A stretch of DNA of 64,000 bases from Myxococcus stipitatus DSM 14675 (GTDB taxonomy: Bacteria; Myxococcota; Myxococcia; Myxococcales; Myxococcaceae): positions 9,551,501 to 9,615,500 of the forward strand of contig NC_020126.1 of assembly GCF_000331735.1 (NCBI RefSeq), written 5' to 3'. The notes under the pieces were generated by a model that saw only the letters and a program-made list of their open reading frames with translations, ran no database searches and had not been told where the DNA came from. Positions within the stretch are counted from its first letter, which is position 1; each line of letters begins with the position of its first letter. The translations under genes were made by a program, and so were the position numbers. Shown one piece after another: positions 1 through 64,000 of this stretch.

Positions 1-1
1 C

Positions 2-3000
2 CTGCCACTGGATGACCTGTCGCTCGGTCTCGCGGCGACGGGTGTCTTCCTCGCGCTCGTCGCGGCCCCAGCCGCGCCGGATGGACTCATCCTGCTCGCG
101 AACCGCGAGCTGCCGCTGCTGCTCAACGCGCTCCCCACGGCGCTGACCACCGTGTGGCTGTTGCTGCGGGCCCGACGCGATGGAAGCCGGGTCGTGGGCT
201 TCTTCGCCGCCACGGGGCTCGCGCTCGCGGTCTCGCAAGCCCTGGGCACGCACGGTGACTTCACGTCCGCGCGGGCCGCGCTCGTCTCGGCCTCCCTGGT
301 CCTCGGCTTCGCGCTCGTCTCCGCGCTGCGCCCTCGCCCGCCCGCCAGCACCGAGCCGACCACCGCCGCTCCCGAGCTTCGGGCCCGCAAGGTGCTCGAC
401 CTCTTCCGACTGCCGCTCGGAGAGCACGGACTGCGCCTCTACACGGATGGCTTCGCCGCCGTGGCGTGTGTCCTGGCGCTGGTCGCGACCCTCACCCTGC
501 TCCAGTGGCAGGCCTTCCCCACGGACCTCGAGCGCTCCACGTGCCTGCTCGCGGGAGGACTGCTCACCCTGGCCGCGCTCGTCGCCTTCGTGTCGCGAGG
601 CTTCGTCGCCCTGCGACTCCGAGGTTCCGTGGTGGCGTTCGCGGCCATGGGCGGCTTCATCGCCCTCACCGCCATCGTCAATCGCGCGGGCCGTCCCCTG
701 GCGCCGGACATCGTGGCCCTGCGGCATCCGCTCGTCGGCATCGCGCTGTGGGGCCTCTCACTCGCGCTGGGACGCGTCGGGCCGTGGATCGCGGAGCGGC
801 TCGAGAAGCCCCAGCACGGACGCCTGTACCAGATGGTCCCGCGCTTCGGCGTGGTGGTGCTGGTCTTCGTCCTCTTGAAGAGCGCCTTCCTCGTCGGACT
901 CCCCACGCCCTCGCGCGCGGTGGGCATCATCCCGCCGTTGATGGTGTTGGGCGCGGCGGTGTTGGTGTTGTTGCTCGCGGGCCCGTTCCGCCAGCCGCCC
1001 GCCGCGAGCCTCGGCCTGGCGCTGGGTCTCCCCGGTGCCGCGCTGTGGGCGGCGCGCGAATCCCTGCGCGGCCCCTCTCTCGTCTCGCTGTTGCCCCCCA
1101 ATGACCAGTGGGTGCGCGCTGGCGCGGAGGCCCTGGACTGGCTCAACCCCGAGGCGTGGCTCGCCTCCGGGGACACCCTCTTCCTGCTGTGGCAACGCGC
1201 CTTCGCGGGTGTCGCCGCCGCGGGGCTCGTCTACGCCCTGGCCGCGATTCGAGGGGTCCCCGAATCCTTCCGCAACCTCCTGCGCCACTACTCCGTCGTC
1301 ACCGGGGTGGTGACGTGCCTGGTCGCGCTCTTCCAGCCCGGCCTCATCGCCGCCGCGCTCGTCTGCGCCACGGGCATCGTCCTCTTCCTGGGAGGCGCCC
1401 GAGCCCAGGGACGCGGCGTGTTCGGTGTGAGCCTCCTGCTGCTCGTCCACGCGGCGGCGCATCGAGTCCCCGTCTTCGAGAGCTGGCCGGGCCCCGTGCT
1501 CGCGCTCGTCGGACTCGCGCTGGTGACGCTGGGCCCGTGGGTCATCCGCAAGCGAGGGCTCTCCGAAGGCGACGCACGCGTGCGGCTCCATCAGACGATG
1601 GCCCTCTACCTCATGGCCGCGATGGTCTACGCGCTCGCCGTCGGGCGCGAGACGTCATCCCTGTTCGCCGCGTTCAACCTCGCGGAGCAGTCCTTCCTGG
1701 GCCTGGGTGGCACGTGGCTGGTGTCGCCCGCGCTGCCCGTGACGTGGGCGCTCATCGCCGCGTCGCTGCTCGTGGCGGCGTTCCAGTGGAAGGGCGCCCT
1801 GGCGGCGTTCCTCTCCGCGCTGGGAACGTGGGTCGCGGGGGCGGCCGTGGCGACCGCGGCCATGGCCTTCTTCACGATTCGCGCGGCCCGGTCCGGCATG
1901 TGGCTGGGCTACGGCGAGCTCTTCACCGTCCACGGCGCGGAGCTGGCACTGGCGGCCGCGGGGGCCGCGCTCGTCATCCACTCCGCCCAGCGCTGGCTGC
2001 GCGAGCGGCGTGGCGACGTCGCGGGAGGAATGGTCTGGGGCCGAGACATCTGGCTCGTGATGTCCGGGCTGATGCTGACCGTCACCGCCAGCAGCGGAGG
2101 GGCGCCCGAGGAGGCCCTGTCGACGGCCATCGCGGCGCTGGGGCTCGCGGTGCTGGTCGCGCTGCACTGCGCCTGGACGGAGCACACGGGGCGGCATGTG
2201 TACTTCGTGCAGCTCGCGGTGGTGGGCACCTACGCGCTGGTGCGAAGCCTGTACGCCCCGGGCCTTCGCGCCGAGCACGACGCGCTTTTCGCCCTGGCCC
2301 TGGGCTTCGTGCTCGTGGGCGTGACGGTGCAGGCGCGGCGGGCTGGCGTGCGACCGGTGGAGGCCGCGACGCGGCGCTTCGCCGCGCTCCTGCCCATCGG
2401 CATGGCCTTCGTCCTCCCGGGCGAGGCGACCCAGGAGGCGGCGTTGCTCGCGGGAGGCTCGGGCCTGCTGTACGCGGCGCTGGGCGCGGTGGAGCGCAGC
2501 CGCATGTTCGGCGCCTTCGCGGCGGCGGCGTGCAACTTCGCGCTGCTCATCTCCGCGCTGGCGTTCGGACTGGAGGGACTGGAAATCTACCTGGCGCCGC
2601 TGGGGCTGCTGCTCCTGATGCTGGGCCAGCTCTTCACCCAGAGCCTGCCGCACGCCGCGCGCAACACGGTGCGGATTCTCGGCGGCCTGCTCCTCTACGT
2701 CCCCGCCGCGGCGAAGCTCGCGATGCGCGTCGGCGAATCGCCTGATGGCATGTACGCGCTCATCTTCGGCGGCGTCTGCCTCTTGGGCGTCGTGGTGGGC
2801 ATGCTGTTGCAGATTCGCGCCTACCTCGCGCTGGGCACGCTGTTCCTCACGCTGGACGTGGTGGCCAACCTGCTCGGCGCCGGGCTGCGAGACCACCGCA
2901 TCGGCTTCCTGGTGATGACGCTCACGGGACTCACGCTCATCGGAGGCCGCGTCCTGGCCACGCTGAAGCGCCGCGAATGGGAGCTGCTCGTGCGCAAGGT

Positions 3001-3028
3001 GCGCGTCGAGCTGCAAGGCTGGGACTGA
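2..3028 (+). CDS. Very large polytopic membrane protein, 3' part (5' end outside window)
   Basis: The reading frame is already open at base 2 and runs about 1008 codons to TGA at 3026-3028, so the true start lies upstream. The apparent GTG start near 152 is simply the first start-like codon in the window. The product is almost entirely hydrophobic helices (Leu, Ala, Val, Gly) separated by short Arg-rich loops, with well over twenty likely membrane spans and no soluble catalytic domain. The overall look resembles the giant DUF2339-type integral membrane proteins, but I see no diagnostic motif and assign no function. A strong hairpin follows the stop, so it appears to be the last gene of its unit and is convergent with the kinase at 3080. 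Confidence 0.8.
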   Translation: MPLDDLSLGLAATGVFLALVAAPAAPDGLILLANRELPLLLNALPTALTTVWLLLRARRDGSRVVGFFAATGLALAVSQALGTHGDFTSARAALVSASLVLGFALVSALRPRPPASTEPTTAAPELRARKVLDLFRLPLGEHGLRLYTDGFAAVACVLALVATLTLLQWQAFPTDLERSTCLLAGGLLTLAALVAFVSRGFVALRLRGSVVAFAAMGGFIALTAIVNRAGRPLAPDIVALRHPLVGIALWGLSLALGRVGPWIAERLEKPQHGRLYQMVPRFGVVVLVFVLLKSAFLVGLPTPSRAVGIIPPLMVLGAAVLVLLLAGPFRQPPAASLGLALGLPGAALWAARESLRGPSLVSLLPPNDQWVRAGAEALDWLNPEAWLASGDTLFLLWQRAFAGVAAAGLVYALAAIRGVPESFRNLLRHYSVVTGVVTCLVALFQPGLIAAALVCATGIVLFLGGARAQGRGVFGVSLLLLVHAAAHRVPVFESWPGPVLALVGLALVTLGPWVIRKRGLSEGDARVRLHQTMALYLMAAMVYALAVGRETSSLFAAFNLAEQSFLGLGGTWLVSPALPVTWALIAASLLVAAFQWKGALAAFLSALGTWVAGAAVATAAMAFFTIRAARSGMWLGYGELFTVHGAELALAAAGAALVIHSAQRWLRERRGDVAGGMVWGRDIWLVMSGLMLTVTASSGGAPEEALSTAIAALGLAVLVALHCAWTEHTGRHVYFVQLAVVGTYALVRSLYAPGLRAEHDALFALALGFVLVGVTVQARRAGVRPVEAATRRFAALLPIGMAFVLPGEATQEAALLAGGSGLLYAALGAVERSRMFGAFAAAACNFALLISALAFGLEGLEIYLAPLGLLLLMLGQLFTQSLPHAARNTVRILGGLLLYVPAAAKLAMRVGESPDGMYALIFGGVCLLGVVVGMLLQIRAYLALGTLFLTLDVVANLLGAGLRDHRIGFLVMTLTGLTLIGGRVLATLKRREWELLVRKVRVELQGWD

Positions 3029-3063
3029 GCCGGGTCCTCGACAGGCCGGGAGGAGGACCCGGC
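3029..3063. terminator. Bidirectional hairpin terminator between convergent genes
   Basis: An 11-bp perfect stem (GCCGGGTCCTC at 3029-3039 with its complement at 3053-3063) encloses a 13-nt loop. It starts right after the stop of the membrane protein and lies 17 nt beyond the stop of the convergent kinase. An alternative pairing (GACAGGCC at 3040 with GGCCTGTC at 3061) also exists. There is no T-run, as is common in this GC range. Confidence 0.6.
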
Positions 3064-3079
3064 CTGTCCACGCCTCCGC

Positions 3080-4999
3080 TCACTCCATCAGCAGCGGCAG
3101 GCGCACCGAGAACGTGGTGCCTTCTCCCACGGTGCTCGTCACGATGAGACGGCCCCCGTGGTTCTCCACGATGCCCTGGCAGATGGAGAGCCCCAGGCCC
3201 GTGCCCTTCCCTTCCGGCTTCGTGGTGAAGAAGGGCTCGAAGATGCGCTGCAGGTTCTTCGGGTCGATGCCCGACCCCGTGTCGCGCACCGACACCACGG
3301 CCTCTTCGCCCTCGCGTCGGGTCGACAGGTAGACCGAGCCTCCCGGCGGCATCGCGTGGCAGGCGTTGGTGATGAGGTTGACGAACACCTGCACCAGGTT
3401 CGCGCGCACCGCCGACAAGAGCGGCAGCTCCACGTACTCGCGATGCACGCTCACGCGCGCCTGCGACACGACGTGCTCGCAGAAGCCCACCGCCATGTCG
3501 ACGACGGCGTTGAGCTGCACCCGCTCCGGCTTGTCCTGCGCCGGCCGCGCGTAGCTCACCAGGTCCCGCGTGAAGCGCAGGATGCGGTGGCTGCTCTCCA
3601 GGATCTTCCGGAGCTTGTCCTGGTCCGCGGGGTTCGCCCCCGGCGTCGTCCGCGAGCGCTGGAGCAGCGCGTCCGCGTACGTGGCCACCGCGGTCATCGG
3701 GTTGTTGATTTCATGCACCACGCTGGCCGCGAGCTGACCGATGGAGGCCAGCTTCTCCGCGTGGATGATGCGCTTCTCCAGCTCCTTCACCACCGTGATG
3801 TCCTGGCCGATGGCGATGACGCCCTCCACCTCGCCATGATGCGCGAGCATCGAGGACGTGGCGAAGGACACCCGGACCTCGTTCCCCTCGCGGGACAACA
3901 AGCGGGTCTCGAAGCTGTTCACCGACTCGCCGCGAATCGCGGCGGCGATGACCTGGGACAGCCGCAGGTGCTCGCTCTCCGGCACCAGGCCGAAGATGTC
4001 CCGGCCCAGGACGTCCTCCTTGCGGAAGCCCGTCAGCGCGCTCAGGGCCTGGTTGAACACCACCACCTGCTTGTCGCGGTTGGCCACCAGGATGAGGGCG
4101 TTCGCCTTCTCCAGCAGGTCCTCCAGGTACTTGCGGACGAACGTCAGCTCGTCGATGAGCTTCGCGTTCTTCACCGCCACGGCCACCTGGCTGGCGAGCT
4201 GCAACAGCACGCGCTCGTCATGCTGCACGTCCGCGTCCAGGCCCTCCGGGTACTCCATGTTGATGGCGCCGAAGAGCTGCCCGCTCGCCACCAGCGGAGC
4301 GCTCACGCCATGCGTGCTGCCCTGGAACAGCAGCGGCACCTCGTCCAGCACCGACACCCGTCCCTGCGGCAGCGCCGAGCGCCCCAGGTTCAGCTTCTCC
4401 ACCGCGCGCCGCAGCAGCACCAGCGGCTCGTGCGCGCCCTCCTTCAGCCGACCTTCCGCGTAGAGCGACGTCAGGCCGCCGGTGCGAGAGTCGGTGATGC
4501 GGATGCAGAACGAGCGGCCCGGGAACAGCTCCTTCACCCCGCGAGCCACCGCCGCCACCAGCTCCTCCTCGCCGCCCGCCTCCGCCACGCTGCGGCCCAG
4601 GTCCAGCAGCACGCCTTCCGTGCGCGCCTGCTCCAGCAGCGCCCGCTCCGCCAGCACCAGCCGGTTGCGCGCGAGCTCCGGGTCATTCCGGGCGCGCACC
4701 GCCACCACGTCGCCTCGCCGCGACAGCGTCAGCACCGCGCCGGGCATGCCCGCCAGCGACAGCTCCACGTCACAGCTCGCGCCATCGGCGGGCACCGCCG
4801 CGGAGACCAGCATCCGCGAGACATCCTCCACCGTCGCGCGGTGGTCCTCGCAGAAGCGGTGGAAGGCCTCGTTGACCGCCACCAGGCGCAGCGTCGGGTC
4901 ACACAGGGCCGCGGGGGCGTCGAGCGCCTCGAAGAAGGCCTGGAAGGACTCGGGCCCCGGGCCCCCCGGGATTCGCATCGCTCGGGTGTCAGTCTTCAT
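3080..4999 (-). CDS. PAS-GAF-PAS sensor histidine kinase
   Basis: A 639-aa cytoplasmic sensor kinase with no membrane segment. Reading from the N-terminus: a PAS-like segment (about 15-65), a GAF domain (about 125-285), a PAS domain (about 295-405), a HisKA domain with H-box VVHEINNP (phospho-acceptor His429), and a complete HATPase domain with N-box NLITNACHAM, G1 motif DTGSGI and G2 motif GKGTGLGL. It should autophosphorylate and pass phosphate to a response regulator, but none is encoded nearby. The ATG overlaps the end of the upstream kinase-like gene by 11 nt, so the two are translated from one mRNA. The input ligand is not evident; GAF and PAS domains suggest small-molecule or redox sensing. 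Confidence 0.93.
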   Translation of the reverse strand: MKTDTRAMRIPGGPGPESFQAFFEALDAPAALCDPTLRLVAVNEAFHRFCEDHRATVEDVSRMLVSAAVPADGASCDVELSLAGMPGAVLTLSRRGDVVAVRARNDPELARNRLVLAERALLEQARTEGVLLDLGRSVAEAGGEEELVAAVARGVKELFPGRSFCIRITDSRTGGLTSLYAEGRLKEGAHEPLVLLRRAVEKLNLGRSALPQGRVSVLDEVPLLFQGSTHGVSAPLVASGQLFGAINMEYPEGLDADVQHDERVLLQLASQVAVAVKNAKLIDELTFVRKYLEDLLEKANALILVANRDKQVVVFNQALSALTGFRKEDVLGRDIFGLVPESEHLRLSQVIAAAIRGESVNSFETRLLSREGNEVRVSFATSSMLAHHGEVEGVIAIGQDITVVKELEKRIIHAEKLASIGQLAASVVHEINNPMTAVATYADALLQRSRTTPGANPADQDKLRKILESSHRILRFTRDLVSYARPAQDKPERVQLNAVVDMAVGFCEHVVSQARVSVHREYVELPLLSAVRANLVQVFVNLITNACHAMPPGGSVYLSTRREGEEAVVSVRDTGSGIDPKNLQRIFEPFFTTKPEGKGTGLGLSICQGIVENHGGRLIVTSTVGEGTTFSVRLPLLME

Positions 5000-6968
5000 G
5001 GGAGGTCGCCTTGTCCAGGTCGAGAATCTGCTGCTCCCCCATGTACGCCTTCGTCTCGTAGCGGGTGATCTTGCCGATCTTCCGCACGATTTCGGCCATG
5101 CGCTCCGCCTCGCGGTAGATGATGTCCACCGGCTTCCAGGCGAAGTCCTCCTCCTTCAGCTTGCGCTTGAGCAGCTCCGCGTAGCCCATCACCGACGTGA
5201 GGGGCTGGTTCAGCTCATGCGCCGCGGTGCCGGCGAGCGCGACGATGACGGCGCTCTTCTCGCTCTCCTCCAGCCGCGTCTCCACATCCGACAGCTTGCG
5301 CTCCAGCTTCATCCGGTCGCGCATGTCCGTGAAGATGCCGACGCTGAAGACCTCGCGCCCGCCCTCGTACACGAGCGACGCCGTCATGTTGACGGGCACG
5401 CGCTCGCCGGAGCGGTGCACCAGCTCCTCGCGGGTGAGCGCCATGCGGCCCTTGCCGCCGTGCTCGGAGCCGCGCAGGGTGGCCATGATCTTCCGGGCCA
5501 CGCCGGGCTGGTAGAGCTGCTCCACGGTGAGGTTCGCCATGGCCTCCTGCGCGGTGTAACCGCACAGGGCCTCCGCGCCCTTGTTGAAGAGGATGATGCG
5601 CCCCTTCAAGTCCGCGGCGATGATGGCGTCCACCGACGAGTCGATGAGCCGCTCCAGGAAGTCCTTCGTCTGGCGCAGCTCGTCCTCCAGCCGGCGCGCG
5701 TCGGTGACGTCGCGGAACGACAGGATGGTGGCCGCGTCCTCGTCCCGCAGCGGCGCGGCGGACATGGACAACGTCAGCCGGCGCCCCGCCCCCGTGCGCA
5801 CCTCCACGTCCACGCCCGAGCGCGACTCGCCTCGCGAGGCCGCCGTCACCAACTCCATCAACACCCCGTCATCCAGGGGCTGCGTCACCTGGTGCAGGTG
5901 CCGCCCGCGCGCCTCGGTCGCGGGGAACTCCAGCATCGCCGCGCCCGACGGGTTGAGCGACAGCACGCTCGCCTTGTCGTCGAGGATGGCCACGCCCTCG
6001 CTGACGTGCGCGAAGAAGAGCTGGTAGGGCTTGAAGGAGGCCGCCTGCTCCTCGGCCGCCAGACGCGCCGTCTTCTCCGCCTCCGTCTGGCCCCTCACGG
6101 ACTGGAGCACCGAGGCGTTGCGCAGCGCCACCGCCGTCGCATGCGCCACCGTGGTGAGGAAGTCGATCTCCCGCGAGGTGAAGGTGCGCCGCCGTCCCGC
6201 CGCGCGCAGGAGGAGGACGCCTCGCACCTGGCCTCGGATGGGCAGCGGGAGCGCGGCGATGGCGTGGATGCCTCGAGCGGCCACGGCGCGGCGCTCCAGG
6301 TCGCCGAGGAGCGGATGCGTGGGGGCTTCGTCCATCACCACCGGACGGCCCGTGCGCATCACCTCGCGAATCTCCGGGTAGCGGGACAGCTCGATGCGCA
6401 GGTCCTTGAGCGCCGGGTCGTCGCTGGCCGCGACGATGACGCCTTCATCGGCGTTGCGGCCCAGCATCACCAACGTGGCGCGTGCGATGTCCAGCTTCTC
6501 CGCGAGCCTCCGCGTGACGCCGTGCAGGAGCGCCTCCACGTCGGAGGTCTCCGCGTAGTCGGCCGTCAACTCCAAGAGGAGCGACAGGTCCTCCTGGCCG
6601 CGCTCCTGTCCCTCGCGCTCCAGGTGACGGCCCGCGGCGCGCTGGAGCCGGAAGACGAGCTCGTGCGGCGACACGGGGACGGTGATGACGTCGGCGGGCC
6701 GCAGGGGCTCGGCCGCGGCGAAGCCCTGCTCGGAGGGCTCCACCAGCGCCACCAGCGTGATGTGCGAGGCCCGAGGCGAGTCGAGCACCGCTCGCAGGGC
6801 AGGCCCGTTGCTGGGCGCGGTCAGGTCCACCAGTACGAGGGCGGCGCCCTCCATGCCGTCCACGACACGCAGACCCGCGCGCGCGGCCGACACGGTGAGC
6901 AGCTCTCGTGCGGGGGAAGCCGGGGGCACCAGGGTGATGCCAAGAGCGAATTCCAGCGAAGACGGCAC
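4989..6968 (-). CDS. GAF-PAS-PAS protein with HisKA domain but no HATPase domain
   Basis: About 659 aa from a GTG at 6968; the frame stays open to 7220, but the upstream part looks non-coding and the Shine-Dalgarno is weak, so the start is uncertain. An N-terminal receiver-like segment of about 110 aa is followed by a GAF domain (about 120-290), two PAS domains (about 330-560) and a HisKA helix with phospho-acceptor motif GTAAHELNQP (His584). Only 75 residues follow the histidine, ending in an Asp/Lys-rich tail. No N, G1 or G2 ATP-binding box is present, so it cannot autophosphorylate in cis. The complete kinase immediately downstream overlaps by 11 nt and is the obvious candidate to phosphorylate or dimerise with it (inference). 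Confidence 0.85.
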   Translation of the reverse strand: MPSSLEFALGITLVPPASPARELLTVSAARAGLRVVDGMEGAALVLVDLTAPSNGPALRAVLDSPRASHITLVALVEPSEQGFAAAEPLRPADVITVPVSPHELVFRLQRAAGRHLEREGQERGQEDLSLLLELTADYAETSDVEALLHGVTRRLAEKLDIARATLVMLGRNADEGVIVAASDDPALKDLRIELSRYPEIREVMRTGRPVVMDEAPTHPLLGDLERRAVAARGIHAIAALPLPIRGQVRGVLLLRAAGRRRTFTSREIDFLTTVAHATAVALRNASVLQSVRGQTEAEKTARLAAEEQAASFKPYQLFFAHVSEGVAILDDKASVLSLNPSGAAMLEFPATEARGRHLHQVTQPLDDGVLMELVTAASRGESRSGVDVEVRTGAGRRLTLSMSAAPLRDEDAATILSFRDVTDARRLEDELRQTKDFLERLIDSSVDAIIAADLKGRIILFNKGAEALCGYTAQEAMANLTVEQLYQPGVARKIMATLRGSEHGGKGRMALTREELVHRSGERVPVNMTASLVYEGGREVFSVGIFTDMRDRMKLERKLSDVETRLEESEKSAVIVALAGTAAHELNQPLTSVMGYAELLKRKLKEEDFAWKPVDIIYREAERMAEIVRKIGKITRYETKAYMGEQQILDLDKATSHED

Positions 6969-7279
6969 GTGGAGGGTCGGGGCGAGAGGGGGAGGGAAGC
7001 CCACTCTACACGCCCCCGCGCCTCCGGGGCAGTCCGACTCGAATGTCCCCAGGTCGGGGCTCACCCTGGCCTGTCCGGACGCCGGTCTCCAACGCGCGCC
7101 AGGTGACACCTTCACGGGGGTGTCCGCTTGTCGATAACACGCACGCTCCGGAGGAGGACATGGCCCTCCAGTCTCGGAGAGAGCGCACACGGTGGGGGGC
7201 GCGGCCTTTCTTCCGTGCACCGCTCCGGGGCCCGTGCCATTTAGCGCGCCTGCGTCACATCCAAGGACAAGGGGACACC
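6969..7279. other. Divergent intergenic region (311 nt)
   Basis: This lies between the minus-strand HisKA protein and the plus-strand ydfG. Promoters for both must be here unless the HisKA gene starts further upstream (its frame is open to 7220). A small hairpin (GACACC at 7105-7110 with GGTGTC at 7119-7124) is visible. I see no clear -35/-10 pair and no RNA gene. Confidence 0.4.
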
Positions 7280-8029
7280 ATGAACGTGTTGGTCACGGGA
7301 GCCTCGGCGGGGTTTGGCAAGGCCATCGCGCGCCGGTTCATCCAAGAAGGGGCGAAGGTCATCGCCACCGGGCGTCGGCTGGACTTGTTGGAGGCGTTGC
7401 GCGCGGAGCTGGGCGAGCGCCTGTTGCCGGTGAAGCTGGATGTGACGGAGCGCGACGGCGTGAAGCAGGTGCTGGGCGCGCTCCCGGCGGAGTTCGCGGA
7501 GGTGGATGTCCTGGTCAACAACGCGGGGCTGGCGCTGGGGTTGGAGACGGCGCAGGCGGCGCGGGTCGAGGACTGGGACGTGATGGTCGACACGAACGTG
7601 AAGGGGCTCCTGTACTGCACCCACGCCGTGCTGCCGGGCATGGTGGCGCGCAACCGGGGGCACATCGTCAACATGGGCTCGGTGGCGGCGGACTTCCCGT
7701 ATCCGGGGGGCAACGTGTACGGGGCCACCAAGGCCTTCGTGCAGCAGTTCAGCCTCAACCTGCGCGCGGACCTGCTGGGCACGGCGGTGCGCGTGACGGA
7801 CATCGAGCCGGGGCTGGTGGGCGGGACGGAGTTCTCCAACGTCCGCTTCCGGGGTGACGACTCGCGCGCCGCCTCCGTCTACGCCAACACGCAGCCGCTG
7901 ACGCCCGAGGACATCGCGGACGCGGTGCACTGGGTGACGTCGCGGCCCGCACACGTGAACATCAACGTCATGTCGCTGATGCCGGTGGCCCAGGCGTTCG
8001 GACCGCTCGCGGTGAAGCGGCAGGCCTGA
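7280..8029 (+). CDS. ydfG: YdfG-type NADP-dependent 3-hydroxy acid dehydrogenase (SDR)
   Basis: 249 aa, almost exactly the length of E. coli YdfG (248 aa). The ATG follows an AAGGACAAGGGG ribosome-binding region. Classical SDR features are the TGASAGFG cofactor loop at the N-terminus, NNAG in strand 4, and the catalytic pair Tyr147/Lys151 in VYGATK. The stretch VTDIEPGLVGGTEF and the tail PAHVNINV are shared with YdfG, which oxidises L-allo-threonine, serine and 3-hydroxypropionate with NADP, the last step of the Rut uracil route in E. coli. No rut genes are seen here, so the physiological substrate is open. It forms its own unit, with a terminator about 85 nt downstream. Confidence 0.92.
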   Translation: MNVLVTGASAGFGKAIARRFIQEGAKVIATGRRLDLLEALRAELGERLLPVKLDVTERDGVKQVLGALPAEFAEVDVLVNNAGLALGLETAQAARVEDWDVMVDTNVKGLLYCTHAVLPGMVARNRGHIVNMGSVAADFPYPGGNVYGATKAFVQQFSLNLRADLLGTAVRVTDIEPGLVGGTEFSNVRFRGDDSRAASVYANTQPLTPEDIADAVHWVTSRPAHVNINVMSLMPVAQAFGPLAVKRQA

Positions 8030-8113
8030 GCGGCTTGGCAGAATTCCAATCCGTTGTCGGGAATGTGCGGGGACTGGAGCGACTGGATAATTTCCCGGGC
8101 ATCCATAGCGGGT

Positions 8114-8127
8114 GGCCCGAAAGGGCC
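8114..8127 (+). terminator. GAAA-tetraloop hairpin terminator after ydfG
   Basis: GGCCC at 8114-8118 pairs with GGGCC at 8123-8127 around a GAAA loop and is followed by a T-rich stretch (CTGTTTCTCTACTT). This resembles an intrinsic terminator and lies between ydfG and the DoxX gene. Confidence 0.5.
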
Positions 8128-8185
8128 CTGTTTCTCTACTTCCCAGCTTCGGCCCCCGGGCCGTCTTTTCTCGAAGGAACTCCCC

Positions 8186-8617
8186 ATGAAGCTCGCATCC
8201 GTGTTTCCCGCGCCCCCGTCCACCACCGCCAGCGTGGGTCTCCTCGTGCTTCGAGTCGTCGCCGGCGCCGCGTTCATGCTGCACGGCTGGTCCAAGATTC
8301 AGAACCCCTTCAGTTGGATGGGCGCGGACGCCTCCGTGCCGGGAGTCCTCCAGGCGCTGGCGGCCCTCTCCGAGTTCGGTGGCGGGCTCGCGTGGATTCT
8401 CGGCGCGCTGGTGCCCCTGGCGTCCCTGGGCATCTTCTTCACGATGGCCGTCGCGACCCACTTCCACGCGGTCATCAAGGGTGACCCGTTCGTCGGCCAC
8501 ACGGGCAGCTATGAGATTGCGCTGCTCTACCTCGCCCTCGCCGTGGCGATGATGACCGTGGGCCCGGGCAAGTTCTCCGTGGACGCCCTGCTGCGCAAGA
8601 AGCTCGCGAAGGAGTAG
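8186..8617 (+). CDS. DoxX family membrane protein
   Basis: 143 aa, ATG preceded by GAAGGA at 8 nt. Four hydrophobic helices, with the family pattern LRVVAGAAFMLHGWSKI in helix 1 and the conserved AxxEFGGGLAxxLG segment in helix 2, identify DoxX (PF07681). The C-terminus is basic (RKKLAKE). DoxX proteins are small inner-membrane proteins linked to quinone-type oxidoreductases or oxidative-stress complexes; the reaction is unresolved for most members. It is monocistronic, flanked by hairpins on both sides. Confidence 0.88.
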   Translation: MKLASVFPAPPSTTASVGLLVLRVVAGAAFMLHGWSKIQNPFSWMGADASVPGVLQALAALSEFGGGLAWILGALVPLASLGIFFTMAVATHFHAVIKGDPFVGHTGSYEIALLYLALAVAMMTVGPGKFSVDALLRKKLAKE

Positions 8618-8667
8618 GCCACGCCCCCTTGGCACGGGGGAAGTTGGACGCTGTGCGCCACACACAC

Positions 8668-8695
8668 GGGAGCAGCCAGCGTACGGGCTGCTCCC
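8668..8695 (+). terminator. Hairpin terminator after the DoxX gene
   Basis: GGGAGCAGCC at 8668-8677 pairs perfectly with GGCTGCTCCC at 8686-8695 across an 8-nt loop, about 50 nt after the DoxX stop and before the PHA operon. A weaker CCCCC/GGGGG hairpin lies at 8625-8641. Confidence 0.6.
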
Positions 8696-8780
8696 TTCGC
8701 CGCCCTGAACATGAATCTCCATTCACTTTTGGGGCGTTGACCCCTGCGTCCGCGGCGCGCCTTGGGCTAACCTCCCGAGC

Positions 8781-9200
8781 ATGGCCGACTCGGACCGCCC
8801 TCTTCCTCCCAAGGGATTGCTCGCCCGGAGCCTGAAGCTCCTGGGCCACCTCACCCACCCGGAGACCCGCTCGGGCAAGGTGTTCACCCGCGCCGAACGC
8901 GGCCTCACCCAAGCCCTCTCCCGCGTCTCCGCGAGCCCCACGTACCTGCGCGCCAGCGGCACCGTGCTGCGCCATGGACTCAGCGCCCGCATCCGCCGCA
9001 ACAGCCTCGTGGAGCGCGCCCTGCACACGCTGCGGCTGCCCACCGCTTCTGAAGTCGACGGCCTCCGCGACCAGCTCCGCCGCGTGAATGACCAGGTGGA
9101 GGCCCTGGGCTCCCAGCTCGAGGTCGTCGTGGAGCTGCTCCAGCGCCAGGAAGCCCCGCGGCCCCCCCGCCACAACGTCGACCCCAGCGCCGGCACATGA
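8781..9200 (+). CDS. Miniature PhaE-like / phasin-like PHA synthase partner
   Basis: 139 aa, predicted helical and soluble. Its second half (YLRASGT near residue 55, then LPTASEVD and a heptad-patterned helix with RVNDQVEALGSQLE) resembles the C-terminal region of class III synthase subunit PhaE and of phasin-like PHA proteins, where LPTRSEVDxL precedes a coiled coil. PhaE is normally about 350 aa, so this would be a minimal version holding little beyond the synthase-binding end. It overlaps the phaC-like gene by ATGA, which supports a physical partnership. The assignment rests on this motif and the neighbour; direct alignment is needed. Confidence 0.6.
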   Translation: MADSDRPLPPKGLLARSLKLLGHLTHPETRSGKVFTRAERGLTQALSRVSASPTYLRASGTVLRHGLSARIRRNSLVERALHTLRLPTASEVDGLRDQLRRVNDQVEALGSQLEVVVELLQRQEAPRPPRHNVDPSAGT

Positions 9201-10321
9201 CCGCGTCCACGACCCAGCGGCTCCGCTCCTTCGTCACCGGACAGGTCGAGCTCTCGCGCGCCGTGGCGCTCGCCCTCAAGGCCCGCCCGTTCAATCCCTA
9301 CCCGTACCTCAAGCCCCTCATCGAGCGGGCCTCGGGCGTGCGCGAGCCCCCCATCAGCGCCACGCCCCACACCGTCGTGTACACACGCGGCAGCATGCGA
9401 CTGCTGCGCTACGCGGCCCCGCGCCGGCGCCACCGCACCCCCATCCTGTTCGTCTATTCCCTCATCAACCGCTGGTACATCCTCGACTTCCTCCCAGGCC
9501 GCAGCCTCATCGAGCACCTCACCCAGGAGGGCTTCGACGTCTACGCCATCGACTGGGGCATCCCCGGCCAGGACGAGGAGCGCCTCTCCTGGTCGGACCT
9601 GCTCGGAGGACTCATCCAGACCGCGGTGCGGTGGACGCTCCGTGCCAGCAAGAGCCCGGACCTCACCCTCTACGGCTACTGCATGGGCGGCACCCTCGCG
9701 CTGGCCTACACGTCGCTGTATCCCGAGGGCATTCGCAACCTCGTGGCGCAGGCCACCCCCGTCGACTTCAGCCAGGGCGGCGTCTACACGCTGTGGACCT
9801 CCGCCAACCACTTCGACGTGGACTCCCTGGTGGACGCCTACGGCAACGTGCCCACGCCCGTGCTGGAGAGCGGCTTCCTCATGGTCGCCCCCGTGCAACG
9901 GCTCACCCGCTGGCTGGAGGCGTGCCGCCGCATCGACGACCCGGAGTTCATCACCACGTTCCTCGCCATGGAGCGCTGGGGCGCCGACCCCGTGCCCTTC
10001 CCCGGCGAGGTCTATCGCCAGTACATCAAGGACTGCTACCAGCAGAACCTCTTCCACCAGGGCCTCATGAAGGTCGGCGGAGAGAGCGTGGACCTGCGCC
10101 GCATCCAAGCCTCCGTGCTCAACGTCATCGCCGAGCAGGACACCATCGCCTTCCCCGCCATGAGCGAGCCCCTGGCACACCTGGTGGGCTCGACGGACGT
10201 CGAGACGCGCCGCTATCCCGTGGGCCACATCGGACTGTCCGCGTCCAGCAAGGGCCCCACCCACGTCTGGCCTTCCATCTCCGCGTGGATTGCCGCCCGC
10301 TCACGAGCCCTGGAGCCATGA
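9197..10321 (+). CDS. phaC: Class III polyhydroxyalkanoate synthase (PhaC)
   Basis: 374 aa, typical of the short class III PhaC (about 355-360 aa). The lipase-like box GYCMGG places the catalytic cysteine at Cys162. Asp315 (AEQDTIAFP) and His344 (YPVGHIG) complete the triad. All three are offset by exactly 13 from the published Allochromatium vinosum residues Cys149/Asp302/His331, which is strong evidence for an active PHA synthase rather than a generic hydrolase. It polymerises 3-hydroxyacyl-CoA into polyester granules. The start overlaps the small PhaE-like gene by ATGA, and its own stop overlaps the next gene by ATGA. No phaA or phaB is seen nearby. Confidence 0.88.
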   Translation: MTASTTQRLRSFVTGQVELSRAVALALKARPFNPYPYLKPLIERASGVREPPISATPHTVVYTRGSMRLLRYAAPRRRHRTPILFVYSLINRWYILDFLPGRSLIEHLTQEGFDVYAIDWGIPGQDEERLSWSDLLGGLIQTAVRWTLRASKSPDLTLYGYCMGGTLALAYTSLYPEGIRNLVAQATPVDFSQGGVYTLWTSANHFDVDSLVDAYGNVPTPVLESGFLMVAPVQRLTRWLEACRRIDDPEFITTFLAMERWGADPVPFPGEVYRQYIKDCYQQNLFHQGLMKVGGESVDLRRIQASVLNVIAEQDTIAFPAMSEPLAHLVGSTDVETRRYPVGHIGLSASSKGPTHVWPSISAWIAARSRALEP

Positions 10322-11220
10322 TGCACTCCGTCCCCCCAGCGGGCGTCCAGGTGCGCGAGGGTGTCATCCGACTGAAGGACGGACGGCGGCTCGCCTACGT
10401 GGAGTCAGGTGACCTGGACGGCCTCCCCGTGTTCTTCATCCACGGCAACCCGGGCTCGCGCTACATGCGCCATCCGGATGACCGGCTCACCTACCGCCTC
10501 GGCGTGAGACTCATCACCCCGGACCGGCCCGGCTACGGACTGTCCGACTACCAGTCCGGCCGCACCCTGCTCGACTTCCCCTCCGACCTCGAGCAGCTCG
10601 CCAACGCGCTGAAGGTGGACCGCTTCTCCCTCTTCGGCGTGTCCGCGGGCGGGCCCTACGTCGCCGCGTCCGCGTGGCACCTGGGGGAGCGCATCCTCCG
10701 CGCGTCCATCGTCTCCGGCGCCGCGCCCCTGAAGCGCCCCGGCGGCATGGAGGGCGTCAATCGCGAGTACCGCAACGCCTATGCCCTGGCCGCGTGGCCC
10801 GAGTGGCTCCTGCACCCGCTGATGGCGATGCATGACCGGCAGGTCCGCGCACAACCGGAGCGCGCCCTGGCGGCGCTCATCCACCATGCGTCGGAGGACG
10901 ACCGGCACGTGCTCTCCGACCCGCTCATCGCCGCGCAGGTGCAGGGCTGGCGGCGCGAGGCCACTCGACGAGGCGTGTCCGGCATGCGGCGCGAGGCGCA
11001 CATCCTGGCGTCCCCCTGGGACTTCCCGCTCGAGGAGATTCGCGGCGCGGTGGACCTCTGGTACTGGGAGGGCGACAGCATCGTCCCGCCGCAGATGGGC
11101 CGCTATCTCGCCTCGCGAATCCCCGGCGCCGTGCCCCACTTCCTCCCAGGCGGAGGCCACTTCTCCATCTACTCCCATTGGAGGGACATCCTCGCGCCCC
11201 TCGCGCGGCGGAGCCCGTGA
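10318..11220 (+). CDS. Alpha/beta hydrolase, third gene of the PHA operon
   Basis: 300 aa starting at ATG 10318 (a second in-frame ATG follows directly), overlapping phaC by ATGA. Alpha/beta-hydrolase landmarks are the oxyanion segment HGNPGSR, the nucleophile elbow GVSAGG with the catalytic serine, an acid in WEGDSIVP and the histidine in GGGHFS. There is no signal peptide, so it acts in the cytoplasm. Cotranscription with the synthase suggests a role at the PHA granule, for example as an oligomer hydrolase or depolymerase, but the sequence alone does not give a substrate. Confidence 0.82.
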   Translation: MMHSVPPAGVQVREGVIRLKDGRRLAYVESGDLDGLPVFFIHGNPGSRYMRHPDDRLTYRLGVRLITPDRPGYGLSDYQSGRTLLDFPSDLEQLANALKVDRFSLFGVSAGGPYVAASAWHLGERILRASIVSGAAPLKRPGGMEGVNREYRNAYALAAWPEWLLHPLMAMHDRQVRAQPERALAALIHHASEDDRHVLSDPLIAAQVQGWRREATRRGVSGMRREAHILASPWDFPLEEIRGAVDLWYWEGDSIVPPQMGRYLASRIPGAVPHFLPGGGHFSIYSHWRDILAPLARRSP

Positions 11221-11999
11221 CCACGGAGGCGAGGCCCTGGCCTCGCAGGGCCTTCATCGAGGAGCAGTCGCACGGGCGGATGGAGCCCGAGATGCGGTTG
11301 CTCCTCGAAGGGCTGCACGCACGGCACATCCCCACCGAGACCTTCACCGCCAAGCGGCTGGAGCGTCGTCAGCTCCCGCTCGCTCCAGACACGCTCGTCG
11401 CGGGCTACGTCCCCACGGTGCTGGGCGCGCTGAAGCAACTGGGCATCGAGCCACCTCCCACCCACGACTATCCACCGAGCCTCGCGCCCTACCTTCACCG
11501 CCGGCTCTGGACGAGCACCGTGCGCCAGCTCACCTCGCACCTGCTCGACGTCTCCAGCACGCCCGTGTTCGCCAAACCCCAAGGACGCAGGAAGCGCTTC
11601 ACCGGCCACGTCTTCCAGAGCGCGGACGACCTCTTGTTCCTGGAGAGGGCCTCACACACCACGCCGCTCATCTGCTCGGACGTGGTGCGGTGGCGCAGCG
11701 AGTACCGCGTCTTCGTCGTCCACGGTGACGCCGTGGGCATCCGGCACTACGCGGGGGATGCGGAGGTGGCGCTGGACCTGCCTCGCGTCCACGAGGCCCT
11801 CCAGCGCTTGGAGGCCGCGGGCGAGGCGACCGCGGGCTATGCCGTCGACTTCGGCGTGCTCGACACGGGAGAGACCGCGCTCGTCGAGTGGAACGACGGC
11901 TTCTCCCTGGGCGCCTACGGACTGGAGGCCACGAGCTACACGGCGCTCACGGCCGCGCGCTGGTGCGAGCTGACGGGCCTGGGCCCGCCGCGTCCCTGA
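11217..11999 (+). CDS. ATP-grasp domain protein
   Basis: 260 aa from GTG 11217, which overlaps the hydrolase stop as GTGA. The order of elements fits an ATP-grasp ligase of the DUF4343 type: an N-terminal segment with FIEEQ, a lysine in VFAKPQGR, a WRSEYRVFV strand, and a C-terminal VEWNDGFSLGAYG metal/ATP loop. Such enzymes make an acyl-phosphate and join it to an amine or thiol. The acceptor is unknown. Being the fourth gene of a run with 4-nt overlaps ties it to the PHA synthase unit, although a functional link is not obvious. It converges on the transporter gene with 15 nt between stops. Confidence 0.72.
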   Translation: MTTEARPWPRRAFIEEQSHGRMEPEMRLLLEGLHARHIPTETFTAKRLERRQLPLAPDTLVAGYVPTVLGALKQLGIEPPPTHDYPPSLAPYLHRRLWTSTVRQLTSHLLDVSSTPVFAKPQGRRKRFTGHVFQSADDLLFLERASHTTPLICSDVVRWRSEYRVFVVHGDAVGIRHYAGDAEVALDLPRVHEALQRLEAAGEATAGYAVDFGVLDTGETALVEWNDGFSLGAYGLEATSYTALTAARWCELTGLGPPRP

Positions 12000-12014
12000 C
12001 GGACGACTCGCGCT

Positions 12015-12764
12015 TCAAACCGCGCGCGTGTCGGTGGCCACGGCCAGCTGCGGGACGGGCTCGGCGACCGGCTCACCGTCCTCGCCCAGCACCACCGGCT
12101 TGATGCCCAGCTTGCGCTCCACCAGCGCGTGGCCCAGGTAGACGAAGGGCGTCAGGCCGATGGCCACGAGCATCTTCACCACGTAGGAGGTGAGGATGAT
12201 CTTGAAGATGACGTCGGTGGGGAGCACGCCCGTCCACGCGACGAACTGGACCACCACCGTGTCGATGAGCTGGGAGACCAGCGTGGAGCCCGTCGCGCGC
12301 AGCCACAGCTGCTTGTTCTTCGTGATGCGCTTGAGCAGGTTGAAGATGGTGATGTCGCAGAACTGCGCCACCAGGTAGGCCACCATCGACGCGACGAGGA
12401 TGCGCTGCGAGCCGGAGAAGACGTTGTTGAACGAGCCCTCCACCGTGCCCAGGAAGTCGGGCGAGCGCGTCAGCGGCGCGAACGGAATCTGCACGGCGAT
12501 GGCAATCACCGCGTACGAGAAGATGGCCATGAAGAAGCCCACCCACGTGACGAAGCGGGCGGCCTTCTTGCCGTAGAACTCGTTGAGGAGGTCCGTGAGC
12601 AGGAACGTCACCGGGAAGGGCAACATGCCCATGGACATCACCGAGATGACGAAGCCGAGGTTCACCTCGAACAGCTTCACGCCGATGAGGTCTCCCACGA
12701 CCAGCGACGTGACGAACACCGTCGCGAGGACCACGAAGAACTGCATCCGCTTGTCGAGGTTCAT
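12015..12764 (-). CDS. yhhQ: Queuosine precursor transporter (VUT/YhhQ family)
   Basis: 249 aa with about six membrane helices. The conserved family stretches GDLIGVKLFE, FPVTFLLTDLLNEFYGKKAAR and QLIDTVVVQF match the YhhQ/TIGR00697 vitamin-uptake-type transporters, which import 7-cyano- or 7-aminomethyl-7-deazaguanine for tRNA queuosine. The start ATG follows AAGGGA at 7 nt. The C-terminal tail is soluble and acidic. The 5' leader is short and shows no obvious preQ1 riboswitch aptamer. The upstream FolB-like gene on the same strand touches the related pterin/GTP-derived pathway, though no other queuosine gene is in view. Confidence 0.88.
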   Translation of the reverse strand: MNLDKRMQFFVVLATVFVTSLVVGDLIGVKLFEVNLGFVISVMSMGMLPFPVTFLLTDLLNEFYGKKAARFVTWVGFFMAIFSYAVIAIAVQIPFAPLTRSPDFLGTVEGSFNNVFSGSQRILVASMVAYLVAQFCDITIFNLLKRITKNKQLWLRATGSTLVSQLIDTVVVQFVAWTGVLPTDVIFKIILTSYVVKMLVAIGLTPFVYLGHALVERKLGIKPVVLGEDGEPVAEPVPQLAVATDTRAV

Positions 12765-12857
12765 GCCGTCGGTTCCCTTGCGCTCCAGGTCCGCGTCATA
12801 CCGCGCCTCACGCCCGGGGGAGTAGCCCCACCTCCACGCCAGACATGGCGGCCGTCC

Positions 12858-13691
12858 TCAAGGCTGCTTGTCGGCGGACAGGCCGGGCGCGGCAGGCTCG
12901 TCGTGCGGGTAGTACGAGGTGCCCGTGATGAGCGGAAGGCCCTCCGCCGAGGCGCTGGCCCCTTCCGCCTCCAGGAAGCGCGGCCGGTACACGCTCAGCA
13001 CCGTCTGCTCCTGCTCGGTGGGGTTCTCGTAGCTGCGCGGGAAGCCTCGGGGCCAGTGGAACGCCAGGCCCCGCTCCACCGGCTGGCCCTGCGCGCGCAG
13101 CCCCGTGCCCAGCATCAGCTCGCTCTCCTCCATCGCGGGGTTGGCGCTCGCGGGGACGCGGCCTCCGGGCTTCACGCGCAGCCGGTACACGCCATAGCCC
13201 GCGCCCTCGTGGATGACGTCCAGCCGGCCAAAGGAGCGCTCCTCGGAGGCGTAGTGCATCTCATCCGCCGTGCGGTGGACCTGGAGCGACGGCACCGCGA
13301 GCCCATGCAGCGCCAGGGGCTTGATGACCCGGACCGTGGCGGCGGTCACCTGCGCGCGCGGCACGTCCGACGTGGGCGGGGCGAGCAGGTAGCGGCTCAC
13401 CGCCTCGACCGCGGACTCCAGCAACTCGAAGCGGCAGGCCTCCAGCAGGAAGCGAAGCTCTCCGGCCAGCCGCCCATAGTTCACCGTGTGCGCCAGCCTG
13501 CCGCCCGTCGCCGCGTTGCGCGTGTCCAGGAAGAGGGCCACGTCCAACCGGAGCGGCTGCGCCTGCACGCGCTCACGGTTGTAGATGCCCACGATGCAGT
13601 CCACCGTGAGCCCGCGCAGCTCGATGACGTCGAGCGGACGGCCCTGGGGGTCGTGGACCACGGGGGGATGGAACGCCAGCTCCGCGCTCAT
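12858..13691 (-). CDS. FolB-like dihydroneopterin aldolase domain fused to a cupin-like domain
   Basis: 277 aa. Residues about 20-120 follow dihydroneopterin aldolase (FolB): LRGLTVDCIVGIYNRERV with the catalytic Glu, VNYGRLAGEL, a helix with FELLESAVEAV, and VRVIKPLAL carrying the catalytic Lys. FolB normally ends here (about 120 aa). This protein continues with about 150 aa that look like a cupin barrel (GVYRLRVKPGGRVP, then ERGLAFHWPRGFPRSYENPTE), a fold often binding a metal or small ligand. The fusion suggests coupling of pterin chemistry to a second binding or dioxygenase-like step. It is probably in one unit with the downstream transporter (93 nt gap). Confidence 0.72.
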   Translation of the reverse strand: MSAELAFHPPVVHDPQGRPLDVIELRGLTVDCIVGIYNRERVQAQPLRLDVALFLDTRNAATGGRLAHTVNYGRLAGELRFLLEACRFELLESAVEAVSRYLLAPPTSDVPRAQVTAATVRVIKPLALHGLAVPSLQVHRTADEMHYASEERSFGRLDVIHEGAGYGVYRLRVKPGGRVPASANPAMEESELMLGTGLRAQGQPVERGLAFHWPRGFPRSYENPTEQEQTVLSVYRPRFLEAEGASASAEGLPLITGTSYYPHDEPAAPGLSADKQP

Positions 13692-13829
13692 CGCCGCACG
13701 CCCCCCTGGCCATCAGCGGGGAGGACCTGTCGGCGGCCTGCTCTGGAGGGGGAGGCGGTGCGCATGAGGCGCACTGACTAACAGGCCCCACGGCGAAAGG
13801 CACCGGGGAGAAAACACGAAGGGCGATGC

Positions 13830-13847
13830 CGGATACCCCCGTATCCG
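13830..13847 (-). terminator. Hairpin terminator downstream of the secreted-protein gene
   Basis: CGGATAC at 13830-13836 pairs with GTATCCG at 13841-13847 around CCCC. Flanking GGGCG and CGCCC can extend the stem. It lies 45 nt beyond the stop of the gene at 13893 on the minus strand. Confidence 0.55.
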
Positions 13848-13892
13848 AGCACCGCCCCTCGACCCCCGAATCATCCCGGTTCCCCGTGAGGA

Positions 13893-14363
13893 CTACCGGA
13901 CGTAGCTGGCCGCGTGGGTGCGGCCCGAGGACCAGCCCCCGTTGTTGCCGCGCTCGTAGGAGACCCAGACCCACTCGGTGGACTGCTCATACCGGCCCGG
14001 CACCCACCGGTTCTCGTAGTAGCCGCCCCGGCAGCGGGTGGAGTGGTGGCCGCGGCGCCCGTGACGCTCGCGGCAGACCTCCGGGACCCAGACCTGCTCG
14101 TAGCGACCATCGACCCAGCGGTTCACCGTCTGCAGCTCGTAGCGGCCACGGGCGCGGGGAGCCGGACGCGGCGCCGGAGCGTGGTCGCAGTAGCGGTTGT
14201 GGACGTGGGCTTCGTAGGTGTCCGGGTGGCTGTTGCGGTCATCCCGGCGACGGGCCTCCTGGGTGGCCCAACCGCTCATGCTGCCGTCCTCCGCCAGCGC
14301 CGTCGAAGAACCAAGGAACAGGGTGCCGAGAGCCAGGGTGGTGAGCGCGGTCTTGAGAGCCAT
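13893..14363 (-). CDS. Secreted Tyr/Arg/His-rich protein of unknown function
   Basis: 156 aa. The ATG at 14363 follows a strong GGAGGAAG ribosome-binding site. A Sec signal peptide (ALTTLALGTLFLGSSTALA) is cleaved near residue 24. The mature protein is very rich in Arg, Tyr, Trp, His and Gly, with two similar segments, VNRWVDGRYEQVWVPEVC and YYENRWVPGRYEQSTEWVWV. Such W-V-P-G-R-Y-E repeats are common in small exported proteobacterial and myxobacterial proteins (YXWXPGxYE type), probably of envelope or matrix function. Two or three cysteines may form disulfides. The methyltransferase at 14531 is divergent. Confidence 0.78.
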   Translation of the reverse strand: MALKTALTTLALGTLFLGSSTALAEDGSMSGWATQEARRRDDRNSHPDTYEAHVHNRYCDHAPAPRPAPRARGRYELQTVNRWVDGRYEQVWVPEVCRERHGRRGHHSTRCRGGYYENRWVPGRYEQSTEWVWVSYERGNNGGWSSGRTHAASYVR

Positions 14364-14530
14364 TTGTTTCTTCCTCCGTCGTGTTGAACCTTCTGACGGG
14401 GACCCCTCCCGGACATTCAATCCCCCTCGCTCGAGAGCGGATTCCATCCGTGTGCGGATGTAGGACAGGACACAGGCTCCCCTCGAGGCGGGCGCGCGCT
14501 GGCTCCAGGTGCGCTACATCCGCGGACATC

Positions 14531-15247
14531 ATGTTCCACCCTCAAGGGCCCACCTTCCTCGAGCTGGCCGGACAAGCGTTGACCTCCGTCGAGCGCGGCT
14601 ACGACTTGCTCGCCCCCAAGTTCGACTACACGCCGTTCCGCACACCGGACCCCGTGCTGCGTGCGTCCATCGACGCGCTGGGCTCCACGGACTCCATCGG
14701 CACGGCGCTCGACGTGTGCTGTGGAACGGGCGCCGCCATGCGGGTGCTGCGTCCGCTCGCGCGCGAGCACGTCGTGGGAATCGACGTGAGCCAGGGCATG
14801 CTCGACGAGGCGCGGCGCCGCCTCGCGGAGGCTCCGGGCACCGCTGGATTCCGGTTCATCCGAGGTGACGCGCTGGAGATGACGTTCGACGCGGAGTTCG
14901 ACGTCGTCACCTGCTTCGGCGCGTTCGGACACATCCTCGAGGAGGATGAGCCTCGCCTGCTGCGAGGCATCCACCGAGCCCTGCGTCCTGGAGGCCGGTT
15001 CCTCTTCGTCACCGGCCATCCGCCGTCACCGCTGCGCCCCGGCTACTGGGTCGCGAAGGGCTTCAACGCCGCCCTCCGCGTGCGCAACGCGCTCTGGAAG
15101 CCGCCCTTCGTCATGTACTACCTGACGTTCCTGGTGCCTCGCGCTCGCGCGCTGCTGGAGGCGGAGGGGTTCACCGTCGAGGTGCGCGACGGCATCCTCC
15201 CCGAGCCCTTCACGCCCCTGGCGACCGTCATCGCCACCAAGCGCTGA
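14531..15247 (+). CDS. SAM-dependent class I methyltransferase
   Basis: 238 aa from ATG 14531. Rossmann-fold motif I LDVCCGTGAAM, a post-I acidic strand GIDVSQGML, motif II DVVTCFGAFGHI and the loop LRPGGRFLFVT identify a Methyltransf_11/25-type enzyme. No substrate-recognition domain is evident; the C-terminal hydrophobic helix (PPFVMYYLTFLVPRARALL) might contact a lipid or quinone-like acceptor. The gene converges on the metallo-beta-lactamase-fold gene with only 4 nt between stops, so the two transcripts overlap at their 3' ends. Confidence 0.85.
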   Translation: MFHPQGPTFLELAGQALTSVERGYDLLAPKFDYTPFRTPDPVLRASIDALGSTDSIGTALDVCCGTGAAMRVLRPLAREHVVGIDVSQGMLDEARRRLAEAPGTAGFRFIRGDALEMTFDAEFDVVTCFGAFGHILEEDEPRLLRGIHRALRPGGRFLFVTGHPPSPLRPGYWVAKGFNAALRVRNALWKPPFVMYYLTFLVPRARALLEAEGFTVEVRDGILPEPFTPLATVIATKR

Positions 15248-15251
15248 CGCG

Positions 15252-16166
15252 CTACTTGCCGTCCGCGGCGGTCTTCGGCTCGGCCTTCGGCGACAGGCCG
15301 CGGTAGAGCGTCTGCAGCCAGAAGTCCTCCTTGATGGCGCCACTCCCGAAGGACTTGAGGCTCTCCGGCACGCCCTCCGCCGTCACCTGCTCGATGGTCT
15401 TCCCCGCGGCAATCTTGGCGCGCACCAGCGCCACCGACTCACGCAGCATCGCGACGAAGCGCTCCAGGCCCGCGCGGTCCGACAGGACGCCGTGGCCCGG
15501 GATGATTCGCGCACCCGGCGGGAGCGTCTCGAGCACCTTCTCCACGTTGCGGACGAAGCCCTCCACCGTGCCGCCGCTGTTGTAGATGTCGATGAAGGGG
15601 AACATGTCGACGAAGAACAGGTCGCCCATGTGCACCACGTTGGAGCCGGTGAAGTACACCACCGTGTCGCCATCCGTGTGGCCCGCGGGCAGGTGCAGCA
15701 GGCGGATCTCCTCGCCGTTGAAGTACACGGACATGCCCGAGTCGTAGGTGAGGACCGGCAGTGCCTCGGGCTTCGCCGGAGGCACGGGGTCGCCCATTCC
15801 GCCCGACCGGCCCGCCGCCATCCGGTTGCGCACTTCCCGGTGCGCGACGATGCGCCCCTCACGGCCGAAGATGGCGTTGCCGCCCACGTGGTCGCCGTGC
15901 CAATGCGTGTTCACCACGTACTCAATCTTCTTCTTGCTCAGCTTGTCCAAGGCCTTGTGAATCTTGGGCGCCAGGGGCGCGTACTGGTTGTCGATGATGA
16001 GGAGCCCGTCGGGGCCCACCGACACGCCGATGTTGCCGCCCTTGCCGACGACGAAGTGGACGTTGCCCGCGACGGGGCTGCTCGTCACTTCCGCCTTCTC
16101 CACATCCTTCGGCTGCGCCAGGGCCAGCGCGGGGAACAGGACCAGGACCGACACCAGGTTTCGCAT
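15252..16166 (-). CDS. Exported metallo-beta-lactamase-fold hydrolase
   Basis: 304 aa. Starting at ATG 16166 gives a clean signal peptide (MRNLVSVLVLFPALALA), so the enzyme acts in the periplasm or beyond. The metal site is complete: HWHGDH after strand VVNTHW, a second His in LLHLPAGHTDGD, the bridging Asp in HMGDLFF and the last His in IPGHG. The layout matches subclass-B2-like or quinoprotein-relay MBL proteins often annotated as 'beta-lactamase-like'; antibiotic hydrolysis cannot be inferred. A longer frame opens to 16253, but the residues before the signal peptide look non-coding. Confidence 0.85.
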   Translation of the reverse strand: MRNLVSVLVLFPALALAQPKDVEKAEVTSSPVAGNVHFVVGKGGNIGVSVGPDGLLIIDNQYAPLAPKIHKALDKLSKKKIEYVVNTHWHGDHVGGNAIFGREGRIVAHREVRNRMAAGRSGGMGDPVPPAKPEALPVLTYDSGMSVYFNGEEIRLLHLPAGHTDGDTVVYFTGSNVVHMGDLFFVDMFPFIDIYNSGGTVEGFVRNVEKVLETLPPGARIIPGHGVLSDRAGLERFVAMLRESVALVRAKIAAGKTIEQVTAEGVPESLKSFGSGAIKEDFWLQTLYRGLSPKAEPKTAADGK

Positions 16167-16249
16167 GACAGGAACTCTCGGGGGGACAACGAGGCTCGAA
16201 CGGCCGCCGCGAACAATAGGCTCGGCCTTGGGATTCCCACGAAAGGGAA

Positions 16250-16762
16250 TCATGTTTCACGCGGTGCGTAGTCCACGGCCACCACGGTGTACTCGACGGT
16301 GCCCCGGGGACGCTCCACCTGCACGGCCTCCCCGACCTCCTTGCCGAGGAGGGCCTTCGCCAGGGGGGACTCCACGCTGAGCCGGCCCGACTTCACCTCT
16401 GCTTCGTCCGGGCCCACGATGCGATAACGCACCGGTTCACCGTCCTCGTCCTCGAGCTCCACCCACGCGCCGAAGAACACGCGCCCCACCTGTGAGGCCT
16501 CGGGTTCCACCACGCGCACTTCCTCGAGTGTCGCCGCGAGCTGTCGGGCCCGCCGCTCACGCTCCTGCCTCCGCACGCCCGCCTCCAGCGGCGTCAGCCC
16601 TTCCGCGCCGGAGTCCGGCCCCTGCGTGGCCGCGAGCTCATCCTGCAGGGCTCGATACCCTTCTGGCGTGATGTAGCGCTTGTCGCCCGAGGCGGACCTG
16701 GGACGCAGCGGCAGCAGCTCCGCGTCTCCTCCCGAGTCTTCCTTCGTGAAGGCCTTCGACAT
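16250..16762 (-). CDS. GreB-like transcription factor with shortened coiled coil
   Basis: 170 aa. The C-terminal domain is unmistakably GreA/GreB-like (VFFGAWVELEDEDGEPVRYRIVG, SPLAKALLGKEVGEAV) and binds the RNA polymerase secondary-channel rim in known members. The N-terminal part has YITPEGYRALQDEL, like GreB, but the antiparallel coiled coil is about 15 residues shorter, and the acidic tip that chelates the second Mg2+ (GDxxENAEY in GreA/GreB) is missing, replaced by a Gly/Pro-containing stretch. It may therefore act as a Gfh1-type competitor or pausing modulator rather than a transcript-cleavage factor (inference). An N-terminal extension of about 27 aa precedes the coil. Confidence 0.8.
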   Translation of the reverse strand: MSKAFTKEDSGGDAELLPLRPRSASGDKRYITPEGYRALQDELAATQGPDSGAEGLTPLEAGVRRQERERRARQLAATLEEVRVVEPEASQVGRVFFGAWVELEDEDGEPVRYRIVGPDEAEVKSGRLSVESPLAKALLGKEVGEAVQVERPRGTVEYTVVAVDYAPRET

Positions 16763-17122
16763 GCTCCGCTCAGCCTCGTCCGCACGCGATGATTCGCGGG
16801 CTGGAGGATATGCCCGCGCCCCTCAAGGAGTGCATGCGAGGCGGGACGGGCAAGCGGGAGCGTGGATGGGCGGGCGGCCTCAGCGAGGCCCCGGAGGCGA
16901 ACTCCCGGAGCGAAGATGTCGCGTGACCGCTCGGGCGCCGCGCGACGAAGGGTGCTGAGGGGTCCACTCCGGCGGAGGAACTCTCGCCGCGCTGGAGCGC
17001 GCACATCCCTCGACGACCGCGGCCCGACCTCGCCGGAGAGCACCCGCGGGAAAGCGCGTCACGAACCTCCTCCACGCGAAGCCCGACCGAGCCTCGCGCG
17101 GAGGGACTCCTCCGCTCGCGGC
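16763..17122. other. 360-nt intergenic region without a recognised gene
   Basis: This lies between the Gre-like gene and the upstream lipoprotein gene, both on the minus strand. Several long frames cross it, but none has a plausible start, ribosome-binding site or protein-like composition. It probably holds the promoter of the Gre-like gene and the end of the lipoprotein transcript. I see no clear hairpin, promoter pair or RNA gene. Confidence 0.4.
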
Positions 17123-17611
17123 TCAGGTGCCCGGCGTGGCGGAGGGCTGCTGCGCGGGGGCGGGCTCCGAGCCCGTCGTGGCGGCCGGCGTCTCGGCGGC
17201 GGGGGCCGGGGCGGGCGCCGCGGGGGCCGGCTCGGTGGCGGCGGGCGTCTCCGCGGCGGCCTGGCCGGCGGGGACGTGCTCCAGGCGGTACGTCGTCACG
17301 CCCTTGGGCAGCACCACCTCCACCAGCGGGTTCTCCTTCATCAGGACGGCGGACGGCTCCAGCGTCACCAGACCGTCCGCGTCGCTCACCACGTTGACGC
17401 GCGTGCGCAGCTCGCCCGCGCGCACCCGCGCGCCCTTCACGGGCTTGCCCGAGCCATCCACCACCCGCAGCACCACCGGCGCCTGAGCAGTGGAGGCATC
17501 CGTGACGGCGGCCGTCGCCATCACGTCCTTGTACGACGGACGCAGGGCACAGGCGGTCAGCAGCGAGGTGGCGGTCAGGGCAACGGTCAGCAGGGCTCGG
17601 CGCAGGCTCAT
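17123..17611 (-). CDS. Lipoprotein with Ig-like carboxypeptidase-regulatory-type domain and Pro/Ala tail
   Basis: 162 aa from ATG 17611. The signal sequence ends in lipobox LLTAC, so the mature protein is lipid-anchored. A compact beta domain follows (residues about 45-110: VVLRVVDGSGKPVKGARVRAG, SDADGLVTLEP), a pattern typical of SpaA/carboxypeptidase-regulatory-like or Big-1 folds. The last 50 residues are a low-complexity Pro/Ala/Glu/Thr tail (repeats of ETPAAT and PAPAPA) that could span periplasm or peptidoglycan. No catalytic residues are seen and the specific role is unknown. Confidence 0.75.
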   Translation of the reverse strand: MSLRRALLTVALTATSLLTACALRPSYKDVMATAAVTDASTAQAPVVLRVVDGSGKPVKGARVRAGELRTRVNVVSDADGLVTLEPSAVLMKENPLVEVVLPKGVTTYRLEHVPAGQAAAETPAATEPAPAAPAPAPAAETPAATTGSEPAPAQQPSATPGT

Positions 17612-17863
17612 GGAGATTCCGGACGGACGTGAGGGGACTATCGGGCGCGGGAGCATAGCCGCAGACGGCGGAGCGCCAAGTCCCAGGGCGCTCGACTTGG
17701 GCCCCGGCGAGCCTGTTTTCCCTGGGTTTCGCCCATCCGAGCGGCCCAGGGCCCGCCCGGAAGCCCACCCCCGCGAGGAGGAGGCGGCCCTTCCACATGT
17801 CCGCCACCAGACCCACCTGAGAGGCAGCGGGAGAACTCCGCCCGCCTTGGGAGGTCCGCAGCC

Positions 17864-18442
17864 ATGGTCGAGATGACTCGCTCCGACAAGACCACCTCAC
17901 CGCCACCGTACGTGAGGGACGAGCACCGCGTCTTCTCATACGAGACGCTCCCGCCCGACGTCACCTTCAAGTCGGACACCATCCTCTTCAAGCGCAAGAC
18001 GTTCATCACCAGCGTGCTGGTGATGCTCATCACCAGCTTCGCCGTCTTCTACCTGCCGCTGTTCAACGGCTTCATCGCCGGCGCCTTTGGTGGCTTCCAC
18101 GCGCGGACGCTCAAGCGCGCGATGGGGGCGGCCGTGGTGAGCGCCATCGCCCTGCCCCTCTTCTTCGCCTTCTTCGCCTTCATGGCCGGCCCCACCGAGC
18201 TGCGCATCTTCGGCGGACTGGGCTTCTGGGGCTGGGCCCTCACCTACGCCATCAGCCTGCTGATTGGCGCCGCCACGGGCGCGTACAGCCGTCCCCTGCT
18301 CTCCGACGAAATCAGCGCAGCTCCAACCCGAGTGCCAGCCGGCGCTCCGCCACGACGTTCCACTCCGTCGACGGACTCCGTGACGCGAGTGGTGACCGCG
18401 GAGCGAACGAGCCTTCCCATCGGACCTGCGCACGGGGCGTGA
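17864..18442 (+). CDS. Small membrane protein of unknown function
   Basis: 192 aa, ATG 17864 after GGGAGG at 10 nt. The hydrophilic N-terminus (about 45 aa) has VFSYETLPPDVTFKSD. Four membrane helices follow (about 48-68, 70-80, 88-112, 120-142), some with a Gly/Ala pattern (FNGFIAGAFGGFHA) resembling DUF5518-type proteins. The last 45 residues are Pro/Arg/Thr-rich. The final 131 nt overlap the 3' end of the convergent gene at 18312, so the tail may have arisen by loss of an earlier stop. Function unknown. Confidence 0.7.
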   Translation: MVEMTRSDKTTSPPPYVRDEHRVFSYETLPPDVTFKSDTILFKRKTFITSVLVMLITSFAVFYLPLFNGFIAGAFGGFHARTLKRAMGAAVVSAIALPLFFAFFAFMAGPTELRIFGGLGFWGWALTYAISLLIGAATGAYSRPLLSDEISAAPTRVPAGAPPRRSTPSTDSVTRVVTAERTSLPIGPAHGA

Positions 18443-21215
18443 GCAACACCCCGAATGGCCCCACGCGGCCCAGCCACCACTCCATCTGGAGGGTGGCGGC
18501 CGCCTCATGCGTGAGGTGGGTGTCACCCAAGCGCCAGGTGGGCGCATAGGCGGCCTCCACGCGCACCGCATTGGCGCCGGAGCCCGGCAGGCCCGTGCGG
18601 TGCGCCAGCGACACGCGAGGCCCCGCGGCGGGCCGCATCATGGACTCGCCCCAGTTCATCCGAGCCAGTCCTCCCACGCCCACCGCCGTGAAGCGCGAGA
18701 AGCGCGCGCCCTCGTCCACGACGACCAGCGCCTCCGCCTGCACGGTGGCGCGGTAGGGCATCGTCCGCTCCGGATCCGACGTCACCCGCGCCTCCGCGCC
18801 CCAGCCCAAGGAGTCCCAGGCCGAGTCTCGGAACTGGGGAAGCTCCCGCTGCAAGGTGCGGTAGCCCACCAGCGTCATGTCCGTGGACACCACGCGCGGA
18901 GTCCCCCACCGAGGCTCCAGCGACAGCTCTCCATCCAGCACCCGCAGCTCGCTGCTCGACTGGAAGCCGTGTTGACGGGAGTCTCCCAGCGCCTCGGCCA
19001 TGCCCGCGGTGCGCACGCTCACCACCGGTCGCGCCTCGCCCGTGCTGGGGAAGTCCATGCCCACGCTCACCACCGTGCGAGCCGCCCCCGACTCGCGCAG
19101 CGCCGACGCCGCCCACCGCGTCTCCGCGTCCACCTTGCGCCGATGGTCCGCCCCCAGGAAGGCCACCGGGTCCACCTCCGCGAACACTCCGTCGCTCAGC
19201 GTCCCTTGGGCCTCGGTGGCCTGGATGAAGGCGGCCTCGGTGCGCTCGGCCAGCACCAGCCGCTTCAGCTCCTCGGAGGTCGGCGGACGGCGGGCCGCGG
19301 TGGCCATCGCCTCCTCGAACACCGCCGTGCGGTCCAGCACCGCCAGCTTGCGCTGGAGCGCGTCCTCCCGCTCGAAGATACGTTGGCGCTCGAGGACTCC
19401 CGCCTCCGCGGCGCCCTCCACCGGGGTCTGCAAGGCGAGGAGCCGCTGACGCTCGATGGCCATCCTCTCGCCGTCCATCCGGTCCACCGCCGCGCGCTCC
19501 ACTCGCACCACGTGGGCCACGTAGGCGTGCAGCGTGTCGCGCACCTCGGAGCGCCTCGCGGGCTCGGCCGAGTCGAGCACCCGCGTCACCACCTCCGGCA
19601 GCGCCTCATAGACCTGGCGCCGTGAGTCGGGGTCCGGCGACTGGAGGCGCTCATGCAGCCGCAGCAACCGCGACAGCTCCCGCGCGCCCACGTGACTCGA
19701 GAGTGACTCCAGGGCCTCGCGCCTCGCGGTGTCCGCGCGCACGGCGCGCTCCCCGGTGGACTCGAAGGCATCCGGAATCAGCTCCAGCAGCGGCCCCGCG
19801 GGCCCCTCCTTCCCCACCACCTCCACCTTCGCCAGCGCGTCGAGCGTGGCCGTGGGCAGCACCCACAACACCCCGGGCGGACGCACCTGCCGCTCCTGCT
19901 CCAGCACTCCGTTGAGCATGAAGAGGAGCGCGGTCGCGCAGTTGTCGGTGAAGAAGTAGTAGCCCATGTACCCGCGACGCTCGAGCTCCCAGATGCGCTC
20001 CAGCATCCGCTCCTCCTCGCCGCGCGTGAGGCGCAGCCGGAAGCGGCGGATGGTGCGCTGCTCCAGCTCCAGCGCCTCGTGCGTGAGGTCTCCCATCGTC
20101 CCGGTGAGGAACACGGTGTCGTACGCACCCGTCATCCCCTTCACGACGTAGTCCAGCCCCTTCGACTCCATGCCCGTGAGCGCCACGAGTTGCACGACGC
20201 GCTCGAACGAGGGGCCTCGCACCTGCGCTCCCTCGCGCCAGACCGGACGCAGCAGCAGGTGTCCGAAGAGCGACTCGGGCTGTCGTCCCGTGGCGGCGAC
20301 GAGGAGGACCTCGACATGGGACAGCATGTCCTTCTCCGCCCACGCATCGAAGGCCGGGCAGACACCGCGCCCGCCCAAGGCCCCCAGGCCCGAGGACTCC
20401 ACCAGCTCCGCCAGCGCGCGCGACTTGGAGAACTCCTGGCAGCGCACCTGCTCGTCCTCGGACAGCGCGTCGGCGCGCAGGGACTCCACGGGGACGAACA
20501 TCTCCTCCGCGAAGGTCACCAGGTCCAGCGCCGCGCTCCCCTGTCCCAGCGCGCGGCTGAAGGCCCCCGCGAACTCCAGGCGCGACTGCTCCTTCCACAC
20601 GAGCGGCCGCTCCAAGGGCTTGAGCCACCCCGACAGGCGCCGCCAGCGCACCGTCCGACTCCACTCCCGCGCCGCATCCCAGCGCCGCACCACCGCGTGC
20701 ACCACCGCGCGACGGCGCCACAGTTGCTCCGACTCCACGTCCGTCAGCCGTGACATGCGCACGGTGACCCGACGCTCGGAGGACGGCGCATAGCGATAGA
20801 GGTGAAGCCGCGCGCCTTCCTCGGTCCAGTCCGGACGGGCCTCGGAGCCATCGCCCAGGCCGAGCGGCGAGGACTCCGGATGCAGGACCACCTCGAGGGG
20901 GCCTCCTGGAAAGCGGCGCATCGCGGGAGGGAGCGCGGCGAGGCCCGCTTCGATTTCGCTCACCAGGAACGCGTCCTCCGCCGCCGCGCCCGTCAGCACC
21001 CACCCCGCATGCCTCAGGGCGCGAACCCGCTCACGCAGACGCTGGAGCGAAGCACCTCCCAGCTCGGCCAGGGGCTCCCCCCGCGGGACAGGCTCGCCGG
21101 GGTGAGACGCGCTCTCGTCCCGCGCCACCCCGAGCGGGGCCCGCATCGGTTCGGGTCGCGCGCCGACAGGCAGTGCGAGCAGGAGCCCCAGCAGCCATCC
21201 CCCCCGGAGGCTCAC
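18312..21215 (-). CDS. Exported Lnb/DUF4105 N-terminal domain protein with C-terminal outer-membrane-like region
   Basis: 967 aa starting at GTG 21215, overlapping the upstream lipoprotein gene by 4 nt. A signal peptide (WLLGLLLALPVGA) directs export. The central part (about 290-460) holds the DUF4105/Lnb periplasmic signature: ESLFGHLLLRP with a conserved His, and GYYFFTDNCATALLFMLN with a conserved Cys. This is the Cys/His pairing of the family recently tied to lipoprotein N-acylation (Lnb) in Bacteroidetes. A charged helical segment (about 480-690) follows, and the last 270 residues alternate polar and hydrophobic residues, ending in LELR, as in an outer-membrane beta-barrel. Myxobacteria also have Lnt-type enzymes, so the substrate here is uncertain. 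Confidence 0.75.
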   Translation of the reverse strand: MSLRGGWLLGLLLALPVGARPEPMRAPLGVARDESASHPGEPVPRGEPLAELGGASLQRLRERVRALRHAGWVLTGAAAEDAFLVSEIEAGLAALPPAMRRFPGGPLEVVLHPESSPLGLGDGSEARPDWTEEGARLHLYRYAPSSERRVTVRMSRLTDVESEQLWRRRAVVHAVVRRWDAAREWSRTVRWRRLSGWLKPLERPLVWKEQSRLEFAGAFSRALGQGSAALDLVTFAEEMFVPVESLRADALSEDEQVRCQEFSKSRALAELVESSGLGALGGRGVCPAFDAWAEKDMLSHVEVLLVAATGRQPESLFGHLLLRPVWREGAQVRGPSFERVVQLVALTGMESKGLDYVVKGMTGAYDTVFLTGTMGDLTHEALELEQRTIRRFRLRLTRGEEERMLERIWELERRGYMGYYFFTDNCATALLFMLNGVLEQERQVRPPGVLWVLPTATLDALAKVEVVGKEGPAGPLLELIPDAFESTGERAVRADTARREALESLSSHVGARELSRLLRLHERLQSPDPDSRRQVYEALPEVVTRVLDSAEPARRSEVRDTLHAYVAHVVRVERAAVDRMDGERMAIERQRLLALQTPVEGAAEAGVLERQRIFEREDALQRKLAVLDRTAVFEEAMATAARRPPTSEELKRLVLAERTEAAFIQATEAQGTLSDGVFAEVDPVAFLGADHRRKVDAETRWAASALRESGAARTVVSVGMDFPSTGEARPVVSVRTAGMAEALGDSRQHGFQSSSELRVLDGELSLEPRWGTPRVVSTDMTLVGYRTLQRELPQFRDSAWDSLGWGAEARVTSDPERTMPYRATVQAEALVVVDEGARFSRFTAVGVGGLARMNWGESMMRPAAGPRVSLAHRTGLPGSGANAVRVEAAYAPTWRLGDTHLTHEAAATLQMEWWLGRVGPFGVLLTPRAQVRWEGSFAPRSPLASRSPSTEWNVVAERRLALGLELR

Positions 21216-21991
21216 CGCGTCACCTCGGCCGTCACCTCCTCACCTTGTGCCGCGAGGAATGCCAGACGGTCCTCATCCAGCTTCGGGTCCGTGCGCGCCA
21301 GCTCGCCCACCCGCTCCAACCAGGCCAGCGCCCGCTCGGGCGTCAGGGAGCGCGTGTCCGCCAGCGCGAGCAGCTCCCCTCGGTTGGCGCGCAGCAGCTT
21401 GCCGAACGTGCCCAGGTTCTCCCGCCGGATGTACGCCGCCGCCGCCAGGTCCTCCACCGTCGGCCCCGCGCCCAGCGCCAGGTCCTCTCGCAGCTGGTGC
21501 GTCCGAGCGCGCAAGTACACCTGCGCCGCGCGACCCACCTCCTCGGGGTTCGCCTCCCGGCGCTGCCGGCGTCGCTCCGCCGAGACAGCCACGCGCCAGA
21601 TGACCACGCCCAACCCGATCACCGTCGCCGCCAGCGTCGTCGCCGACAGCACCCGCCCGTTGTTCTTCTCGCTGTTGCTCGACTCGGAGCGGGAATCCGT
21701 CCCGTCCTCCCCGCTGCTCTTCGACTCGCTGGAGCCCTCTTCGCCGCTGCTCTTCGACTCGCTCGAGCCCCCCTCACCCGAGCTGTTCCCCGACCCCTCG
21801 GCCCCCTTCGACGAATCGCCCGAGCCCTTCGACGAATCCCCGGACCCCTTCGACGAGTCCCCCGAGCCATCCGAGGAGCCATTCGAGGCGCTCACATCCC
21901 CGCCCCCCGCCGCGTTGGGCGTCGCGCACCCCGTCACCCCCACCACCACCGCCATCACCAGCGCCAACCCCGTCGAGCTTTTTGTTGTCAT
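21212..21991 (-). CDS. Lipoprotein with Ser/Gly/Asp/Glu low-complexity repeats
   Basis: 259 aa from ATG 21991, preceded by a strong GGAGG at 7 nt. The signal peptide ends in lipobox VTGC. Residues about 30-115 are an acidic, serine-rich repeat region (SSKGSGD three times, then two near-identical 11-residue units SSESKSSGE). A hydrophobic helix (VLSATTLAATVIGLGVVIW) and a charged helical C-terminal domain of about 110 aa, with VYLRARTHQLREDLALG, follow. This architecture suggests an envelope-spanning linker with a membrane-proximal domain. It is translationally coupled to the DUF4105 gene (GTGA overlap), so the two products probably work together. Confidence 0.78.
   Translation of the reverse strand: MTTKSSTGLALVMAVVVGVTGCATPNAAGGGDVSASNGSSDGSGDSSKGSGDSSKGSGDSSKGAEGSGNSSGEGGSSESKSSGEEGSSESKSSGEDGTDSRSESSNSEKNNGRVLSATTLAATVIGLGVVIWRVAVSAERRRQRREANPEEVGRAAQVYLRARTHQLREDLALGAGPTVEDLAAAAYIRRENLGTFGKLLRANRGELLALADTRSLTPERALAWLERVGELARTDPKLDEDRLAFLAAQGEEVTAEVTR
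21705..21770. repeat. Two 33-nt tandem units inside the low-complexity lipoprotein gene
   Basis: Two adjacent, almost identical 33-nt blocks encode the 11-residue units SSESKSSGEEG and SSESKSSGEDG. They are in frame and probably vary in copy number between strains. Confidence 0.6.
21804..21866. repeat. Three 21-nt tandem units inside the low-complexity lipoprotein gene
   Basis: Three consecutive units beginning CCCTTCGACGA at 21804, 21825 and 21846 encode SSKGSGD. Spacing is exactly 21 nt, which keeps the frame. Confidence 0.7.
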
Positions 21992-22488
21992 CCCAAACAC
22001 CCTCCTGAAGGAGCATTCGTTCGCGCGAGCGAATGGCAGACACGGTCCACCCACACGGCACGAATACATTTTCACGGACTCGTTAGCCAGTGACGTGCCG
22101 AGAACCGGACAGAGGAGTTACGCGGGCTTGCAACCAGGCACCCCGGCCAGGCGCGAAACGGACGGCCCAGCAAGTGCGTCACGGGCTTCGCGCCAGCGGA
22201 GGTGGGACACGCTCGCGGGAGGGAAGGGCAACGCGCCGGGCATCGACTTTCGACCCCGGCGCGCGCTCACTTGCAACCTACCGCGAAAGGCCCTCCCCCC
22301 CGGTGGGCCTGCTCTTCATTGTCACGCCGGACACATGCCGATTTCCATCCGGGGAACCCCTGATGTCACAATCCACCCAGACACCCGGGCCCGCGGGGCA
22401 TGTCACAGACCAATGCTTAACAAATGCAGACTCCACATCCTGGCGGAATAGTGGGAGCCACGCATTGCCATCGTATACTCAGGATACC
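21992..22488. other. Divergent intergenic region, clearly less GC-rich
   Basis: About 500 nt between the minus-strand lipoprotein gene and the plus-strand LuxR gene. It contains the 22-bp near-palindrome at 22014-22035 and a downstream part (about 22395-22490) with much lower GC and mixed third-codon positions, typical of promoter DNA here. A TATACT element at 22474 is a possible -10 box for the regulator. An in-frame ATG at 22363 would extend the regulator into this region. Confidence 0.45.
22014..22035. promoter_or_regulatory. 22-bp near-perfect palindrome upstream of the lipoprotein-DUF4105 operon
   Basis: CATTCGTTCGC at 22014-22024 faces its complement at 22025-22035, with ten of eleven pairs Watson-Crick and one T:G. 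It sits just upstream of the ribosome-binding site of the gene starting at 21991, where it could be a repressor site or a leader hairpin. Confidence 0.5.
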
Positions 22489-23613
22489 TTGATTCGTTTG
22501 AATTCCGAGGAACAGCGTATCCTGGCGGATCTGGAAGCCCTGCTCGTCGAAGCAGAGCCGGGTTCAGAATCCCTGCCCACGGTGCTGGGGGCCCTGCGCG
22601 AGTCGCTGAAGGCGGAGCGCGCGGTGGCCTACGGCGTCGACGTGGGGCCTGACCGCTATCATATCAGTTACTCCCACAGCTCGGGCTTTCCCCAGCAGCC
22701 CGGAGGAGTCTTCGAGGCGCTGGAGAGCTTCCTGTCGGACCGGGAGAGCCTTTGGGGCTGGTATGACCCCGCACGTCCGGCGCCGGCGCAGCGCAACCGG
22801 GCGCTGCACTTCCGCTCGCTCCAGGAGTCGGAGGCGCGGCAGATGCCCTTGCATGACCTGCCCGCCTACGAAGTCGGGCGGCGTCTGGGATTGACCGAGG
22901 GCGAGCTGGAGTCGCAGCGCGAGCGGGTCAACGTCCGCTCCGGCGCGGTGTTCCGGCAGCTGGGCATGGAGCGGATGGCCTTCCTGCGCACGCTGGTGTG
23001 CGAAGGGCCGGCGCTCCTGGGCTGGCTGGGCTTGATGCGCGAGGAGCCCTTCACCGAGCGCGAGCAGCGCGTGCTCCAGGCGCTGACGCCCACGCTGCAG
23101 CGGCGGCTGACGATGGAGACGCGGCTGCGCGAGTCGGGGCTGATGTCCACCGCGCTGGAAGTGGCCATGGAGGCGCTGGGCCGCGCGGCCTGGGTCGTCA
23201 GTGGCAGCGGGCGGGTGGTGCACGCCAACAGCGCGGGCCGCGTCTGGTTGGAGCGGGGCGAGCCGGAGCTGATGGAGCAGCTGCGGCGAGGTGCCCAGGG
23301 CATTCCGTGCTCGGGGCCGCTGACGCTCACGCCGCTGCGCACGCCGGGGTTGCCCTCGCACTACCTGGCCATCGACTCGGGCACGGCCTCCAGCGCCGCC
23401 GCGCGAGTGCAGGCCCTGGCCGCCCGCTGGTCGCTCACGGCGCGCGAGTCGGAGGTCCTCACGCACATCGTCCAGGGTGAGACGAACAAGTCCATCGCCG
23501 GCAGGCTGGGCTGCGCCGAACGCACCGTCGAGGTCCACGTCACGCACCTGCTCGCCAAGGCCCACGTGGAGAGCCGCTCCGCGCTCATCGCGCGCTTCTT
23601 CCAGACGTCCTGA
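22489..23613 (+). CDS. LuxR-type HTH transcriptional regulator
   Basis: 374 aa from TTG 22489, preceded by AGGA at 4 nt. An in-frame ATG at 22363 would give 416 aa, but the intervening codons lack the GC-ending bias of real genes here. The C-terminal 60 residues are a classic GerE/LuxR helix-turn-helix: LTARESEVLTHIVQGETNKSIAGRLGCAERTVEVHVTHLL (shown in the family as LTxRExEVL...TVKxH). The N-terminal 300 aa resemble a GAF/PAS-like sensor (AYEVGRRLGL, EEPFTEREQRVLQAL). No receiver domain is present, so it is not phosphorylation-controlled. A hairpin follows the stop. Confidence 0.83.
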   Translation: MIRLNSEEQRILADLEALLVEAEPGSESLPTVLGALRESLKAERAVAYGVDVGPDRYHISYSHSSGFPQQPGGVFEALESFLSDRESLWGWYDPARPAPAQRNRALHFRSLQESEARQMPLHDLPAYEVGRRLGLTEGELESQRERVNVRSGAVFRQLGMERMAFLRTLVCEGPALLGWLGLMREEPFTEREQRVLQALTPTLQRRLTMETRLRESGLMSTALEVAMEALGRAAWVVSGSGRVVHANSAGRVWLERGEPELMEQLRRGAQGIPCSGPLTLTPLRTPGLPSHYLAIDSGTASSAAARVQALAARWSLTARESEVLTHIVQGETNKSIAGRLGCAERTVEVHVTHLLAKAHVESRSALIARFFQTS

Positions 23614-23633
23614 AGCCCCCGCCCGGCGCAAGG

Positions 23634-23651
23634 CCCCACGTCCGCGTGGGG
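23634..23651 (+). terminator. Hairpin terminator after the LuxR-type gene
   Basis: CCCCACG at 23634-23640 pairs with CGTGGGG at 23645-23651 around TCCG, 20 nt after the stop. Confidence 0.55.
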
Positions 23652-23662
23652 GCGTGCCTAGA

Positions 23663-24838
23663 ATGGGCGGAGTGAACACACCTCGAGACGCCCTCATCCA
23701 GGCCGCCCGCACCCGTGCGCGACACGCGGTGGAGGCAGGGCCCCGCTCCACGCCACCTGACGGTGTCCCTCGCCGACGGCGGCTCGTCCTCGGGGACCCG
23801 CAAGCGCCCTGCGACAAGGTCCTGCGCATCCTGGAGCACCACGGCCTCCTGGGTGAGGACGGCGGGCTGAGGCCCGACGTGCAGCTCATCTCGGTGGGCG
23901 ACCACTTCGACTGGGGCCCGCCCTCCGAGCGCGACGCCGCGGCCGAGAGCGCGCTGGCGCTGGTGGCGTGGCTCGCCTCGCATCCCGCCGACCAGGTCAT
24001 CATGCTCCTGGGCAACCACGACCTGGGACGCGTGGGGGAGCTGGCCGGCTTCGATGACGCCCGCTTCGCCGCGGCCCAGGCGGAAGCGGACCGCATCTAT
24101 CAACACGGCGTCACCGATGAGGCCGGCGAGCGGGCCTTCCTGGAGCGCTGGCCCCAGGTGCCCACGGCGGAGCTGGTGGCGCGCGACTTCGGCAACTTCC
24201 GTCAGGCCCAGCGAGACTGGGTGGAGCACCTCTTGCGCGTGCGCCGCTTCCGCGCCGCGCACGTCGCGGGCACGGGCCTGCTGGTGCTGCACGCGGGCGT
24301 CACGCATGAGGACCTGGAGGTGACGGGCCTCGCGCGCGAGCACCACGCGGATGCCCACGCGGTGGCCCAGGCGCTCAACACCGTGGTCGACGAGCGCGTC
24401 GCGGGCTGGACAGGGGGCCGGCTGGAGCTGCCGGGCCTGCACCACCCGGGGGATGCCGCCTCGGGCGAGGGCACGGGCATCTTCTATCAGCGCCCCAGCC
24501 TGAAGCCGGAGGACGCGGAACGCACGCGCCAGACACCTCGGCGGCGCTTCGACCCTCGGCGGATTCCCTCGGGGCTGACCCAGGTGCTGGGACACACGCG
24601 AGACAAGCGCATCCGCGAGCTGATGGGCGTCACCTCGGGCGCGGCGCGCGACGGCGTGGTGCGCCACCTCGTGACGGACGGAGCGCGGGTCACGTGCGCG
24701 CACGGAGCACCCCCGCCGACGGGCGCGGCGGAGGCGGTGCTCGTCTTCGTCGATGGAGGCATGAGCCACTGCCCCGTCGAGGACTACGAGCTGTTCGACC
24801 TGGACACGCGCGCCGCCGTGCGTGCGGCGGCGCGCTGA
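23663..24838 (+). CDS. Calcineurin-like metallophosphoesterase
   Basis: About 391 aa from ATG 23663 (GTG 23672 is an alternative). The two-metal site is recognisable: GDPQAP replaces the usual GDxHG, then SVGDHFDWGP (GDxxDxG motif), LLGNHDLG (GNHD/E) and later histidines in LHAGVTHED and VLGHTRDK. It belongs to the Ser/Thr-phosphatase-like or Ap4A-hydrolase-like branch. The substrate is unknown; the first motif differs from the canonical Asp-x-His. A long loop (about 290-320, rich in Arg/Pro) is inserted before the last metal motif. It converges on the thioredoxin-like gene, 9 nt apart. Confidence 0.82.
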   Translation: MGGVNTPRDALIQAARTRARHAVEAGPRSTPPDGVPRRRRLVLGDPQAPCDKVLRILEHHGLLGEDGGLRPDVQLISVGDHFDWGPPSERDAAAESALALVAWLASHPADQVIMLLGNHDLGRVGELAGFDDARFAAAQAEADRIYQHGVTDEAGERAFLERWPQVPTAELVARDFGNFRQAQRDWVEHLLRVRRFRAAHVAGTGLLVLHAGVTHEDLEVTGLAREHHADAHAVAQALNTVVDERVAGWTGGRLELPGLHHPGDAASGEGTGIFYQRPSLKPEDAERTRQTPRRRFDPRRIPSGLTQVLGHTRDKRIRELMGVTSGAARDGVVRHLVTDGARVTCAHGAPPPTGAAEAVLVFVDGGMSHCPVEDYELFDLDTRAAVRAAAR

Positions 24839-24847
24839 CCACCTTCG

Positions 24848-26227
24848 CTACTTCGGCGAAGGCGCGGCCGTCGCCTGGAGCTCGGTGAGCTTCTTCTCCA
24901 GGCTCTTCACCTGACGCGCCGACACCTGCGCCGCGGGCAGCGTCTTGGCGTAGGTGAGGGCCTCCTCCAGCGTCTTCGTCGCCGTGGCGGAGTCCTTGCG
25001 CGCGACGAGGATGTCCACGCGGGTGGACAGCACGGAGAGCCGGCGGGCGCCCTGCACGAGCACCAGGGCGCGGTCGCTCGCGGCGAGCGCCTCGTCCAGG
25101 CGGCCCAGGTTCTTGAACACCGAGGCCAGGCGCGCGGGCGGGTTGTAGTCCTTCGGCAGGTCCTTCTCGCTCTGCTGCAGCGCGGGGATGACGCGGTCCA
25201 CCTGCCCCAGCTTCATCGCGGCCGAGACGCGGTGCGAGTCGAACACGGCGCGGGCCTCGGCGTTGGGCGCCTTCGCGGCCTCGCCCTCCAGGTACGCCAG
25301 CCACTCCTGGGCGAGCACCTTCACGCCGGCCTCGTCCTTGGCGGCCTTGCGCGCGGCGATTCGCGAGTCGTACAGGCCCGAGACGTCGTCACCGGCCATC
25401 TGGATGGCGGGCGGCCCCATGGCCTCCACCACCTTGGCCTCGAGCGCGGTGCGCAGCGCCGTGACCCCCTCCGCGCCGTCCGGAACCATCAGCGAGCACA
25501 TCAGGCCCGTCGCCGCGCTGTTGGCCCACGACAGCGAGCGAGGCGTGCTCGGGAGCAATTCCAGCGCCTTCGTCGCGCACTCCTTCGCCTTGGCCTCGTC
25601 GAACGTGGAGTACAGCACCATCAGCAGCGACTCCAGCGCGCGGCCCCGGCGGGACCAGTCGGCGGGGGCCTCGGCCAGCGCCTCCGTCAGCGCCTCCGCG
25701 GCCTCTGCCGGGCGGCCCTCTCCGGACAGCGCGTCACCGCGCGCCAGGAGCGCCTCCGCGCCCGTGACACCGCCCTTGTAGGCGCGCTCGCCGTCCTCGA
25801 AGAGCTTCACCAGTTGGTCCACGGTGGCGCTGCCCGCGAAGCGCAGCAGCGGCTTCTCCGCGCGCGGGTCGATGATGAACAGCGTGGGCCAGAACTCGAT
25901 GGGGAACTTCTCCTGGAACGCCGCGTTCTGCGTCAGGTCCGTGTTCACCTGCAGCCAGACGAAGCGGTCCGCGTGCGCGGCCAGGGACTTGTCCGACAGG
26001 ACGTTCGCCTTCATCGAGCGACACGTGTGGCACCACGGCGCCCAGACGTCGACGAAGAGCGGCACGCCCTTCGCCTTCGCTTCCGCGAGCGCGCGCGAGT
26101 AGTCGTCATCGATGAACGGCAGTGGGGCACCAGCGTGCGTCGCGTCCGCGGACACGGGCGTGTTCGTGTTCGCGGCGGTGCAGGCGACGAGCCCCGAGAG
26201 CAGCAGGCAAGCGGCGAGATAGCGCAT
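24848..26227 (-). CDS. Thioredoxin-fold lipoprotein with C-terminal TPR-like helices (copy A)
   Basis: 459 aa from ATG 26227. The signal sequence ends with lipobox LVAC. A thioredoxin-fold domain (about 40-150) has the intact redox motif WCHTC in FVDVWAPWCHTCRSMK, and the cis-Pro loop is EFWPTLFI; this suits a DsbD-gamma or thiol-reductase-like role in the periplasm. The remaining 300 residues are helical pairs in a TPR-like pattern (ALTEALAEAPADWSRRG, LGRLDEALAASDRAL). A second, diverged copy lies directly upstream (26359-27774), separated by a hairpin, so the two are expressed independently. Confidence 0.88.
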   Translation of the reverse strand: MRYLAACLLLSGLVACTAANTNTPVSADATHAGAPLPFIDDDYSRALAEAKAKGVPLFVDVWAPWCHTCRSMKANVLSDKSLAAHADRFVWLQVNTDLTQNAAFQEKFPIEFWPTLFIIDPRAEKPLLRFAGSATVDQLVKLFEDGERAYKGGVTGAEALLARGDALSGEGRPAEAAEALTEALAEAPADWSRRGRALESLLMVLYSTFDEAKAKECATKALELLPSTPRSLSWANSAATGLMCSLMVPDGAEGVTALRTALEAKVVEAMGPPAIQMAGDDVSGLYDSRIAARKAAKDEAGVKVLAQEWLAYLEGEAAKAPNAEARAVFDSHRVSAAMKLGQVDRVIPALQQSEKDLPKDYNPPARLASVFKNLGRLDEALAASDRALVLVQGARRLSVLSTRVDILVARKDSATATKTLEEALTYAKTLPAAQVSARQVKSLEKKLTELQATAAPSPK

Positions 26228-26314
26228 GGCGCGCACCCTACCGCGCCCCCATGCCGCTGTCCCTCGGTGACATCCACCAGGCAAGGACCCAGGCCCTCCC
26301 CCGCCGCTCCTCCT

Positions 26315-26346
26315 GGTGGGTGCTCACACGCACAGAGGCACCCACC
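26315..26346 (-). terminator. Hairpin terminator between the thioredoxin-like paralogues
   Basis: GGTGGGTGC at 26315-26323 pairs perfectly with GCACCCACC at 26338-26346 around a 14-nt loop, starting 13 nt beyond the stop of copy B on the minus strand. Confidence 0.6.
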
Positions 26347-26358
26347 TCGCGGGAGGGA

Positions 26359-27774
26359 CTACTTCGGCGGCGCGACCTGGAGTGGCTTCGACGGCGCGAC
26401 CTGGGGTGGCGCCTCGAGTTTGGCGAGCTCTCGTTTCAGGGACGAGACAGAGCACATGGGCCGCTGCACATCGGGCAGGGACTCCGCGTAGGCGAGGGCG
26501 TCCCGCAGCGTCCGCGAGGCGGTGGCGGTGTCGTTGCGCTCCTTGAAGATGAGGGCCCGGAGGCCCATCACGGCGACCCGGCGCGGGCCCTGCGCGACCA
26601 CCAGGGCGCGGTCCGTCGCGGCGATGGCGTCCTCCAGCCGTCCCTGGGCCTGGTAGAGCTGCGCGAGCCGCAGAGGGGCGGTGGAATCCCGGGGGAACTC
26701 CTTCTCGCTCTGCATCAGCGCGGGGATGGCTCGCTCCGGTGTCTTCAGCCGGATGGCGACGTGCGACCGATGCGAGTCGAGGAGGGCGCGAGCCGAGGGA
26801 GTGGGCGCCTTCGCGGCCTCCGCCTCCAAGTACGTCATCCACTCGCTCAGAGCCTTCCTGCTTCCGGGCTCGTCCTTGGCCGCCTCGCGCGCCCAGATTT
26901 GAATCTGGATCAACCGGGAGCGGTCGTCCGCGGTCAGCTCGACGGTGGGCAGGCTCATGGCCTCGATGAGCTTCTCCTCCAACGCGCCCTGCAGGACCTC
27001 CAGGCCCGTCGCCTCGGGCTCGTTCGGGAAGATGGACAGCGCGCAGGTCAGCCCACGCCGCGCGCCATGAGTCCACGCCAGCGAACGGGGCGTGCCTGGC
27101 AGCACCTCCAGCGCCTTCGTCGCGCACGCCTTCATTCCGGGCGCGTCATACGTTTCGGCGAGCGCCCCCAGCAGCGTCAGCACCACCCGTCCCCGGTGAG
27201 ACCAGTCAGCGGGGGCCGTGGCCAGCACTTCGCTCAACACCTTGGCGGCCTCGACCACACGGTTCTGGGCGTACAGCGCATCCCCTTGCGCCAGGAGCGC
27301 CTCCAGGCCCGTGGCGCTTCCCTTGTAGGCGCGCTCGCCGTCGTCGAGGAGCTGCTCGAGCTCGGCTTCATCCAGGGTGTCGTGGAAGCGCAGGAGCGCC
27401 TTCTCCTCGCGTGGGTCGAGGACATACAGCGTGGGGGAGGACTCGATGGGGTACTTCCCCAGGAAGGCCGCGTTCTGGCTCAAGTCCGTGGTGACCTCCA
27501 GCCAGACGAAGCGGTCGGCATGGCGGCCCAGCGATGGGGAGGACAGGACGTGGGCCTTCATCAAGCGGCAGGTGACGCACCCGCTCGCCAGCGCGTGGAC
27601 GAAGAGAGGCACGCCCTTCGCCTTCGCTTCCGCGAGCGCGCGCTCGTAGTCGTCCTGGATGAAGGTCAACGGCTCCGCGGCGCGTGTCTGCTCCGTGCGC
27701 TCCCTCACGCCCGTGGTCGCGGCGGTACAGGCGACGAGCCCCAGCAGCAAGAAGCAAGCGGAATAGGTGCGCAT
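26359..27774 (-). CDS. Thioredoxin-fold lipoprotein with TPR-like helices (copy B, altered active site)
   Basis: 471 aa from ATG 27774. Same architecture as the downstream copy: lipobox LVAC, thioredoxin fold, then TPR-like helices, with long shared stretches such as ALAEAKAKGVPLFV and HADRFVWL. The redox site has diverged from APWCHTC to ASGCVTC: both cysteines remain, but the conserved Trp is lost. The cis-Pro loop is ESSPTLYV. The C-terminus ends with a duplicated QVAP(S/P)K motif. Tandem gene duplication followed by divergence is the simple explanation. The GTPase gene at 27884 is divergent. Confidence 0.86.
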   Translation of the reverse strand: MRTYSACFLLLGLVACTAATTGVRERTEQTRAAEPLTFIQDDYERALAEAKAKGVPLFVHALASGCVTCRLMKAHVLSSPSLGRHADRFVWLEVTTDLSQNAAFLGKYPIESSPTLYVLDPREEKALLRFHDTLDEAELEQLLDDGERAYKGSATGLEALLAQGDALYAQNRVVEAAKVLSEVLATAPADWSHRGRVVLTLLGALAETYDAPGMKACATKALEVLPGTPRSLAWTHGARRGLTCALSIFPNEPEATGLEVLQGALEEKLIEAMSLPTVELTADDRSRLIQIQIWAREAAKDEPGSRKALSEWMTYLEAEAAKAPTPSARALLDSHRSHVAIRLKTPERAIPALMQSEKEFPRDSTAPLRLAQLYQAQGRLEDAIAATDRALVVAQGPRRVAVMGLRALIFKERNDTATASRTLRDALAYAESLPDVQRPMCSVSSLKRELAKLEAPPQVAPSKPLQVAPPK

Positions 27775-27883
27775 GCCTCGGACCCTAGCGTGGGGCCTTT
27801 TCCTGCCTCGAAACCGACATCCAATCCGCAAGCATCTGGGCACTCGCGCTCGCGCGTGCTCTGGTGTGCGCGGACCTCCGCCG

Positions 27884-29629
27884 ATGACGAGAGACCCCTA
27901 CACCCTTCGTGACGCACTCGCCTCCGCGCTGGAGGCGCTCCCCGCGCCCGAGCGCTTCCCCGAGCCCTCCGACGCGGACCTGGCCCGGCGACTGGCGGAG
28001 CGCCTGCGCCGGGACCTGCTGCCCCGCATGGGCTCCGCGGACGCGCCGCTGTTGCTGGTGGCCATCGCCGGCCCCAACAACGTGGGCAAGTCCACCCTGT
28101 TCAACGCGCTGGTGGGCTCGTCCCTGTCCCCCGCGAGGCCCGAGGGCGGACTGACCAAGCAGTGCCTCGCGGCGGCGCATCCGGAGACATGGACCGGCGC
28201 GCTGAAGGACTTCCTCACCCGCCGCTACGACACGGTGCCGGTGGCCCCAGGCGACGCGGCCCCCGTGGACCAGCCGGGCCCCGCGGGGCGGCTGTACCTG
28301 GTGCTGGCCGACGCGGTGCCTCGGGGCCTGCTCGTCATGGACACGCCGGACTTCGACAGCGTGTACCGGGAGAACCGCGAGCGCGCCGAGGCCCTGCTCG
28401 TCACGGTGGACGTGCTCGTCTTCGTGGTGAGCCGGCAGACGTACCAGAACGCGGCGCTGGTGGACTTCCTGCGCGCGGCCGTGGGCCATGGACGGCCGTA
28501 CCTGCTCGTCTACAACGAGGCCTCGCGTGAAGAGGTCGCGCGAGGCCACCTGGACAAGCTGGCCTCCGACGTGGGGCATCCTCCGCTGGCGAGGTACCTG
28601 GCCCCGCATCAGCCGGACGTCGAGGCGGGCCTGCGGCCCCTGGCGACCGAGCCCCTGGATGGACGCCCCGCGCTGAGCGCCCTGCTGGGCCAGGCCGAGC
28701 ACGCGCGCGAGCTGAAGGCCCGGGCGCTGGAGGCTTCCCTGGCGGATGCACGCGCGGAGATGGAGTCCGTGGCGCGCGCGGCGACCCGGGCCGCGAGCGA
28801 GCCGGAGCGGCTTCGTCAGCGGCTGCGGCACGAGCTCGAGAGCGTGGGCGCCACCGCGGCGCTCAAGGCGGTGCCCGCGGACGTGCTCATCGACGCCTTC
28901 CGCGACGAGCTGGATGCACGCAGCCAGTTCCACAAGTGGGTGCGCCTGCCCTTCCGAGGGTTGGCCACGGCGCTCACCTTCGTGAGCCGCAAGGTGCGCC
29001 AGTCCTTCACCGGGCCCGAGCCCGAGGGCACCCAGACGCCGTCGCTCGCGGTGGACGCGACGCTGACGGACGGGGTGCGGCGGCTGGTGGAGGCCTTCGC
29101 TCCGGAGGTGGCGGCGTGGCGGGGGGACGCGCGGACGCGCGAGAAGCTGGCCGAGGCCTTCGGTGCCTCGACGCTGTCGAAGCTGGAGGAGCCGCTGGGC
29201 TTCGAGTCCCTGCATGCGCACGCGGCGGACCGGGCCACGCTGTACGGCTACTGCCGCGAGCTGGTGGCGGCCGAGCTCCAGGGCGGCATGCGCGAGGAGC
29301 TGCTCCAGGCGCTGACGACGCTGGTGTACTCGGTGCCCTCGGGCGCGGCGGCGGCGGTGACGGTGGCCACGGGCGGCTTCGGCCATGACGCGGTGGTGTG
29401 GGCGGGCACGCTCCTGTCCACGCCGCTGATGGAGCGGTTCGTGGACCTGCTGGGCGCCCAGGTGCGAGCCCGCGTCACCCGGCGGTGGGCCGACGCCCAT
29501 GGCTCCACCCTGGCCCGGGCCCTGGAGGCGCGCTTCTTCTCGGGCGTGCTGGGGCACCTGGACGGGCTGGCGGACGACTGGAAGCACACCGCCACCCGGC
29601 TGGAGGCCGCGAGAGGAGCGCTCGCTTGA
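27884..29629 (+). CDS. Dynamin-like / HflX-like large GTPase
   Basis: 581 aa from ATG 27884 (the frame is open further 5' but overlaps the divergent lipoprotein promoter). G1 P-loop GPNNVGKST (Lys69), a threonine in the switch region, and G3 DTPD (Asp153) are clear. The G4 motif is atypical: YNEAS where NKxD is expected. The C-terminal 350 aa are mostly helical with Arg/Glu-rich coiled coils and a late hydrophobic segment (VPSGAAAAVTVATGGFGHDAVVWAGTLL), fitting a membrane-contacting dynamin-superfamily or YfjP-like GTPase. A related gene lies at 49928. It is followed after 60 nt by the DAC-fold protein, suggesting a shared unit. Confidence 0.82.
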   Translation: MTRDPYTLRDALASALEALPAPERFPEPSDADLARRLAERLRRDLLPRMGSADAPLLLVAIAGPNNVGKSTLFNALVGSSLSPARPEGGLTKQCLAAAHPETWTGALKDFLTRRYDTVPVAPGDAAPVDQPGPAGRLYLVLADAVPRGLLVMDTPDFDSVYRENRERAEALLVTVDVLVFVVSRQTYQNAALVDFLRAAVGHGRPYLLVYNEASREEVARGHLDKLASDVGHPPLARYLAPHQPDVEAGLRPLATEPLDGRPALSALLGQAEHARELKARALEASLADARAEMESVARAATRAASEPERLRQRLRHELESVGATAALKAVPADVLIDAFRDELDARSQFHKWVRLPFRGLATALTFVSRKVRQSFTGPEPEGTQTPSLAVDATLTDGVRRLVEAFAPEVAAWRGDARTREKLAEAFGASTLSKLEEPLGFESLHAHAADRATLYGYCRELVAAELQGGMREELLQALTTLVYSVPSGAAAAVTVATGGFGHDAVVWAGTLLSTPLMERFVDLLGAQVRARVTRRWADAHGSTLARALEARFFSGVLGHLDGLADDWKHTATRLEAARGALA

Positions 29630-29689
29630 GACCCCTCACCTCATTCCATTCGTGCGTGCGCGGCGACAATGCGCCATGCTGAGTGAGTC

Positions 29690-30760
29690 ATGAATGGCTC
29701 GGACCCCGGAATACCGGGTTCTCCCCCTCCGATTCTCTCCTTCCGCCATCTGCTGACCGACGCTGTCGGTACGTTCCTGGACGAAGCCGGGATGTCGTGC
29801 GCCCAGTCGGCCGACGCCATCGGCGAGCTCATCGTCACGCTGTCGCGCTACCGCGAGGAAGGCGCGCCGCTGTTCCCCATGGCCTTCGTGGGGGATGACC
29901 TGGGGCAGATGCTCTCGCTGCTCGGCGGGCACGACCCCATCGCCATCGGCATCGGGCCTCGCTCGCGAGCCACCGTCCAGCGCGCCCTCAAGCAGTGTGC
30001 GCCCCTGGGCCAGGGCCGGTGGTGGGCGCTGTACCTGTTGAGGGTGCCGGAGGGCTTCGCCTACGGCGTCTTCCGCACGGACCCCTTCCCGCTCGCGGAG
30101 TCTCCGCTGGAGCGGCTGCGCCGGACGGAGGAGACCCACGCCGGGGTGGTGGGCGTGCTCCAGTTGGCGGAGAACATGCTGGAGCTGCGCGCGGGCGGCG
30201 GGCTGTGCCGGCACGTGTACCTGTCGGGCGCGAGGGTGGAGGCGGCGTCACCGCCCGCGGTGCTCAACGAGCTGGCGGAGGCCATCACCGAGGGCGTGGC
30301 GAGCGCCAGCCGTGAGCGGGCGCGCGGGTTCTTCCGCCGGGTCCTGTTCGAGGTGATGCAGGCGTCCCATGGGACGCTGGTGGCGGTGCTGCCTCGGGAG
30401 CGGGCGGGCTCATCGCTCTTCGTGGATGGCATCATCCTGCCGCGCCCGCTGGACATCGTGGCGCTGCTGGACCGCTACCATGTCGACCCCACGGACGCGG
30501 CGGCCACGGCGGTGCGAGCCACCGGCCAGCTCCTGCGAGGGATGATGGCGACCGACGGCATCACCGTGCTGCGCGCGGATGGCTGCATCGTCGGGTACAA
30601 CATCTTCGTCCGCCATCCGGAGTCGCTCGCGCATCAGCCCTCCGTCGTCGGCGGCGCGCGGAGGCGCACGTACGAAGTGCTGTGCGCGGCCGTCGGCACC
30701 GAGCTCACCACCGCGTTCATCCGCTCCCAGGATGGCGACGTGGCGTGCCGCAAGGCGTAG
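29690..30760 (+). CDS. DisA/DAC-fold sensor-like protein (DACNV-type)
   Basis: 356 aa, soluble. The C-terminal half (about 215-356) follows the order of the diadenylate-cyclase fold: FFRRVLFEVMQASHGTLVAVL, then MMATDGITVLRADGCIVGYN (position of the DGA motif) and GGARRRTYEVL (position of the RHR motif), ending with a strand TAFIRSQDGDV. The catalytic DGA and RHR are changed to DGI and RRR, so c-di-AMP synthesis is doubtful. It fits the DACN sensor families proposed to bind nucleotides. The N-terminal 200 aa is unrecognised. It lies 60 nt behind the large GTPase on the same strand. Confidence 0.65.
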   Translation: MNGSDPGIPGSPPPILSFRHLLTDAVGTFLDEAGMSCAQSADAIGELIVTLSRYREEGAPLFPMAFVGDDLGQMLSLLGGHDPIAIGIGPRSRATVQRALKQCAPLGQGRWWALYLLRVPEGFAYGVFRTDPFPLAESPLERLRRTEETHAGVVGVLQLAENMLELRAGGGLCRHVYLSGARVEAASPPAVLNELAEAITEGVASASRERARGFFRRVLFEVMQASHGTLVAVLPRERAGSSLFVDGIILPRPLDIVALLDRYHVDPTDAAATAVRATGQLLRGMMATDGITVLRADGCIVGYNIFVRHPESLAHQPSVVGGARRRTYEVLCAAVGTELTTAFIRSQDGDVACRKA

Positions 30761-30870
30761 CCGCCACGGGCGGGCTCGGGCGCGCGAGCCTTCAAGGAAT
30801 TGTCAGACAGGGCGTCCGTGCGACGCGTCCGCCGCGAAATGGCATGCCCTTCGCAGTGCGCGCACGGAAC

Positions 30871-31962
30871 ATGAATTTCGTTTTCGTGGGGACGAGCCTG
30901 GGCGCGCGGGGAACAGAAACCCATCTGGTGTGCCTGGTCCAGGCACTGGTCCGCGCCGGGCATCACGTGGTCACCGTGGCACGAGAGGGGGGCTACATCG
31001 CCCGGGAGTTCCGGGCCCAAGGTCTCCCCGTGGAACCCGGTGTCTTCCGGAACGCCGCAGATTTTCGTGGCCTGCTCAGTGTTTCACGAGCCATCCGTCG
31101 CACCCGGCCGCACTGGCTGGTGGGCAGCTTCGGCCACGAGTACTGGCCCGTGCTCGCGATGGGCGCATGGACGGGGACCCCCGTCGCGCTCTTCCGACAC
31201 CTCAACAGCCGGCTCAAGGCGATGTCTCGCCGGCTCCTCCCCCGATGGGCTCGGCGCTTCATCGTCGTGTCCGAGGCCATGCGCTCGAACCTCGTCGCCC
31301 AGGGGGTGCCCTCCGAGCGCATCCAGTGCCTCTACAACCCTGTGGATGTCGACCACTTCCGCGTGGATGAGGCGGAGCGCGCCGCGGCACGAGAGGCGCT
31401 CGGCGTCGGAGAGCAGGAGGTGCTCGTCGGCTTCGTGGGCGCGCTGAAGCCCGAGAAGGGCGCCTTCCGATTGGCCGAGGCCTTCAATCGAGCCATGCCC
31501 CAGAGCCCCCACCTGCGGGCGCTCTGGGTGGGCGAGGAGGCGGCCCATGCGCACCTGCGCCAGCGCTTCTCTCCGGGCCTCCAGGACCGGCACATCTTGA
31601 AGGGTTGGACCCGCGACATGCGGACGCTGTACGCGGCCATGGACGTGGCCACGATGCCCTCGGAGTGGGTCGAGCCCTTCGGGCGGGTCTCCATCGAAGC
31701 CCAGGCCTGTGGAGTCCCCGTACTCGCGAGCCGGATTGGCGGCCTGCCCGAGACCCTGCTCGAGGGACGCACAGGCCTCCTCCTCCCCCCGGGCGACGTC
31801 GCCGCGTGGAGTGACGCGCTCGTCACCCTGGCGCGGATGGAGCCCGCTCAGCGCCGGAGCATGGGAGAAGCAGGGACCCGGTTCGTTCGGGAGCGCTTCG
31901 CGGCGGAGCGCATCTCACGCGAGTTCATCTCCCTGCTGGAGTCGTCCGGCGCCCAGGTGTGA
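30871..31962 (+). CDS. GT4-family glycosyltransferase
   Basis: 363 aa from ATG 30871 (ATG 30844 is an alternative). A GT-B fold is evident: N-terminal GTSLGARGTETHLV (Gly-rich loop), the linker VVSEAMRSNL, the second-domain start VGFVGALKPEKG, and the EX7E motif EPFGRVSIE near residue 275, all hallmarks of retaining GT4 transferases (WaaG/RfaB-like). It probably adds a sugar to lipopolysaccharide or exopolysaccharide at the inner membrane. No neighbouring polysaccharide genes are seen. It lies about 210 nt upstream of traA on the same strand. Confidence 0.86.
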   Translation: MNFVFVGTSLGARGTETHLVCLVQALVRAGHHVVTVAREGGYIAREFRAQGLPVEPGVFRNAADFRGLLSVSRAIRRTRPHWLVGSFGHEYWPVLAMGAWTGTPVALFRHLNSRLKAMSRRLLPRWARRFIVVSEAMRSNLVAQGVPSERIQCLYNPVDVDHFRVDEAERAAAREALGVGEQEVLVGFVGALKPEKGAFRLAEAFNRAMPQSPHLRALWVGEEAAHAHLRQRFSPGLQDRHILKGWTRDMRTLYAAMDVATMPSEWVEPFGRVSIEAQACGVPVLASRIGGLPETLLEGRTGLLLPPGDVAAWSDALVTLARMEPAQRRSMGEAGTRFVRERFAAERISREFISLLESSGAQV

Positions 31963-32175
31963 GCCACGCTGTTACATGAGCACAGAGCTTGCTTACCCCG
32001 CAATCCATGGAGGCATCGGGCTCGATTCGTCAGGTGGTTGCCGCAACCCGAGCCGCATCTGCACGCGTGACGACAACCTCACGAGACTGGCGCCGGAGCG
32101 ACTTCGTCATACCCACCGGATTGCTCCGCTCCCGGAATTGCGCTTGTCAGGGGGTTCGACGATGCTTCCCGGATT

Positions 32176-34356
32176 GTGGATTCCCCCTTGTCCCGCCTCG
32201 CGCGATTCGCGCTCGCCGTCCTATCGGTGTGCCTCGTTTCCGCCCCCGCCTGGGGCCAGAAGCTGCCGGATGTCGTCGTTACAGGCCCCGCCATTGCTCC
32301 AGCGCTGAGCACTGATGGCCAGGGCATGTGCGTCGCGTCCAATATCTGGAGGCGAGACCCTGGAGAATTCCCACAGTCGCAAGGGACGTACATCGACGTG
32401 CTCAACGGGTTTCTTGAAGAGCCCGCCAGCAAGCAGAGCCGCGTCACCACCGTCCTTCGCACCCCGTTCGACCTGTCCAACAACCTCAACGACGGTCGCA
32501 CGCTGAGCTACGGCGACTTCGTGAATCAGGTCACCGCCCCGGGCTGCGCTATCGGTGGATGCAGCTTCAACATCATCAACGACAACGACGTGATGACATC
32601 GTTTGTCTCACGCTTTCGCGGCTATCTGAACGTGCCGCCCAACCTCGCTGGGCAGCCACTTCATTTCGCCTCTTACGTGGACGATGCCGTCAGCTTCGTC
32701 ATCTATGACCGCATCCAGTCCTATGTGGTCATCAACCGCCCTCCGAGGATTGGGTTTCCGACCTGGCGCACCACCAACAGCGTGATGTTCAGCCAACCGG
32801 GGCTCTACGCTGTCGAGGTTCTCTACACGCAGATTGGTGAACACGCCGCGCTCGAGATGTCGATGCTCAATGGAGCCTTCGGGGACTTCGAGCGCGCGGC
32901 CAACAGTCCGCCCATCGTCAACCTCTACTCCTCCAACTTCCAGCTGCTCCAGCCCGCGCAGTTCTTCCAGACGGAGAACGGGCTCCCCTCGTTCGCGAGC
33001 GACCCGAACCGCTGCGAGCAGTGCGCACGCGCCAACGTCAACGCGCCCAACAACGGCACCTGCAGCGACAACTACTACTGCAACTCCGCTGCACTCTGCG
33101 CGCCCTGTGACACCGCCCTCCGCTGCGGAGCCAAGTGCTCCCCGTGCGGCGTCTCCTTCCCCTTCTGCGCGAACATCAACGGCGGCAACACCTGCGTCCA
33201 ATGCACGGAAGACTCACAGTGCGCAAACGGCCGCTGTGACCTGACCGACAACATGTGCCGCGGTTGCAACGACGACACGGACTGCCCGAACACCGGCCGC
33301 TGCGACCCCGCGACCAACCAGTGCTCAGGCTGCAACGACGACTCCGACTGCCCCGGCGCCACCTGCGACGAGCCCACCGCCACCTGCGTCCAGTGCACCG
33401 AGGACACGCACTGCCCCAACGGCCAGGTCTGCGTCCCCGGCCTGAACCAGTGCCGTGAGTGCAACGACGACTCGCAATGCGACCGCGGTGAAATCTGCAC
33501 CAACAACCAATGCGTCCCGTGCGCCACCGATGGCGCCTGCGCGGGCAACTCCTGCAACTGCTGCCCCGGCGGCACGCAGTGCGCCGCGCTGACGCCGGGC
33601 GCCTCGCCCTCCTGCGTCGAGTGCACCACCGATTCCCAGTGCGGCGAAGGTCAGAAGTGCGACCCGCTCAACGGCCGCTGCGTCACCGAAATCCCCGAGT
33701 GCAACACCGCCTCCGCCTGCGGCCCCTCCTGCGCCACGTGCCCCGGTGACCGTCCCTACTGCCTCGACGGCCAGGTCTGCGTGCAGTGCCGCACCGACCT
33801 GGAATGTGGAGGCGGACAGTTCTGCGTGAGCGGCGAGTGCAGCGCGTGCACCACGGACAAGCACTGCGGCACCCGCTGCGAGGCCTGTGACGTGGACGCG
33901 CCCTTCTGCCTCTCCGACGGCTCTCCCCAGGGCAGCAGCTGCGTCGGCTGTCGCACCAACGAGGACTGCGGCAGCGGCCAGTGCAACCCGACCACTCGCA
34001 CCTGCGAGAACGCGGGCGCCTGCGCCGTCACCTGCGACGCGGGCCTCGTCTGCGACGGCGCCGCCTGCGTCCAGTGCTTCGCCGACGCCCACTGCCCTTG
34101 CGGCGGGACCTGCGACCTGGGCTCCAACACCTGCACCACCTCGTGCGAGAACAGCGGCGACTGCCTCGGCGTCCAGCACTGCTCGGCGAAGACGCAGCAG
34201 TGCGAGCGCGGACGGCGCAAGCCCGGCACCGACCCCCAGGGCGGCGCCTTCTGCTGCGGCACCACCGCCAACGCCACCCCGGCGGGCAGCGCCACCGTCC
34301 TCTTCTTCCTCGCCGCCGGCCTCCTGCTCCTGCGCGCCCAGCGCCGCGTCCGATGA
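32176..34356 (+). CDS. traA: TraA: cell-surface receptor for outer membrane exchange
   Basis: 726 aa from GTG 32176. A signal peptide is cleaved near AWG/QKLP. Residues about 30-245 form a PA14-like variable domain (TSFVSRFRGYL, DDAVSFVIYDR, SQPGLYAVEVLY), which in Myxococcus xanthus determines kin recognition; the switch position reported there is residue 205. Residues about 280-685 are a Cys-rich array of short repeats (CVQCTEDSQCANGRC, CNDDTDCP). A MYXO-CTERM tail ends the protein: CC, a hydrophobic helix and LLRAQRRVR, for surface anchoring. TraA pairs on neighbouring cells to trigger transient outer-membrane fusion and exchange of proteins and lipids. traB overlaps by ATGA. Confidence 0.93.
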   Translation: MDSPLSRLARFALAVLSVCLVSAPAWGQKLPDVVVTGPAIAPALSTDGQGMCVASNIWRRDPGEFPQSQGTYIDVLNGFLEEPASKQSRVTTVLRTPFDLSNNLNDGRTLSYGDFVNQVTAPGCAIGGCSFNIINDNDVMTSFVSRFRGYLNVPPNLAGQPLHFASYVDDAVSFVIYDRIQSYVVINRPPRIGFPTWRTTNSVMFSQPGLYAVEVLYTQIGEHAALEMSMLNGAFGDFERAANSPPIVNLYSSNFQLLQPAQFFQTENGLPSFASDPNRCEQCARANVNAPNNGTCSDNYYCNSAALCAPCDTALRCGAKCSPCGVSFPFCANINGGNTCVQCTEDSQCANGRCDLTDNMCRGCNDDTDCPNTGRCDPATNQCSGCNDDSDCPGATCDEPTATCVQCTEDTHCPNGQVCVPGLNQCRECNDDSQCDRGEICTNNQCVPCATDGACAGNSCNCCPGGTQCAALTPGASPSCVECTTDSQCGEGQKCDPLNGRCVTEIPECNTASACGPSCATCPGDRPYCLDGQVCVQCRTDLECGGGQFCVSGECSACTTDKHCGTRCEACDVDAPFCLSDGSPQGSSCVGCRTNEDCGSGQCNPTTRTCENAGACAVTCDAGLVCDGAACVQCFADAHCPCGGTCDLGSNTCTTSCENSGDCLGVQHCSAKTQQCERGRRKPGTDPQGGAFCCGTTANATPAGSATVLFFLAAGLLLLRAQRRVR

Positions 34357-35987
34357 ACTCCTTCCGACTACCGCTCCTCGTCCTGGCGCTGGGAGGAGCC
34401 ACGCTCGCCTCCGCCCAGCCCGACACCCGCTTCGACGTGCAGATGTTCCGCCCGTCGGGCGCGCCCCAGGACCTGGTCCTCGTCTCCCAGTCGCGCCCGC
34501 TCTCCCACCTGTCCGTCGCCGCCGGCCCGTACTTCAGCTACTCGCTCAATCCCCTCACCCTCGTCCCCGAGGGCGGTGACCTCGAGAAGATCAGCCTGGT
34601 GGGCAACCGCCTCCAGCTCGACGTCATGGCCATGGTGGGCCTGTTCGACTGGGCCGAGATTGGCGTCGACATGCCGCTCATCCTCGCGCAGGGCGGACAG
34701 AACCTGGAGGTCATCGGCACCGAGGGAAGCGTCGAGAGCTTCGTGCTGGGCGACCTGCGCCTCTCCGGCAAGGTGGCCGTCCCCGGCCTGCGCCGCCCCG
34801 CCGAGGGCAAGGGCTGGGGCGCCGCGCTCACCCTCAACGTCAGCTTCCCCACCGGCGCCCAGGACGCGTTCGCCGGAGAAGGCGAGCTCACCTGGGCCCC
34901 GGGCCTCGTCGTGGACTACCGCTTCGGCAACGGCATCCTGCTGGCGCTCAACGGCGGCTTCTGGAAGCGCCCGGACCGCGTCTTCGACGGGGTGGCCATC
35001 GGCGACATGATGCCCTTCGGCGTCGGCGCGGAGGTTCCCATCCTCCGAGGCAGCGGCATCACCGCGCTGGGCCTCGTCAGCGGCGCGGTGGGACTCAAGA
35101 AGGCCCCGGGCACCGAGCGACAGGTCCCCGCGGAGCTGCTCATCGGCCTGCGCTGGTACAGCTCCACCGGCGTGACGTTCACCTTCGGCGGTGGCGCGGG
35201 CTGCGGCTGCTCGCTGGCGTCCCCCACGCTCAGCTTCTTCACGTCCATCATCTGGATTCCGGCCAAGACGCGCGAGTGGGAGGCCCTGGAGCGCTTCAAG
35301 GAGCCCCCCGAGCCCACGCCGCCGCCTCCGCCTCCCATCGACCCGGATGGCGACTCGGTGATTGGCACGGGCGACAAGTGCCCGGACGTGGCCGGCCCCG
35401 TGGAGAACGCGGGCTGCCCGGACACGGACCGCGATGGCGACGGCATCGTGGACCGCCTCGACCGGTGCCCGGAGTTCCCGGCCGGAAGCCGTGGCCGAGA
35501 GGGCTGCCCCCTGGCGCGCCAGAGCCGGAACAAGATCGTCATCCTGGAGCAGGTGAACTTCGCCACGGACCAGGACGTCATCCTCTCGGAGTCCTTCCCC
35601 ATCCTGGAGGAGGTCGCGCGGGTGATGAACGAGAACCCGCAGATGGACCGCGTGCTGGTGGAGGGCCACACGGACTCGCGCGCGAGCGACGCGTACAACC
35701 TGGACCTGTCGCGCCGCCGCGCCTCCAGCGTGAGGCGCTTCCTGGTGGAGACGGGCGTGGCGGCGGACCGGGTGTGCTCGCAGGGCTTCGGCCGCAGCCA
35801 GCCGTTGTCCGACAACGAGACGGAAGAAGGCATGGCCCTCAACCGCCGCGTCGAGTTCACCATCCAGCCGCCGAGCGACGGCCCCCGCCCGCCCTGCCCC
35901 GAGGACGCCGCGAACAAGAAGGGCAAGCGCTCCCGCCCGAAGGCTCCGGGCTCGCAGACGAAGTCCGGGACCGAGCCCAAGCCGTAG
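34353..35987 (+). CDS. traB: TraB: OmpA-like outer membrane partner of TraA
   Basis: 544 aa (M. xanthus TraB is close to this). A signal peptide ends at LASA. Residues about 20-300 alternate as an outer-membrane beta-barrel. A Pro-rich linker (PTPPPPPPIDPD) leads into a thrombospondin-type-3-like calcium region (DPDGDSVIGTGDKCPD, DTDRDGDGIVDRLDRC). The last 150 aa are an OmpA peptidoglycan-binding domain with VEGHTDSRAS and NRRVEF. It is cotranscribed and translationally coupled (ATGA) with traA; in M. xanthus both are required for outer membrane exchange. A strong bidirectional hairpin follows. Confidence 0.93.
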   Translation: MNSFRLPLLVLALGGATLASAQPDTRFDVQMFRPSGAPQDLVLVSQSRPLSHLSVAAGPYFSYSLNPLTLVPEGGDLEKISLVGNRLQLDVMAMVGLFDWAEIGVDMPLILAQGGQNLEVIGTEGSVESFVLGDLRLSGKVAVPGLRRPAEGKGWGAALTLNVSFPTGAQDAFAGEGELTWAPGLVVDYRFGNGILLALNGGFWKRPDRVFDGVAIGDMMPFGVGAEVPILRGSGITALGLVSGAVGLKKAPGTERQVPAELLIGLRWYSSTGVTFTFGGGAGCGCSLASPTLSFFTSIIWIPAKTREWEALERFKEPPEPTPPPPPPIDPDGDSVIGTGDKCPDVAGPVENAGCPDTDRDGDGIVDRLDRCPEFPAGSRGREGCPLARQSRNKIVILEQVNFATDQDVILSESFPILEEVARVMNENPQMDRVLVEGHTDSRASDAYNLDLSRRRASSVRRFLVETGVAADRVCSQGFGRSQPLSDNETEEGMALNRRVEFTIQPPSDGPRPPCPEDAANKKGKRSRPKAPGSQTKSGTEPKP

Positions 35988-35998
35988 TTCCCAGCCCG

Positions 35999-36029
35999 GC
36001 GCCCTCCCCCTGTCAGGGGAGCGGCGCCG
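35999..36029. terminator. Bidirectional hairpin terminator after traAB
   Basis: GGCGCCCTCCCC at 35999-36010 pairs with GGGGAG-C-GGCGCC at 36017-36029 (one bulged C) around a 6-nt loop. It lies 12 nt after traB and 10 nt beyond the convergent lipoprotein stop. Confidence 0.65.
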
Positions 36030-36038
36030 CGGGGCGAC

Positions 36039-36908
36039 TCACGGGACGACGAACTCCGCGGCGGTGCGTCTGCGGCCTGCGACGACGGAGACAATGGCCC
36101 GGCCCGTGCCCACCGCCGTCACCCGGCCATCCTGGGACACCGACACCACGGCCGCGTCCGACGTGAACCACTCCAGCGGCACGGTGTCGAGCACCACGCC
36201 GTTGCGGTTGAAGGCCCGCGCCTGGAGCATCACCGACTGGCCCGGGCGCTGGAATTGATGGTGGGTGAGGTTGAGGCCCAGCCGCGCGAAGTCGGCGGGC
36301 ACCACCTGGACGGCGATGTGCCGGGACAGATGCCCCAGGCTCGCGCTCACCGTGGCCGAGCCGGGCCGCACCGCCACCAGTTGTCCATCCTCCACGCGCG
36401 CCACCGTCTCGTCCGACGAGGTGAACTCCGGCGTGGCCTCAGCGAGCGAGGCGCCTTGCTCATTGCGCGCCATCACCCGCAGCTTGATGGTGCGCCCCAC
36501 CTCCATGAAGTCCGAGCCCGGGGCGCGCACGTCCAGCGAGTTGAGGATGACCAGGTCCAACGGCAGGGCCTCGCGCACCTTGCCGCCCGTGACACCGATG
36601 ATGGTCTTCCCGGACTTGCGCACCGTCATCACGCCGTCCTGCACCAGGGCCACGTCTGGAGCGGAGCTGGTCCAGCGCAGCTTCGGCTCGGACATGCGCT
36701 GGCCCTCGGCGTCGAGGACCACGTAGTCCAGCTTCACGTTCTGCCCCGGCGTGCGCAGGAAGCGCGACTCCAGCGGCTCGAAGGTCAGTGAAGCGGGCGA
36801 CGGCCCACAGGCGGTCAGCAGCCCGAGAGCAAGAACCAGGAGGGCATGGATAGAGAGGCGCGGCGTCTTCACGGCGGCGGCGACAACGGGCGAGGGCGGG
36901 AGTGGCAC
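36039..36908 (-). CDS. Lipoprotein with bacterial Ig-like (Big2) repeats
   Basis: 289 aa from GTG 36908 (GTG 36872 is an alternative). The signal peptide ends in lipobox LLTAC. The mature part is all-beta with repeated Big2-type modules: WTSSAPDVALVQDGVMTV, FTSSDETVARVEDGQLVAV, FTSDAAVVSVSQDGRVTAV. The three-fold pattern (W/FTSsD..VA.V..G.V.aV..G.A.V) is typical of Big2/BID2 surface proteins. It probably sits in the outer membrane as a structural or adhesive module. It is convergent with traB, and its own promoter must lie in the 117-nt gap at 36909-37025. Confidence 0.82.
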   Translation of the reverse strand: MPLPPSPVVAAAVKTPRLSIHALLVLALGLLTACGPSPASLTFEPLESRFLRTPGQNVKLDYVVLDAEGQRMSEPKLRWTSSAPDVALVQDGVMTVRKSGKTIIGVTGGKVREALPLDLVILNSLDVRAPGSDFMEVGRTIKLRVMARNEQGASLAEATPEFTSSDETVARVEDGQLVAVRPGSATVSASLGHLSRHIAVQVVPADFARLGLNLTHHQFQRPGQSVMLQARAFNRNGVVLDTVPLEWFTSDAAVVSVSQDGRVTAVGTGRAIVSVVAGRRRTAAEFVVP

Positions 36909-36984
36909 GCATCTTAACCACGCCCGACCTCCCTCAGGCGAGCCACGAAGAAACCGGCTCCAGGCCCCCCACTCGCGCCTCTGT

Positions 36985-37007
36985 TGCCCGGAGCACGCTC
37001 CCGGGCA
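36985..37007 (-). terminator. Hairpin terminator downstream of the HD phosphohydrolase gene
   Basis: TGCCCGG at 36985-36991 pairs with CCGGGCA at 37001-37007 around a 9-nt loop, 19 nt past the stop at 37026 on the minus strand. It would close the kinase-HEAT-HD operon. Confidence 0.5.
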
Positions 37008-37025
37008 GGCGGCCTGCGCCCTCCC

Positions 37026-38375
37026 CTACGCGAAGAGGAAGTGGGGGACGTTGAAGTCACTCTCGGTGGAATCGAGGGACGCGACGATGGTGAGCTTCTG
37101 GCCGGGCTCGGCCAGGTCGACGACGTAGTCCGCCTTCGTCCGCCCCGCCCCCTGGATGACGCGGACGCGGGGCCTGGCCGCCTGCGCTGAATCCGTGGGG
37201 ACATCCATCACCACGCCCAGCTGCCCGCCCGACAGGCGCACCAGCGTCCCCACCGGATAGAAGCCGGCCACCGAGGTGAACAGCCGCACCACCCTCGGGT
37301 CGAACCGGGTGCCGGCCCGGTGGGTGATGAGCCGCAGCGCCGTGTCCGGGGCCAGCCCCGGGTGGGGCGGCGCGGGGAAGGTGAGCAGGTCGAAGGCACA
37401 GGGCACCGCGAGCATCCGCCCCACCAGTCCCGCGGGCCGCTGCGCCTGACCGCTCCACAGCGGCTGGAGGCAGTCGTGCGCGGCCACCACGCGCTCCAGG
37501 CGGTTCGGCTCCAAGGGGCGATGCAGGAGCCGCAGCGCGGTCTTCAGCGGCCCTCGTCGCGCCAGCAGCTCATGCGAGGTCCGGTCGAACTCCTGCTCCG
37601 GGGAGAGCGTGGTGGTGCCTCGGCCCAGGTCGTGGAACAGACCGCTCAGCGCCAGGTCCAGTTGCTGCGCGCGAGACAGCCCCAACCGCCGCGCCATCAG
37701 CAACGACAGCACCGCCACCGCCGCGCCGTGTTGCCCTCCGTCCACGTCCGTGCGGCGGAAGCGCGTGAGTCCCACCAGGAGGGCTTCGTGCCCCACGGAG
37801 ACCTCGGCCAGCCGCAGCAGCACGCGGCGGAAGCGCTCCACGCGCACCTGGGCTTGCGAGGCGATGACGTGCTTGAGGAGGACGACGAGCCGCGCGTAGT
37901 AGCGCAGCATCACCTCGCGCGGCGTCAGCGCGCTGTTGGACGTCAGCACCTCCCGCAGGCGGATGGGGCCCAGCTTCTCCAGGAGGATGCCCTGGGGCTT
38001 CTGGGTGCGCCGATGCTTCTGGAAGGCGAGGAGGAAGGCGCGCAGGTGCTCCCGGCGCAGGCCCGTGCCGAAGGAGATCTCCTGCACCTGGAGGTTCTCC
38101 AGGTAGCGCCGCAGCGAGACGGCGGTGTCCAGGTGCTCCTCGCCCAGCTTCATCCGTGTGCCGCAGAGGAAGGGGATTCCGCCCACGCACTGGAGCTCCA
38201 CGGACGCGCGTCCGCGCAGCTCCGCGTCCAGCACCGCGCCCAGCTCCTCGATGCCCTCCTTCACTCCCGCGTTGTCCACGTCATGCAGGGACACCGTGTT
38301 CAAGCACCGCACCATGAGCCCCATGAGCCGGGGCCCCACCTGCGCCGCTTCCTCTCGCGTCGTCTCCGTGTTCAT
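37026..38375 (-). CDS. HD-domain phosphohydrolase (HD-GYP-like)
   Basis: 449 aa. The N-terminal 200 aa is helical and unassigned. Residues about 215-370 are an HD domain: GQHGAAVAVL supplies an early His, SGLFHDLGRG is the HD signature, and later histidines lie in RTSHELLARRG and VVAAHDCL. The GYP residues of c-di-GMP phosphodiesterases are not evident, and the region RVVRLFTSVAGFYPVGTLVRL is the usual C-terminal end of HD-GYP proteins, so it may be a degenerate member. It lies 25 nt behind the HEAT-repeat gene on the same strand. Confidence 0.78.
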   Translation of the reverse strand: MNTETTREEAAQVGPRLMGLMVRCLNTVSLHDVDNAGVKEGIEELGAVLDAELRGRASVELQCVGGIPFLCGTRMKLGEEHLDTAVSLRRYLENLQVQEISFGTGLRREHLRAFLLAFQKHRRTQKPQGILLEKLGPIRLREVLTSNSALTPREVMLRYYARLVVLLKHVIASQAQVRVERFRRVLLRLAEVSVGHEALLVGLTRFRRTDVDGGQHGAAVAVLSLLMARRLGLSRAQQLDLALSGLFHDLGRGTTTLSPEQEFDRTSHELLARRGPLKTALRLLHRPLEPNRLERVVAAHDCLQPLWSGQAQRPAGLVGRMLAVPCAFDLLTFPAPPHPGLAPDTALRLITHRAGTRFDPRVVRLFTSVAGFYPVGTLVRLSGGQLGVVMDVPTDSAQAARPRVRVIQGAGRTKADYVVDLAEPGQKLTIVASLDSTESDFNVPHFLFA

Positions 38376-38400
38376 CGCTCGACGTCCCCCGGTCTTCCGC

Positions 38401-40149
38401 TCAACCCACCGGTGCCAGCTGCGCCAACGCCTCCCGACAGGCCTGCTTGAGCAAGCGGGGCGCGAACAGCTTGTTCGCCACCGCCTCCAGGAGCGGCCGG
38501 GCCCTCGGGTCCCCGAGGATGCCGATGCACTGCGCGCAGTGGACCTTCATCTCGGTCTCCAGCTCGCGCTCGAAGGCGGAGCGGAGCGCCGCGCCGGCGA
38601 TGGGCCCGCCCAGGTCCGCCAGCGCGCGCAACACGGCCATGCGCTCGCGGGACTCCATGCGGGCCTCGAGCCGAGCCACCAGCGGCCCCACCGCCGCGTC
38701 CACGCCGTACCGCACGAGCAACACCAGCACGGCGCCGCGCACTCCCGCCGAAGGGTCCGCGAGCAGCTTCAAGAGCGGCGCGCGCTGCGACTCCACGTCC
38801 CGAGGACTCAGCCGCGCCAGCAGCGCCGCCCGCACCTCCGGTCGAGGATGTCCCAGCAGCGCCGCCGTCAGCGCCTGCGCCTCCGGCCCCGACTCGCGCA
38901 GGGACTGCAACCAGTCCAGGTCCTTCTCGCCCAGGGACGACGCCCGCGCCACCAGCACGCCCAGCGAGATGCCTCTGCGCACGAGCAGCTTCGCGAGCGC
39001 GCCGCGGGCCTCGGGCGAGGGCAGCTCGAAGAGCAGGTCCGTCGCCCCCTGCAACGCATCGCGAGGCAGCGTGCTCAAGAGTTCCAGCACGCGCAGCAGC
39101 ATCCCTGGCTGCGCGGTGGCCTGGGCCAGGGCGAAGCGCATCCCCTCGCGGAAGAACAACCGGGTGACGAAGAACAGGTCCGGAGCGCGGGCCGAGGACG
39201 CTCGCGCATCCCGCGTCATCCCCTGCACCACCTGCGACAGCTCCGCCCAGTGCCCGTGGGACACCATCCCCGACAGCAGCTCCTCCATCCACCCGAGGAG
39301 CTCCGCGCGCTCCTCCTCTCGGCACACCGCGAGCAGCCCCCACACCACCCACACGCTGCGCTCCTGCACGCCCTCGCCCTTGCGCTCACGCTCCAGCAGC
39401 GCCCGCAGCTCCGCCAGCTCCGCGTCACTCGAGCCCGTGAAGGCGGGAGCCCCCGTGCGCAGCAGGTCCTGCGCGCTGACGGGAGCAAGCACCTCCGCCT
39501 CCAGCCGCGCCAGCCACTCGTCATGCCCCACGGGGCGACGCTTGCTCGAGCCCGAGCCCTGGCGCCGCGTGAGCTCCGTGAAGAGCTGCTCCTCGCGCTC
39601 GGCGAGCTGCGCCTCCGCCTGCGCCGACTCGCCCGTGTCCGTCGAGGCGGGCACCTCCGCGACGACCAGCTCGATGTCCTCGAAGCCCCGCTCCCAGAAC
39701 CAGGTGTAGAAGTCGTACTCCGGCGGCAGGTTGCGCTGGAGCGCCCGGTGCCACATGCCCAGGAAGGCACCCAGCTCCTCCACTTCGAGTCCAGGTTGCA
39801 ACAGTATCTCCTGGACACCTTCCAGGAAGAGGGGCCGCGTCACGGAGTCCTTCGCGGACGCCGCCTCCACCAGCACCACATCCCCCAGCAGCAGCATCGA
39901 GGAGCGGATGTGCAGCACCACCGCCTCGCCCGACACGTCATGGAAGCGCCGCACCGCCTCCCCCAGTCGCTGCTGGACCTCCACCAGCGCCGAGTGCCCC
40001 TCCGCATAGAAGCGATAGGAATTGAGCACCTTGTTCAACGCATGCCCCACCTCCGTCGCCACCTCCTCACGAGAGAGGACGGGAGACGTCGCGGAGACCG
40101 GGGCGGGGACCTGACCTCTGGGAATGGGAGCAGGCATGGCGTTAGCCAT
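38401..40149 (-). CDS. HEAT-repeat protein
   Basis: 582 aa, no signal peptide. The N-terminal 280 aa has a helical domain similar in start to the following HD protein (ALNKVLNSYRFYAEGHSALVEV, comparable to LMVRCLNTVSLHDV in the HD protein). The C-terminal half is a run of HEAT repeats (HPRPEVRAALLARLSP, DPSAGVRGAVLVLLVRYGVDAAVGPLVARL, GDPRARPLLEAV). HEAT arrays are scaffolds for protein-protein binding. Cotranscribed with the Ser/Thr kinase upstream (50-nt gap) and the HD protein downstream (25-nt gap), it likely links the two. No enzymatic motif is seen. Confidence 0.78.
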   Translation of the reverse strand: MANAMPAPIPRGQVPAPVSATSPVLSREEVATEVGHALNKVLNSYRFYAEGHSALVEVQQRLGEAVRRFHDVSGEAVVLHIRSSMLLLGDVVLVEAASAKDSVTRPLFLEGVQEILLQPGLEVEELGAFLGMWHRALQRNLPPEYDFYTWFWERGFEDIELVVAEVPASTDTGESAQAEAQLAEREEQLFTELTRRQGSGSSKRRPVGHDEWLARLEAEVLAPVSAQDLLRTGAPAFTGSSDAELAELRALLERERKGEGVQERSVWVVWGLLAVCREEERAELLGWMEELLSGMVSHGHWAELSQVVQGMTRDARASSARAPDLFFVTRLFFREGMRFALAQATAQPGMLLRVLELLSTLPRDALQGATDLLFELPSPEARGALAKLLVRRGISLGVLVARASSLGEKDLDWLQSLRESGPEAQALTAALLGHPRPEVRAALLARLSPRDVESQRAPLLKLLADPSAGVRGAVLVLLVRYGVDAAVGPLVARLEARMESRERMAVLRALADLGGPIAGAALRSAFERELETEMKVHCAQCIGILGDPRARPLLEAVANKLFAPRLLKQACREALAQLAPVG

Positions 40150-40199
40150 TCATTGAAGGCACGTCAGGGAATGAAATCCAGAATCCATCCAGGGGGTCT

Positions 40200-43100
40200 T
40201 CATGCGCGGGGGGACTGGGCCTCCAGCGCGCCCAGGGCTTGGGTGGCCAGGGCTTCTCCCTCTCTCCAGCCAGACAGACGCGCGCGCTCCCGAGCCCGCA
40301 CCAATCGCTCACGTGCCTCGTCCACGCGGCCTCCCGCGCCCAGAAGACGCCCTGCGTTGTAGTGGATGCGCGCCGCCTCCTGGGCGTCTCCTCCCTGCTC
40401 CGCCAGGGTGAGCGCGCGCTCCAGCTCCGTCAGCGCGGGGGCGTGCTCGCCCGCGAGGACACGCAGGCCCGCGAGGTTGGAGAGGGCTCGGGCCTGTCCC
40501 ACCAGGCTGCCCGCGGCGCGGGCCTGCTCTGCGGCACGGGTGAAGCTGGTGCGAGCCTTCTCCGGCTGCTGGAGCCGAAGCTGGAGGCGACCCAACAGGT
40601 TGAGGTGCTCCCAATAGAAGTCCGCGGCCCGCGCGGCCCGGCCGCCCATGCGATGGAAGGCCTGGGTGAGCAACTCCACCGCGCCGGAGCTGTCGCCGCG
40701 CGCCTCACGGGCGCGAGCCCGCTCTCCCAGCACCCACGCCTCCACCTCCGGGTCCATCGCGGCGGCGTCTCGAATCGCCTGCAGCCGCGCCTCCGCGGAC
40801 GCCACGCGGCCCAGCTTGAGCTCCGCGGACGCGATGCGCCGCACCACCTCCGCGCGAGCCGCGAGCGCCTCCGAGTCGGGGAGCTTCTCCAGCCAGGGCA
40901 CCGCCAACGGCTCCACGGCCGTGGGCTCCACTTGCGCAAGACAGGTGCAGGCCCGCGTCAGCATCCCGAGCTGCCACAACCGCGAGGAAGGCGTGGCCCC
41001 CGGTTGCTCCCCCATGGCCCGCTTGAAGTAGTCGGAGGCCGCGCGCCACTCCCCTCGGGCGAAGAGCCGCTCACCGGCGCGCTCACACGCCCCGGCGGCC
41101 TGGGGTGAAGCGGCGGCGAGCAGGTGGTCCGCCACGCGCACCTCCCGCGCGGGCTCGGCCGCGAAGGACTCCTGCCCCAGCGCATCGGCCAGTTCCTGAT
41201 GCGCGCGACGCACCGCGCTCGCGGGCTGCCGCTCCAGCAACACCTGGCGCGCCAGCTCCTGTTGAAAGCGGAAGGTGCCGGGACGCTCGCGCAGCTCCGT
41301 CAGCCAGCCGTCCACGACGAGCAGCTCGGCGGCATCGGCCGCGCCGCCATCGTCCGCGACAGAGGCCCGCACCAGCGAGGCGGAGAAGACGGAGCCCTCC
41401 ACGGCCGCGCGCGACAGGAAGCGCTGGAGCTGAGCGGGGAGCAGGTCCAGACGCGCCCCCAACGCCAGACCCAGGCTGTCCGGCAGCACCGTGCTCGCCA
41501 GTGGCGCCGTGGAATGCCAGACACCGCCCAGCCGCTGCACGGCGCCGCGGTCGACCAGGGCCCGCATCAGCTCCAGCGCGAAGGAGGGATTGCCGTGCGC
41601 ACGCTCGACGATGAGCTTCTCCACCTCCGGACTCGGCGGCGCGCCGAGCGTCGCCTCCAGCAGCGCGCGGAGCTCCAGCCGGGGCATGCCCTCCAGCGAC
41701 GAGTACGGGAGCGCGGCGAGCGACACGGGCAGCGCGTCCGGCGCCGTCGTCGCCACCAGCGCCACGCGAGAGTCCGGCGCGCGAAGGAGCATCAGCAACA
41801 GCTCCAGCGACACGACATCCGCGTGGTGCACGTCATCCACGAGCAGCAGCAGTCCACCCGGACGAGCGGCGCGCGACAGCGTCTCCACCACCGCGGAGTC
41901 CGCCGCGTGAAGCAGCCCGGAGGGCCCTCCCGAGGACAGCCGCCGCCACAGCGCGGAGACCTCCTGCGCGGAGAACCCCAGCGAGCCCAACGACTGAAGC
42001 GGCGCACCCTCCGACGTGGGCCCCAGCATCCGCGCGAGCCCCGTGAGCACCGAGCGCATCAACCCCATCGCCCCCGTGCCCCGCAGGTCCTCCGCGCTGG
42101 TCCTCACCACCCGCAGGGAGGCCACGCTCGCGGCGCGCTCGGCCACGGCCTCCAGGAGGCGGCTCTTTCCCATGCCCGCGCCTCCCGCGAAGAGGCGTCC
42201 TCCGCTCTGTCCCGCGCACACGCCCTCCACCACGGACCGGGCCGCCGCCAGCACCTCCGCGCGCCCCACGAAGGGCACGCTGCGAACCACTCCCCCCAGG
42301 CCCTCCACGCGCCAGACGACACCTGACGGCAGCGTGCGCTCGGCGCCGAAGCGCACCCCGTCATCCAGCAGGGCCTTCGCGGCCGGGCCCGCCAGCACCT
42401 CACCCGCGCCCGCGGCCTGGGCCAGCACGACGGACCGCTCCAGCGCCGCCCCCGTCACGCGCCACGGGGTGCGCCCACCGCCACCGCTCACCAGCACGGC
42501 GTCGAACTCCAGCCCGGCCTTCAGCAAGAGCACGGCGGACAGCGACAGCGTCTCCACCGCGCGCATCAACTCGAGGGCGCAGCGGACCGCGCGGAGCGGG
42601 TCATCCCGCCGCGACACGGGGAGGCCGAACGCCACGCTCCAGCGAGCCTCGGTGAGCTGCACCACCTCCGCCTCGTGCCGCTCGGCGATGGAGGCAGCCA
42701 GGTCCATCAACTGGCCCAGCGTCTCCATCCCCTCCTCGTCCCCCAGCGTCTGGCGCAGCGAGTCCGCGCCCTCCAATTCCACCGTGACGATGACCAGCTT
42801 GCGCTTGAGCGAGCCGGACTCCCGTCCTCGAATCCGCGCGGTGGCCGCGGGCGCCCCCTCCACCAGCCGGGAAGCGTCCATCGCGGGCAGCGTGGAGGAC
42901 TCCTGGAGCTCGGTCGGCGGGGCGTCCGCGTCGACGAACTGCCCCGTCGTGACCTCGGCCACGTCCTCTGCCTTCACCGCCGCCGGGCGCGACGAGCCCC
43001 CCGAAGGCGTCTCCGGGGCCACGACGCCCAGGGCACTGCCACAGTGAGGACAGAAGCGGCTGGTGCCGCTCGTCGACTGGCCACAGCGAGGACACGACAC

Positions 43101-44105
43101 GGTGGACACGGAGCCGCGCGGCAGCTGGTTGCCGAGTCCCACCGTGGACTCACGCATCCTCGAGCGCACCCTCTCGCCCACCAGCCGCTCGGCCGTCGCG
43201 GCGACCGAGTCCTCGGGGCCGCGAGGGTTCTCATCCAGATACTCCTGGAGCGCGCGGGCCACGTCGGCGCAGCGCTCGAAGCGCTGCTCACGCGGCTTGG
43301 CCAGCATGCGCAGGATGATGGAGTCCAGGCGCGGAGAGACTCCATCGACGAGCATCGACGGCTTGAGCGCGGGGGTGAGCGCGATGCGGCGCATCGCCTC
43401 CGGCGGGTTGTCCGTCTCGACCAGGGGCCGGTGCGTCACCAACTCCCACAGCACGACCCCCAGCGCGTACTGGTCGCTGCGCCCATCGAGCGGCTGGTTG
43501 CGAATCTGCTCGGGCGACATGTAGCGCAGCTTGCCCTTGAGGATGCCGGTGCGCGTGCGCGTGGAGCGATTGCTCGCCTTGGCCACGCCGAAGTCCACCA
43601 CCTTCGTCACGCCATCCAGCCGCACCATGATGTTCTGCGGGCTGATGTCGCGGTGGACCAACTCCAACGGCAGGCCCTGGGCATCCACGGCCTGGTGCGC
43701 ATGGTCCAGCCCCAGCGCCGCGTCGCGGATGACCTCCACGCAGACGGCCGGACTCAGCGCGCTGCCCGTGCGCGAGGCCGTGCGCGACAAGCGCCCCAGG
43801 TGCTCGCCCTCGATGTACTCCATGGCGATGTAGAAGGTCCCCTCCCACTCGCCCACCTCGAACACGGAGACGACGTTCGGGTGGTTGAGGCGCGCGGCCA
43901 CTCGCGCCTCGTCCAGGAACATCTCCAACGAGCCCTCCTGCTCCAGCAGGTCCGGCAGCAGGCTCTTGAGGATGACGGTGCGCTCGAAACCACTGACACC
44001 CACCTGTCGGGCCAGGAAGATTTCTCCCATGCCCCCCACGGCAAGCCGGTTCAGCACCGCATAGCGGCCAAAGACGAGCGGAACCTGACTGCTGGCGGAC
44101 GTCAT
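40200..44105 (-). CDS. Multidomain Ser/Thr kinase - zinc ribbon - cyclase-like - AAA ATPase - TPR protein
   Basis: 1301 aa. Domains in order: a Hanks-type protein kinase (about 14-290) with Lys47, catalytic HRD (Asp153) and DFG (Asp171); a zinc ribbon (about 345-370: CPRCGQ...CPHCG); a class III nucleotide-cyclase-like segment (about 430-620) lacking the catalytic aspartates; an AAA/ORC-like ATPase with Walker A GGAGMGKS (Lys647) and Walker B LLLVDDVHH; then a long TPR-type helical array to the end. This resembles the large myxobacterial PKN-ATPase-TPR kinases and eukaryotic-like signal integrators. It starts the unit kinase-HEAT-HD. The C-terminal TPRs should select substrates or partners. 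Confidence 0.9.
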   Translation of the reverse strand: MTSASSQVPLVFGRYAVLNRLAVGGMGEIFLARQVGVSGFERTVILKSLLPDLLEQEGSLEMFLDEARVAARLNHPNVVSVFEVGEWEGTFYIAMEYIEGEHLGRLSRTASRTGSALSPAVCVEVIRDAALGLDHAHQAVDAQGLPLELVHRDISPQNIMVRLDGVTKVVDFGVAKASNRSTRTRTGILKGKLRYMSPEQIRNQPLDGRSDQYALGVVLWELVTHRPLVETDNPPEAMRRIALTPALKPSMLVDGVSPRLDSIILRMLAKPREQRFERCADVARALQEYLDENPRGPEDSVAATAERLVGERVRSRMRESTVGLGNQLPRGSVSTVSCPRCGQSTSGTSRFCPHCGSALGVVAPETPSGGSSRPAAVKAEDVAEVTTGQFVDADAPPTELQESSTLPAMDASRLVEGAPAATARIRGRESGSLKRKLVIVTVELEGADSLRQTLGDEEGMETLGQLMDLAASIAERHEAEVVQLTEARWSVAFGLPVSRRDDPLRAVRCALELMRAVETLSLSAVLLLKAGLEFDAVLVSGGGGRTPWRVTGAALERSVVLAQAAGAGEVLAGPAAKALLDDGVRFGAERTLPSGVVWRVEGLGGVVRSVPFVGRAEVLAAARSVVEGVCAGQSGGRLFAGGAGMGKSRLLEAVAERAASVASLRVVRTSAEDLRGTGAMGLMRSVLTGLARMLGPTSEGAPLQSLGSLGFSAQEVSALWRRLSSGGPSGLLHAADSAVVETLSRAARPGGLLLLVDDVHHADVVSLELLLMLLRAPDSRVALVATTAPDALPVSLAALPYSSLEGMPRLELRALLEATLGAPPSPEVEKLIVERAHGNPSFALELMRALVDRGAVQRLGGVWHSTAPLASTVLPDSLGLALGARLDLLPAQLQRFLSRAAVEGSVFSASLVRASVADDGGAADAAELLVVDGWLTELRERPGTFRFQQELARQVLLERQPASAVRRAHQELADALGQESFAAEPAREVRVADHLLAAASPQAAGACERAGERLFARGEWRAASDYFKRAMGEQPGATPSSRLWQLGMLTRACTCLAQVEPTAVEPLAVPWLEKLPDSEALAARAEVVRRIASAELKLGRVASAEARLQAIRDAAAMDPEVEAWVLGERARAREARGDSSGAVELLTQAFHRMGGRAARAADFYWEHLNLLGRLQLRLQQPEKARTSFTRAAEQARAAGSLVGQARALSNLAGLRVLAGEHAPALTELERALTLAEQGGDAQEAARIHYNAGRLLGAGGRVDEARERLVRARERARLSGWREGEALATQALGALEAQSPRA

Positions 44106-44187
44106 CCCAGGCGCACGCTAGCCACCGCTCCCAGGACACCGCCAGTACTCCACCCGTCCCAGGAGGACACCAGCCACCGGGTATCAA

Positions 44188-46089
44188 CTACCCCCGAGGC
44201 GCAAGCCAGCGAAGTCGAGGGGTTCCCCTCAGAGGGCGAGGCCCCGGTGCAAGCGCCAAGGATTGGACATACAAGCCCCGCCGCTCCCGAACCCACCAGG
44301 CCCCCGTACGCTGGCGCTCCACAATTCCTGTCATCCGGTAGTCGTACAGGACGGCTCTCACCTGCCGAGGCGGCGCGTCTGGGAAGGGATTGTGCGCGAG
44401 CAAGCCCGTCACCTCGGGAGCGCCTTCGAGCAGCCGCGCCAGGAAGGCGATGAACCAGCCAGGCGGTGAGCCCAGCGCCGCGAACCACATCTGCCAATCG
44501 AGGCGCGGCTGGTGCGGGGCCACCTGCCTGGGCGGCCGCTTCACCTCCCCCGCCTTGTAGCGAAAGACATAAGGCGACCAGTGCTCGCCGTCGTTGGAGC
44601 CCTCGACCTCGATCTCCGGCCGCTCCAGGGTCATCACACTGAAGAGGCCGTATCGATTCACTGAGCGCAGCGGCCGGGCACAACCGCTCAGCCACGACAG
44701 GGAGCGCTGGACGCGCGCGGGCAGTCTCGTCCCCCGCTCGAAGCGCTGGAGGATGTCCGCCGCGCCGAGCAGCATCAGCGGCGTGAACAGACCTCCCGCC
44801 AGGGCCCCCCGCCAGCCCCTGCGCCGCCGCAGCGGTGGATGCGCGGGGAGGAACGGCAGCAGGCGACGCAGCGCCGCGTCGTCCAGCAACCACAGCCCGA
44901 GCACCAGGGACTGGAGATTGAAGAAGCCATAGTTCCCCGTGGCGAGGATGGTGCCCTGCAACGCGGACAGCGCCCCCAGCGCCGCCAGTCGCAGCCGTCG
45001 AGGCGCGAAGACGAGCCACGGCACCGCCGCCTCCAGAACGAACACCATCGCCGTCGACGCGCGCTGGAAGCGCTCAGGCAACTGATGCGCATACCAGCCG
45101 CCTCGCGTGGGCAGCGGCGCCGTCTCGTAGTAGTAGCGGCACGCCGTGAGCTCGCGCCACGTCCTGTCACCCGACTGCCACTTGCTGAGCCCCGAGCCGA
45201 AGTAGAGCCGGAACACGAGCAGCCGGAAGAGGAACACCTCCACCGCCGTGGGCGCCATGCGTCCCAGTCCCGGCCGCAAGCCCGGCGGCGCGGTGAGCGC
45301 GGACAGCAGCCCCATCTCCAACAGCAACACATCCCACTGGAACGAGAGGAACTCGCGGCCGACCGACGCGTAGGAGAGATACAGCCCCCACAGCATCACC
45401 AACGCCGAGCGAGGCGCCACGTTGAAGAGGACCGCCAGGGACAGCACCTGTCCCAGCGCGCAGCCTCGCGCCAGGGCCGTGTCGGAGGACTCGAACCAGA
45501 ACACCGTGGGGAGCAGCCGCCAGCGCTCGCGAGCGGGCGCCTCGCGCAGCTCCGACGAGAGCAGGTCGCTCACCGGACGAATCCCTCGCGAGCCATACAG
45601 CCCCAACACCTGACGCCCCAGCGACGTGAACGCGATGAGGAACGTGCCCCCCATCATGCGGAGGAAGAGCCAGCGAACCCAGGCGTACTCGCGAGGCACC
45701 ACCGCGCGACCGAAGAGCCAGCGGTCCACGCGCGACGCCGTGCGACGGTGTCTCGCGATGAGGCGATAGACTCGCTGGGACACGCGTGACACGCCGGGCA
45801 ACAACCCCAGCCTCGCCATGCCGCGTGTCGTCCAGCGAGGCGACCGGGCGAGTGCGCGGAAGACCGCCTCCGCGCCTTGCGTCACCTGCCCCGAGGGCTC
45901 GACGAGCTGAGAGGCCCGGCGCATGTCCCCACGGGGAATGCCGAGCAGCAGGAGCAGTCTCCTCCGCCCCGGGAGGAAGCGGACACGCCCCTCCGTGCGC
46001 TGCGCCCACCGAGCCACCCAGCGGCGACAGAAGCCGCAGTCGGCGTCGTAGAGCAGGAGCGGCGGACGGTGAGCGGAAGAGACCTCCAT
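44188..46089 (-). CDS. Fusion of DCC thiol-disulfide oxidoreductase and lipase maturation factor domains
   Basis: 633 aa. The N-terminal 120 aa is a DCC1 domain with YDADCGFCRRW (DxxCxxC). A linker of hydrophobic helices leads into a lipase-maturation-factor (LMF1) domain with several membrane segments and the family signature YYYETAPLPTRGGWYAHQLP near residue 335. LMF1 family proteins assist folding of secreted lipases in the ER or periplasm; DCC proteins are small redox enzymes. The fusion suggests disulfide isomerisation coupled to lipase maturation, although no lipase gene is adjacent. Reported fusions exist in other bacteria, but substrate and topology are unknown. Confidence 0.85.
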   Translation of the reverse strand: MEVSSAHRPPLLLYDADCGFCRRWVARWAQRTEGRVRFLPGRRRLLLLLGIPRGDMRRASQLVEPSGQVTQGAEAVFRALARSPRWTTRGMARLGLLPGVSRVSQRVYRLIARHRRTASRVDRWLFGRAVVPREYAWVRWLFLRMMGGTFLIAFTSLGRQVLGLYGSRGIRPVSDLLSSELREAPARERWRLLPTVFWFESSDTALARGCALGQVLSLAVLFNVAPRSALVMLWGLYLSYASVGREFLSFQWDVLLLEMGLLSALTAPPGLRPGLGRMAPTAVEVFLFRLLVFRLYFGSGLSKWQSGDRTWRELTACRYYYETAPLPTRGGWYAHQLPERFQRASTAMVFVLEAAVPWLVFAPRRLRLAALGALSALQGTILATGNYGFFNLQSLVLGLWLLDDAALRRLLPFLPAHPPLRRRRGWRGALAGGLFTPLMLLGAADILQRFERGTRLPARVQRSLSWLSGCARPLRSVNRYGLFSVMTLERPEIEVEGSNDGEHWSPYVFRYKAGEVKRPPRQVAPHQPRLDWQMWFAALGSPPGWFIAFLARLLEGAPEVTGLLAHNPFPDAPPRQVRAVLYDYRMTGIVERQRTGAWWVRERRGLYVQSLALAPGPRPLRGTPRLRWLAPRG

Positions 46090-46234
46090 GCTCGAAGCAT
46101 GGGGGCCTCGAGGGGACGCGGCTGTCCTCGCGGGCCAGAGAGGGGGTCGTCCCGGGGCCGGGGAGACAGGCGAGCGAGCAGCGCGCGTCGAGGCGCCCCG
46201 TGGACATCGACGAGGGGTGCCTAGCTTTCACCGC

Positions 46235-46888
46235 ATGAGCGAGCCCAAGGGGAAGGCAAAGCAGGTGGTCGAGCTGGTACCCGGCCTCCATCACTGGACC
46301 TTGAACGACAGCCGCCTGGGCGGCGCGCGCAGCGAGGCCTACGCCGTGGTGGACGACGACGGCGCGGTCATCCTCATCGACCCGTTACCCGTCGACGAGG
46401 CGAAGCTGCGGGAACTGGGCGACGTCACCGCCATCCTGCTGACCGCGGGGAATCATCAACGCTCGGCGTGGCGCCTCCGCCAGTCCTTCGGCGCTCCGGT
46501 CTGGGCGCCCGAGAATGCCTACGGACTGGAGAACACCCCGGACTTCTTCTACGTGGCGGGCAACACGCTGCCGGGGGGACTCATCCCCTTCCACACGCCC
46601 GGTCCGGTGGTGTCCATGCACACGCTGTGGATGCAGAAGCATCCGCGCGGCGTCGCCTTCGTGTCCGACCTGCTGGTGCACGAAGGCGACGGCACGCCGG
46701 AGTTCGTCCCGAGTGAGTATCAAGACGAACCCCTGCGCACGCGGCAGAGCGTCCAGCGCATCCTGGACCACCTCGCCGTGGACATCGTCTGCTTCGCCCA
46801 CGGCGAGCCCATCCTCCGCGATGGCGCGAGCGCGCTCCGCCGGGCGCTGCGCGAGGACCTGGAGGCCCCCGCCGCGCCGTCACCGTGA
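46235..46888 (+). CDS. Metallo-beta-lactamase-fold protein with a degenerate metal site
   Basis: 217 aa from ATG 46235, no signal peptide. The strand order and GLHHWTLND...AVILIDPLPVDEAKL are typical of MBL-fold proteins. The metal motif HxHxDH is absent: the equivalent is LLTAGNHQRSAWR with one histidine. Later MBL elements (FVSDLLV with Asp, FAHGEPI with His) are present. It may bind one metal or none, and could be a ligand-binding homologue rather than a hydrolase. The gene is divergent from the DCC/LMF gene and convergent with the broken phospholipase-lectin gene, 11 nt apart. Confidence 0.75.
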   Translation: MSEPKGKAKQVVELVPGLHHWTLNDSRLGGARSEAYAVVDDDGAVILIDPLPVDEAKLRELGDVTAILLTAGNHQRSAWRLRQSFGAPVWAPENAYGLENTPDFFYVAGNTLPGGLIPFHTPGPVVSMHTLWMQKHPRGVAFVSDLLVHEGDGTPEFVPSEYQDEPLRTRQSVQRILDHLAVDIVCFAHGEPILRDGASALRRALREDLEAPAAPSP

Positions 46889-46899
46889 CGAGGGTTGAA

Positions 46900-48019
46900 T
46901 CAGTTCGGGCCCCAGGAAGACCAGGCGCCCTCGCGGCCCTGGTCCGCGTAGTTGAGCCACACCCTCTGCCCCGCGGCGACCGCCCGCGGCGAGGTGTTCT
47001 CGGCCGCATTCCTCGGCGCCTTGAACGCGTCGCCCGCGGGGCACTCCAGCAGGCCCGACCGCGACACGCCCCAGGAGCGAGCGGCGATGCTCAGCTTCCA
47101 GAGGTCCGCCGGGCATCCCGCCGTGGTGCAGTCGGTGCTGGCCTTGCGGCACGCGAGCTTGCGCGACGTGGAACACGTGTCGTCCCACCAGGTGCCATTC
47201 GCCGTCATCGCGGCGCAGTGCTCGTTGCCGTTGTAGTTGTTGGGCTCGCCGGTACCGGTCGGTGAAGTGGATCCACACGCTGTTCGACGTGCCCGAAATC
47301 ATGTTCGCGAGCTTCTTCGACTCCCAGCCATTGACGGGCGGCAGGAAGGAATAGCCAGCGGGGCAAGCGGAGAAGCCACCCGACCAGGCTCCGCGGGTGC
47401 TCGTGACGAACCAGGAGTTCGGGTCGTCCGCCAGGGGCTTCGACGTGTCGGGGGGAGTCCTTGTCGAGGTAGCTGACGAACTCCTCGAGGAACCACGCGC
47501 GTGAGGCATCCGTGGGGATGCTGTCCTCCACCCAGATGACCAGCACCTCGTTCTGGTTCTCGGGTGCGGTCGGCCACGCGCCGACGTGCCGCATGACGTC
47601 GTGCACCCGCGTGGAGAAGCGCTCACCCTCGTGATGGAAGCACGGGGCGCCATCGTCGTTGGAGTCGTTCGAGCACGCGTTCGCCCACAGGGGGTCCGGG
47701 CCGCTCCATGCGTCGATGGCGAGGTTCCTCACGCCAGACAGGAGCTGCACGTCGATGCCGCGGTGCTGATTGGCCCGGGCGTAATAGCAATCCCAGAGGA
47801 AATGGCAGTTCGTATGGGTCGTGGTGACGTGGGAGTTGTGCGAGCCGATGCGCTGGACATGCGGCAGGGGGACATCGGACTGGAGCAAGGTCTGCTGAAT
47901 CCTCGCGACCCGAGGTCGCGATAGGACGCCTGGGAGGTGGACTCCACCTCGGGCTCTTGGGGCTGCTGCTCCTGAGAAGGGCTGCACGCCAGCCATTGCG
48001 TCAAGACAAAGAAAGACAA
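46900..48019 (-). pseudogene. Phospholipase C-like / C-type lectin lipoprotein gene broken by three 1-nt shifts
   Basis: Homology-like sequence runs continuously through three reading frames. It starts at TTG 48019 with a lipobox-like WLAC. The first part (to about 47450) resembles a PI-PLC/PLC-like phosphodiesterase barrel, with RIGSHNSH (His on the active-site strand) and GIDVQLLSGVRNLAIDAW. The last part (47260-46900) is a C-type lectin-like domain with the EPN motif and WWDDTC...ACR. Frame changes fall at about 47909-47911 (one G missing), 47450-47455 (six Gs where five keep frame) and about 47260 (one extra C). Corrected, it would encode about 370 aa. Either a recent pseudogene or consensus errors in homopolymers. 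Confidence 0.75.
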
Positions 48020-48063
48020 GGCCGCGCAAAAGCTGCAGTCGAATCAACAAGTCAAGGTCGCGC

Positions 48064-48855
48064 TCAAGCTTCGCGCAACAGCACCTGGCCATCCTCGACC
48101 CCTGGCGGAGCGAGGAAGAGCGAGGCTCCCGCCTCGGCGCGGTCCAACACGGCGCTCAGCGCGGGCAGGTCCGTGACCGGGATTCTCCGCGTGGGCTCCA
48201 AGGACAGCCCTCGCGCCATGGCCTGGGCGACACGGGTGCTGTCGCTCAGGTCCGACTCGTAGACGAAGGTCCGCTCGCCGTACTCATGTCCTCCGGGAAC
48301 GCGGCCCACGAGGCGAAGCGGGCCCAGTCGCGAGTGGACGCGCACGCTGGGGTTGTCCCACTGGGCCACGCCGCGCAGACGCTTCGCGCGCAGCATGCTC
48401 AGCGTGAGCAGCTTCACCCAGGCACCCGCGCCGGTTCCGGGCAGGAAGCTCAGGAGCGACACGCCGATGAACAGTCCCGGCGTCACCGAGGGCGCCGCGT
48501 AGTACGCCGCGCCGATGGCGGGGTCCTCGTCCGCGAGGCCGAGGTGCTGACGGACATCGGGCTTCAACATCCTCGCCGGACAGCGCAAGAGCCCGATGGC
48601 TCCGGGCATCAAGTACAGGTCCGACAGCACCCAACGCGGAACACCGATGCCGCGAAACGCGAGCTGATTGAGCGCGAGGTATTGCGACACGAGGTCCGTG
48701 TTGCGCTCCGCGGGCAGGAACGTCGCGGGCAGGCCCAGGGGAGACAGGTCCATCGACTCGGCATGGACGCCCGCGCCCAGCGCCAGGAGTGACACGCCCG
48801 GGTGCGCGGAGAAGAAGTCCTCCGCCTGTCTCGTCAGTGCGGCGGCTTCACGCAT
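48064..48855 (-). CDS. Unknown protein coupled to the amidinotransferase-fold gene
   Basis: 263 aa from ATG 48855, overlapping the upstream amidinotransferase-like gene by 8 nt, hence translationally coupled. No domain is recognised. It contains a hydrophobic stretch (AYYAAPSVTPGLFIGVSLLSFLPGTGAG) that could be a buried helix or a membrane segment, and a C-terminal ACT-like or acetyltransferase-like alternating pattern (GERTFVYESDLSDSTRVAQAMARG). The strict pairing suggests a role in the same reaction as the upstream enzyme. No function is assigned. Confidence 0.62.
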   Translation of the reverse strand: MREAAALTRQAEDFFSAHPGVSLLALGAGVHAESMDLSPLGLPATFLPAERNTDLVSQYLALNQLAFRGIGVPRWVLSDLYLMPGAIGLLRCPARMLKPDVRQHLGLADEDPAIGAAYYAAPSVTPGLFIGVSLLSFLPGTGAGAWVKLLTLSMLRAKRLRGVAQWDNPSVRVHSRLGPLRLVGRVPGGHEYGERTFVYESDLSDSTRVAQAMARGLSLEPTRRIPVTDLPALSAVLDRAEAGASLFLAPPGVEDGQVLLREA

Positions 48856-49753
48856 CGGCTTCGATGTCCTTCGCGACGGCGTCGAGGCGGACGTCGTCCG
48901 GAATCCGCACCGCGCCCTCCTCCACCACCGCGCGCGACACGAGACAGCGGGAGGAGCCGCCGCCTTTCTCACACAGCTCGCCCATGTCGAGCGACACCAC
49001 CTTCATCCCGAGCGCCTCCACGCGAGCGCGGATGGAGTCGGGGACCACGGAGGGCGCGAGCAGGTCGCGTCCCACCGGCAGGCCGTTGGTGGCGTAGCGG
49101 CGAATCTCGTCCTCTGTCACGACAAGCAGCCGGTGCTCGCCGAAGCGCTCGCGGAGGCGTGCGTAGGAATCAGGAGACATGACCTCGGGACACACGAGCA
49201 TGCGGTCCACGGCGGGCAGGGGCAGCAGCGCCATGTTGCCGTGGAACGCGGGCTCGCGGACCTGGACGCGAACCACTTCACCTGGGAACCAACGGGAAGC
49301 GGCGTCGATTCCATCGAGTGTCGTGCGTCCGCCCCAGAACAGCAGCGTGGCGCCGTCGAAGTGCGCCACATCGCCATGGGCCTCCCAGATGCCCACGTCC
49401 GGGCCCACGACCTCGAAGCCCATGCGGCGGGCGAGTGCCTCCCAGTGCTCACGCTCGGCCTGCCGGTGTGCACTCATCATCCGAGGCAGCACGAACACAG
49501 GCGTGGCGCCTGGGCGGGCCACGACCTGACCGCACTCGGCGGCATACGGCATGCCGGTCAGCAGCTCCGACGGAGACGGCAGCGCGACGACGGTGCCACC
49601 GCGAGCCTCGATGGCGCGAGCCAGCGCGAGCCACTCGCGGCGGGCCTTGCGCGCATCGACAGGGGCGGCCTCGCGACTGCGGAAGTTGTTGCGCCCGCGC
49701 AACGCCCAGCCTCGCCCCGGGGGCGACATGAGGAAGAGTTCCATGGCGCTCAC
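48848..49753 (-). CDS. Amidinotransferase-superfamily enzyme (dimethylargininase/arginine-deiminase-like)
   Basis: 301 aa from GTG 49753 (ATG 49744 is an alternative). The pentein-fold landmarks are present: a conserved Glu/Gly pair in EAHGDVAHF (EGGD-like), FHGNMALLP (position of FHxD) and the catalytic cysteine in GGGSSRCLVS near residue 275. This fits dimethylarginine dimethylaminohydrolase/arginine deiminase-type enzymes acting on guanidino groups; the FHxD Asp is Asn here, so the exact reaction is uncertain. It is coupled to the downstream unknown gene (8-nt overlap). Confidence 0.75.
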   Translation of the reverse strand: MSAMELFLMSPPGRGWALRGRNNFRSREAAPVDARKARREWLALARAIEARGGTVVALPSPSELLTGMPYAAECGQVVARPGATPVFVLPRMMSAHRQAEREHWEALARRMGFEVVGPDVGIWEAHGDVAHFDGATLLFWGGRTTLDGIDAASRWFPGEVVRVQVREPAFHGNMALLPLPAVDRMLVCPEVMSPDSYARLRERFGEHRLLVVTEDEIRRYATNGLPVGRDLLAPSVVPDSIRARVEALGMKVVSLDMGELCEKGGGSSRCLVSRAVVEEGAVRIPDDVRLDAVAKDIEADA

Positions 49754-49927
49754 GCTTCTACCGCTCCCCCGTTCCAGGCCGCCACATCACCCTGCATGCG
49801 CAGCGCACAGTGAACGCCGTCGCGGGCCCCAGCCCCATGAGTCGCCCCGGCTCCAGGCTCCCTACTGAACGACACCGCACATTCACGCTGGCCACCCGCC
49901 CGTGGCCGAGACAGGCTCACAGCCCAC

Positions 49928-51628
49928 GTGGACGAGACGAGCCTGCCCGAGCCCGATGCCTTGCGGTCCCTGCTGAAGACCGCCCTGGAACTGCCACCGC
50001 TCCAGCCGCATGCCTCGCGCCTGGACCGACTGGTGGACGACTATGCCCGAGGCGTGGCGAGCCGCGACGCCCCGCTCGCCGTCGCGCTCGTCGGAGCCAC
50101 CGGCGCGGGCAAGTCCACCCTCCTCAACGCCCTCGCCGGCCAACCCCTCTCGCGCGAAGGCGTGGACCGCCCCACCAGCACCACCGCCACCGTGTTCGCG
50201 CCCGAAGGCGCCACCGCGGATGCCCTCGCGAAGTCCGGCGCCCGCGTGTCGCGGTACCTCCCCGGCCCGCAGGCCCTCTGGGGCGGACAGGTGTTCATCG
50301 ACACGCCCGACCTCAACAGCGTGGCCACCACCCACCGCGAGGTCGCTCGCGCCGCGCTGGAGCGCGCGGACGTCGCGCTCGTCGTCATGCACCGGGGCAG
50401 CGTCGCCGAAGCCTCCCAAGTGGAGTTCCTCACCGAGTTCGCCCGTCGCCGCGCCCTCGTCTTCATCCTCAACTTCGCGGACGAGCTCTCCCCCGAGTCA
50501 CGCGAAACCCTCAAGGCCCAGGTCCGCCGCGTCGCCGCCGAGCAGTACGCACTCGCCCCTCGAGACGTCCCCGTCTTCGCCATCAGCGCCCAAGCCGCCA
50601 AGGACGGCCGCGATGTGTCCGGCGAGTTCGGCCCCCTCCTCTTCCACCTGCGCGGACTCGCCACCCAGGCCATCGCCGCACGCGTCCGACGCGGCAATGC
50701 GCTCGGCGCGCTGGAGGAGCTCTCCACCCTCGTGAAGGGCGCCCTCGAGGAGACCGAGGCCCTGCTCTCCCGCACCAAGGCCGCGCTCGACTCCGGCCTG
50801 GAGAAGGCCTCCGACGGCCTGCGCGAGGACTTCGAGTCCCGCCTGCGCCTGGCCCACGGACACCTGGCCGCGGAGGTGCGCAGGCAGGCCGGTGGACGCT
50901 TCTGGGGGCCCGCCGCGTGGGGCCTGCGCTTGTCCCTCTGGGGCGCCAGTGGCCTCGGCGCGGCGGCCGTCGTCGGACGTCGCAGCCTCCCCGCGGGACT
51001 CGCGGTCGCCGCGGCCTCCACCGTCGTCGACGCCGTGCGAGGCCACAGCCGCGCGCGCGCCGCGGAGAGCGCGGTCATCGAACCGTTCGAGGATGACTTC
51101 GGCGTGGAGTCCGCCGCACGCACCGCGCTCACCGAGGCCCGCAGCCTCGCCCGCGCCGGGGGCCTGGAGCCCGCCGTGCTCGGTGTTCCCGACATGGGCA
51201 CGCTGCTCGAGGAGGTGCGAGACGCCCGCGCCTCCGCCTGGCGCTACACCGCCACCACGGGCGTCGCGGAGGCCGTCGCCGGCTGGTGGCGCGTCGCGCG
51301 CTGGCTGGTGCTGCCGCTCATCAACCTGCCGCTGCTGGTGCTGCTCGGACACGTGGGCTACCGCGTGGTGCGCGCCTACGTGGAGGGCCCGCTGTTGCCG
51401 CTCGACTACTTCGTCAACGCGGGAGCCCTCTTCGCGCTGCTCGCGGGAGCAGGCGCGATGCTCGCCTCAGCGAGTCTCGCCGGAGCCGCTCGCCGTGCGG
51501 GCGCGGGCGGGCGCACCCGCTTTGTCGAGTCCCTGGCCACCCTGGGCCGGAGGCTGGGAGAGGCCGTCGATGATGGACTTCGCCCCGGGCGGGAGGCCGC
51601 GCGTCGCATCCTGACGATTCTCCGGTGA
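49928..51628 (+). CDS. Large membrane-associated dynamin-like GTPase (paralogue of 27884)
   Basis: 566 aa from GTG 49928. G1 P-loop GATGAGKST (Lys62), a Thr/Ser-rich switch (RPTSTTATVF) and G3 DTPD (Asp125) are intact; G4 is NFADE. The architecture (N-terminal GTPase, helical middle, hydrophobic segments at about 455-480 and 500-525) is like YfjP/dynamin-family membrane GTPases. Similar in plan to the GTPase at 27884, but only distantly in sequence. Its last 162 nt overlap the 3' end of the convergent M23 peptidase gene. No neighbour suggests a substrate. Confidence 0.8.
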   Translation: MDETSLPEPDALRSLLKTALELPPLQPHASRLDRLVDDYARGVASRDAPLAVALVGATGAGKSTLLNALAGQPLSREGVDRPTSTTATVFAPEGATADALAKSGARVSRYLPGPQALWGGQVFIDTPDLNSVATTHREVARAALERADVALVVMHRGSVAEASQVEFLTEFARRRALVFILNFADELSPESRETLKAQVRRVAAEQYALAPRDVPVFAISAQAAKDGRDVSGEFGPLLFHLRGLATQAIAARVRRGNALGALEELSTLVKGALEETEALLSRTKAALDSGLEKASDGLREDFESRLRLAHGHLAAEVRRQAGGRFWGPAAWGLRLSLWGASGLGAAAVVGRRSLPAGLAVAAASTVVDAVRGHSRARAAESAVIEPFEDDFGVESAARTALTEARSLARAGGLEPAVLGVPDMGTLLEEVRDARASAWRYTATTGVAEAVAGWWRVARWLVLPLINLPLLVLLGHVGYRVVRAYVEGPLLPLDYFVNAGALFALLAGAGAMLASASLAGAARRAGAGGRTRFVESLATLGRRLGEAVDDGLRPGREAARRILTILR

Positions 51629-52297
51629 CATGGACACCACCGGCTGACCCGGCGTGTGCGTGCCTTCCTTCGTCGCCATGAGCGGCTCGCTGCCCGCCTC
51701 ACGGCACACGGGAGACGCCACGCGGGTGTCTCGCACCGGGTCTCCATACCCCACGATGCGCGCCGGCACGGACGGGTTGTTCCATCCCGCCCCCGTCTCG
51801 CGCGCGACCTTGAAGTGCAGGTGCGCGCCACACGACCAGCCCGTGGCGCCGGAGAACCCGATGAGCTGGCCCTGCTTCACCTGCTCCCCCGTCTTCACCA
51901 CCACCGCGCTGAAGTGCAGGTACTGCGTCTCCAGCCCGTCGCCATGCGAGACGACGACGTAGTTCGCCAGGGGCGCGAACTTCTCGTCACAGCCGCCCTT
52001 CGTGCTGTCGCCACGGGCCATCCGCACCACGCCGTCGCGCGCGGCGACGATGGGCGTGCCCTCCGGCATCCGGAAGTCCCACGCATGGGTGTCGTTGTAT
52101 TGGTGGCTGCCCGTGTCGTGCCCTTGGCTCACCGTGTAGATGCGGCCACAGGCGAAAGGCACGCCCACCTCGGGCAGGTCGCCCGACGGAGAGGCAATCG
52201 AGTGAGGAGCCGCTGGCGACGAGGCCAGCAAGGAACCAACGAGGAGCGCGGAGGACAGGTTCATATTTGGCCGGCGGACAACGGCGGCAACCGCCAT
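51467..52297 (-). CDS. Exported M23 (LytM-type) peptidase-like protein
   Basis: 276 aa from ATG 52297, preceded by AGGAAA at 6 nt. A signal peptide (ALLVGSLLASSPAA) lies behind a basic N-terminus. The LytM zinc ligands are complete: His71 and Asp74 in THAWDF, and the HLH motif in CGAHLHFKV (His159, His161); the YLHFS histidine (His128) is conserved. It should cleave peptidoglycan cross-bridges or other glycine-rich peptides in the periplasm. The C-terminal 60 residues beyond the fold are Pro/Gly-rich, and their coding sequence overlaps the convergent GTPase gene by 162 nt, so they may not be constrained as protein. Confidence 0.85.
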   Translation of the reverse strand: MAVAAVVRRPNMNLSSALLVGSLLASSPAAPHSIASPSGDLPEVGVPFACGRIYTVSQGHDTGSHQYNDTHAWDFRMPEGTPIVAARDGVVRMARGDSTKGGCDEKFAPLANYVVVSHGDGLETQYLHFSAVVVKTGEQVKQGQLIGFSGATGWSCGAHLHFKVARETGAGWNNPSVPARIVGYGDPVRDTRVASPVCREAGSEPLMATKEGTHTPGQPVVSMSPENRQDATRGLPPGAKSIIDGLSQPPAQGGQGLDKAGAPARARTASGSGETR

Positions 52298-52528
52298 GGG
52301 TATTTCCTGAACGAATTATCCCGCGCCCGTGCCGCCTATCACCAGGGTCCCCAAGGCCCGCTCGCTCGAGCGTGGGGCTCCCCGTCCTCCGCTCCGAGCG
52401 GGAAGCCCTCCGCCAACGACCGAGCCCTTGTCTCCACGCCTGCCCGGTCAGCGGCCTCATGCGGGCCTGGACACCTCGCGCAGGGAGTCCACCCCCACCC
52501 GCCCGCTCGTTCCCTCGCCAACAAATAC

Positions 52529-52538
52529 TGACTGGTCA
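52529..52538. promoter_or_regulatory. Candidate TetR operator half-sites (TGAC-TG-GTCA)
   Basis: A perfect 4-2-4 inverted repeat TGACTGGTCA lies 33 nt upstream of the TetR start, in AT-rich promoter sequence. TGAC/GTCA cores are common in TetR-family operators, so autoregulation is plausible. Confidence 0.45.
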
Positions 52539-52570
52539 CTCACTAAATCTGGCGCTATGTTTCACGGGAG

Positions 52571-53242
52571 ATGGCCGCCAAGACCTCTTCCTCCGAGAGC
52601 CCCGCGCGTCCGCCTCGGCGCACGCAGCAGGAGCGGCGCGAGTCGACCCGGCGGAAGCTGTTGGACGCCACCATCGAGACGCTGGTGGAGCTGGGGCACG
52701 CGCGGCTGACGACGGTGGAGGTGGCGAAGCGCGCGGGCGTGTCACAGGGCGCGCTCTTCACGCACTTCGACACGAAGGCGGAGCTGCTCGCCGCGGCGGT
52801 GGAGCACCTCTTTCCTCGGCTCATCCAGGACTATCTCGCGGGGGTCGGCGCGCGGCCCTCCGGCAGGGACCGCATCAGCACCGCGGTGGACCTGTTGTGG
52901 GCCGCGTTCCAGCGGCCGGAGCTGCAAGCCGCCATCGAGTTGTATGTGGCGGCGCGCACGGACTCGGAGCTCCAGGTGGCGCTGGCCGCGGTGGACGGGC
53001 CGCACCGGGAGAACCTGCACCGGGTGGCGCGCGAGCTGTTCCCCGAGGCCGCGGACGCCTATCCGGAGTTCGACTCCGTGGTGGAGCTGGCGCTCGACGC
53101 CGTGCAGGGCGCGGCGATGGGCGGCAGCGCCCGACCGAAGGACCCCGCCCACCGCCGTATGCTGGATGCGCTGACGCGGTTTCTGCGCAGCACCTTCTCA
53201 CCCCATTCGCGCCGCCCCTCGAAACGGCGACGCCGCGACTGA
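52571..53242 (+). CDS. TetR-family transcriptional regulator
   Basis: 223 aa. The N-terminal HTH (about 20-65) has STRRKLLDATIETLVELGHARLTTVEVAKRAGVSQGALFTHFDTKAELL, the TetR_N signature (quoted in the family as T.eeIa..AGVS.GtlY.hF.sKe.Ll). The rest is the all-helical ligand-binding dimerisation domain. A Lys/Arg-rich N-tail and C-tail are present. It is transcribed with the sterol-desaturase-family gene, 21 nt apart, and a TGAC/GTCA inverted repeat lies in its promoter, so it probably represses this unit and responds to a lipid-like ligand (inference). Confidence 0.88.
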   Translation: MAAKTSSSESPARPPRRTQQERRESTRRKLLDATIETLVELGHARLTTVEVAKRAGVSQGALFTHFDTKAELLAAAVEHLFPRLIQDYLAGVGARPSGRDRISTAVDLLWAAFQRPELQAAIELYVAARTDSELQVALAAVDGPHRENLHRVARELFPEAADAYPEFDSVVELALDAVQGAAMGGSARPKDPAHRRMLDALTRFLRSTFSPHSRRPSKRRRRD

Positions 53243-53263
53243 GCACCCCGCTGGAGGTCTTCC

Positions 53264-54166
53264 ATGGACGCCACGCACATCCCGGACCTCATCACTCCCG
53301 CGATTCCCGTCTTCATCCTGACGGTGGTGGCCGAGGCGCTGTGGGTGAAGAAGCTGCGAGACGAGGGACGCGACTTCGCGGGGCACACCGTGAAGGACTC
53401 GCTCGCCAGCCTCTCCATGGGGCTGGGCAACGTCTTCATCAACGTGGTGTGGAAGTTCGTCGCCTTCGCCGGCTACCTGGCGCTCTACAAGCTGACGCCG
53501 CTGCGCGTGGGCTCGGGCGTGCTGGCCTGGGTGCTGCTCTTCTTCGCGGAGGACCTCTGCTACTACTGGTTCCATCGCATCCACCACGAGAGCCGCTTCT
53601 TCTGGGCCTCGCACGTGGTGCACCACTCCAGCCAGCACTACAACCTGACCACCGCGCTGCGACAGACGTGGACGCCGCCGACGAGCTGGGTGTTCTGGGC
53701 ACCGCTGGCGCTGCTGGGCTTCTCGCCCGTGATGATTGTCGTCCAGCAGTCGGTGAGCCTCTTGTATCAATACTGGATTCACACCGAGGCCATCGTCCGG
53801 CTGCCGCGCCCGCTGGAGTGGCTGCTCAACACGCCCTCCCATCACCGGGTGCATCACGCGTCCAACCCGCGCTACCTCGACAAGAACTACGCGGGCATCC
53901 TCATCATCTGGGACCGGCTGTTCGGCACCTTCGAGCCCGAGGTCGAGAAGCCCATCTACGGCCTCACCAAGAACCTCCAGACGTTCAACCCGGTGCGCAT
54001 CGCGTTCCATGAGTTCGCCTCCATCGCGCGCGACGCGATGAAGCCGGGGCCGTGGAAGCAGCGGCTGGGCTACATCTTCCGCAATCCCGCGTGGAAGCCC
54101 GAGGCGCCGCGGTCCGCTCCGCCGGGCAATCCTCCCGCGTCGGAGCCGCTGCGGCCTTCGGCGTGA
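53264..54166 (+). CDS. Sterol desaturase / fatty acid hydroxylase-family membrane enzyme
   Basis: 300 aa with about four membrane helices. The di-iron histidine clusters are all present: WFHRIHHE, HVVHHSSQHYN and PSHHRVHH, giving the eight-histidine pattern of FA_hydroxylase (PF04116). Such enzymes hydroxylate or desaturate sterols, fatty acids or carotenoids at the membrane. ATG 53264 follows GGAGG at 6 nt. The C-terminus is a soluble Pro-rich tail. Myxobacteria make unusual sterols and carotenoids, but this sequence alone does not fix the substrate. Confidence 0.88.
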   Translation: MDATHIPDLITPAIPVFILTVVAEALWVKKLRDEGRDFAGHTVKDSLASLSMGLGNVFINVVWKFVAFAGYLALYKLTPLRVGSGVLAWVLLFFAEDLCYYWFHRIHHESRFFWASHVVHHSSQHYNLTTALRQTWTPPTSWVFWAPLALLGFSPVMIVVQQSVSLLYQYWIHTEAIVRLPRPLEWLLNTPSHHRVHHASNPRYLDKNYAGILIIWDRLFGTFEPEVEKPIYGLTKNLQTFNPVRIAFHEFASIARDAMKPGPWKQRLGYIFRNPAWKPEAPRSAPPGNPPASEPLRPSA

Positions 54167-54189
54167 AGACCTCGCCCGGGTGGGGCGCG

Positions 54190-54203
54190 CGAGCCCCGGC
54201 TCG
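54190..54203 (+). terminator. Short hairpin after the sterol-desaturase-family gene
   Basis: CGAGC at 54190-54194 pairs with GCTCG at 54199-54203 around a 4-nt loop (an extra C:G pair at the loop base is possible), 24 nt after the stop. Weak but suitably placed ahead of pgi. Confidence 0.35.
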
Positions 54204-54334
54204 GGTGCGGAGTGTTGAGCACTGAGCCTTCCGGGAGTGCGCGGCCCTGGCGTGTTCGGCTTCCCTCGCGCGTGCGGAGGCGCTAAGCCAGCCGGCGGTT
54301 TTCGCGCGAGCAACCCCTGGGCGGTGGAGGAGCC

Positions 54335-55924
54335 ATGACCGAGCGTGAGCTGTGGGAGCGGTACCAGCGGTATCTGAGCGTCGTCCCGTCGCTGGGGTTC
54401 TCCCTCGACGTCTCGCGCATGGGCTTCGCGGCGGACTTCCTGGAGCGGATGCGGCCTCGGCTGGAGGAGGCGTTCTCGCGGATGGAGGCGCTGGAGAAGG
54501 GCGCCATCGCCAACCCGGATGAGAACCGCCGCGTGGGGCACTACTGGCTGCGCGCGCCGGAGCTCGCGCCCGAGCCCGCGCTGTCGAAGGACATCACGAG
54601 CACGGTGGCGGACATCCACGCGTTCGCGCGCGAGGTGCACGAGGGGAAGCTCAAGCCCCCCAAGGCGCCGCGCTTCACGCACCTGCTCCTGGTGGGCATC
54701 GGCGGGTCGGCGCTGGGGCCGCAGCTGGTCGCGGACGCGCTGACGTCGAAGGCGGACGCGATGCAGGTGTCCTTCTTCGACAACACGGACCCGGATGGGA
54801 TGGACCGGGTGCTGGGGCAGCTGGGCGCGCGGCTGGCCGAGACGCTGACGGTGGTCATCAGCAAGTCCGGCGGCACGAAGGAGACGCGCAACGGCATGCT
54901 GGAGGCGGAGCGCGCGTACAAGGAGCAGGGGCTCGCCTTCAACAAGCACGCGGTGGCCATCACCGGCGCGGGCAGTGAGCTGGACCAGCACGCGCGCAAG
55001 CAGGGCTGGCTGCGCACCTTCCCCATGTGGGACTGGGTCGGGGGGCGCACGTCGGTGATGTCCGCGGTGGGGCTGTTGCCCGCGCGGCTCCAGGGCCTGG
55101 ACATCGACGCGATGCTCGAGGGCGCGCGGGAGATGGACGTGGCGACGCGGCAGCGCGACGCGGTGAAGAACCCCGCGGCGCTGCTCGCGCTGATGTGGTT
55201 CCACGCGGGCGATGGGCGCGGGCTGAAGGACATGGTCATCCTGCCGTACAAGGACCGCCTGCTCCTGATGTCGCGCTACCTCCAGCAGCTCGTCATGGAG
55301 TCGCTGGGCAAGGAGAAGGACCTGGACGGCCAGGTGGTGAACCAGGGCATCGCCGTCTACGGGAACAAGGGCTCCACGGACCAGCACGCGTATGTGCAGC
55401 AGCTTCGCGAGGGGGTGCCCAACTTCTTCGCCACCTTCATCGAGGTGTTGAAGGACCGCGACGGCGAGTCGATGGAGGTCGAGAGCGGCACCACGAGCGG
55501 CGACTACCTGCTGGGCTTCCTCCTGGGAACGCGCCGCGCGCTGTACGAGAAGGGCCGCGAGTCGCTCACGCTCACGGTTCCGGACGTGAGCGCGCGCACG
55601 GTGGGCGCGCTGATTGCACTCTACGAGCGCGCGGTGGGCCTGTACGCCAGCCTCGTGCACATCAACGCGTACCATCAGCCAGGCGTCGAGGCGGGCAAGA
55701 AGGCCGCGACGAGCGTGCTGGCGATTCAGCAGAAGCTCACGGCGCGGCTGCGCGAGGCCCGCGCGGACGCTCGCACCGCGGAGCAGCTCGCCGCGGACAT
55801 CGGACAGCCCGATGAGGTGGAGACCGTCTACAAGGTGCTGGAGCACCTGGCCGCGAACCCCGGGCGAGGCGTGAAGCGGACCGGTGGACCGGGGCCCGCC
55901 GAGGTGCGCTTCCAGACGAAGTGA
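54335..55924 (+). CDS. pgi: Glucose-6-phosphate isomerase
   Basis: 529 aa. The PGI fold is clear: [12 protein letters not shown] (phosphate loop), [12 protein letters not shown] (second SIS loop with the Ser/Thr phosphate ligands), signature 1 [15 protein letters not shown], and the catalytic region [16 protein letters not shown]. It interconverts glucose-6-phosphate and fructose-6-phosphate in glycolysis and gluconeogenesis. The ATG follows GGAGG at 4 nt. It stands alone with a strong terminator after it. Length and motif order are those of bacterial PGI, with no sign of truncation. Confidence 0.95.
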
Positions 55925-55930
55925 GTGATT

Positions 55931-55959
55931 CGAGCCCGGGACCTTCCAGCCCGGGCTCG
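55931..55959 (+). terminator. Hairpin terminator after pgi
   Basis: CGAGCCCGGG at 55931-55940 pairs perfectly with CCCGGGCTCG at 55950-55959 around a 9-nt loop, 6 nt after the stop. Confidence 0.7.
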
Positions 55960-56035
55960 CCCATCACCTCCGCGCCAGGAAGCTCCTCCCCGCTGACTTC
56001 CGGGTGAAGCTCACTGGCGCGGACCCATCACCCAC

Positions 56036-57028
56036 TCAGCCAATGCCCCAGAGCTTGCGAGCCTCCTCGGCGATGACGTCGGGGTACTCCTCGGGGAAGA
56101 AGAGCTTCGCGCCGGGAATGCGGCGCACGCCACGGGACGCGCCGAAGGTCTGGTCGAGGTAGTCGGCGCTCGACTGCGAGAAGATGGTGTCGCCCGTTCC
56201 CCAGATGATGCGCGTGGGGACCTTGCACTTCTGCAGCTCGGGGCCGATGCCCGCCAGCGAGTTGGCCTCCAGCGCCAGCGTGTACGCGTGCGCCTGCGCC
56301 TTGCCGCGCGGCGTGCGCACCAGCGGACCGAAGTAGTACTCGATGGCCTCGTCCGTGGGGTTCGCCGGGTTCGAGAAGCACATCGCCCCGATGCCCTTGT
56401 CCGAACGCGCGAGCGCCTTGTCCGCGAGCCACGGCGCCAGCCACGCGTCCACGTACTCACCCGTGCGCGCCAGCTCGATGACCGGCAGCACCGCGGGAGG
56501 CGGGCACTCGCTCTCCACATCGCAGTTGGTCAGCAGCAGCGTGCGCACGCGCTCGGGATGACGGGTGACCAGCAGCTGCGCGATGGCGCCGCCGCTGTCG
56601 TTCGCGATGACATCCGCCGTCTTGATGGAGAGCCGGTCCATCAACTCGATGAGCATCTTCACCTGCTCGTCCGGCGAATAGCTCTGCCCCTCCGCGACCT
56701 CCGTGAAGCCCAGCCCCATGAAGTCGGGCGCGACACAGCGGCGATACGGAGACAGCCGCTCGATGGCGCCTCGCCACTGGAAGCTGTTCAGCGGAAAGCC
56801 GTGCAGGAACAGCGCGGCCTCGCCGGTGCCGCGCTCGATATAGGCGATGCGCCCGAAGCGGCTGTCCAGGTACTTGCGCGAGGAGTGATACGCCTCGGCG
56901 TTCAGCGTGCCCCCTTCCGGGGAAGCGCTCGCGCCACTCACTCCGCGAGGCATGCAGCCAGCGAGCGCGGTGGCGGCCAGTGCGGTGGTCGTGAAACCCA
57001 GAAACTCCCTGCGATGCATTGAACTCAT
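56036..57028 (-). CDS. Lipid-anchored alpha/beta hydrolase with Asp nucleophile position (haloalkane dehalogenase-like)
   Basis: 330 aa from ATG 57028, preceded by AGGAAG at 9 nt. The N-terminus is a twin-arginine-type lipoprotein signal (HRREFLGF...ALAGC, Cys25). The fold shows LFLHGFPLNS (oxyanion loop) and the nucleophile elbow VIANDSGGA, where Asp144 occupies the nucleophile position as in haloalkane dehalogenases and epoxide hydrolases. The distal catalytic His expected after PGA is not seen: the sequence reads IPGAKLFFPEEYPD. It may thus be a binding homologue or use another base. The SDR gene at 57278 is divergent. Confidence 0.78.
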   Translation of the reverse strand: MSSMHRREFLGFTTTALAATALAGCMPRGVSGASASPEGGTLNAEAYHSSRKYLDSRFGRIAYIERGTGEAALFLHGFPLNSFQWRGAIERLSPYRRCVAPDFMGLGFTEVAEGQSYSPDEQVKMLIELMDRLSIKTADVIANDSGGAIAQLLVTRHPERVRTLLLTNCDVESECPPPAVLPVIELARTGEYVDAWLAPWLADKALARSDKGIGAMCFSNPANPTDEAIEYYFGPLVRTPRGKAQAHAYTLALEANSLAGIGPELQKCKVPTRIIWGTGDTIFSQSSADYLDQTFGASRGVRRIPGAKLFFPEEYPDVIAEEARKLWGIG

Positions 57029-57169
57029 GACAAAAGTCTTCCTGTAAGGGGTGCCAGCGGCCGTTCGGCCGTTCGGGGCGCGGACTTGTAACGAGCCACT
57101 CAAAAGGCCACTCGGGAAAAGTCACGTGCGCTGAGAGATCCCAGAATCGGAGACTCGAAGCCCACGATG

Positions 57170-57186
57170 CGAGACGATACGTCTCG
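57170..57186. promoter_or_regulatory. Operator-like inverted repeat 1 (CGAGACG-N3-CGTCTCG)
   Basis: A perfect 7-3-7 inverted repeat, CGAGACG ATA CGTCTCG, ends 2 nt upstream of a TTGACA box. The same arms recur at 57222. Typical of a dimeric repressor site. Confidence 0.7.
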
Positions 57187-57188
57187 TG

Positions 57189-57217
57189 TTGACATGAGGT
57201 TCCGGTGAGGCTACTTC
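57189..57217 (+). promoter_or_regulatory. Candidate sigma-70-type promoter of the SDR gene
   Basis: TTGACA at 57189-57194, a 17-nt spacer and TACTTC at 57212-57217. The -35 matches consensus and the -10 is weak. It is flanked by the two inverted repeats and lies 60 nt upstream of the ATG at 57278. Confidence 0.55.
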
Positions 57218-57221
57218 TTCA

Positions 57222-57238
57222 CGAGACGGCGCGTCTCG
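57222..57238. promoter_or_regulatory. Operator-like inverted repeat 2 (CGAGACG-N3-CGTCTCG)
   Basis: The same 17-bp arms as repeat 1 with centre GCG, placed around the expected +1, 52 nt centre to centre from the first copy (about five helical turns). Confidence 0.7.
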
Positions 57239-57277
57239 CGCCGCTCTTCTCGTAACCCATTGGAAAGAGGTCGTTTC

Positions 57278-58129
57278 ATGCCTGGGGCAAGCAAGGTCTG
57301 GCTCATCACTGGAAGCAGCCGAGGACTGGGCCGGGCGTTCGCGGAGGCGGCCCTGGCGGCGGGAGACAGGGTCGTGGCCACGGCTCGGGACCCGGGCCGG
57401 CTCCAGGAGTTGATCGCCCGATACCCGGAGCACTGCGTGGCGCTGCCGCTGGATGTGACACATCGAGACGCGGTGTTTCAGTGTATCGAGAAAGGCATTG
57501 CGGCCTTCGGGCAGCTCGACGTGGTCGTGAACAACGCGGGCTATGGGCTGGTGGGCACCATCGAGGAGCACTCCGAAGCCGACCTCCGCGCGCAGATGGA
57601 GACCAATCTGTTCGGCGCGCTGTGGATGACGCAGGCGGTGCTTCCGCACCTGCGGGCGCGACGGACGGGGCACATCGTGCAGATCTCCAGCGTGGGCGGC
57701 GTTGGGAGCATGCCGACGTTCGGCGCGTACAACGCGAGCAAGTGGGCGCTGGAGGGCTTCAGCGAGGCACTCGCCGCGGAGGTGGCGCCGTGGGGGATTC
57801 GCGTGACACTCGTCGAGCCGGGCTCGTTCGCGACGGACTGGAGCTGGGGAAGCATGCGCTTCGCCGCTCCGATGCCCGCCTATGACGAGCTGCGCACGTC
57901 CTTGTTCGGCACGAGCCAGGTCCCCTGGGACTTGAGTCACCAGGCCCACGACACCAGTGCGTCGCCCGAGGTCGCCGCGCGGGAGCTGCTCGAGCACGTG
58001 AATCGCGAGACGGGCCCGCTGCGCCTGCTCCTCGGCGAAGACGCACCGGTCCAGGTGCGAACCCTCCTGGACGGACGCCGTGAAGACTATCTGCGCAACC
58101 CGCGCTTCCAGGCGCTGGTCGCTCGCTGA
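57278..58129 (+). CDS. Short-chain dehydrogenase/reductase under a twin-operator promoter
   Basis: 283 aa from ATG 57278 (GAAAGAGG ribosome-binding site). Classical SDR: cofactor loop TGSSRGLGR, acidic/Arg strand ATARDPGRL, NNAGYG, and catalytic Tyr151/Lys155 in AYNASKW. The C-terminal 80 residues extend the substrate loop (FATDWSWGSMRFAAPMPAYDEL). It is similar in plan to SDRs acting on ketones and aldehydes; no substrate is implied. The promoter carries two identical-arm inverted repeats, suggesting tight repression and induction. The SUFU-domain gene follows after 31 nt. Confidence 0.88.
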   Translation: MPGASKVWLITGSSRGLGRAFAEAALAAGDRVVATARDPGRLQELIARYPEHCVALPLDVTHRDAVFQCIEKGIAAFGQLDVVVNNAGYGLVGTIEEHSEADLRAQMETNLFGALWMTQAVLPHLRARRTGHIVQISSVGGVGSMPTFGAYNASKWALEGFSEALAAEVAPWGIRVTLVEPGSFATDWSWGSMRFAAPMPAYDELRTSLFGTSQVPWDLSHQAHDTSASPEVAARELLEHVNRETGPLRLLLGEDAPVQVRTLLDGRREDYLRNPRFQALVAR

Positions 58130-58160
58130 AGAGACGGGGGTCAGCGCGTAGACTGGCCTC

Positions 58161-58748
58161 ATGGATTCACCCGAGCTGTTTCAACACGACCTCCGGCGCA
58201 CCGTCGTCCTGGGCGCCTACCTGCGGCACTGGGGCATGCCGCTCGACCGGCAGCGCTTCTCCCGGGAGACGGACATCGTCGAGGTCTACCTGTTCCCCGC
58301 CACCGCGGAGTCACCCGTCGCACGCGTCGCCACCGTCGGTGCTTCCTCTTTCGCTCGGGAGGGAGGAACGCGCTCCGAGTTCCTGCTCGTGCTGTCCGCG
58401 GACCTGGGCGGCGCGACGTTCGAGGAGGTCGCCGGCTTCCTCATGGACTTCGTCCTCTATTCGCGAAGGGACGACGTGGAGGTGCAGCCGGGCCGAGCCG
58501 TGCCCCCGTCTCCCCTGGTGCCGAAGTCCTGGCCCACGCGCGCGCTCCTCGTGGACGAGGCCCTGGGCGAAGACGAGGAGTTCGAGCGGCTCCACCTCGG
58601 TCCGCAACACATCGAGCTGTGGTGGCTCGTGCCGCTGCATGAGGCGGAGCATGCGTTCATCCAGAAGGAGGGGTTCGACGCGTTCAGTGAGCTCCTGGAC
58701 GCGAGTGAATCAAGCCCCGCGGAGGTCCACCGCCCCTCGCTCGTCTGA
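58161..58748 (+). CDS. Suppressor-of-Fused (SUFU) domain protein
   Basis: 195 aa, soluble. A SUFU-like fold is indicated by the acidic N-terminal region with VEVYLFPAT, the FVLYSRRDDVEVQPGRAV segment and the C-terminal motif IELWWLVPLHEAEHAFIQKEGFDAF, which is strongly conserved in bacterial SUFU proteins (WLLPIxxxExxFxxxxG). In bacteria this family often serves as immunity protein for polymorphic toxins. No toxin gene is adjacent, so a housekeeping or orphan-immunity role is equally possible. It follows the SDR gene by 31 nt and is convergent with the LysR gene, 3 nt apart. Confidence 0.8.
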   Translation: MDSPELFQHDLRRTVVLGAYLRHWGMPLDRQRFSRETDIVEVYLFPATAESPVARVATVGASSFAREGGTRSEFLLVLSADLGGATFEEVAGFLMDFVLYSRRDDVEVQPGRAVPPSPLVPKSWPTRALLVDEALGEDEEFERLHLGPQHIELWWLVPLHEAEHAFIQKEGFDAFSELLDASESSPAEVHRPSLV

Positions 58749-58751
58749 GGA

Positions 58752-59654
58752 CTATCGCGCCGAGGCTTCTGTCCCCGCGAGCCCGGCCTTCTCGCGCTTG
58801 CACAGCTCCACCACCCAGTCCGAGGCCGCGCGCACCCGAGGGCTGCGCTGCAAGTCCTTGTGCAAGGCCAGCCACAGCGGGCGCTTTCCCAGGACACCCG
58901 CGCCCACTCGTGTCAGCCGGGTGTCTCGCTCTCCGGTGAGACAAGGCAGGAGCGCGACTCCGAGTCCCGCCGCCGCGGCCTCGCGCAGCACGGTGGTGCT
59001 GTTGCTCTGGAGCAACCTGCGGCCACCTTGGGTGAGGCGTGTGAGCTCCTCGGACTCGGGGCCCGAGGTGAGCGTCGTCCGGTAGGCCAGCACGGAGTGG
59101 TTCCGGAAGTCCCCCGGGCGAGGCGCTCCTCGACGCCGCAGGTACGCTCGCGCCGCGTACATCGCGAACGCCATGTCGCCCACCTTGCGAATCACCAGGG
59201 CATCCCCGCGAGGCGGAGCGATTCGCAGCGCCAGGTCCGCGTCCCCTCGCTGGAGATCGACCAGGTCCGAGCCGACGACGAGCTCCACGTTGAGTCCGGG
59301 ATGGCGGGCATGCAGCTCCCCCAGGTGTGGAGCGAGCAGCGCCTGGGCCAGGTACTCGGTGGCCGCGATGCGGACGGTGCCCTCCGCCTTCTCCTCGCGG
59401 GACACGGCATCCGAGAGCGAGCGGAGCGAGTCCTCCATCTCCCGCGCGCGAGCCACCACGGCCTCGGCCTCCTCGGTGAGTCCCAGGGTGCGAGCGCCGC
59501 GCAGCACGAGCCGGGTCCCCAGGGCTTTCTCCAGGGCGGCGAGGCGGCGGCCCACCGTGGTGGCGTCCACTCGCAGCTCGCGAGCCGCTCCAGCGAGCGA
59601 GCCCTGGCGTGCCACGGCGAGCAGGTAGCGCAAGTCGTCCCATCGCATATCCAT
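58752..59654 (-). CDS. LysR-family transcriptional regulator
   Basis: 300 aa from ATG 59654 (the upstream frame to 59696 has a Cys-rich, non-protein-like composition). The N-terminal winged HTH (about 1-60: RWDDLRYLLAVARQGSLAGAARELRVDATTVGRRLAALEKAL, in the family pattern) is followed by a LysR_substrate domain. It is divergent from the alpha/beta hydrolase at 59762, the usual arrangement for a LysR regulator and its target. TGCAG/CTGCA dyads lie in the 107-nt intergenic region. Confidence 0.9.
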   Translation of the reverse strand: MDMRWDDLRYLLAVARQGSLAGAARELRVDATTVGRRLAALEKALGTRLVLRGARTLGLTEEAEAVVARAREMEDSLRSLSDAVSREEKAEGTVRIAATEYLAQALLAPHLGELHARHPGLNVELVVGSDLVDLQRGDADLALRIAPPRGDALVIRKVGDMAFAMYAARAYLRRRGAPRPGDFRNHSVLAYRTTLTSGPESEELTRLTQGGRRLLQSNSTTVLREAAAAGLGVALLPCLTGERDTRLTRVGAGVLGKRPLWLALHKDLQRSPRVRAASDWVVELCKREKAGLAGTEASAR

Positions 59655-59656
59655 GC

Positions 59657-59682
59657 CTGCAATGGTGCAGCAAAGCCCTGCA
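59657..59682. promoter_or_regulatory. Candidate LysR-binding dyads (CTGCA/TGCAG)
   Basis: CTGCA at 59657, TGCAG at 59666 and CTGCA at 59678 form overlapping inverted repeats; TGCAG-N7-CTGCA spans 59666-59682. They lie just upstream of the LysR start, between the divergent genes. Confidence 0.4.
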
Positions 59683-59761
59683 TTCCCGCAGCACATCCAG
59701 CGCTATCTCGTGCGACAGGAGCTGCGGCACCCACACAGCCCGGCGCGACCAGGAGCACACG

Positions 59762-60742
59762 ATGTCGATGTCCATGTTTCATCCGACGACGCTGGAGCAG
59801 GAGACAAACCACCCGGAGCAGCGTCTGCCGGTCGAGGCCGCGCCGGCGGTGGAGTCCGGGGGCTCGCGTCCTGGGGTGGCGTTCCGCTTCCAGGCGAGGG
59901 ATGGCTACTCGCTGGCCGCGACGCTCCATGAGCCCGAGGGCTCACAGCTGGGCGCCGTGGTGCTGGTGAGTGGAGCCACGGGTGCGCGGCAGCGGTACTA
60001 CTCGCGCTTCGCGGCCTTCCTCGCGCAGCGGGGTTTTCCGACCATCACCTTCGACTACCGAGGCATCGGCGGCTCGCGTCCGCAGTCACTCGAGGGCTTC
60101 GAGGCGCGCATGGAGGACTGGGGGAGCCAGGACCTCGCGGGCGCCATCGACATGGTGCGCGAGCGGTATCCGAACCACCGGTTGCTCCTGGTGGGCCACA
60201 GCGTTGGCGGGCAACTCCTGGGGCTCGCGCCCAACGCGGGCGAGGTGTCCGCGCTGCTGAACGTGGCGGCGGGCTCGGGCTACTACAAGCTGTTCCCCCA
60301 GAGCTGGCGCATGGGGCTCACCTGGCGCGTGGTGATGCCCACGCTGGTGCGAGCGTTCGGGAAGTTGCCGGGCTGGGCGGGCACGGCGGAGGACCTGCCC
60401 GCGGGAGTGGCTGAGCAGTGGGCGCGGTGGTGCCTGTCCCCTGACTACCTGTTGAGCGAGGGCGGCGAGGCGCGTCGCGAGGCCTATGCGTCGCTGTACC
60501 TGCCGCTGCGGGCGTACAGCTTCGCGGACGACGAGATGGCGCCGCGTGCGGCGGTGGAGCACCTGTTGTCGTTCTACGCGGACTCGCTGATGGAGCACCG
60601 TCACGTGTCCCCGAAGGACCTGGGACGGGCCATCGGTCACTTCGGATTCTTCCGTGAGACGTTCCGAGACACGCTCTGGTGCGAAGCCACCGAGTGGCTC
60701 GCAATCCACGCCCTCACGCCTCGCCCTGCCACCGGGGCCTGA
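59762..60742 (+). CDS. Alpha/beta hydrolase divergent from the LysR regulator
   Basis: 326 aa from ATG 59762. Elements: VVLVSGATGARQRYY, DYRGIGGSRP, nucleophile elbow LLVGHSVGGQLL with the catalytic serine, and a histidine in AIGHFGFF. There is an N-terminal 40-aa acidic tail but no signal peptide. It looks like a cytoplasmic serine hydrolase of the 'alpha/beta hydrolase family protein' class seen beside LysR regulators; the substrate is unknown. It is convergent with the membrane-protein gene, 12 nt apart. Confidence 0.82.
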   Translation: MSMSMFHPTTLEQETNHPEQRLPVEAAPAVESGGSRPGVAFRFQARDGYSLAATLHEPEGSQLGAVVLVSGATGARQRYYSRFAAFLAQRGFPTITFDYRGIGGSRPQSLEGFEARMEDWGSQDLAGAIDMVRERYPNHRLLLVGHSVGGQLLGLAPNAGEVSALLNVAAGSGYYKLFPQSWRMGLTWRVVMPTLVRAFGKLPGWAGTAEDLPAGVAEQWARWCLSPDYLLSEGGEARREAYASLYLPLRAYSFADDEMAPRAAVEHLLSFYADSLMEHRHVSPKDLGRAIGHFGFFRETFRDTLWCEATEWLAIHALTPRPATGA

Positions 60743-60754
60743 GGCAACACGCCC

Positions 60755-61609
60755 TCAGAACGTCCAGTAGAACATGGGGACGGGGACTCCTCGGAACGAG
60801 TCCACCGCCAGACTGAGATGAAGGGTGTACAGCGGCACGTAAGTCCCCACGAGCACGAAGACCCCAAGCCCGAGGACAGCCGCCAGCGCGAAGGGACCGC
60901 GTCGCGCGGAGTGAAGAACCTTCAAGGCTTGCATCGAGGAGACCAGAAAGAGAGTCCCCGGCACCACCGTCAGCAGAAACCCAATCCAATACAGCCATTC
61001 ATGGCCGGGACTGGGGCTGAACGGCCCCTCGCCGCGACCCACGACACCGAGATGCGAACCCACCGACAGATAGGTCAGGACTAGCAACATGCCCACCGTG
61101 GCGAAGGTCCCCCCTGCGTAGAGCGCCATGGCCACGGAGCTGGACCAGCGCCGTTGACTCCCGAAGAACCGCAGCACGGCATGCATCACCAGCCCGAGCA
61201 GCGCGTAGTACAGATGCGGAACAAGCGTCCGCATGAACTGCTCGAACAGGGAAATCGTTGCCACCCCATACTTCACCGTCTTCATGACGCGCATGGCGCC
61301 GACGACCAATGCCGAGGCCACCGTCACGTAGGCCAGCGGACTCATGACCTCTTCCCATCCTCCGCGAGCCCATCGCTCCGCGAAGCGCCCAGGACTTCGC
61401 GCGAAGAGCCACGCGGTATTCAGCACCAACCTCACAGGAGCCAGTGCCTCCTGGGCCCATCGCGGCTCTTCTCCGTTCGCGGCGCCTTCTTCCGGGAAAG
61501 TCACTTCCACGCGAGGCGGCACTGAGAAGGACGGGGATGCCACGGACATCGGACGGCCCCCAGAGGCTTCGACCTCCGCGGGCGAGGGCCTAGGAGCAGG
61601 AATAGCCAT
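60755..61609 (-). CDS. Yip1-like membrane protein
   Basis: 284 aa from ATG 61609. The N-terminal 50 aa is Pro/Glu-rich and soluble. About five membrane helices follow in the arrangement of Yip1-family proteins (PLAYVTVASALVVG, LYYALLGLVMHAVLRFFG, SVAMALYAGGTFATVGMLLV, FALAAVLGLGVFVLVG). A segment FARSPGRFAERWARGGW precedes helix 1, as in bacterial Yip1 homologues. Function unknown. The same frame stays open to 62512, but that part is the antisense of the SDR gene. Confidence 0.72.
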   Translation of the reverse strand: MAIPAPRPSPAEVEASGGRPMSVASPSFSVPPRVEVTFPEEGAANGEEPRWAQEALAPVRLVLNTAWLFARSPGRFAERWARGGWEEVMSPLAYVTVASALVVGAMRVMKTVKYGVATISLFEQFMRTLVPHLYYALLGLVMHAVLRFFGSQRRWSSSVAMALYAGGTFATVGMLLVLTYLSVGSHLGVVGRGEGPFSPSPGHEWLYWIGFLLTVVPGTLFLVSSMQALKVLHSARRGPFALAAVLGLGVFVLVGTYVPLYTLHLSLAVDSFRGVPVPMFYWTF

Positions 61610-61735
61610 GAGCCTCGACTCTAGGGAACGACGGAACCGCGAGCCGAACCCGCGCCCCGCCACCTCAACAGCATTCCGTTGAACAGACAACATCCCCCCA
61701 CCCCGTCCCCCTCCTGACGCAGTAGAACGCGCTCC

Positions 61736-62506
61736 ATGGACCTGGAGCTCCAAGGCAGATCCGCCCTCATCACCGGCAGCAGCAAAGGCATCGGCCGCGC
61801 CACCGCCGCCGCCCTCGCCCGTGAGGGCGCTCGCGTGTGCTTGAGCGCTCGCGGCGCGGAGGCCCTGGAGGAAGCCGCGCGCGAGCTGCGCGCCACCGGC
61901 GCAGACATCGCCACCGTCGTCGCGGACGTGGCCACCCTCGAAGGTGCCCGCGCCGCCGTCGACGCGGCCGTGCGCGCCTTCGGCACCCTGGACATCCTCG
62001 TCAACAACGTGGGCGGCAGCGGCGGCGCCGGGGCCTTCCACACCGCCACCACCGACCAGTGGACCGCCGTGCTCGACCGCAACCTCATGTCCGCCGTGTG
62101 GTGCAGTCAGCGAGCCGTGGAGGTCATGCGCGCCCAGGGCGGCGGCACCATCATCCACATCAACTCCATCTACGGCCGCGAGTACGCCACCAGCGCGCCC
62201 TACACCACCGCCAAGGCGGGCCTCACCGCCCTCACCAAGGAGATGGCCGTGGACCTCGCGCCCCACCGCATCCGCGTCAACGGCGTCGCCCCCGGCTCCA
62301 TCCTCTTCCCCGGCGGAAGCTGGGACAAACGCCAGAAGGCCGACCCCGAGAAGGTCGCGAAGCTGGTCCAGGACGAGCTGCCCTGGGGTCGCTTCGGCTC
62401 GCCCGAGGAGGTGGCGGACGTGGTGGCCTTCCTCTGCTCGGAGCGTGCCCGTTGGGTCACCGGGGCCACCCTTCCCGTGGACGGAGGCCAGGGCCGCGCC
62501 TTCTGA
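61736..62506 (+). CDS. Short-chain dehydrogenase/reductase (FabG-like)
   Basis: 256 aa. ALITGSSKGIGRATA (cofactor loop), SARG (NADP-type arginine), NNVGGSGG, catalytic Tyr156/Lys160 in APYTTAKAGL, and the C-terminal WVTGATLPVDGGQG are those of FabG-like reductases and related SDRs. It probably reduces a 3-oxo group; other SDRs in the window make the exact role hard to fix. It is divergent from the Yip1-like gene (126-nt gap) and is followed after 55 nt by the WGR-like gene. Confidence 0.85.
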   Translation: MDLELQGRSALITGSSKGIGRATAAALAREGARVCLSARGAEALEEAARELRATGADIATVVADVATLEGARAAVDAAVRAFGTLDILVNNVGGSGGAGAFHTATTDQWTAVLDRNLMSAVWCSQRAVEVMRAQGGGTIIHINSIYGREYATSAPYTTAKAGLTALTKEMAVDLAPHRIRVNGVAPGSILFPGGSWDKRQKADPEKVAKLVQDELPWGRFGSPEEVADVVAFLCSERARWVTGATLPVDGGQGRAF

Positions 62507-62561
62507 GAGCACCGCCCGGCCACTGTGCTATGGAGGGCGCCCTCCGAATGGAAAACGCCGC

Positions 62562-63074
62562 GTGCTGAAGCTCTACAAGAAGGAAGGCGACAGCCTCCGC
62601 TACTGGGAGGTCTGGGTTCACGAAGGGGTGCTCACCACACACTGGGGCACCGTGGGCGAAGTCGGCGAGCAGAAGGAAGCGCCCCTCCCCCCGGACGAGG
62701 ACCCCGACTTCGCCATCGCCGACGCCGCGGGCCCCCTCATCGAGGACGGCTATGACGAGCCCGAGCTCGACGCCATGGCCACCCTCCTCGTCCAGTACCC
62801 CATCGAGGGCAAGGGCACCGGCCACGACGTGGAGAAGCGCGTCGCCGTGGAGGAGCTCCTCACCGACGCCCTCGGCTGGACGGGCAACGGCGACGTGGAA
62901 GGCGGCGAGATGCGAGACGGCCACCTGCGCATCTACTGCCAGGTCATGCACACCGAGGCCGCCGTGCGCGCCGTGGTGACGGCCCTCGAGTCCGAGGACC
63001 TCCTCGACGGCGCCTCCGTGCTCCTCGCCGAAGGCGACGCCGAGCCCCGCCTGCTCTGGCCCACCGCCTCCTGA
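62562..63074 (+). CDS. Small acidic protein with WGR-like N-terminal segment
   Basis: 170 aa from GTG 62562, soluble and acidic. The first 45 residues (LKLYKKEGDSLRYWEVWVHEG and LTTHWGTVGEVG) have the WGR-domain pattern (W...V..g.L...WGriG), a nucleic-acid-linked module in PARPs and some bacterial proteins. The remaining part alternates alpha and beta (YPIEGKGTGHDVEKRVAVEELLTDALGW) and ends with a compact strand. No enzyme motif is seen. It lies 55 nt behind the SDR gene and is convergent with the cytochrome gene. Confidence 0.62.
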   Translation: MLKLYKKEGDSLRYWEVWVHEGVLTTHWGTVGEVGEQKEAPLPPDEDPDFAIADAAGPLIEDGYDEPELDAMATLLVQYPIEGKGTGHDVEKRVAVEELLTDALGWTGNGDVEGGEMRDGHLRIYCQVMHTEAAVRAVVTALESEDLLDGASVLLAEGDAEPRLLWPTAS

Positions 63075-63083
63075 ACGCACCGC

Positions 63084-63115
63084 GCGGCCTCGGAAGGTCT
63101 TCCCCCCGAGGCCGC
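63084..63115. terminator. Bidirectional hairpin terminator
   Basis: GCGGCCTCGG at 63084-63093 pairs with CCGAGGCCGC at 63106-63115 around a 12-nt loop. It lies between the convergent WGR-like and cytochrome genes. Confidence 0.65.
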
Positions 63116-63126
63116 CCACGCCCGCG

Positions 63127-64000
63127 CTACCGCCGAGCCGACTTGCCGGTGATGCGGCGCCACCAGTCGCTCAGACGCTCCGGCCGCAGGGCCGTCTCCA
63201 TCTCATCGCCATCCAGGACACCATCCTCATCCTGGTCCACGCCGATGCGCGTCTCGGAGCCCTTGGGCACCAGCGTGTACGTCAGCTCCGCGCCAGGCCC
63301 CGCGCCCGCGAGCAATTGCGTCCCGCTCACCGTCTCCACGGCCTTGTCCGACTGGAACGTGCCACTGCCCAGGTACGTGAAGCCTCGCGTCTCTCCCGCG
63401 CGGATGCCCTTCACCACCAACCCCACCTTGCCCGCGTTCGCCAGCGTCATGAACTGAGCGAGCCGAGCGAGCTGCGCGGGCGTCGAGGAGACAATCGTCA
63501 CCTGCTGCCCCACCGCCGCATGCGAGTCCTTGCTCGCGGGCCCCGGCGGCAACAGCGGGTCCGTGGGTGAGCCGAGCGGCAGGTCCCCGCCGGAGAAGGA
63601 CAGCAGCAGCGCCACCAGGTCCGCCACGTCCTGGTCGCTCGACGGGTGGAACGGGGGCTCGGTGACGAAGCGCGCCAGCGAGTCCACGCTGCCATCGTGG
63701 ATGAACGAGAAGCCCGTGAGGCTCTCCAGCTGGCTCAGCTCCAGGCCCACCTTCTCGTAGAGGTTGCGCAGCTGCGGCACCTTCAGCGAGACGTTGGTGC
63801 TGCCATCCGTGGACACGAGCGCGTGGTGCGACTCGCCCAGGGGACCCGTGGGCATCGGAACCCACGTGGTACCACTCCACTGGCTGTTCGTGCCCACCCC
63901 CGACGGGAAGGTGTGGCACGTGTTGCACGCGAAGAGCTGCTGCGCGAGCAGGTTCGGCGGACGGAACAGCGCCAGGCCCCGCGTCGCGTCGCCATTCGCC
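63127..64000 (-). CDS. Cytochrome c peroxidase-like (di-haem, MauG-type) protein, 3' part
   Basis: The frame is open to the window end, so the N-terminus (and probably the first haem domain) lies outside; about 291 residues are visible. A haem-binding CNTCH occurs near 63920. It is followed by a MauG/CcpA-like segment, KVPQLRNLYEK...FIHDGSVDSLARFV, which in di-haem peroxidases precedes and supports the second haem. A beta-rich region is followed by an acidic EF-hand-like loop, DQDEDGVLDGDEME, near the C-terminus (calcium-binding candidate). Secreted or periplasmic location is likely but the signal peptide is not visible. Confidence 0.8.
   Translation of the reverse strand, partial: ANGDATRGLALFRPPNLLAQQLFACNTCHTFPSGVGTNSQWSGTTWVPMPTGPLGESHHALVSTDGSTNVSLKVPQLRNLYEKVGLELSQLESLTGFSFIHDGSVDSLARFVTEPPFHPSSDQDVADLVALLLSFSGGDLPLGSPTDPLLPPGPASKDSHAAVGQQVTIVSSTPAQLARLAQFMTLANAGKVGLVVKGIRAGETRGFTYLGSGTFQSDKAVETVSGTQLLAGAGPGAELTYTLVPKGSETRIGVDQDEDGVLDGDEMETALRPERLSDWWRRITGKSARR

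Follow-up and report, generated by a model that had tools for sequence, protein, structure and literature searches.

Two perfect copies of the palindrome CGAGACG-N3-CGTCTCG stand in front of an SDR-family oxidoreductase gene of Myxococcus stipitatus DSM 14675, within the 64,000-nucleotide stretch of DNA analysed here (the window), and the question raised by this locus is whether they serve as operators and, if so, which protein reads them. The comparisons described below indicate that the palindromes are most likely the landing sites of a distant TetR-type repressor, which gives the bare motif a specific protein partner that can be tested.

Layout of the probable operator pair and the SDR promoter

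The first palindrome, O1 (CGAGACG-ATA-CGTCTCG), occupies 57170..57186 and the second, O2 (CGAGACG-GCG-CGTCTCG), 57222..57238, neither being assigned to a strand; both copies are exact and their centres are 52 bp apart (4.95 turns), in agreement with the initial annotation. The half-site centres within each 7-3-7 palindrome are separated by 10 bp, about one helical turn, as in an operator. O1 ends 2 bp 5' of the -35 hexamer TTGACA (57189..57194, + strand), which reads TTGACA in four of five orthologous promoters and TTAACA in that of G014, so the first copy does abut the -35 box as originally described. The proposed -10 element, TACTTC, follows after a 17-bp spacer (57212..57217, + strand; sequence and conservation only), and this weak hexamer would set +1 at the start of O2, the position near +1 given earlier for the second copy thus depending on a -10 read by eye. 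Read in that manner, the promoter is overlapped as expected of TetR-family operators, with O1 beside the -35 and the expected start of transcription covered by O2. A consensus scan of 56950-57350 returned no sigma-70-like promoter.

The presumed regulated gene (57278..58129, + strand) belongs to the SDR subfamily NF006114 (PRK08263), the profile being matched with 338.5 bits against a cut-off of 290. Its stop codon is followed after 31 bp by a gene for a SUFU-domain protein (58161..58748, + strand), which is possibly co-transcribed with it.

Close SDR orthologues (79-100% identity) were found in five of 41 genomes, namely the window's own and four congeners, and in all five the gene is preceded by two perfect sites 52 bp apart. 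When the five orthologous promoters were aligned, all 28 arm columns of the two operators were invariant, as against 18 of the 41 other columns of the span (one of six in the N3 cores and 17 of 35 between the sites), with a test value of 2e-7 that is a guide only, the genomes being related. By contrast with these orthologues, the SDR paralogues of the same genus (47-50% identity) carried no site with up to two mismatches within 400 bp upstream in any of the 11 listed. Among 14 genomes that gave an SDR match, nine hold only such a paralogue, lacking the operator, which leaves few genomes with the SDR arm of the regulon.

Occurrence of the motif and its controls

The whole 10,350,586-bp genome was searched for the perfect and the mismatched forms of the motif, with the reversed pattern as the control. 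A genome-wide count had been proposed by the initial annotation, for which many random copies would have spoken against operators; the perfect form occurs twice, as O1 and O2, both at the SDR promoter, and there is no abundance of random perfect copies. Five further copies carry one mismatch, one of them lying in the intergene between a TetR gene and a glycosyltransferase gene (at 8,062,730) and three within ORFs of 1544, 709, and 515 codons. A one-mismatch site at 8.0957 Mb was rejected as a further target, given that no site with zero or one mismatch was present in any of the six relatives holding that stretch. With up to two mismatches, 105 places were counted in the genome versus 78 for the reversed control, and with up to three the 64-kb window held 13 matches versus 15.7 expected. 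The loose motif therefore runs close to its controls, and only the strict form is informative. Across genomes, the perfect motif was present in 20 of 61 and the perfect reversed pattern in none of the 61.

Some of the perfect sites elsewhere fall outside promoters. Those of G017, G022, G024 (ATP-synthase-alpha-like ORF), and G020 (245-aa ORF) fall within predicted coding sequence and were taken for chance occurrences; those of G042, G054, and G057 lie inside predicted ORFs or at their ends. In G031, palindromes form arrays of four (L056:5692-5844) and two (L057:5437-5501), 42-48 bp apart, and their placement between convergent gene ends suggests a repeat family that has nothing to do with operators; the same genome carries further motif sites in L027 and L058.

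The G031 arrays, in which the same 17-mer sits where an operator role is unlikely, and the frequency with which the motif arises by chance at up to two mismatches could together be taken to mean that O1 and O2 are themselves repeats, hairpins, or a chance pair. This reading is hardly credible, however, for the genome holds no perfect copy besides the two in this one promoter, the arms stay constant while the N3 changes, the reversed control is zero, the motif pairs with one regulator clade (see below), and the region 55900-59000 gave no Rfam match at gathering scores.

A candidate regulator encoded 1.55 Mb away

The initial annotation had noted that no regulator adjoins the operator pair, and the best candidate does appear to be a distant one. 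It is a TetR-family protein of 203 aa (G000:C1:8062038-8062646), encoded 1.55 Mb from the SDR gene and divergently from the glycosyltransferase gene mentioned above. Its TetR_N helix-turn-helix scores 47.4 bits against PF00440 (cut-off 24) and its C-terminal ligand domain 95.4 bits against PF16859 TetR_C_11 (cut-off 32), and its recognition helix reads GVGKQTIYRWWP. The intergene shared with the glycosyltransferase contains two diverged operators, with one and two mismatches in the window genome, which lie 56-57 bp apart in the five genomes aligned. In the operator on the -35 side of the glycosyltransferase, the outer half is degenerate and the inner ACGCAACGTCTCGTCTTGACAAT is invariant in those five genomes; this O1-type site ends 2 bp ahead of TTGAC, just as in the SDR promoter.

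The glycosyltransferase belongs to the macrolide family TIGR01426 (420.6 bits, cut-off 260), and its 534 bits against the macrolide-inactivating family NF033129 fall short of the cut-off of 700. Since the TetR gene adjoins an enzyme of the antibiotic-glycosylating type, the SDR and the glycosyltransferase are probably parts of a single small circuit, scattered over the genome, that responds to chemicals. This link across 1.55 Mb would amount to one joint reaction of a predatory bacterium to foreign compounds.

To place this TetR among its paralogues, the TetR_N scan of the window genome covered 150 of 204 candidates and listed 50 matches. Among those listed, QTIYRWW occurs in one, the trans-encoded TetR, which alone has an upstream site with at most one mismatch; GKQTLYRWW likewise occurs in one, a 39% paralogue with a single two-mismatch site; and the other 48 have no site with up to two mismatches within 500 bp upstream. 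The paralogue (G000:C1:7895806-7896261) might be proposed as the protein that reads O1 and O2, alone or shared with the trans-encoded TetR. Its recognition helix is nearly the same, it ranks second among the genome's PF16859 matches, above the cut-off, and it carries CGAGAC-N5-GTCTCG just before its own start (L221). Yet that site has two mismatches, one in each arm where it borders the N3 core; its predicted neighbours, inspected by eye, showed neither an SDR nor a macrolide-type glycosyltransferase; and the linkage to SDR and glycosyltransferase genes in other genomes belongs to the other TetR, so that a role for the paralogue as the regulator is distinctly unlikely. Cross-talk of the paralogue at the same operators is possible.

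Pairing of recognition helix and operator in the phylum

Orthologues of the trans-encoded TetR were sought in 195 genomes of the phylum, up to 16 candidates being scored per genome, which yielded at least 21 close orthologues (65-100%) and at least 11 distant hits (33-40%). A site with at most two mismatches precedes the regulator gene within about 110 bp in 20 of the 21 close orthologues found. The remaining one, in a genome from another family of the order (G058), adjoins an SDR orthologue (69%) whose promoter has one perfect and one one-mismatch operator, and this neighbourhood of regulator and SDR is the strongest single link between the two.

Within the window's genus, a close TetR orthologue is present in 11 of 27 genomes, ten of which have a perfect site beside the glycosyltransferase or the SDR, the eleventh (G013) having one-mismatch sites only. 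In the window genome the perfect sites are at the SDR and none is at the glycosyltransferase; in G012 a perfect site lies at the glycosyltransferase, and other ORFs separate the glycosyltransferase from tetR. Genomes of the same genus are not independent in any of these comparisons.

The distant TetRs allow the operator to be related to the helix. A site with at most one mismatch accompanies all five of those with a GKQT[IV]YRWW helix, and a site with at most two mismatches accompanies none of the six with a GKAT helix, the latter being a small negative set. Four same-helix distant TetRs (G002, G115, G116, and G143; L073, L090, L091, and L089) are divergent from a shorter SDR-like ORF with the operator in between, and this ORF, recognised by eye, is a third enzyme type linked to the operator.

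Wider relatives

A scan of GTDB genomes gave at least 392 loci, and the best 80, found in part through the QTIYRWW peptide, were compared. One of these 80 is from a Myxococcaceae MAG, and the other 79 are from genera that we take to be actinomycetes. Within 300 bp upstream of the regulator in the best 80 of 392, the best site was perfect in 42, had one mismatch in 23 and two in 12, and was absent in three; a site was thus present in 77 of 80, a count that, the set having been chosen in this way, is no unbiased rate, and the rule is tested only for that helix. The reversed control in the same 80 gave none at up to two mismatches and five at three. The pairing of regulator and operator is therefore seen in two phyla, together with the conservation of the sites.

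The SDR and glycosyltransferase context also recurs. Among the best 80 of 392 loci, 27 contain an SDR homologue (43-59%), divergent from and adjacent to the regulator in 25; at L135 the SDR is downstream of the regulator and preceded by two operators, and at L187 it is about 720 bp from the regulator. A glycosyltransferase homologue (57-67%) is found in six of the 80, divergent and adjacent in five. Of these best 80 loci, none combines the two enzymes within about 2.5 kb, and 47 contain neither. In this set either homologue thus occurs beside the regulator without the other, which means that the pair sharing an operator in the window genome alternates beside the regulator elsewhere, among other neighbours. 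In 18 of the best 80 of 392 (L142, L160, L161, and others, many of them Streptomyces), the regulator of this TetR clade, with a related operator, has an MCPP-containing ORF nearby instead, which is presumably dimethylargininase-like.

The register between operator and promoter is shared as well. In 16 of the 30 listed loci with an adjacent SDR or glycosyltransferase, the -35-side operator extends as far as the TTG of TTGAC and includes it; in six more of those 30 the operator end CGTCTCG is followed by TCTTGAC, like the glycosyltransferase promoter of the window genome. Taken together, the comparative evidence backs the initial proposal that the sites on either side of the SDR promoter are operators for a regulator that binds as a dimer. 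The pair looks functional, and a trans-acting TetR is strongly supported for it by these comparisons.

Operator spacing and the case for a loop

The 52-bp separation had been read by the initial annotation as a geometry suited to a looping or cooperative repressor, and the corresponding explanation is that one repressor binds O1 and O2 cooperatively or by means of a loop in the DNA for which a spacing of five turns is required. The spacing is indeed close to integral (4.95 turns) and invariant in five of five SDR orthologues, and Ms6564, whose recognition helix is the same, contacts its DNA in the form of a dimer of dimers according to the CprB paper (PMC4150764). In 19 myxobacterial tetR/glycosyltransferase intergenes the spacing is moreover clustered at 53-58 bp (Rayleigh p 0.0002; close relatives, not independent). 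That cluster, however, is centred some 3 bp away from a whole number of turns, two dimers paired on a single 31-bp site do not make a loop between separate sites, and the constant 52 bp could be accounted for by the fixed -35/-10/+1 geometry by itself. Furthermore, two sites were scored in 23 of the 30 listed SDR- or glycosyltransferase-adjacent loci (the myxobacterial MAG accounting for one of the 23), and their spacing, 28-60 bp, shows no preference for a helical phase (Rayleigh p about 0.87). Such a range of unphased spacings argues against a loop, helically phased spacing being absent, and neither looping nor obligatory five-turn cooperativity is likely.

Other genes of the window

Upstream of the operators and divergent from the SDR gene is an alpha/beta hydrolase gene (56036..57028, - strand), haloalkane-dehalogenase-like and with a Tat/lipobox-like N-terminus by eye, for which shared control by the operators had been suggested. 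The gene has a conserved upstream block of its own (57085..57116, - strand) that is recognisable in five of five genomes, including G004, in which the operators are about 620 bp off. Persistence of the block in G004 without close operators makes shared control unlikely, and the suggestion finds no backing here, though O1 may interfere weakly with the hydrolase through closeness in the four other genomes. Between the operators and the hydrolase of G004 (L055, about 4210-4830) lies a stretch that by eye resembles a stop-broken AraC-type gene.

Two regulator genes within the window were considered as local candidates. The TetR gene at 52571-53242 has another recognition helix and no site with up to three mismatches in the 500 bp upstream; it is followed by a fatty acid hydroxylase-like gene (52571-54166 for both). 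The box expected for LysR proteins is T-N11-A, which is unlike the O1/O2 palindrome, and the LysR gene at 58752-59696 was set aside as judged by that expected box alone. It is divergent from an alpha/beta hydrolase gene, the two forming a separate local regulatory pair (58752-60742).

Proposed mechanism

We consider it very probable that O1 and O2 are operators of a single trans-encoded TetR repressor, released by a ligand, that co-controls the SDR and the glycosyltransferase. Binding, repression, the class of the ligand, and the substrates of the enzymes are what we infer from the pattern of sites and neighbours. Without inducer, TetR dimers would sit on O1 (against the -35) and on O2 (over the start site), and their occupancy would keep RNA polymerase off the SDR promoter; tetR and the glycosyltransferase gene would be repressed likewise via the operators of their intergene. 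The inducer would be a small hydrophobic compound, for which a polyketide or a macrolide-like natural product is plausible; acting in the PF16859 domain, it would release TetR, whereupon the SDR and the glycosyltransferase would be induced together and might modify the releasing compound. Two independent steric locks on one promoter constitute the simplest mechanism. What weighs against this explanation is that tetR's own operators are the weaker ones in the window genome (one and two mismatches), that the -10 is weak, and that neither enzyme accompanies the regulator in the 47 of the best 80 of 392 relatives noted above.

A broader conjecture, to which we give slightly less than an even chance, is that a TetR clade of actinomycetes and myxobacteria with the fixed helix GKQT[IV]YRWW reads CGAGACG-N3-CGTCTCG and controls one out of a small interchangeable set of natural-product-modifying enzymes, an SDR or an OleD-like glycosyltransferase, a promoter frequently being enclosed by two operators. 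In a few Myxococcus-type genomes, on this conjecture, the two versions with one target each became merged into one scattered regulon, and a single sensor would switch on both the reduction and the glycosylation of a given foreign compound. The helix-to-operator rule could predict the regulons of this TetR clade in many actinomycetes.

Comparison with known systems

SACE_3986 of Saccharopolyspora erythraea reportedly represses an adjacent short-chain dehydrogenase. Among structures, OleD/Kcn28 are the closest PDB matches of the tetR-adjacent glycosyltransferase, over almost the full length (E 9e-147 to 5e-134), a likeness qualified by the score below the NF033129 cut-off. Of the five best PDB matches of the trans-encoded TetR, only one is tied to a DNA complex, namely Ms6564 of Mycobacterium smegmatis (PDB 4JL3, 4JKZ), whose recognition helix contains the identical stretch GVGKQTIYRWWP. 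The overall similarity is, however, modest (E 2e-21), the comparison being one of protein sequence.

The literature comparison took in PMC6346578, PMC4258057, PMC4150764, PMC5895659, PMC6018408, PMC4486848, PMC3742746, and PMC4564863. In 4JL3, Ms6564 is bound to DNA, 31 bp being occupied by a dimer of dimers; the protein is described as a master regulator of DNA-damage/repair genes, and the letter run that brought up this paper belongs to primers (PMC4150764). The TetR-family regulator SACE_5754 of S. erythraea represses a macrolide glycosyltransferase gene and other targets, but through the operator TYMAGG-n2/n4/n11-KKTKRA (PMC6346578), and SACE_3986 is a TetR-family regulator affecting erythromycin production, according to a title in the reference lists of PMC6346578 and PMC4258057. 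SAV576 of Streptomyces avermitilis, also of the TetR family, has several palindromes in one divergent promoter region but differs in its consensus, CCRTACRVYGTATGS, and in its target genes (PMC3742746), and the sequence protected by InbR (PMC4564863) differs from CGAGACG-N3-CGTCTCG. The operator CGAGACG-N3-CGTCTCG was not found among the titles and abstract openings listed by the literature searches.

As far as that literature goes, the identity of the regulator, the cross-phylum operator rule, and the two-enzyme regulon are new, whereas the kind of system is already known. As in repressors of the TetR/QacR/SimR kind, a TetR_N helix-turn-helix protein is combined with a palindrome over a divergent promoter and a resistance-type enzyme gene beside the regulator; unlike in that kind, the best operators are found here at a second target 1.55 Mb from the regulator, and each promoter has two full operators.
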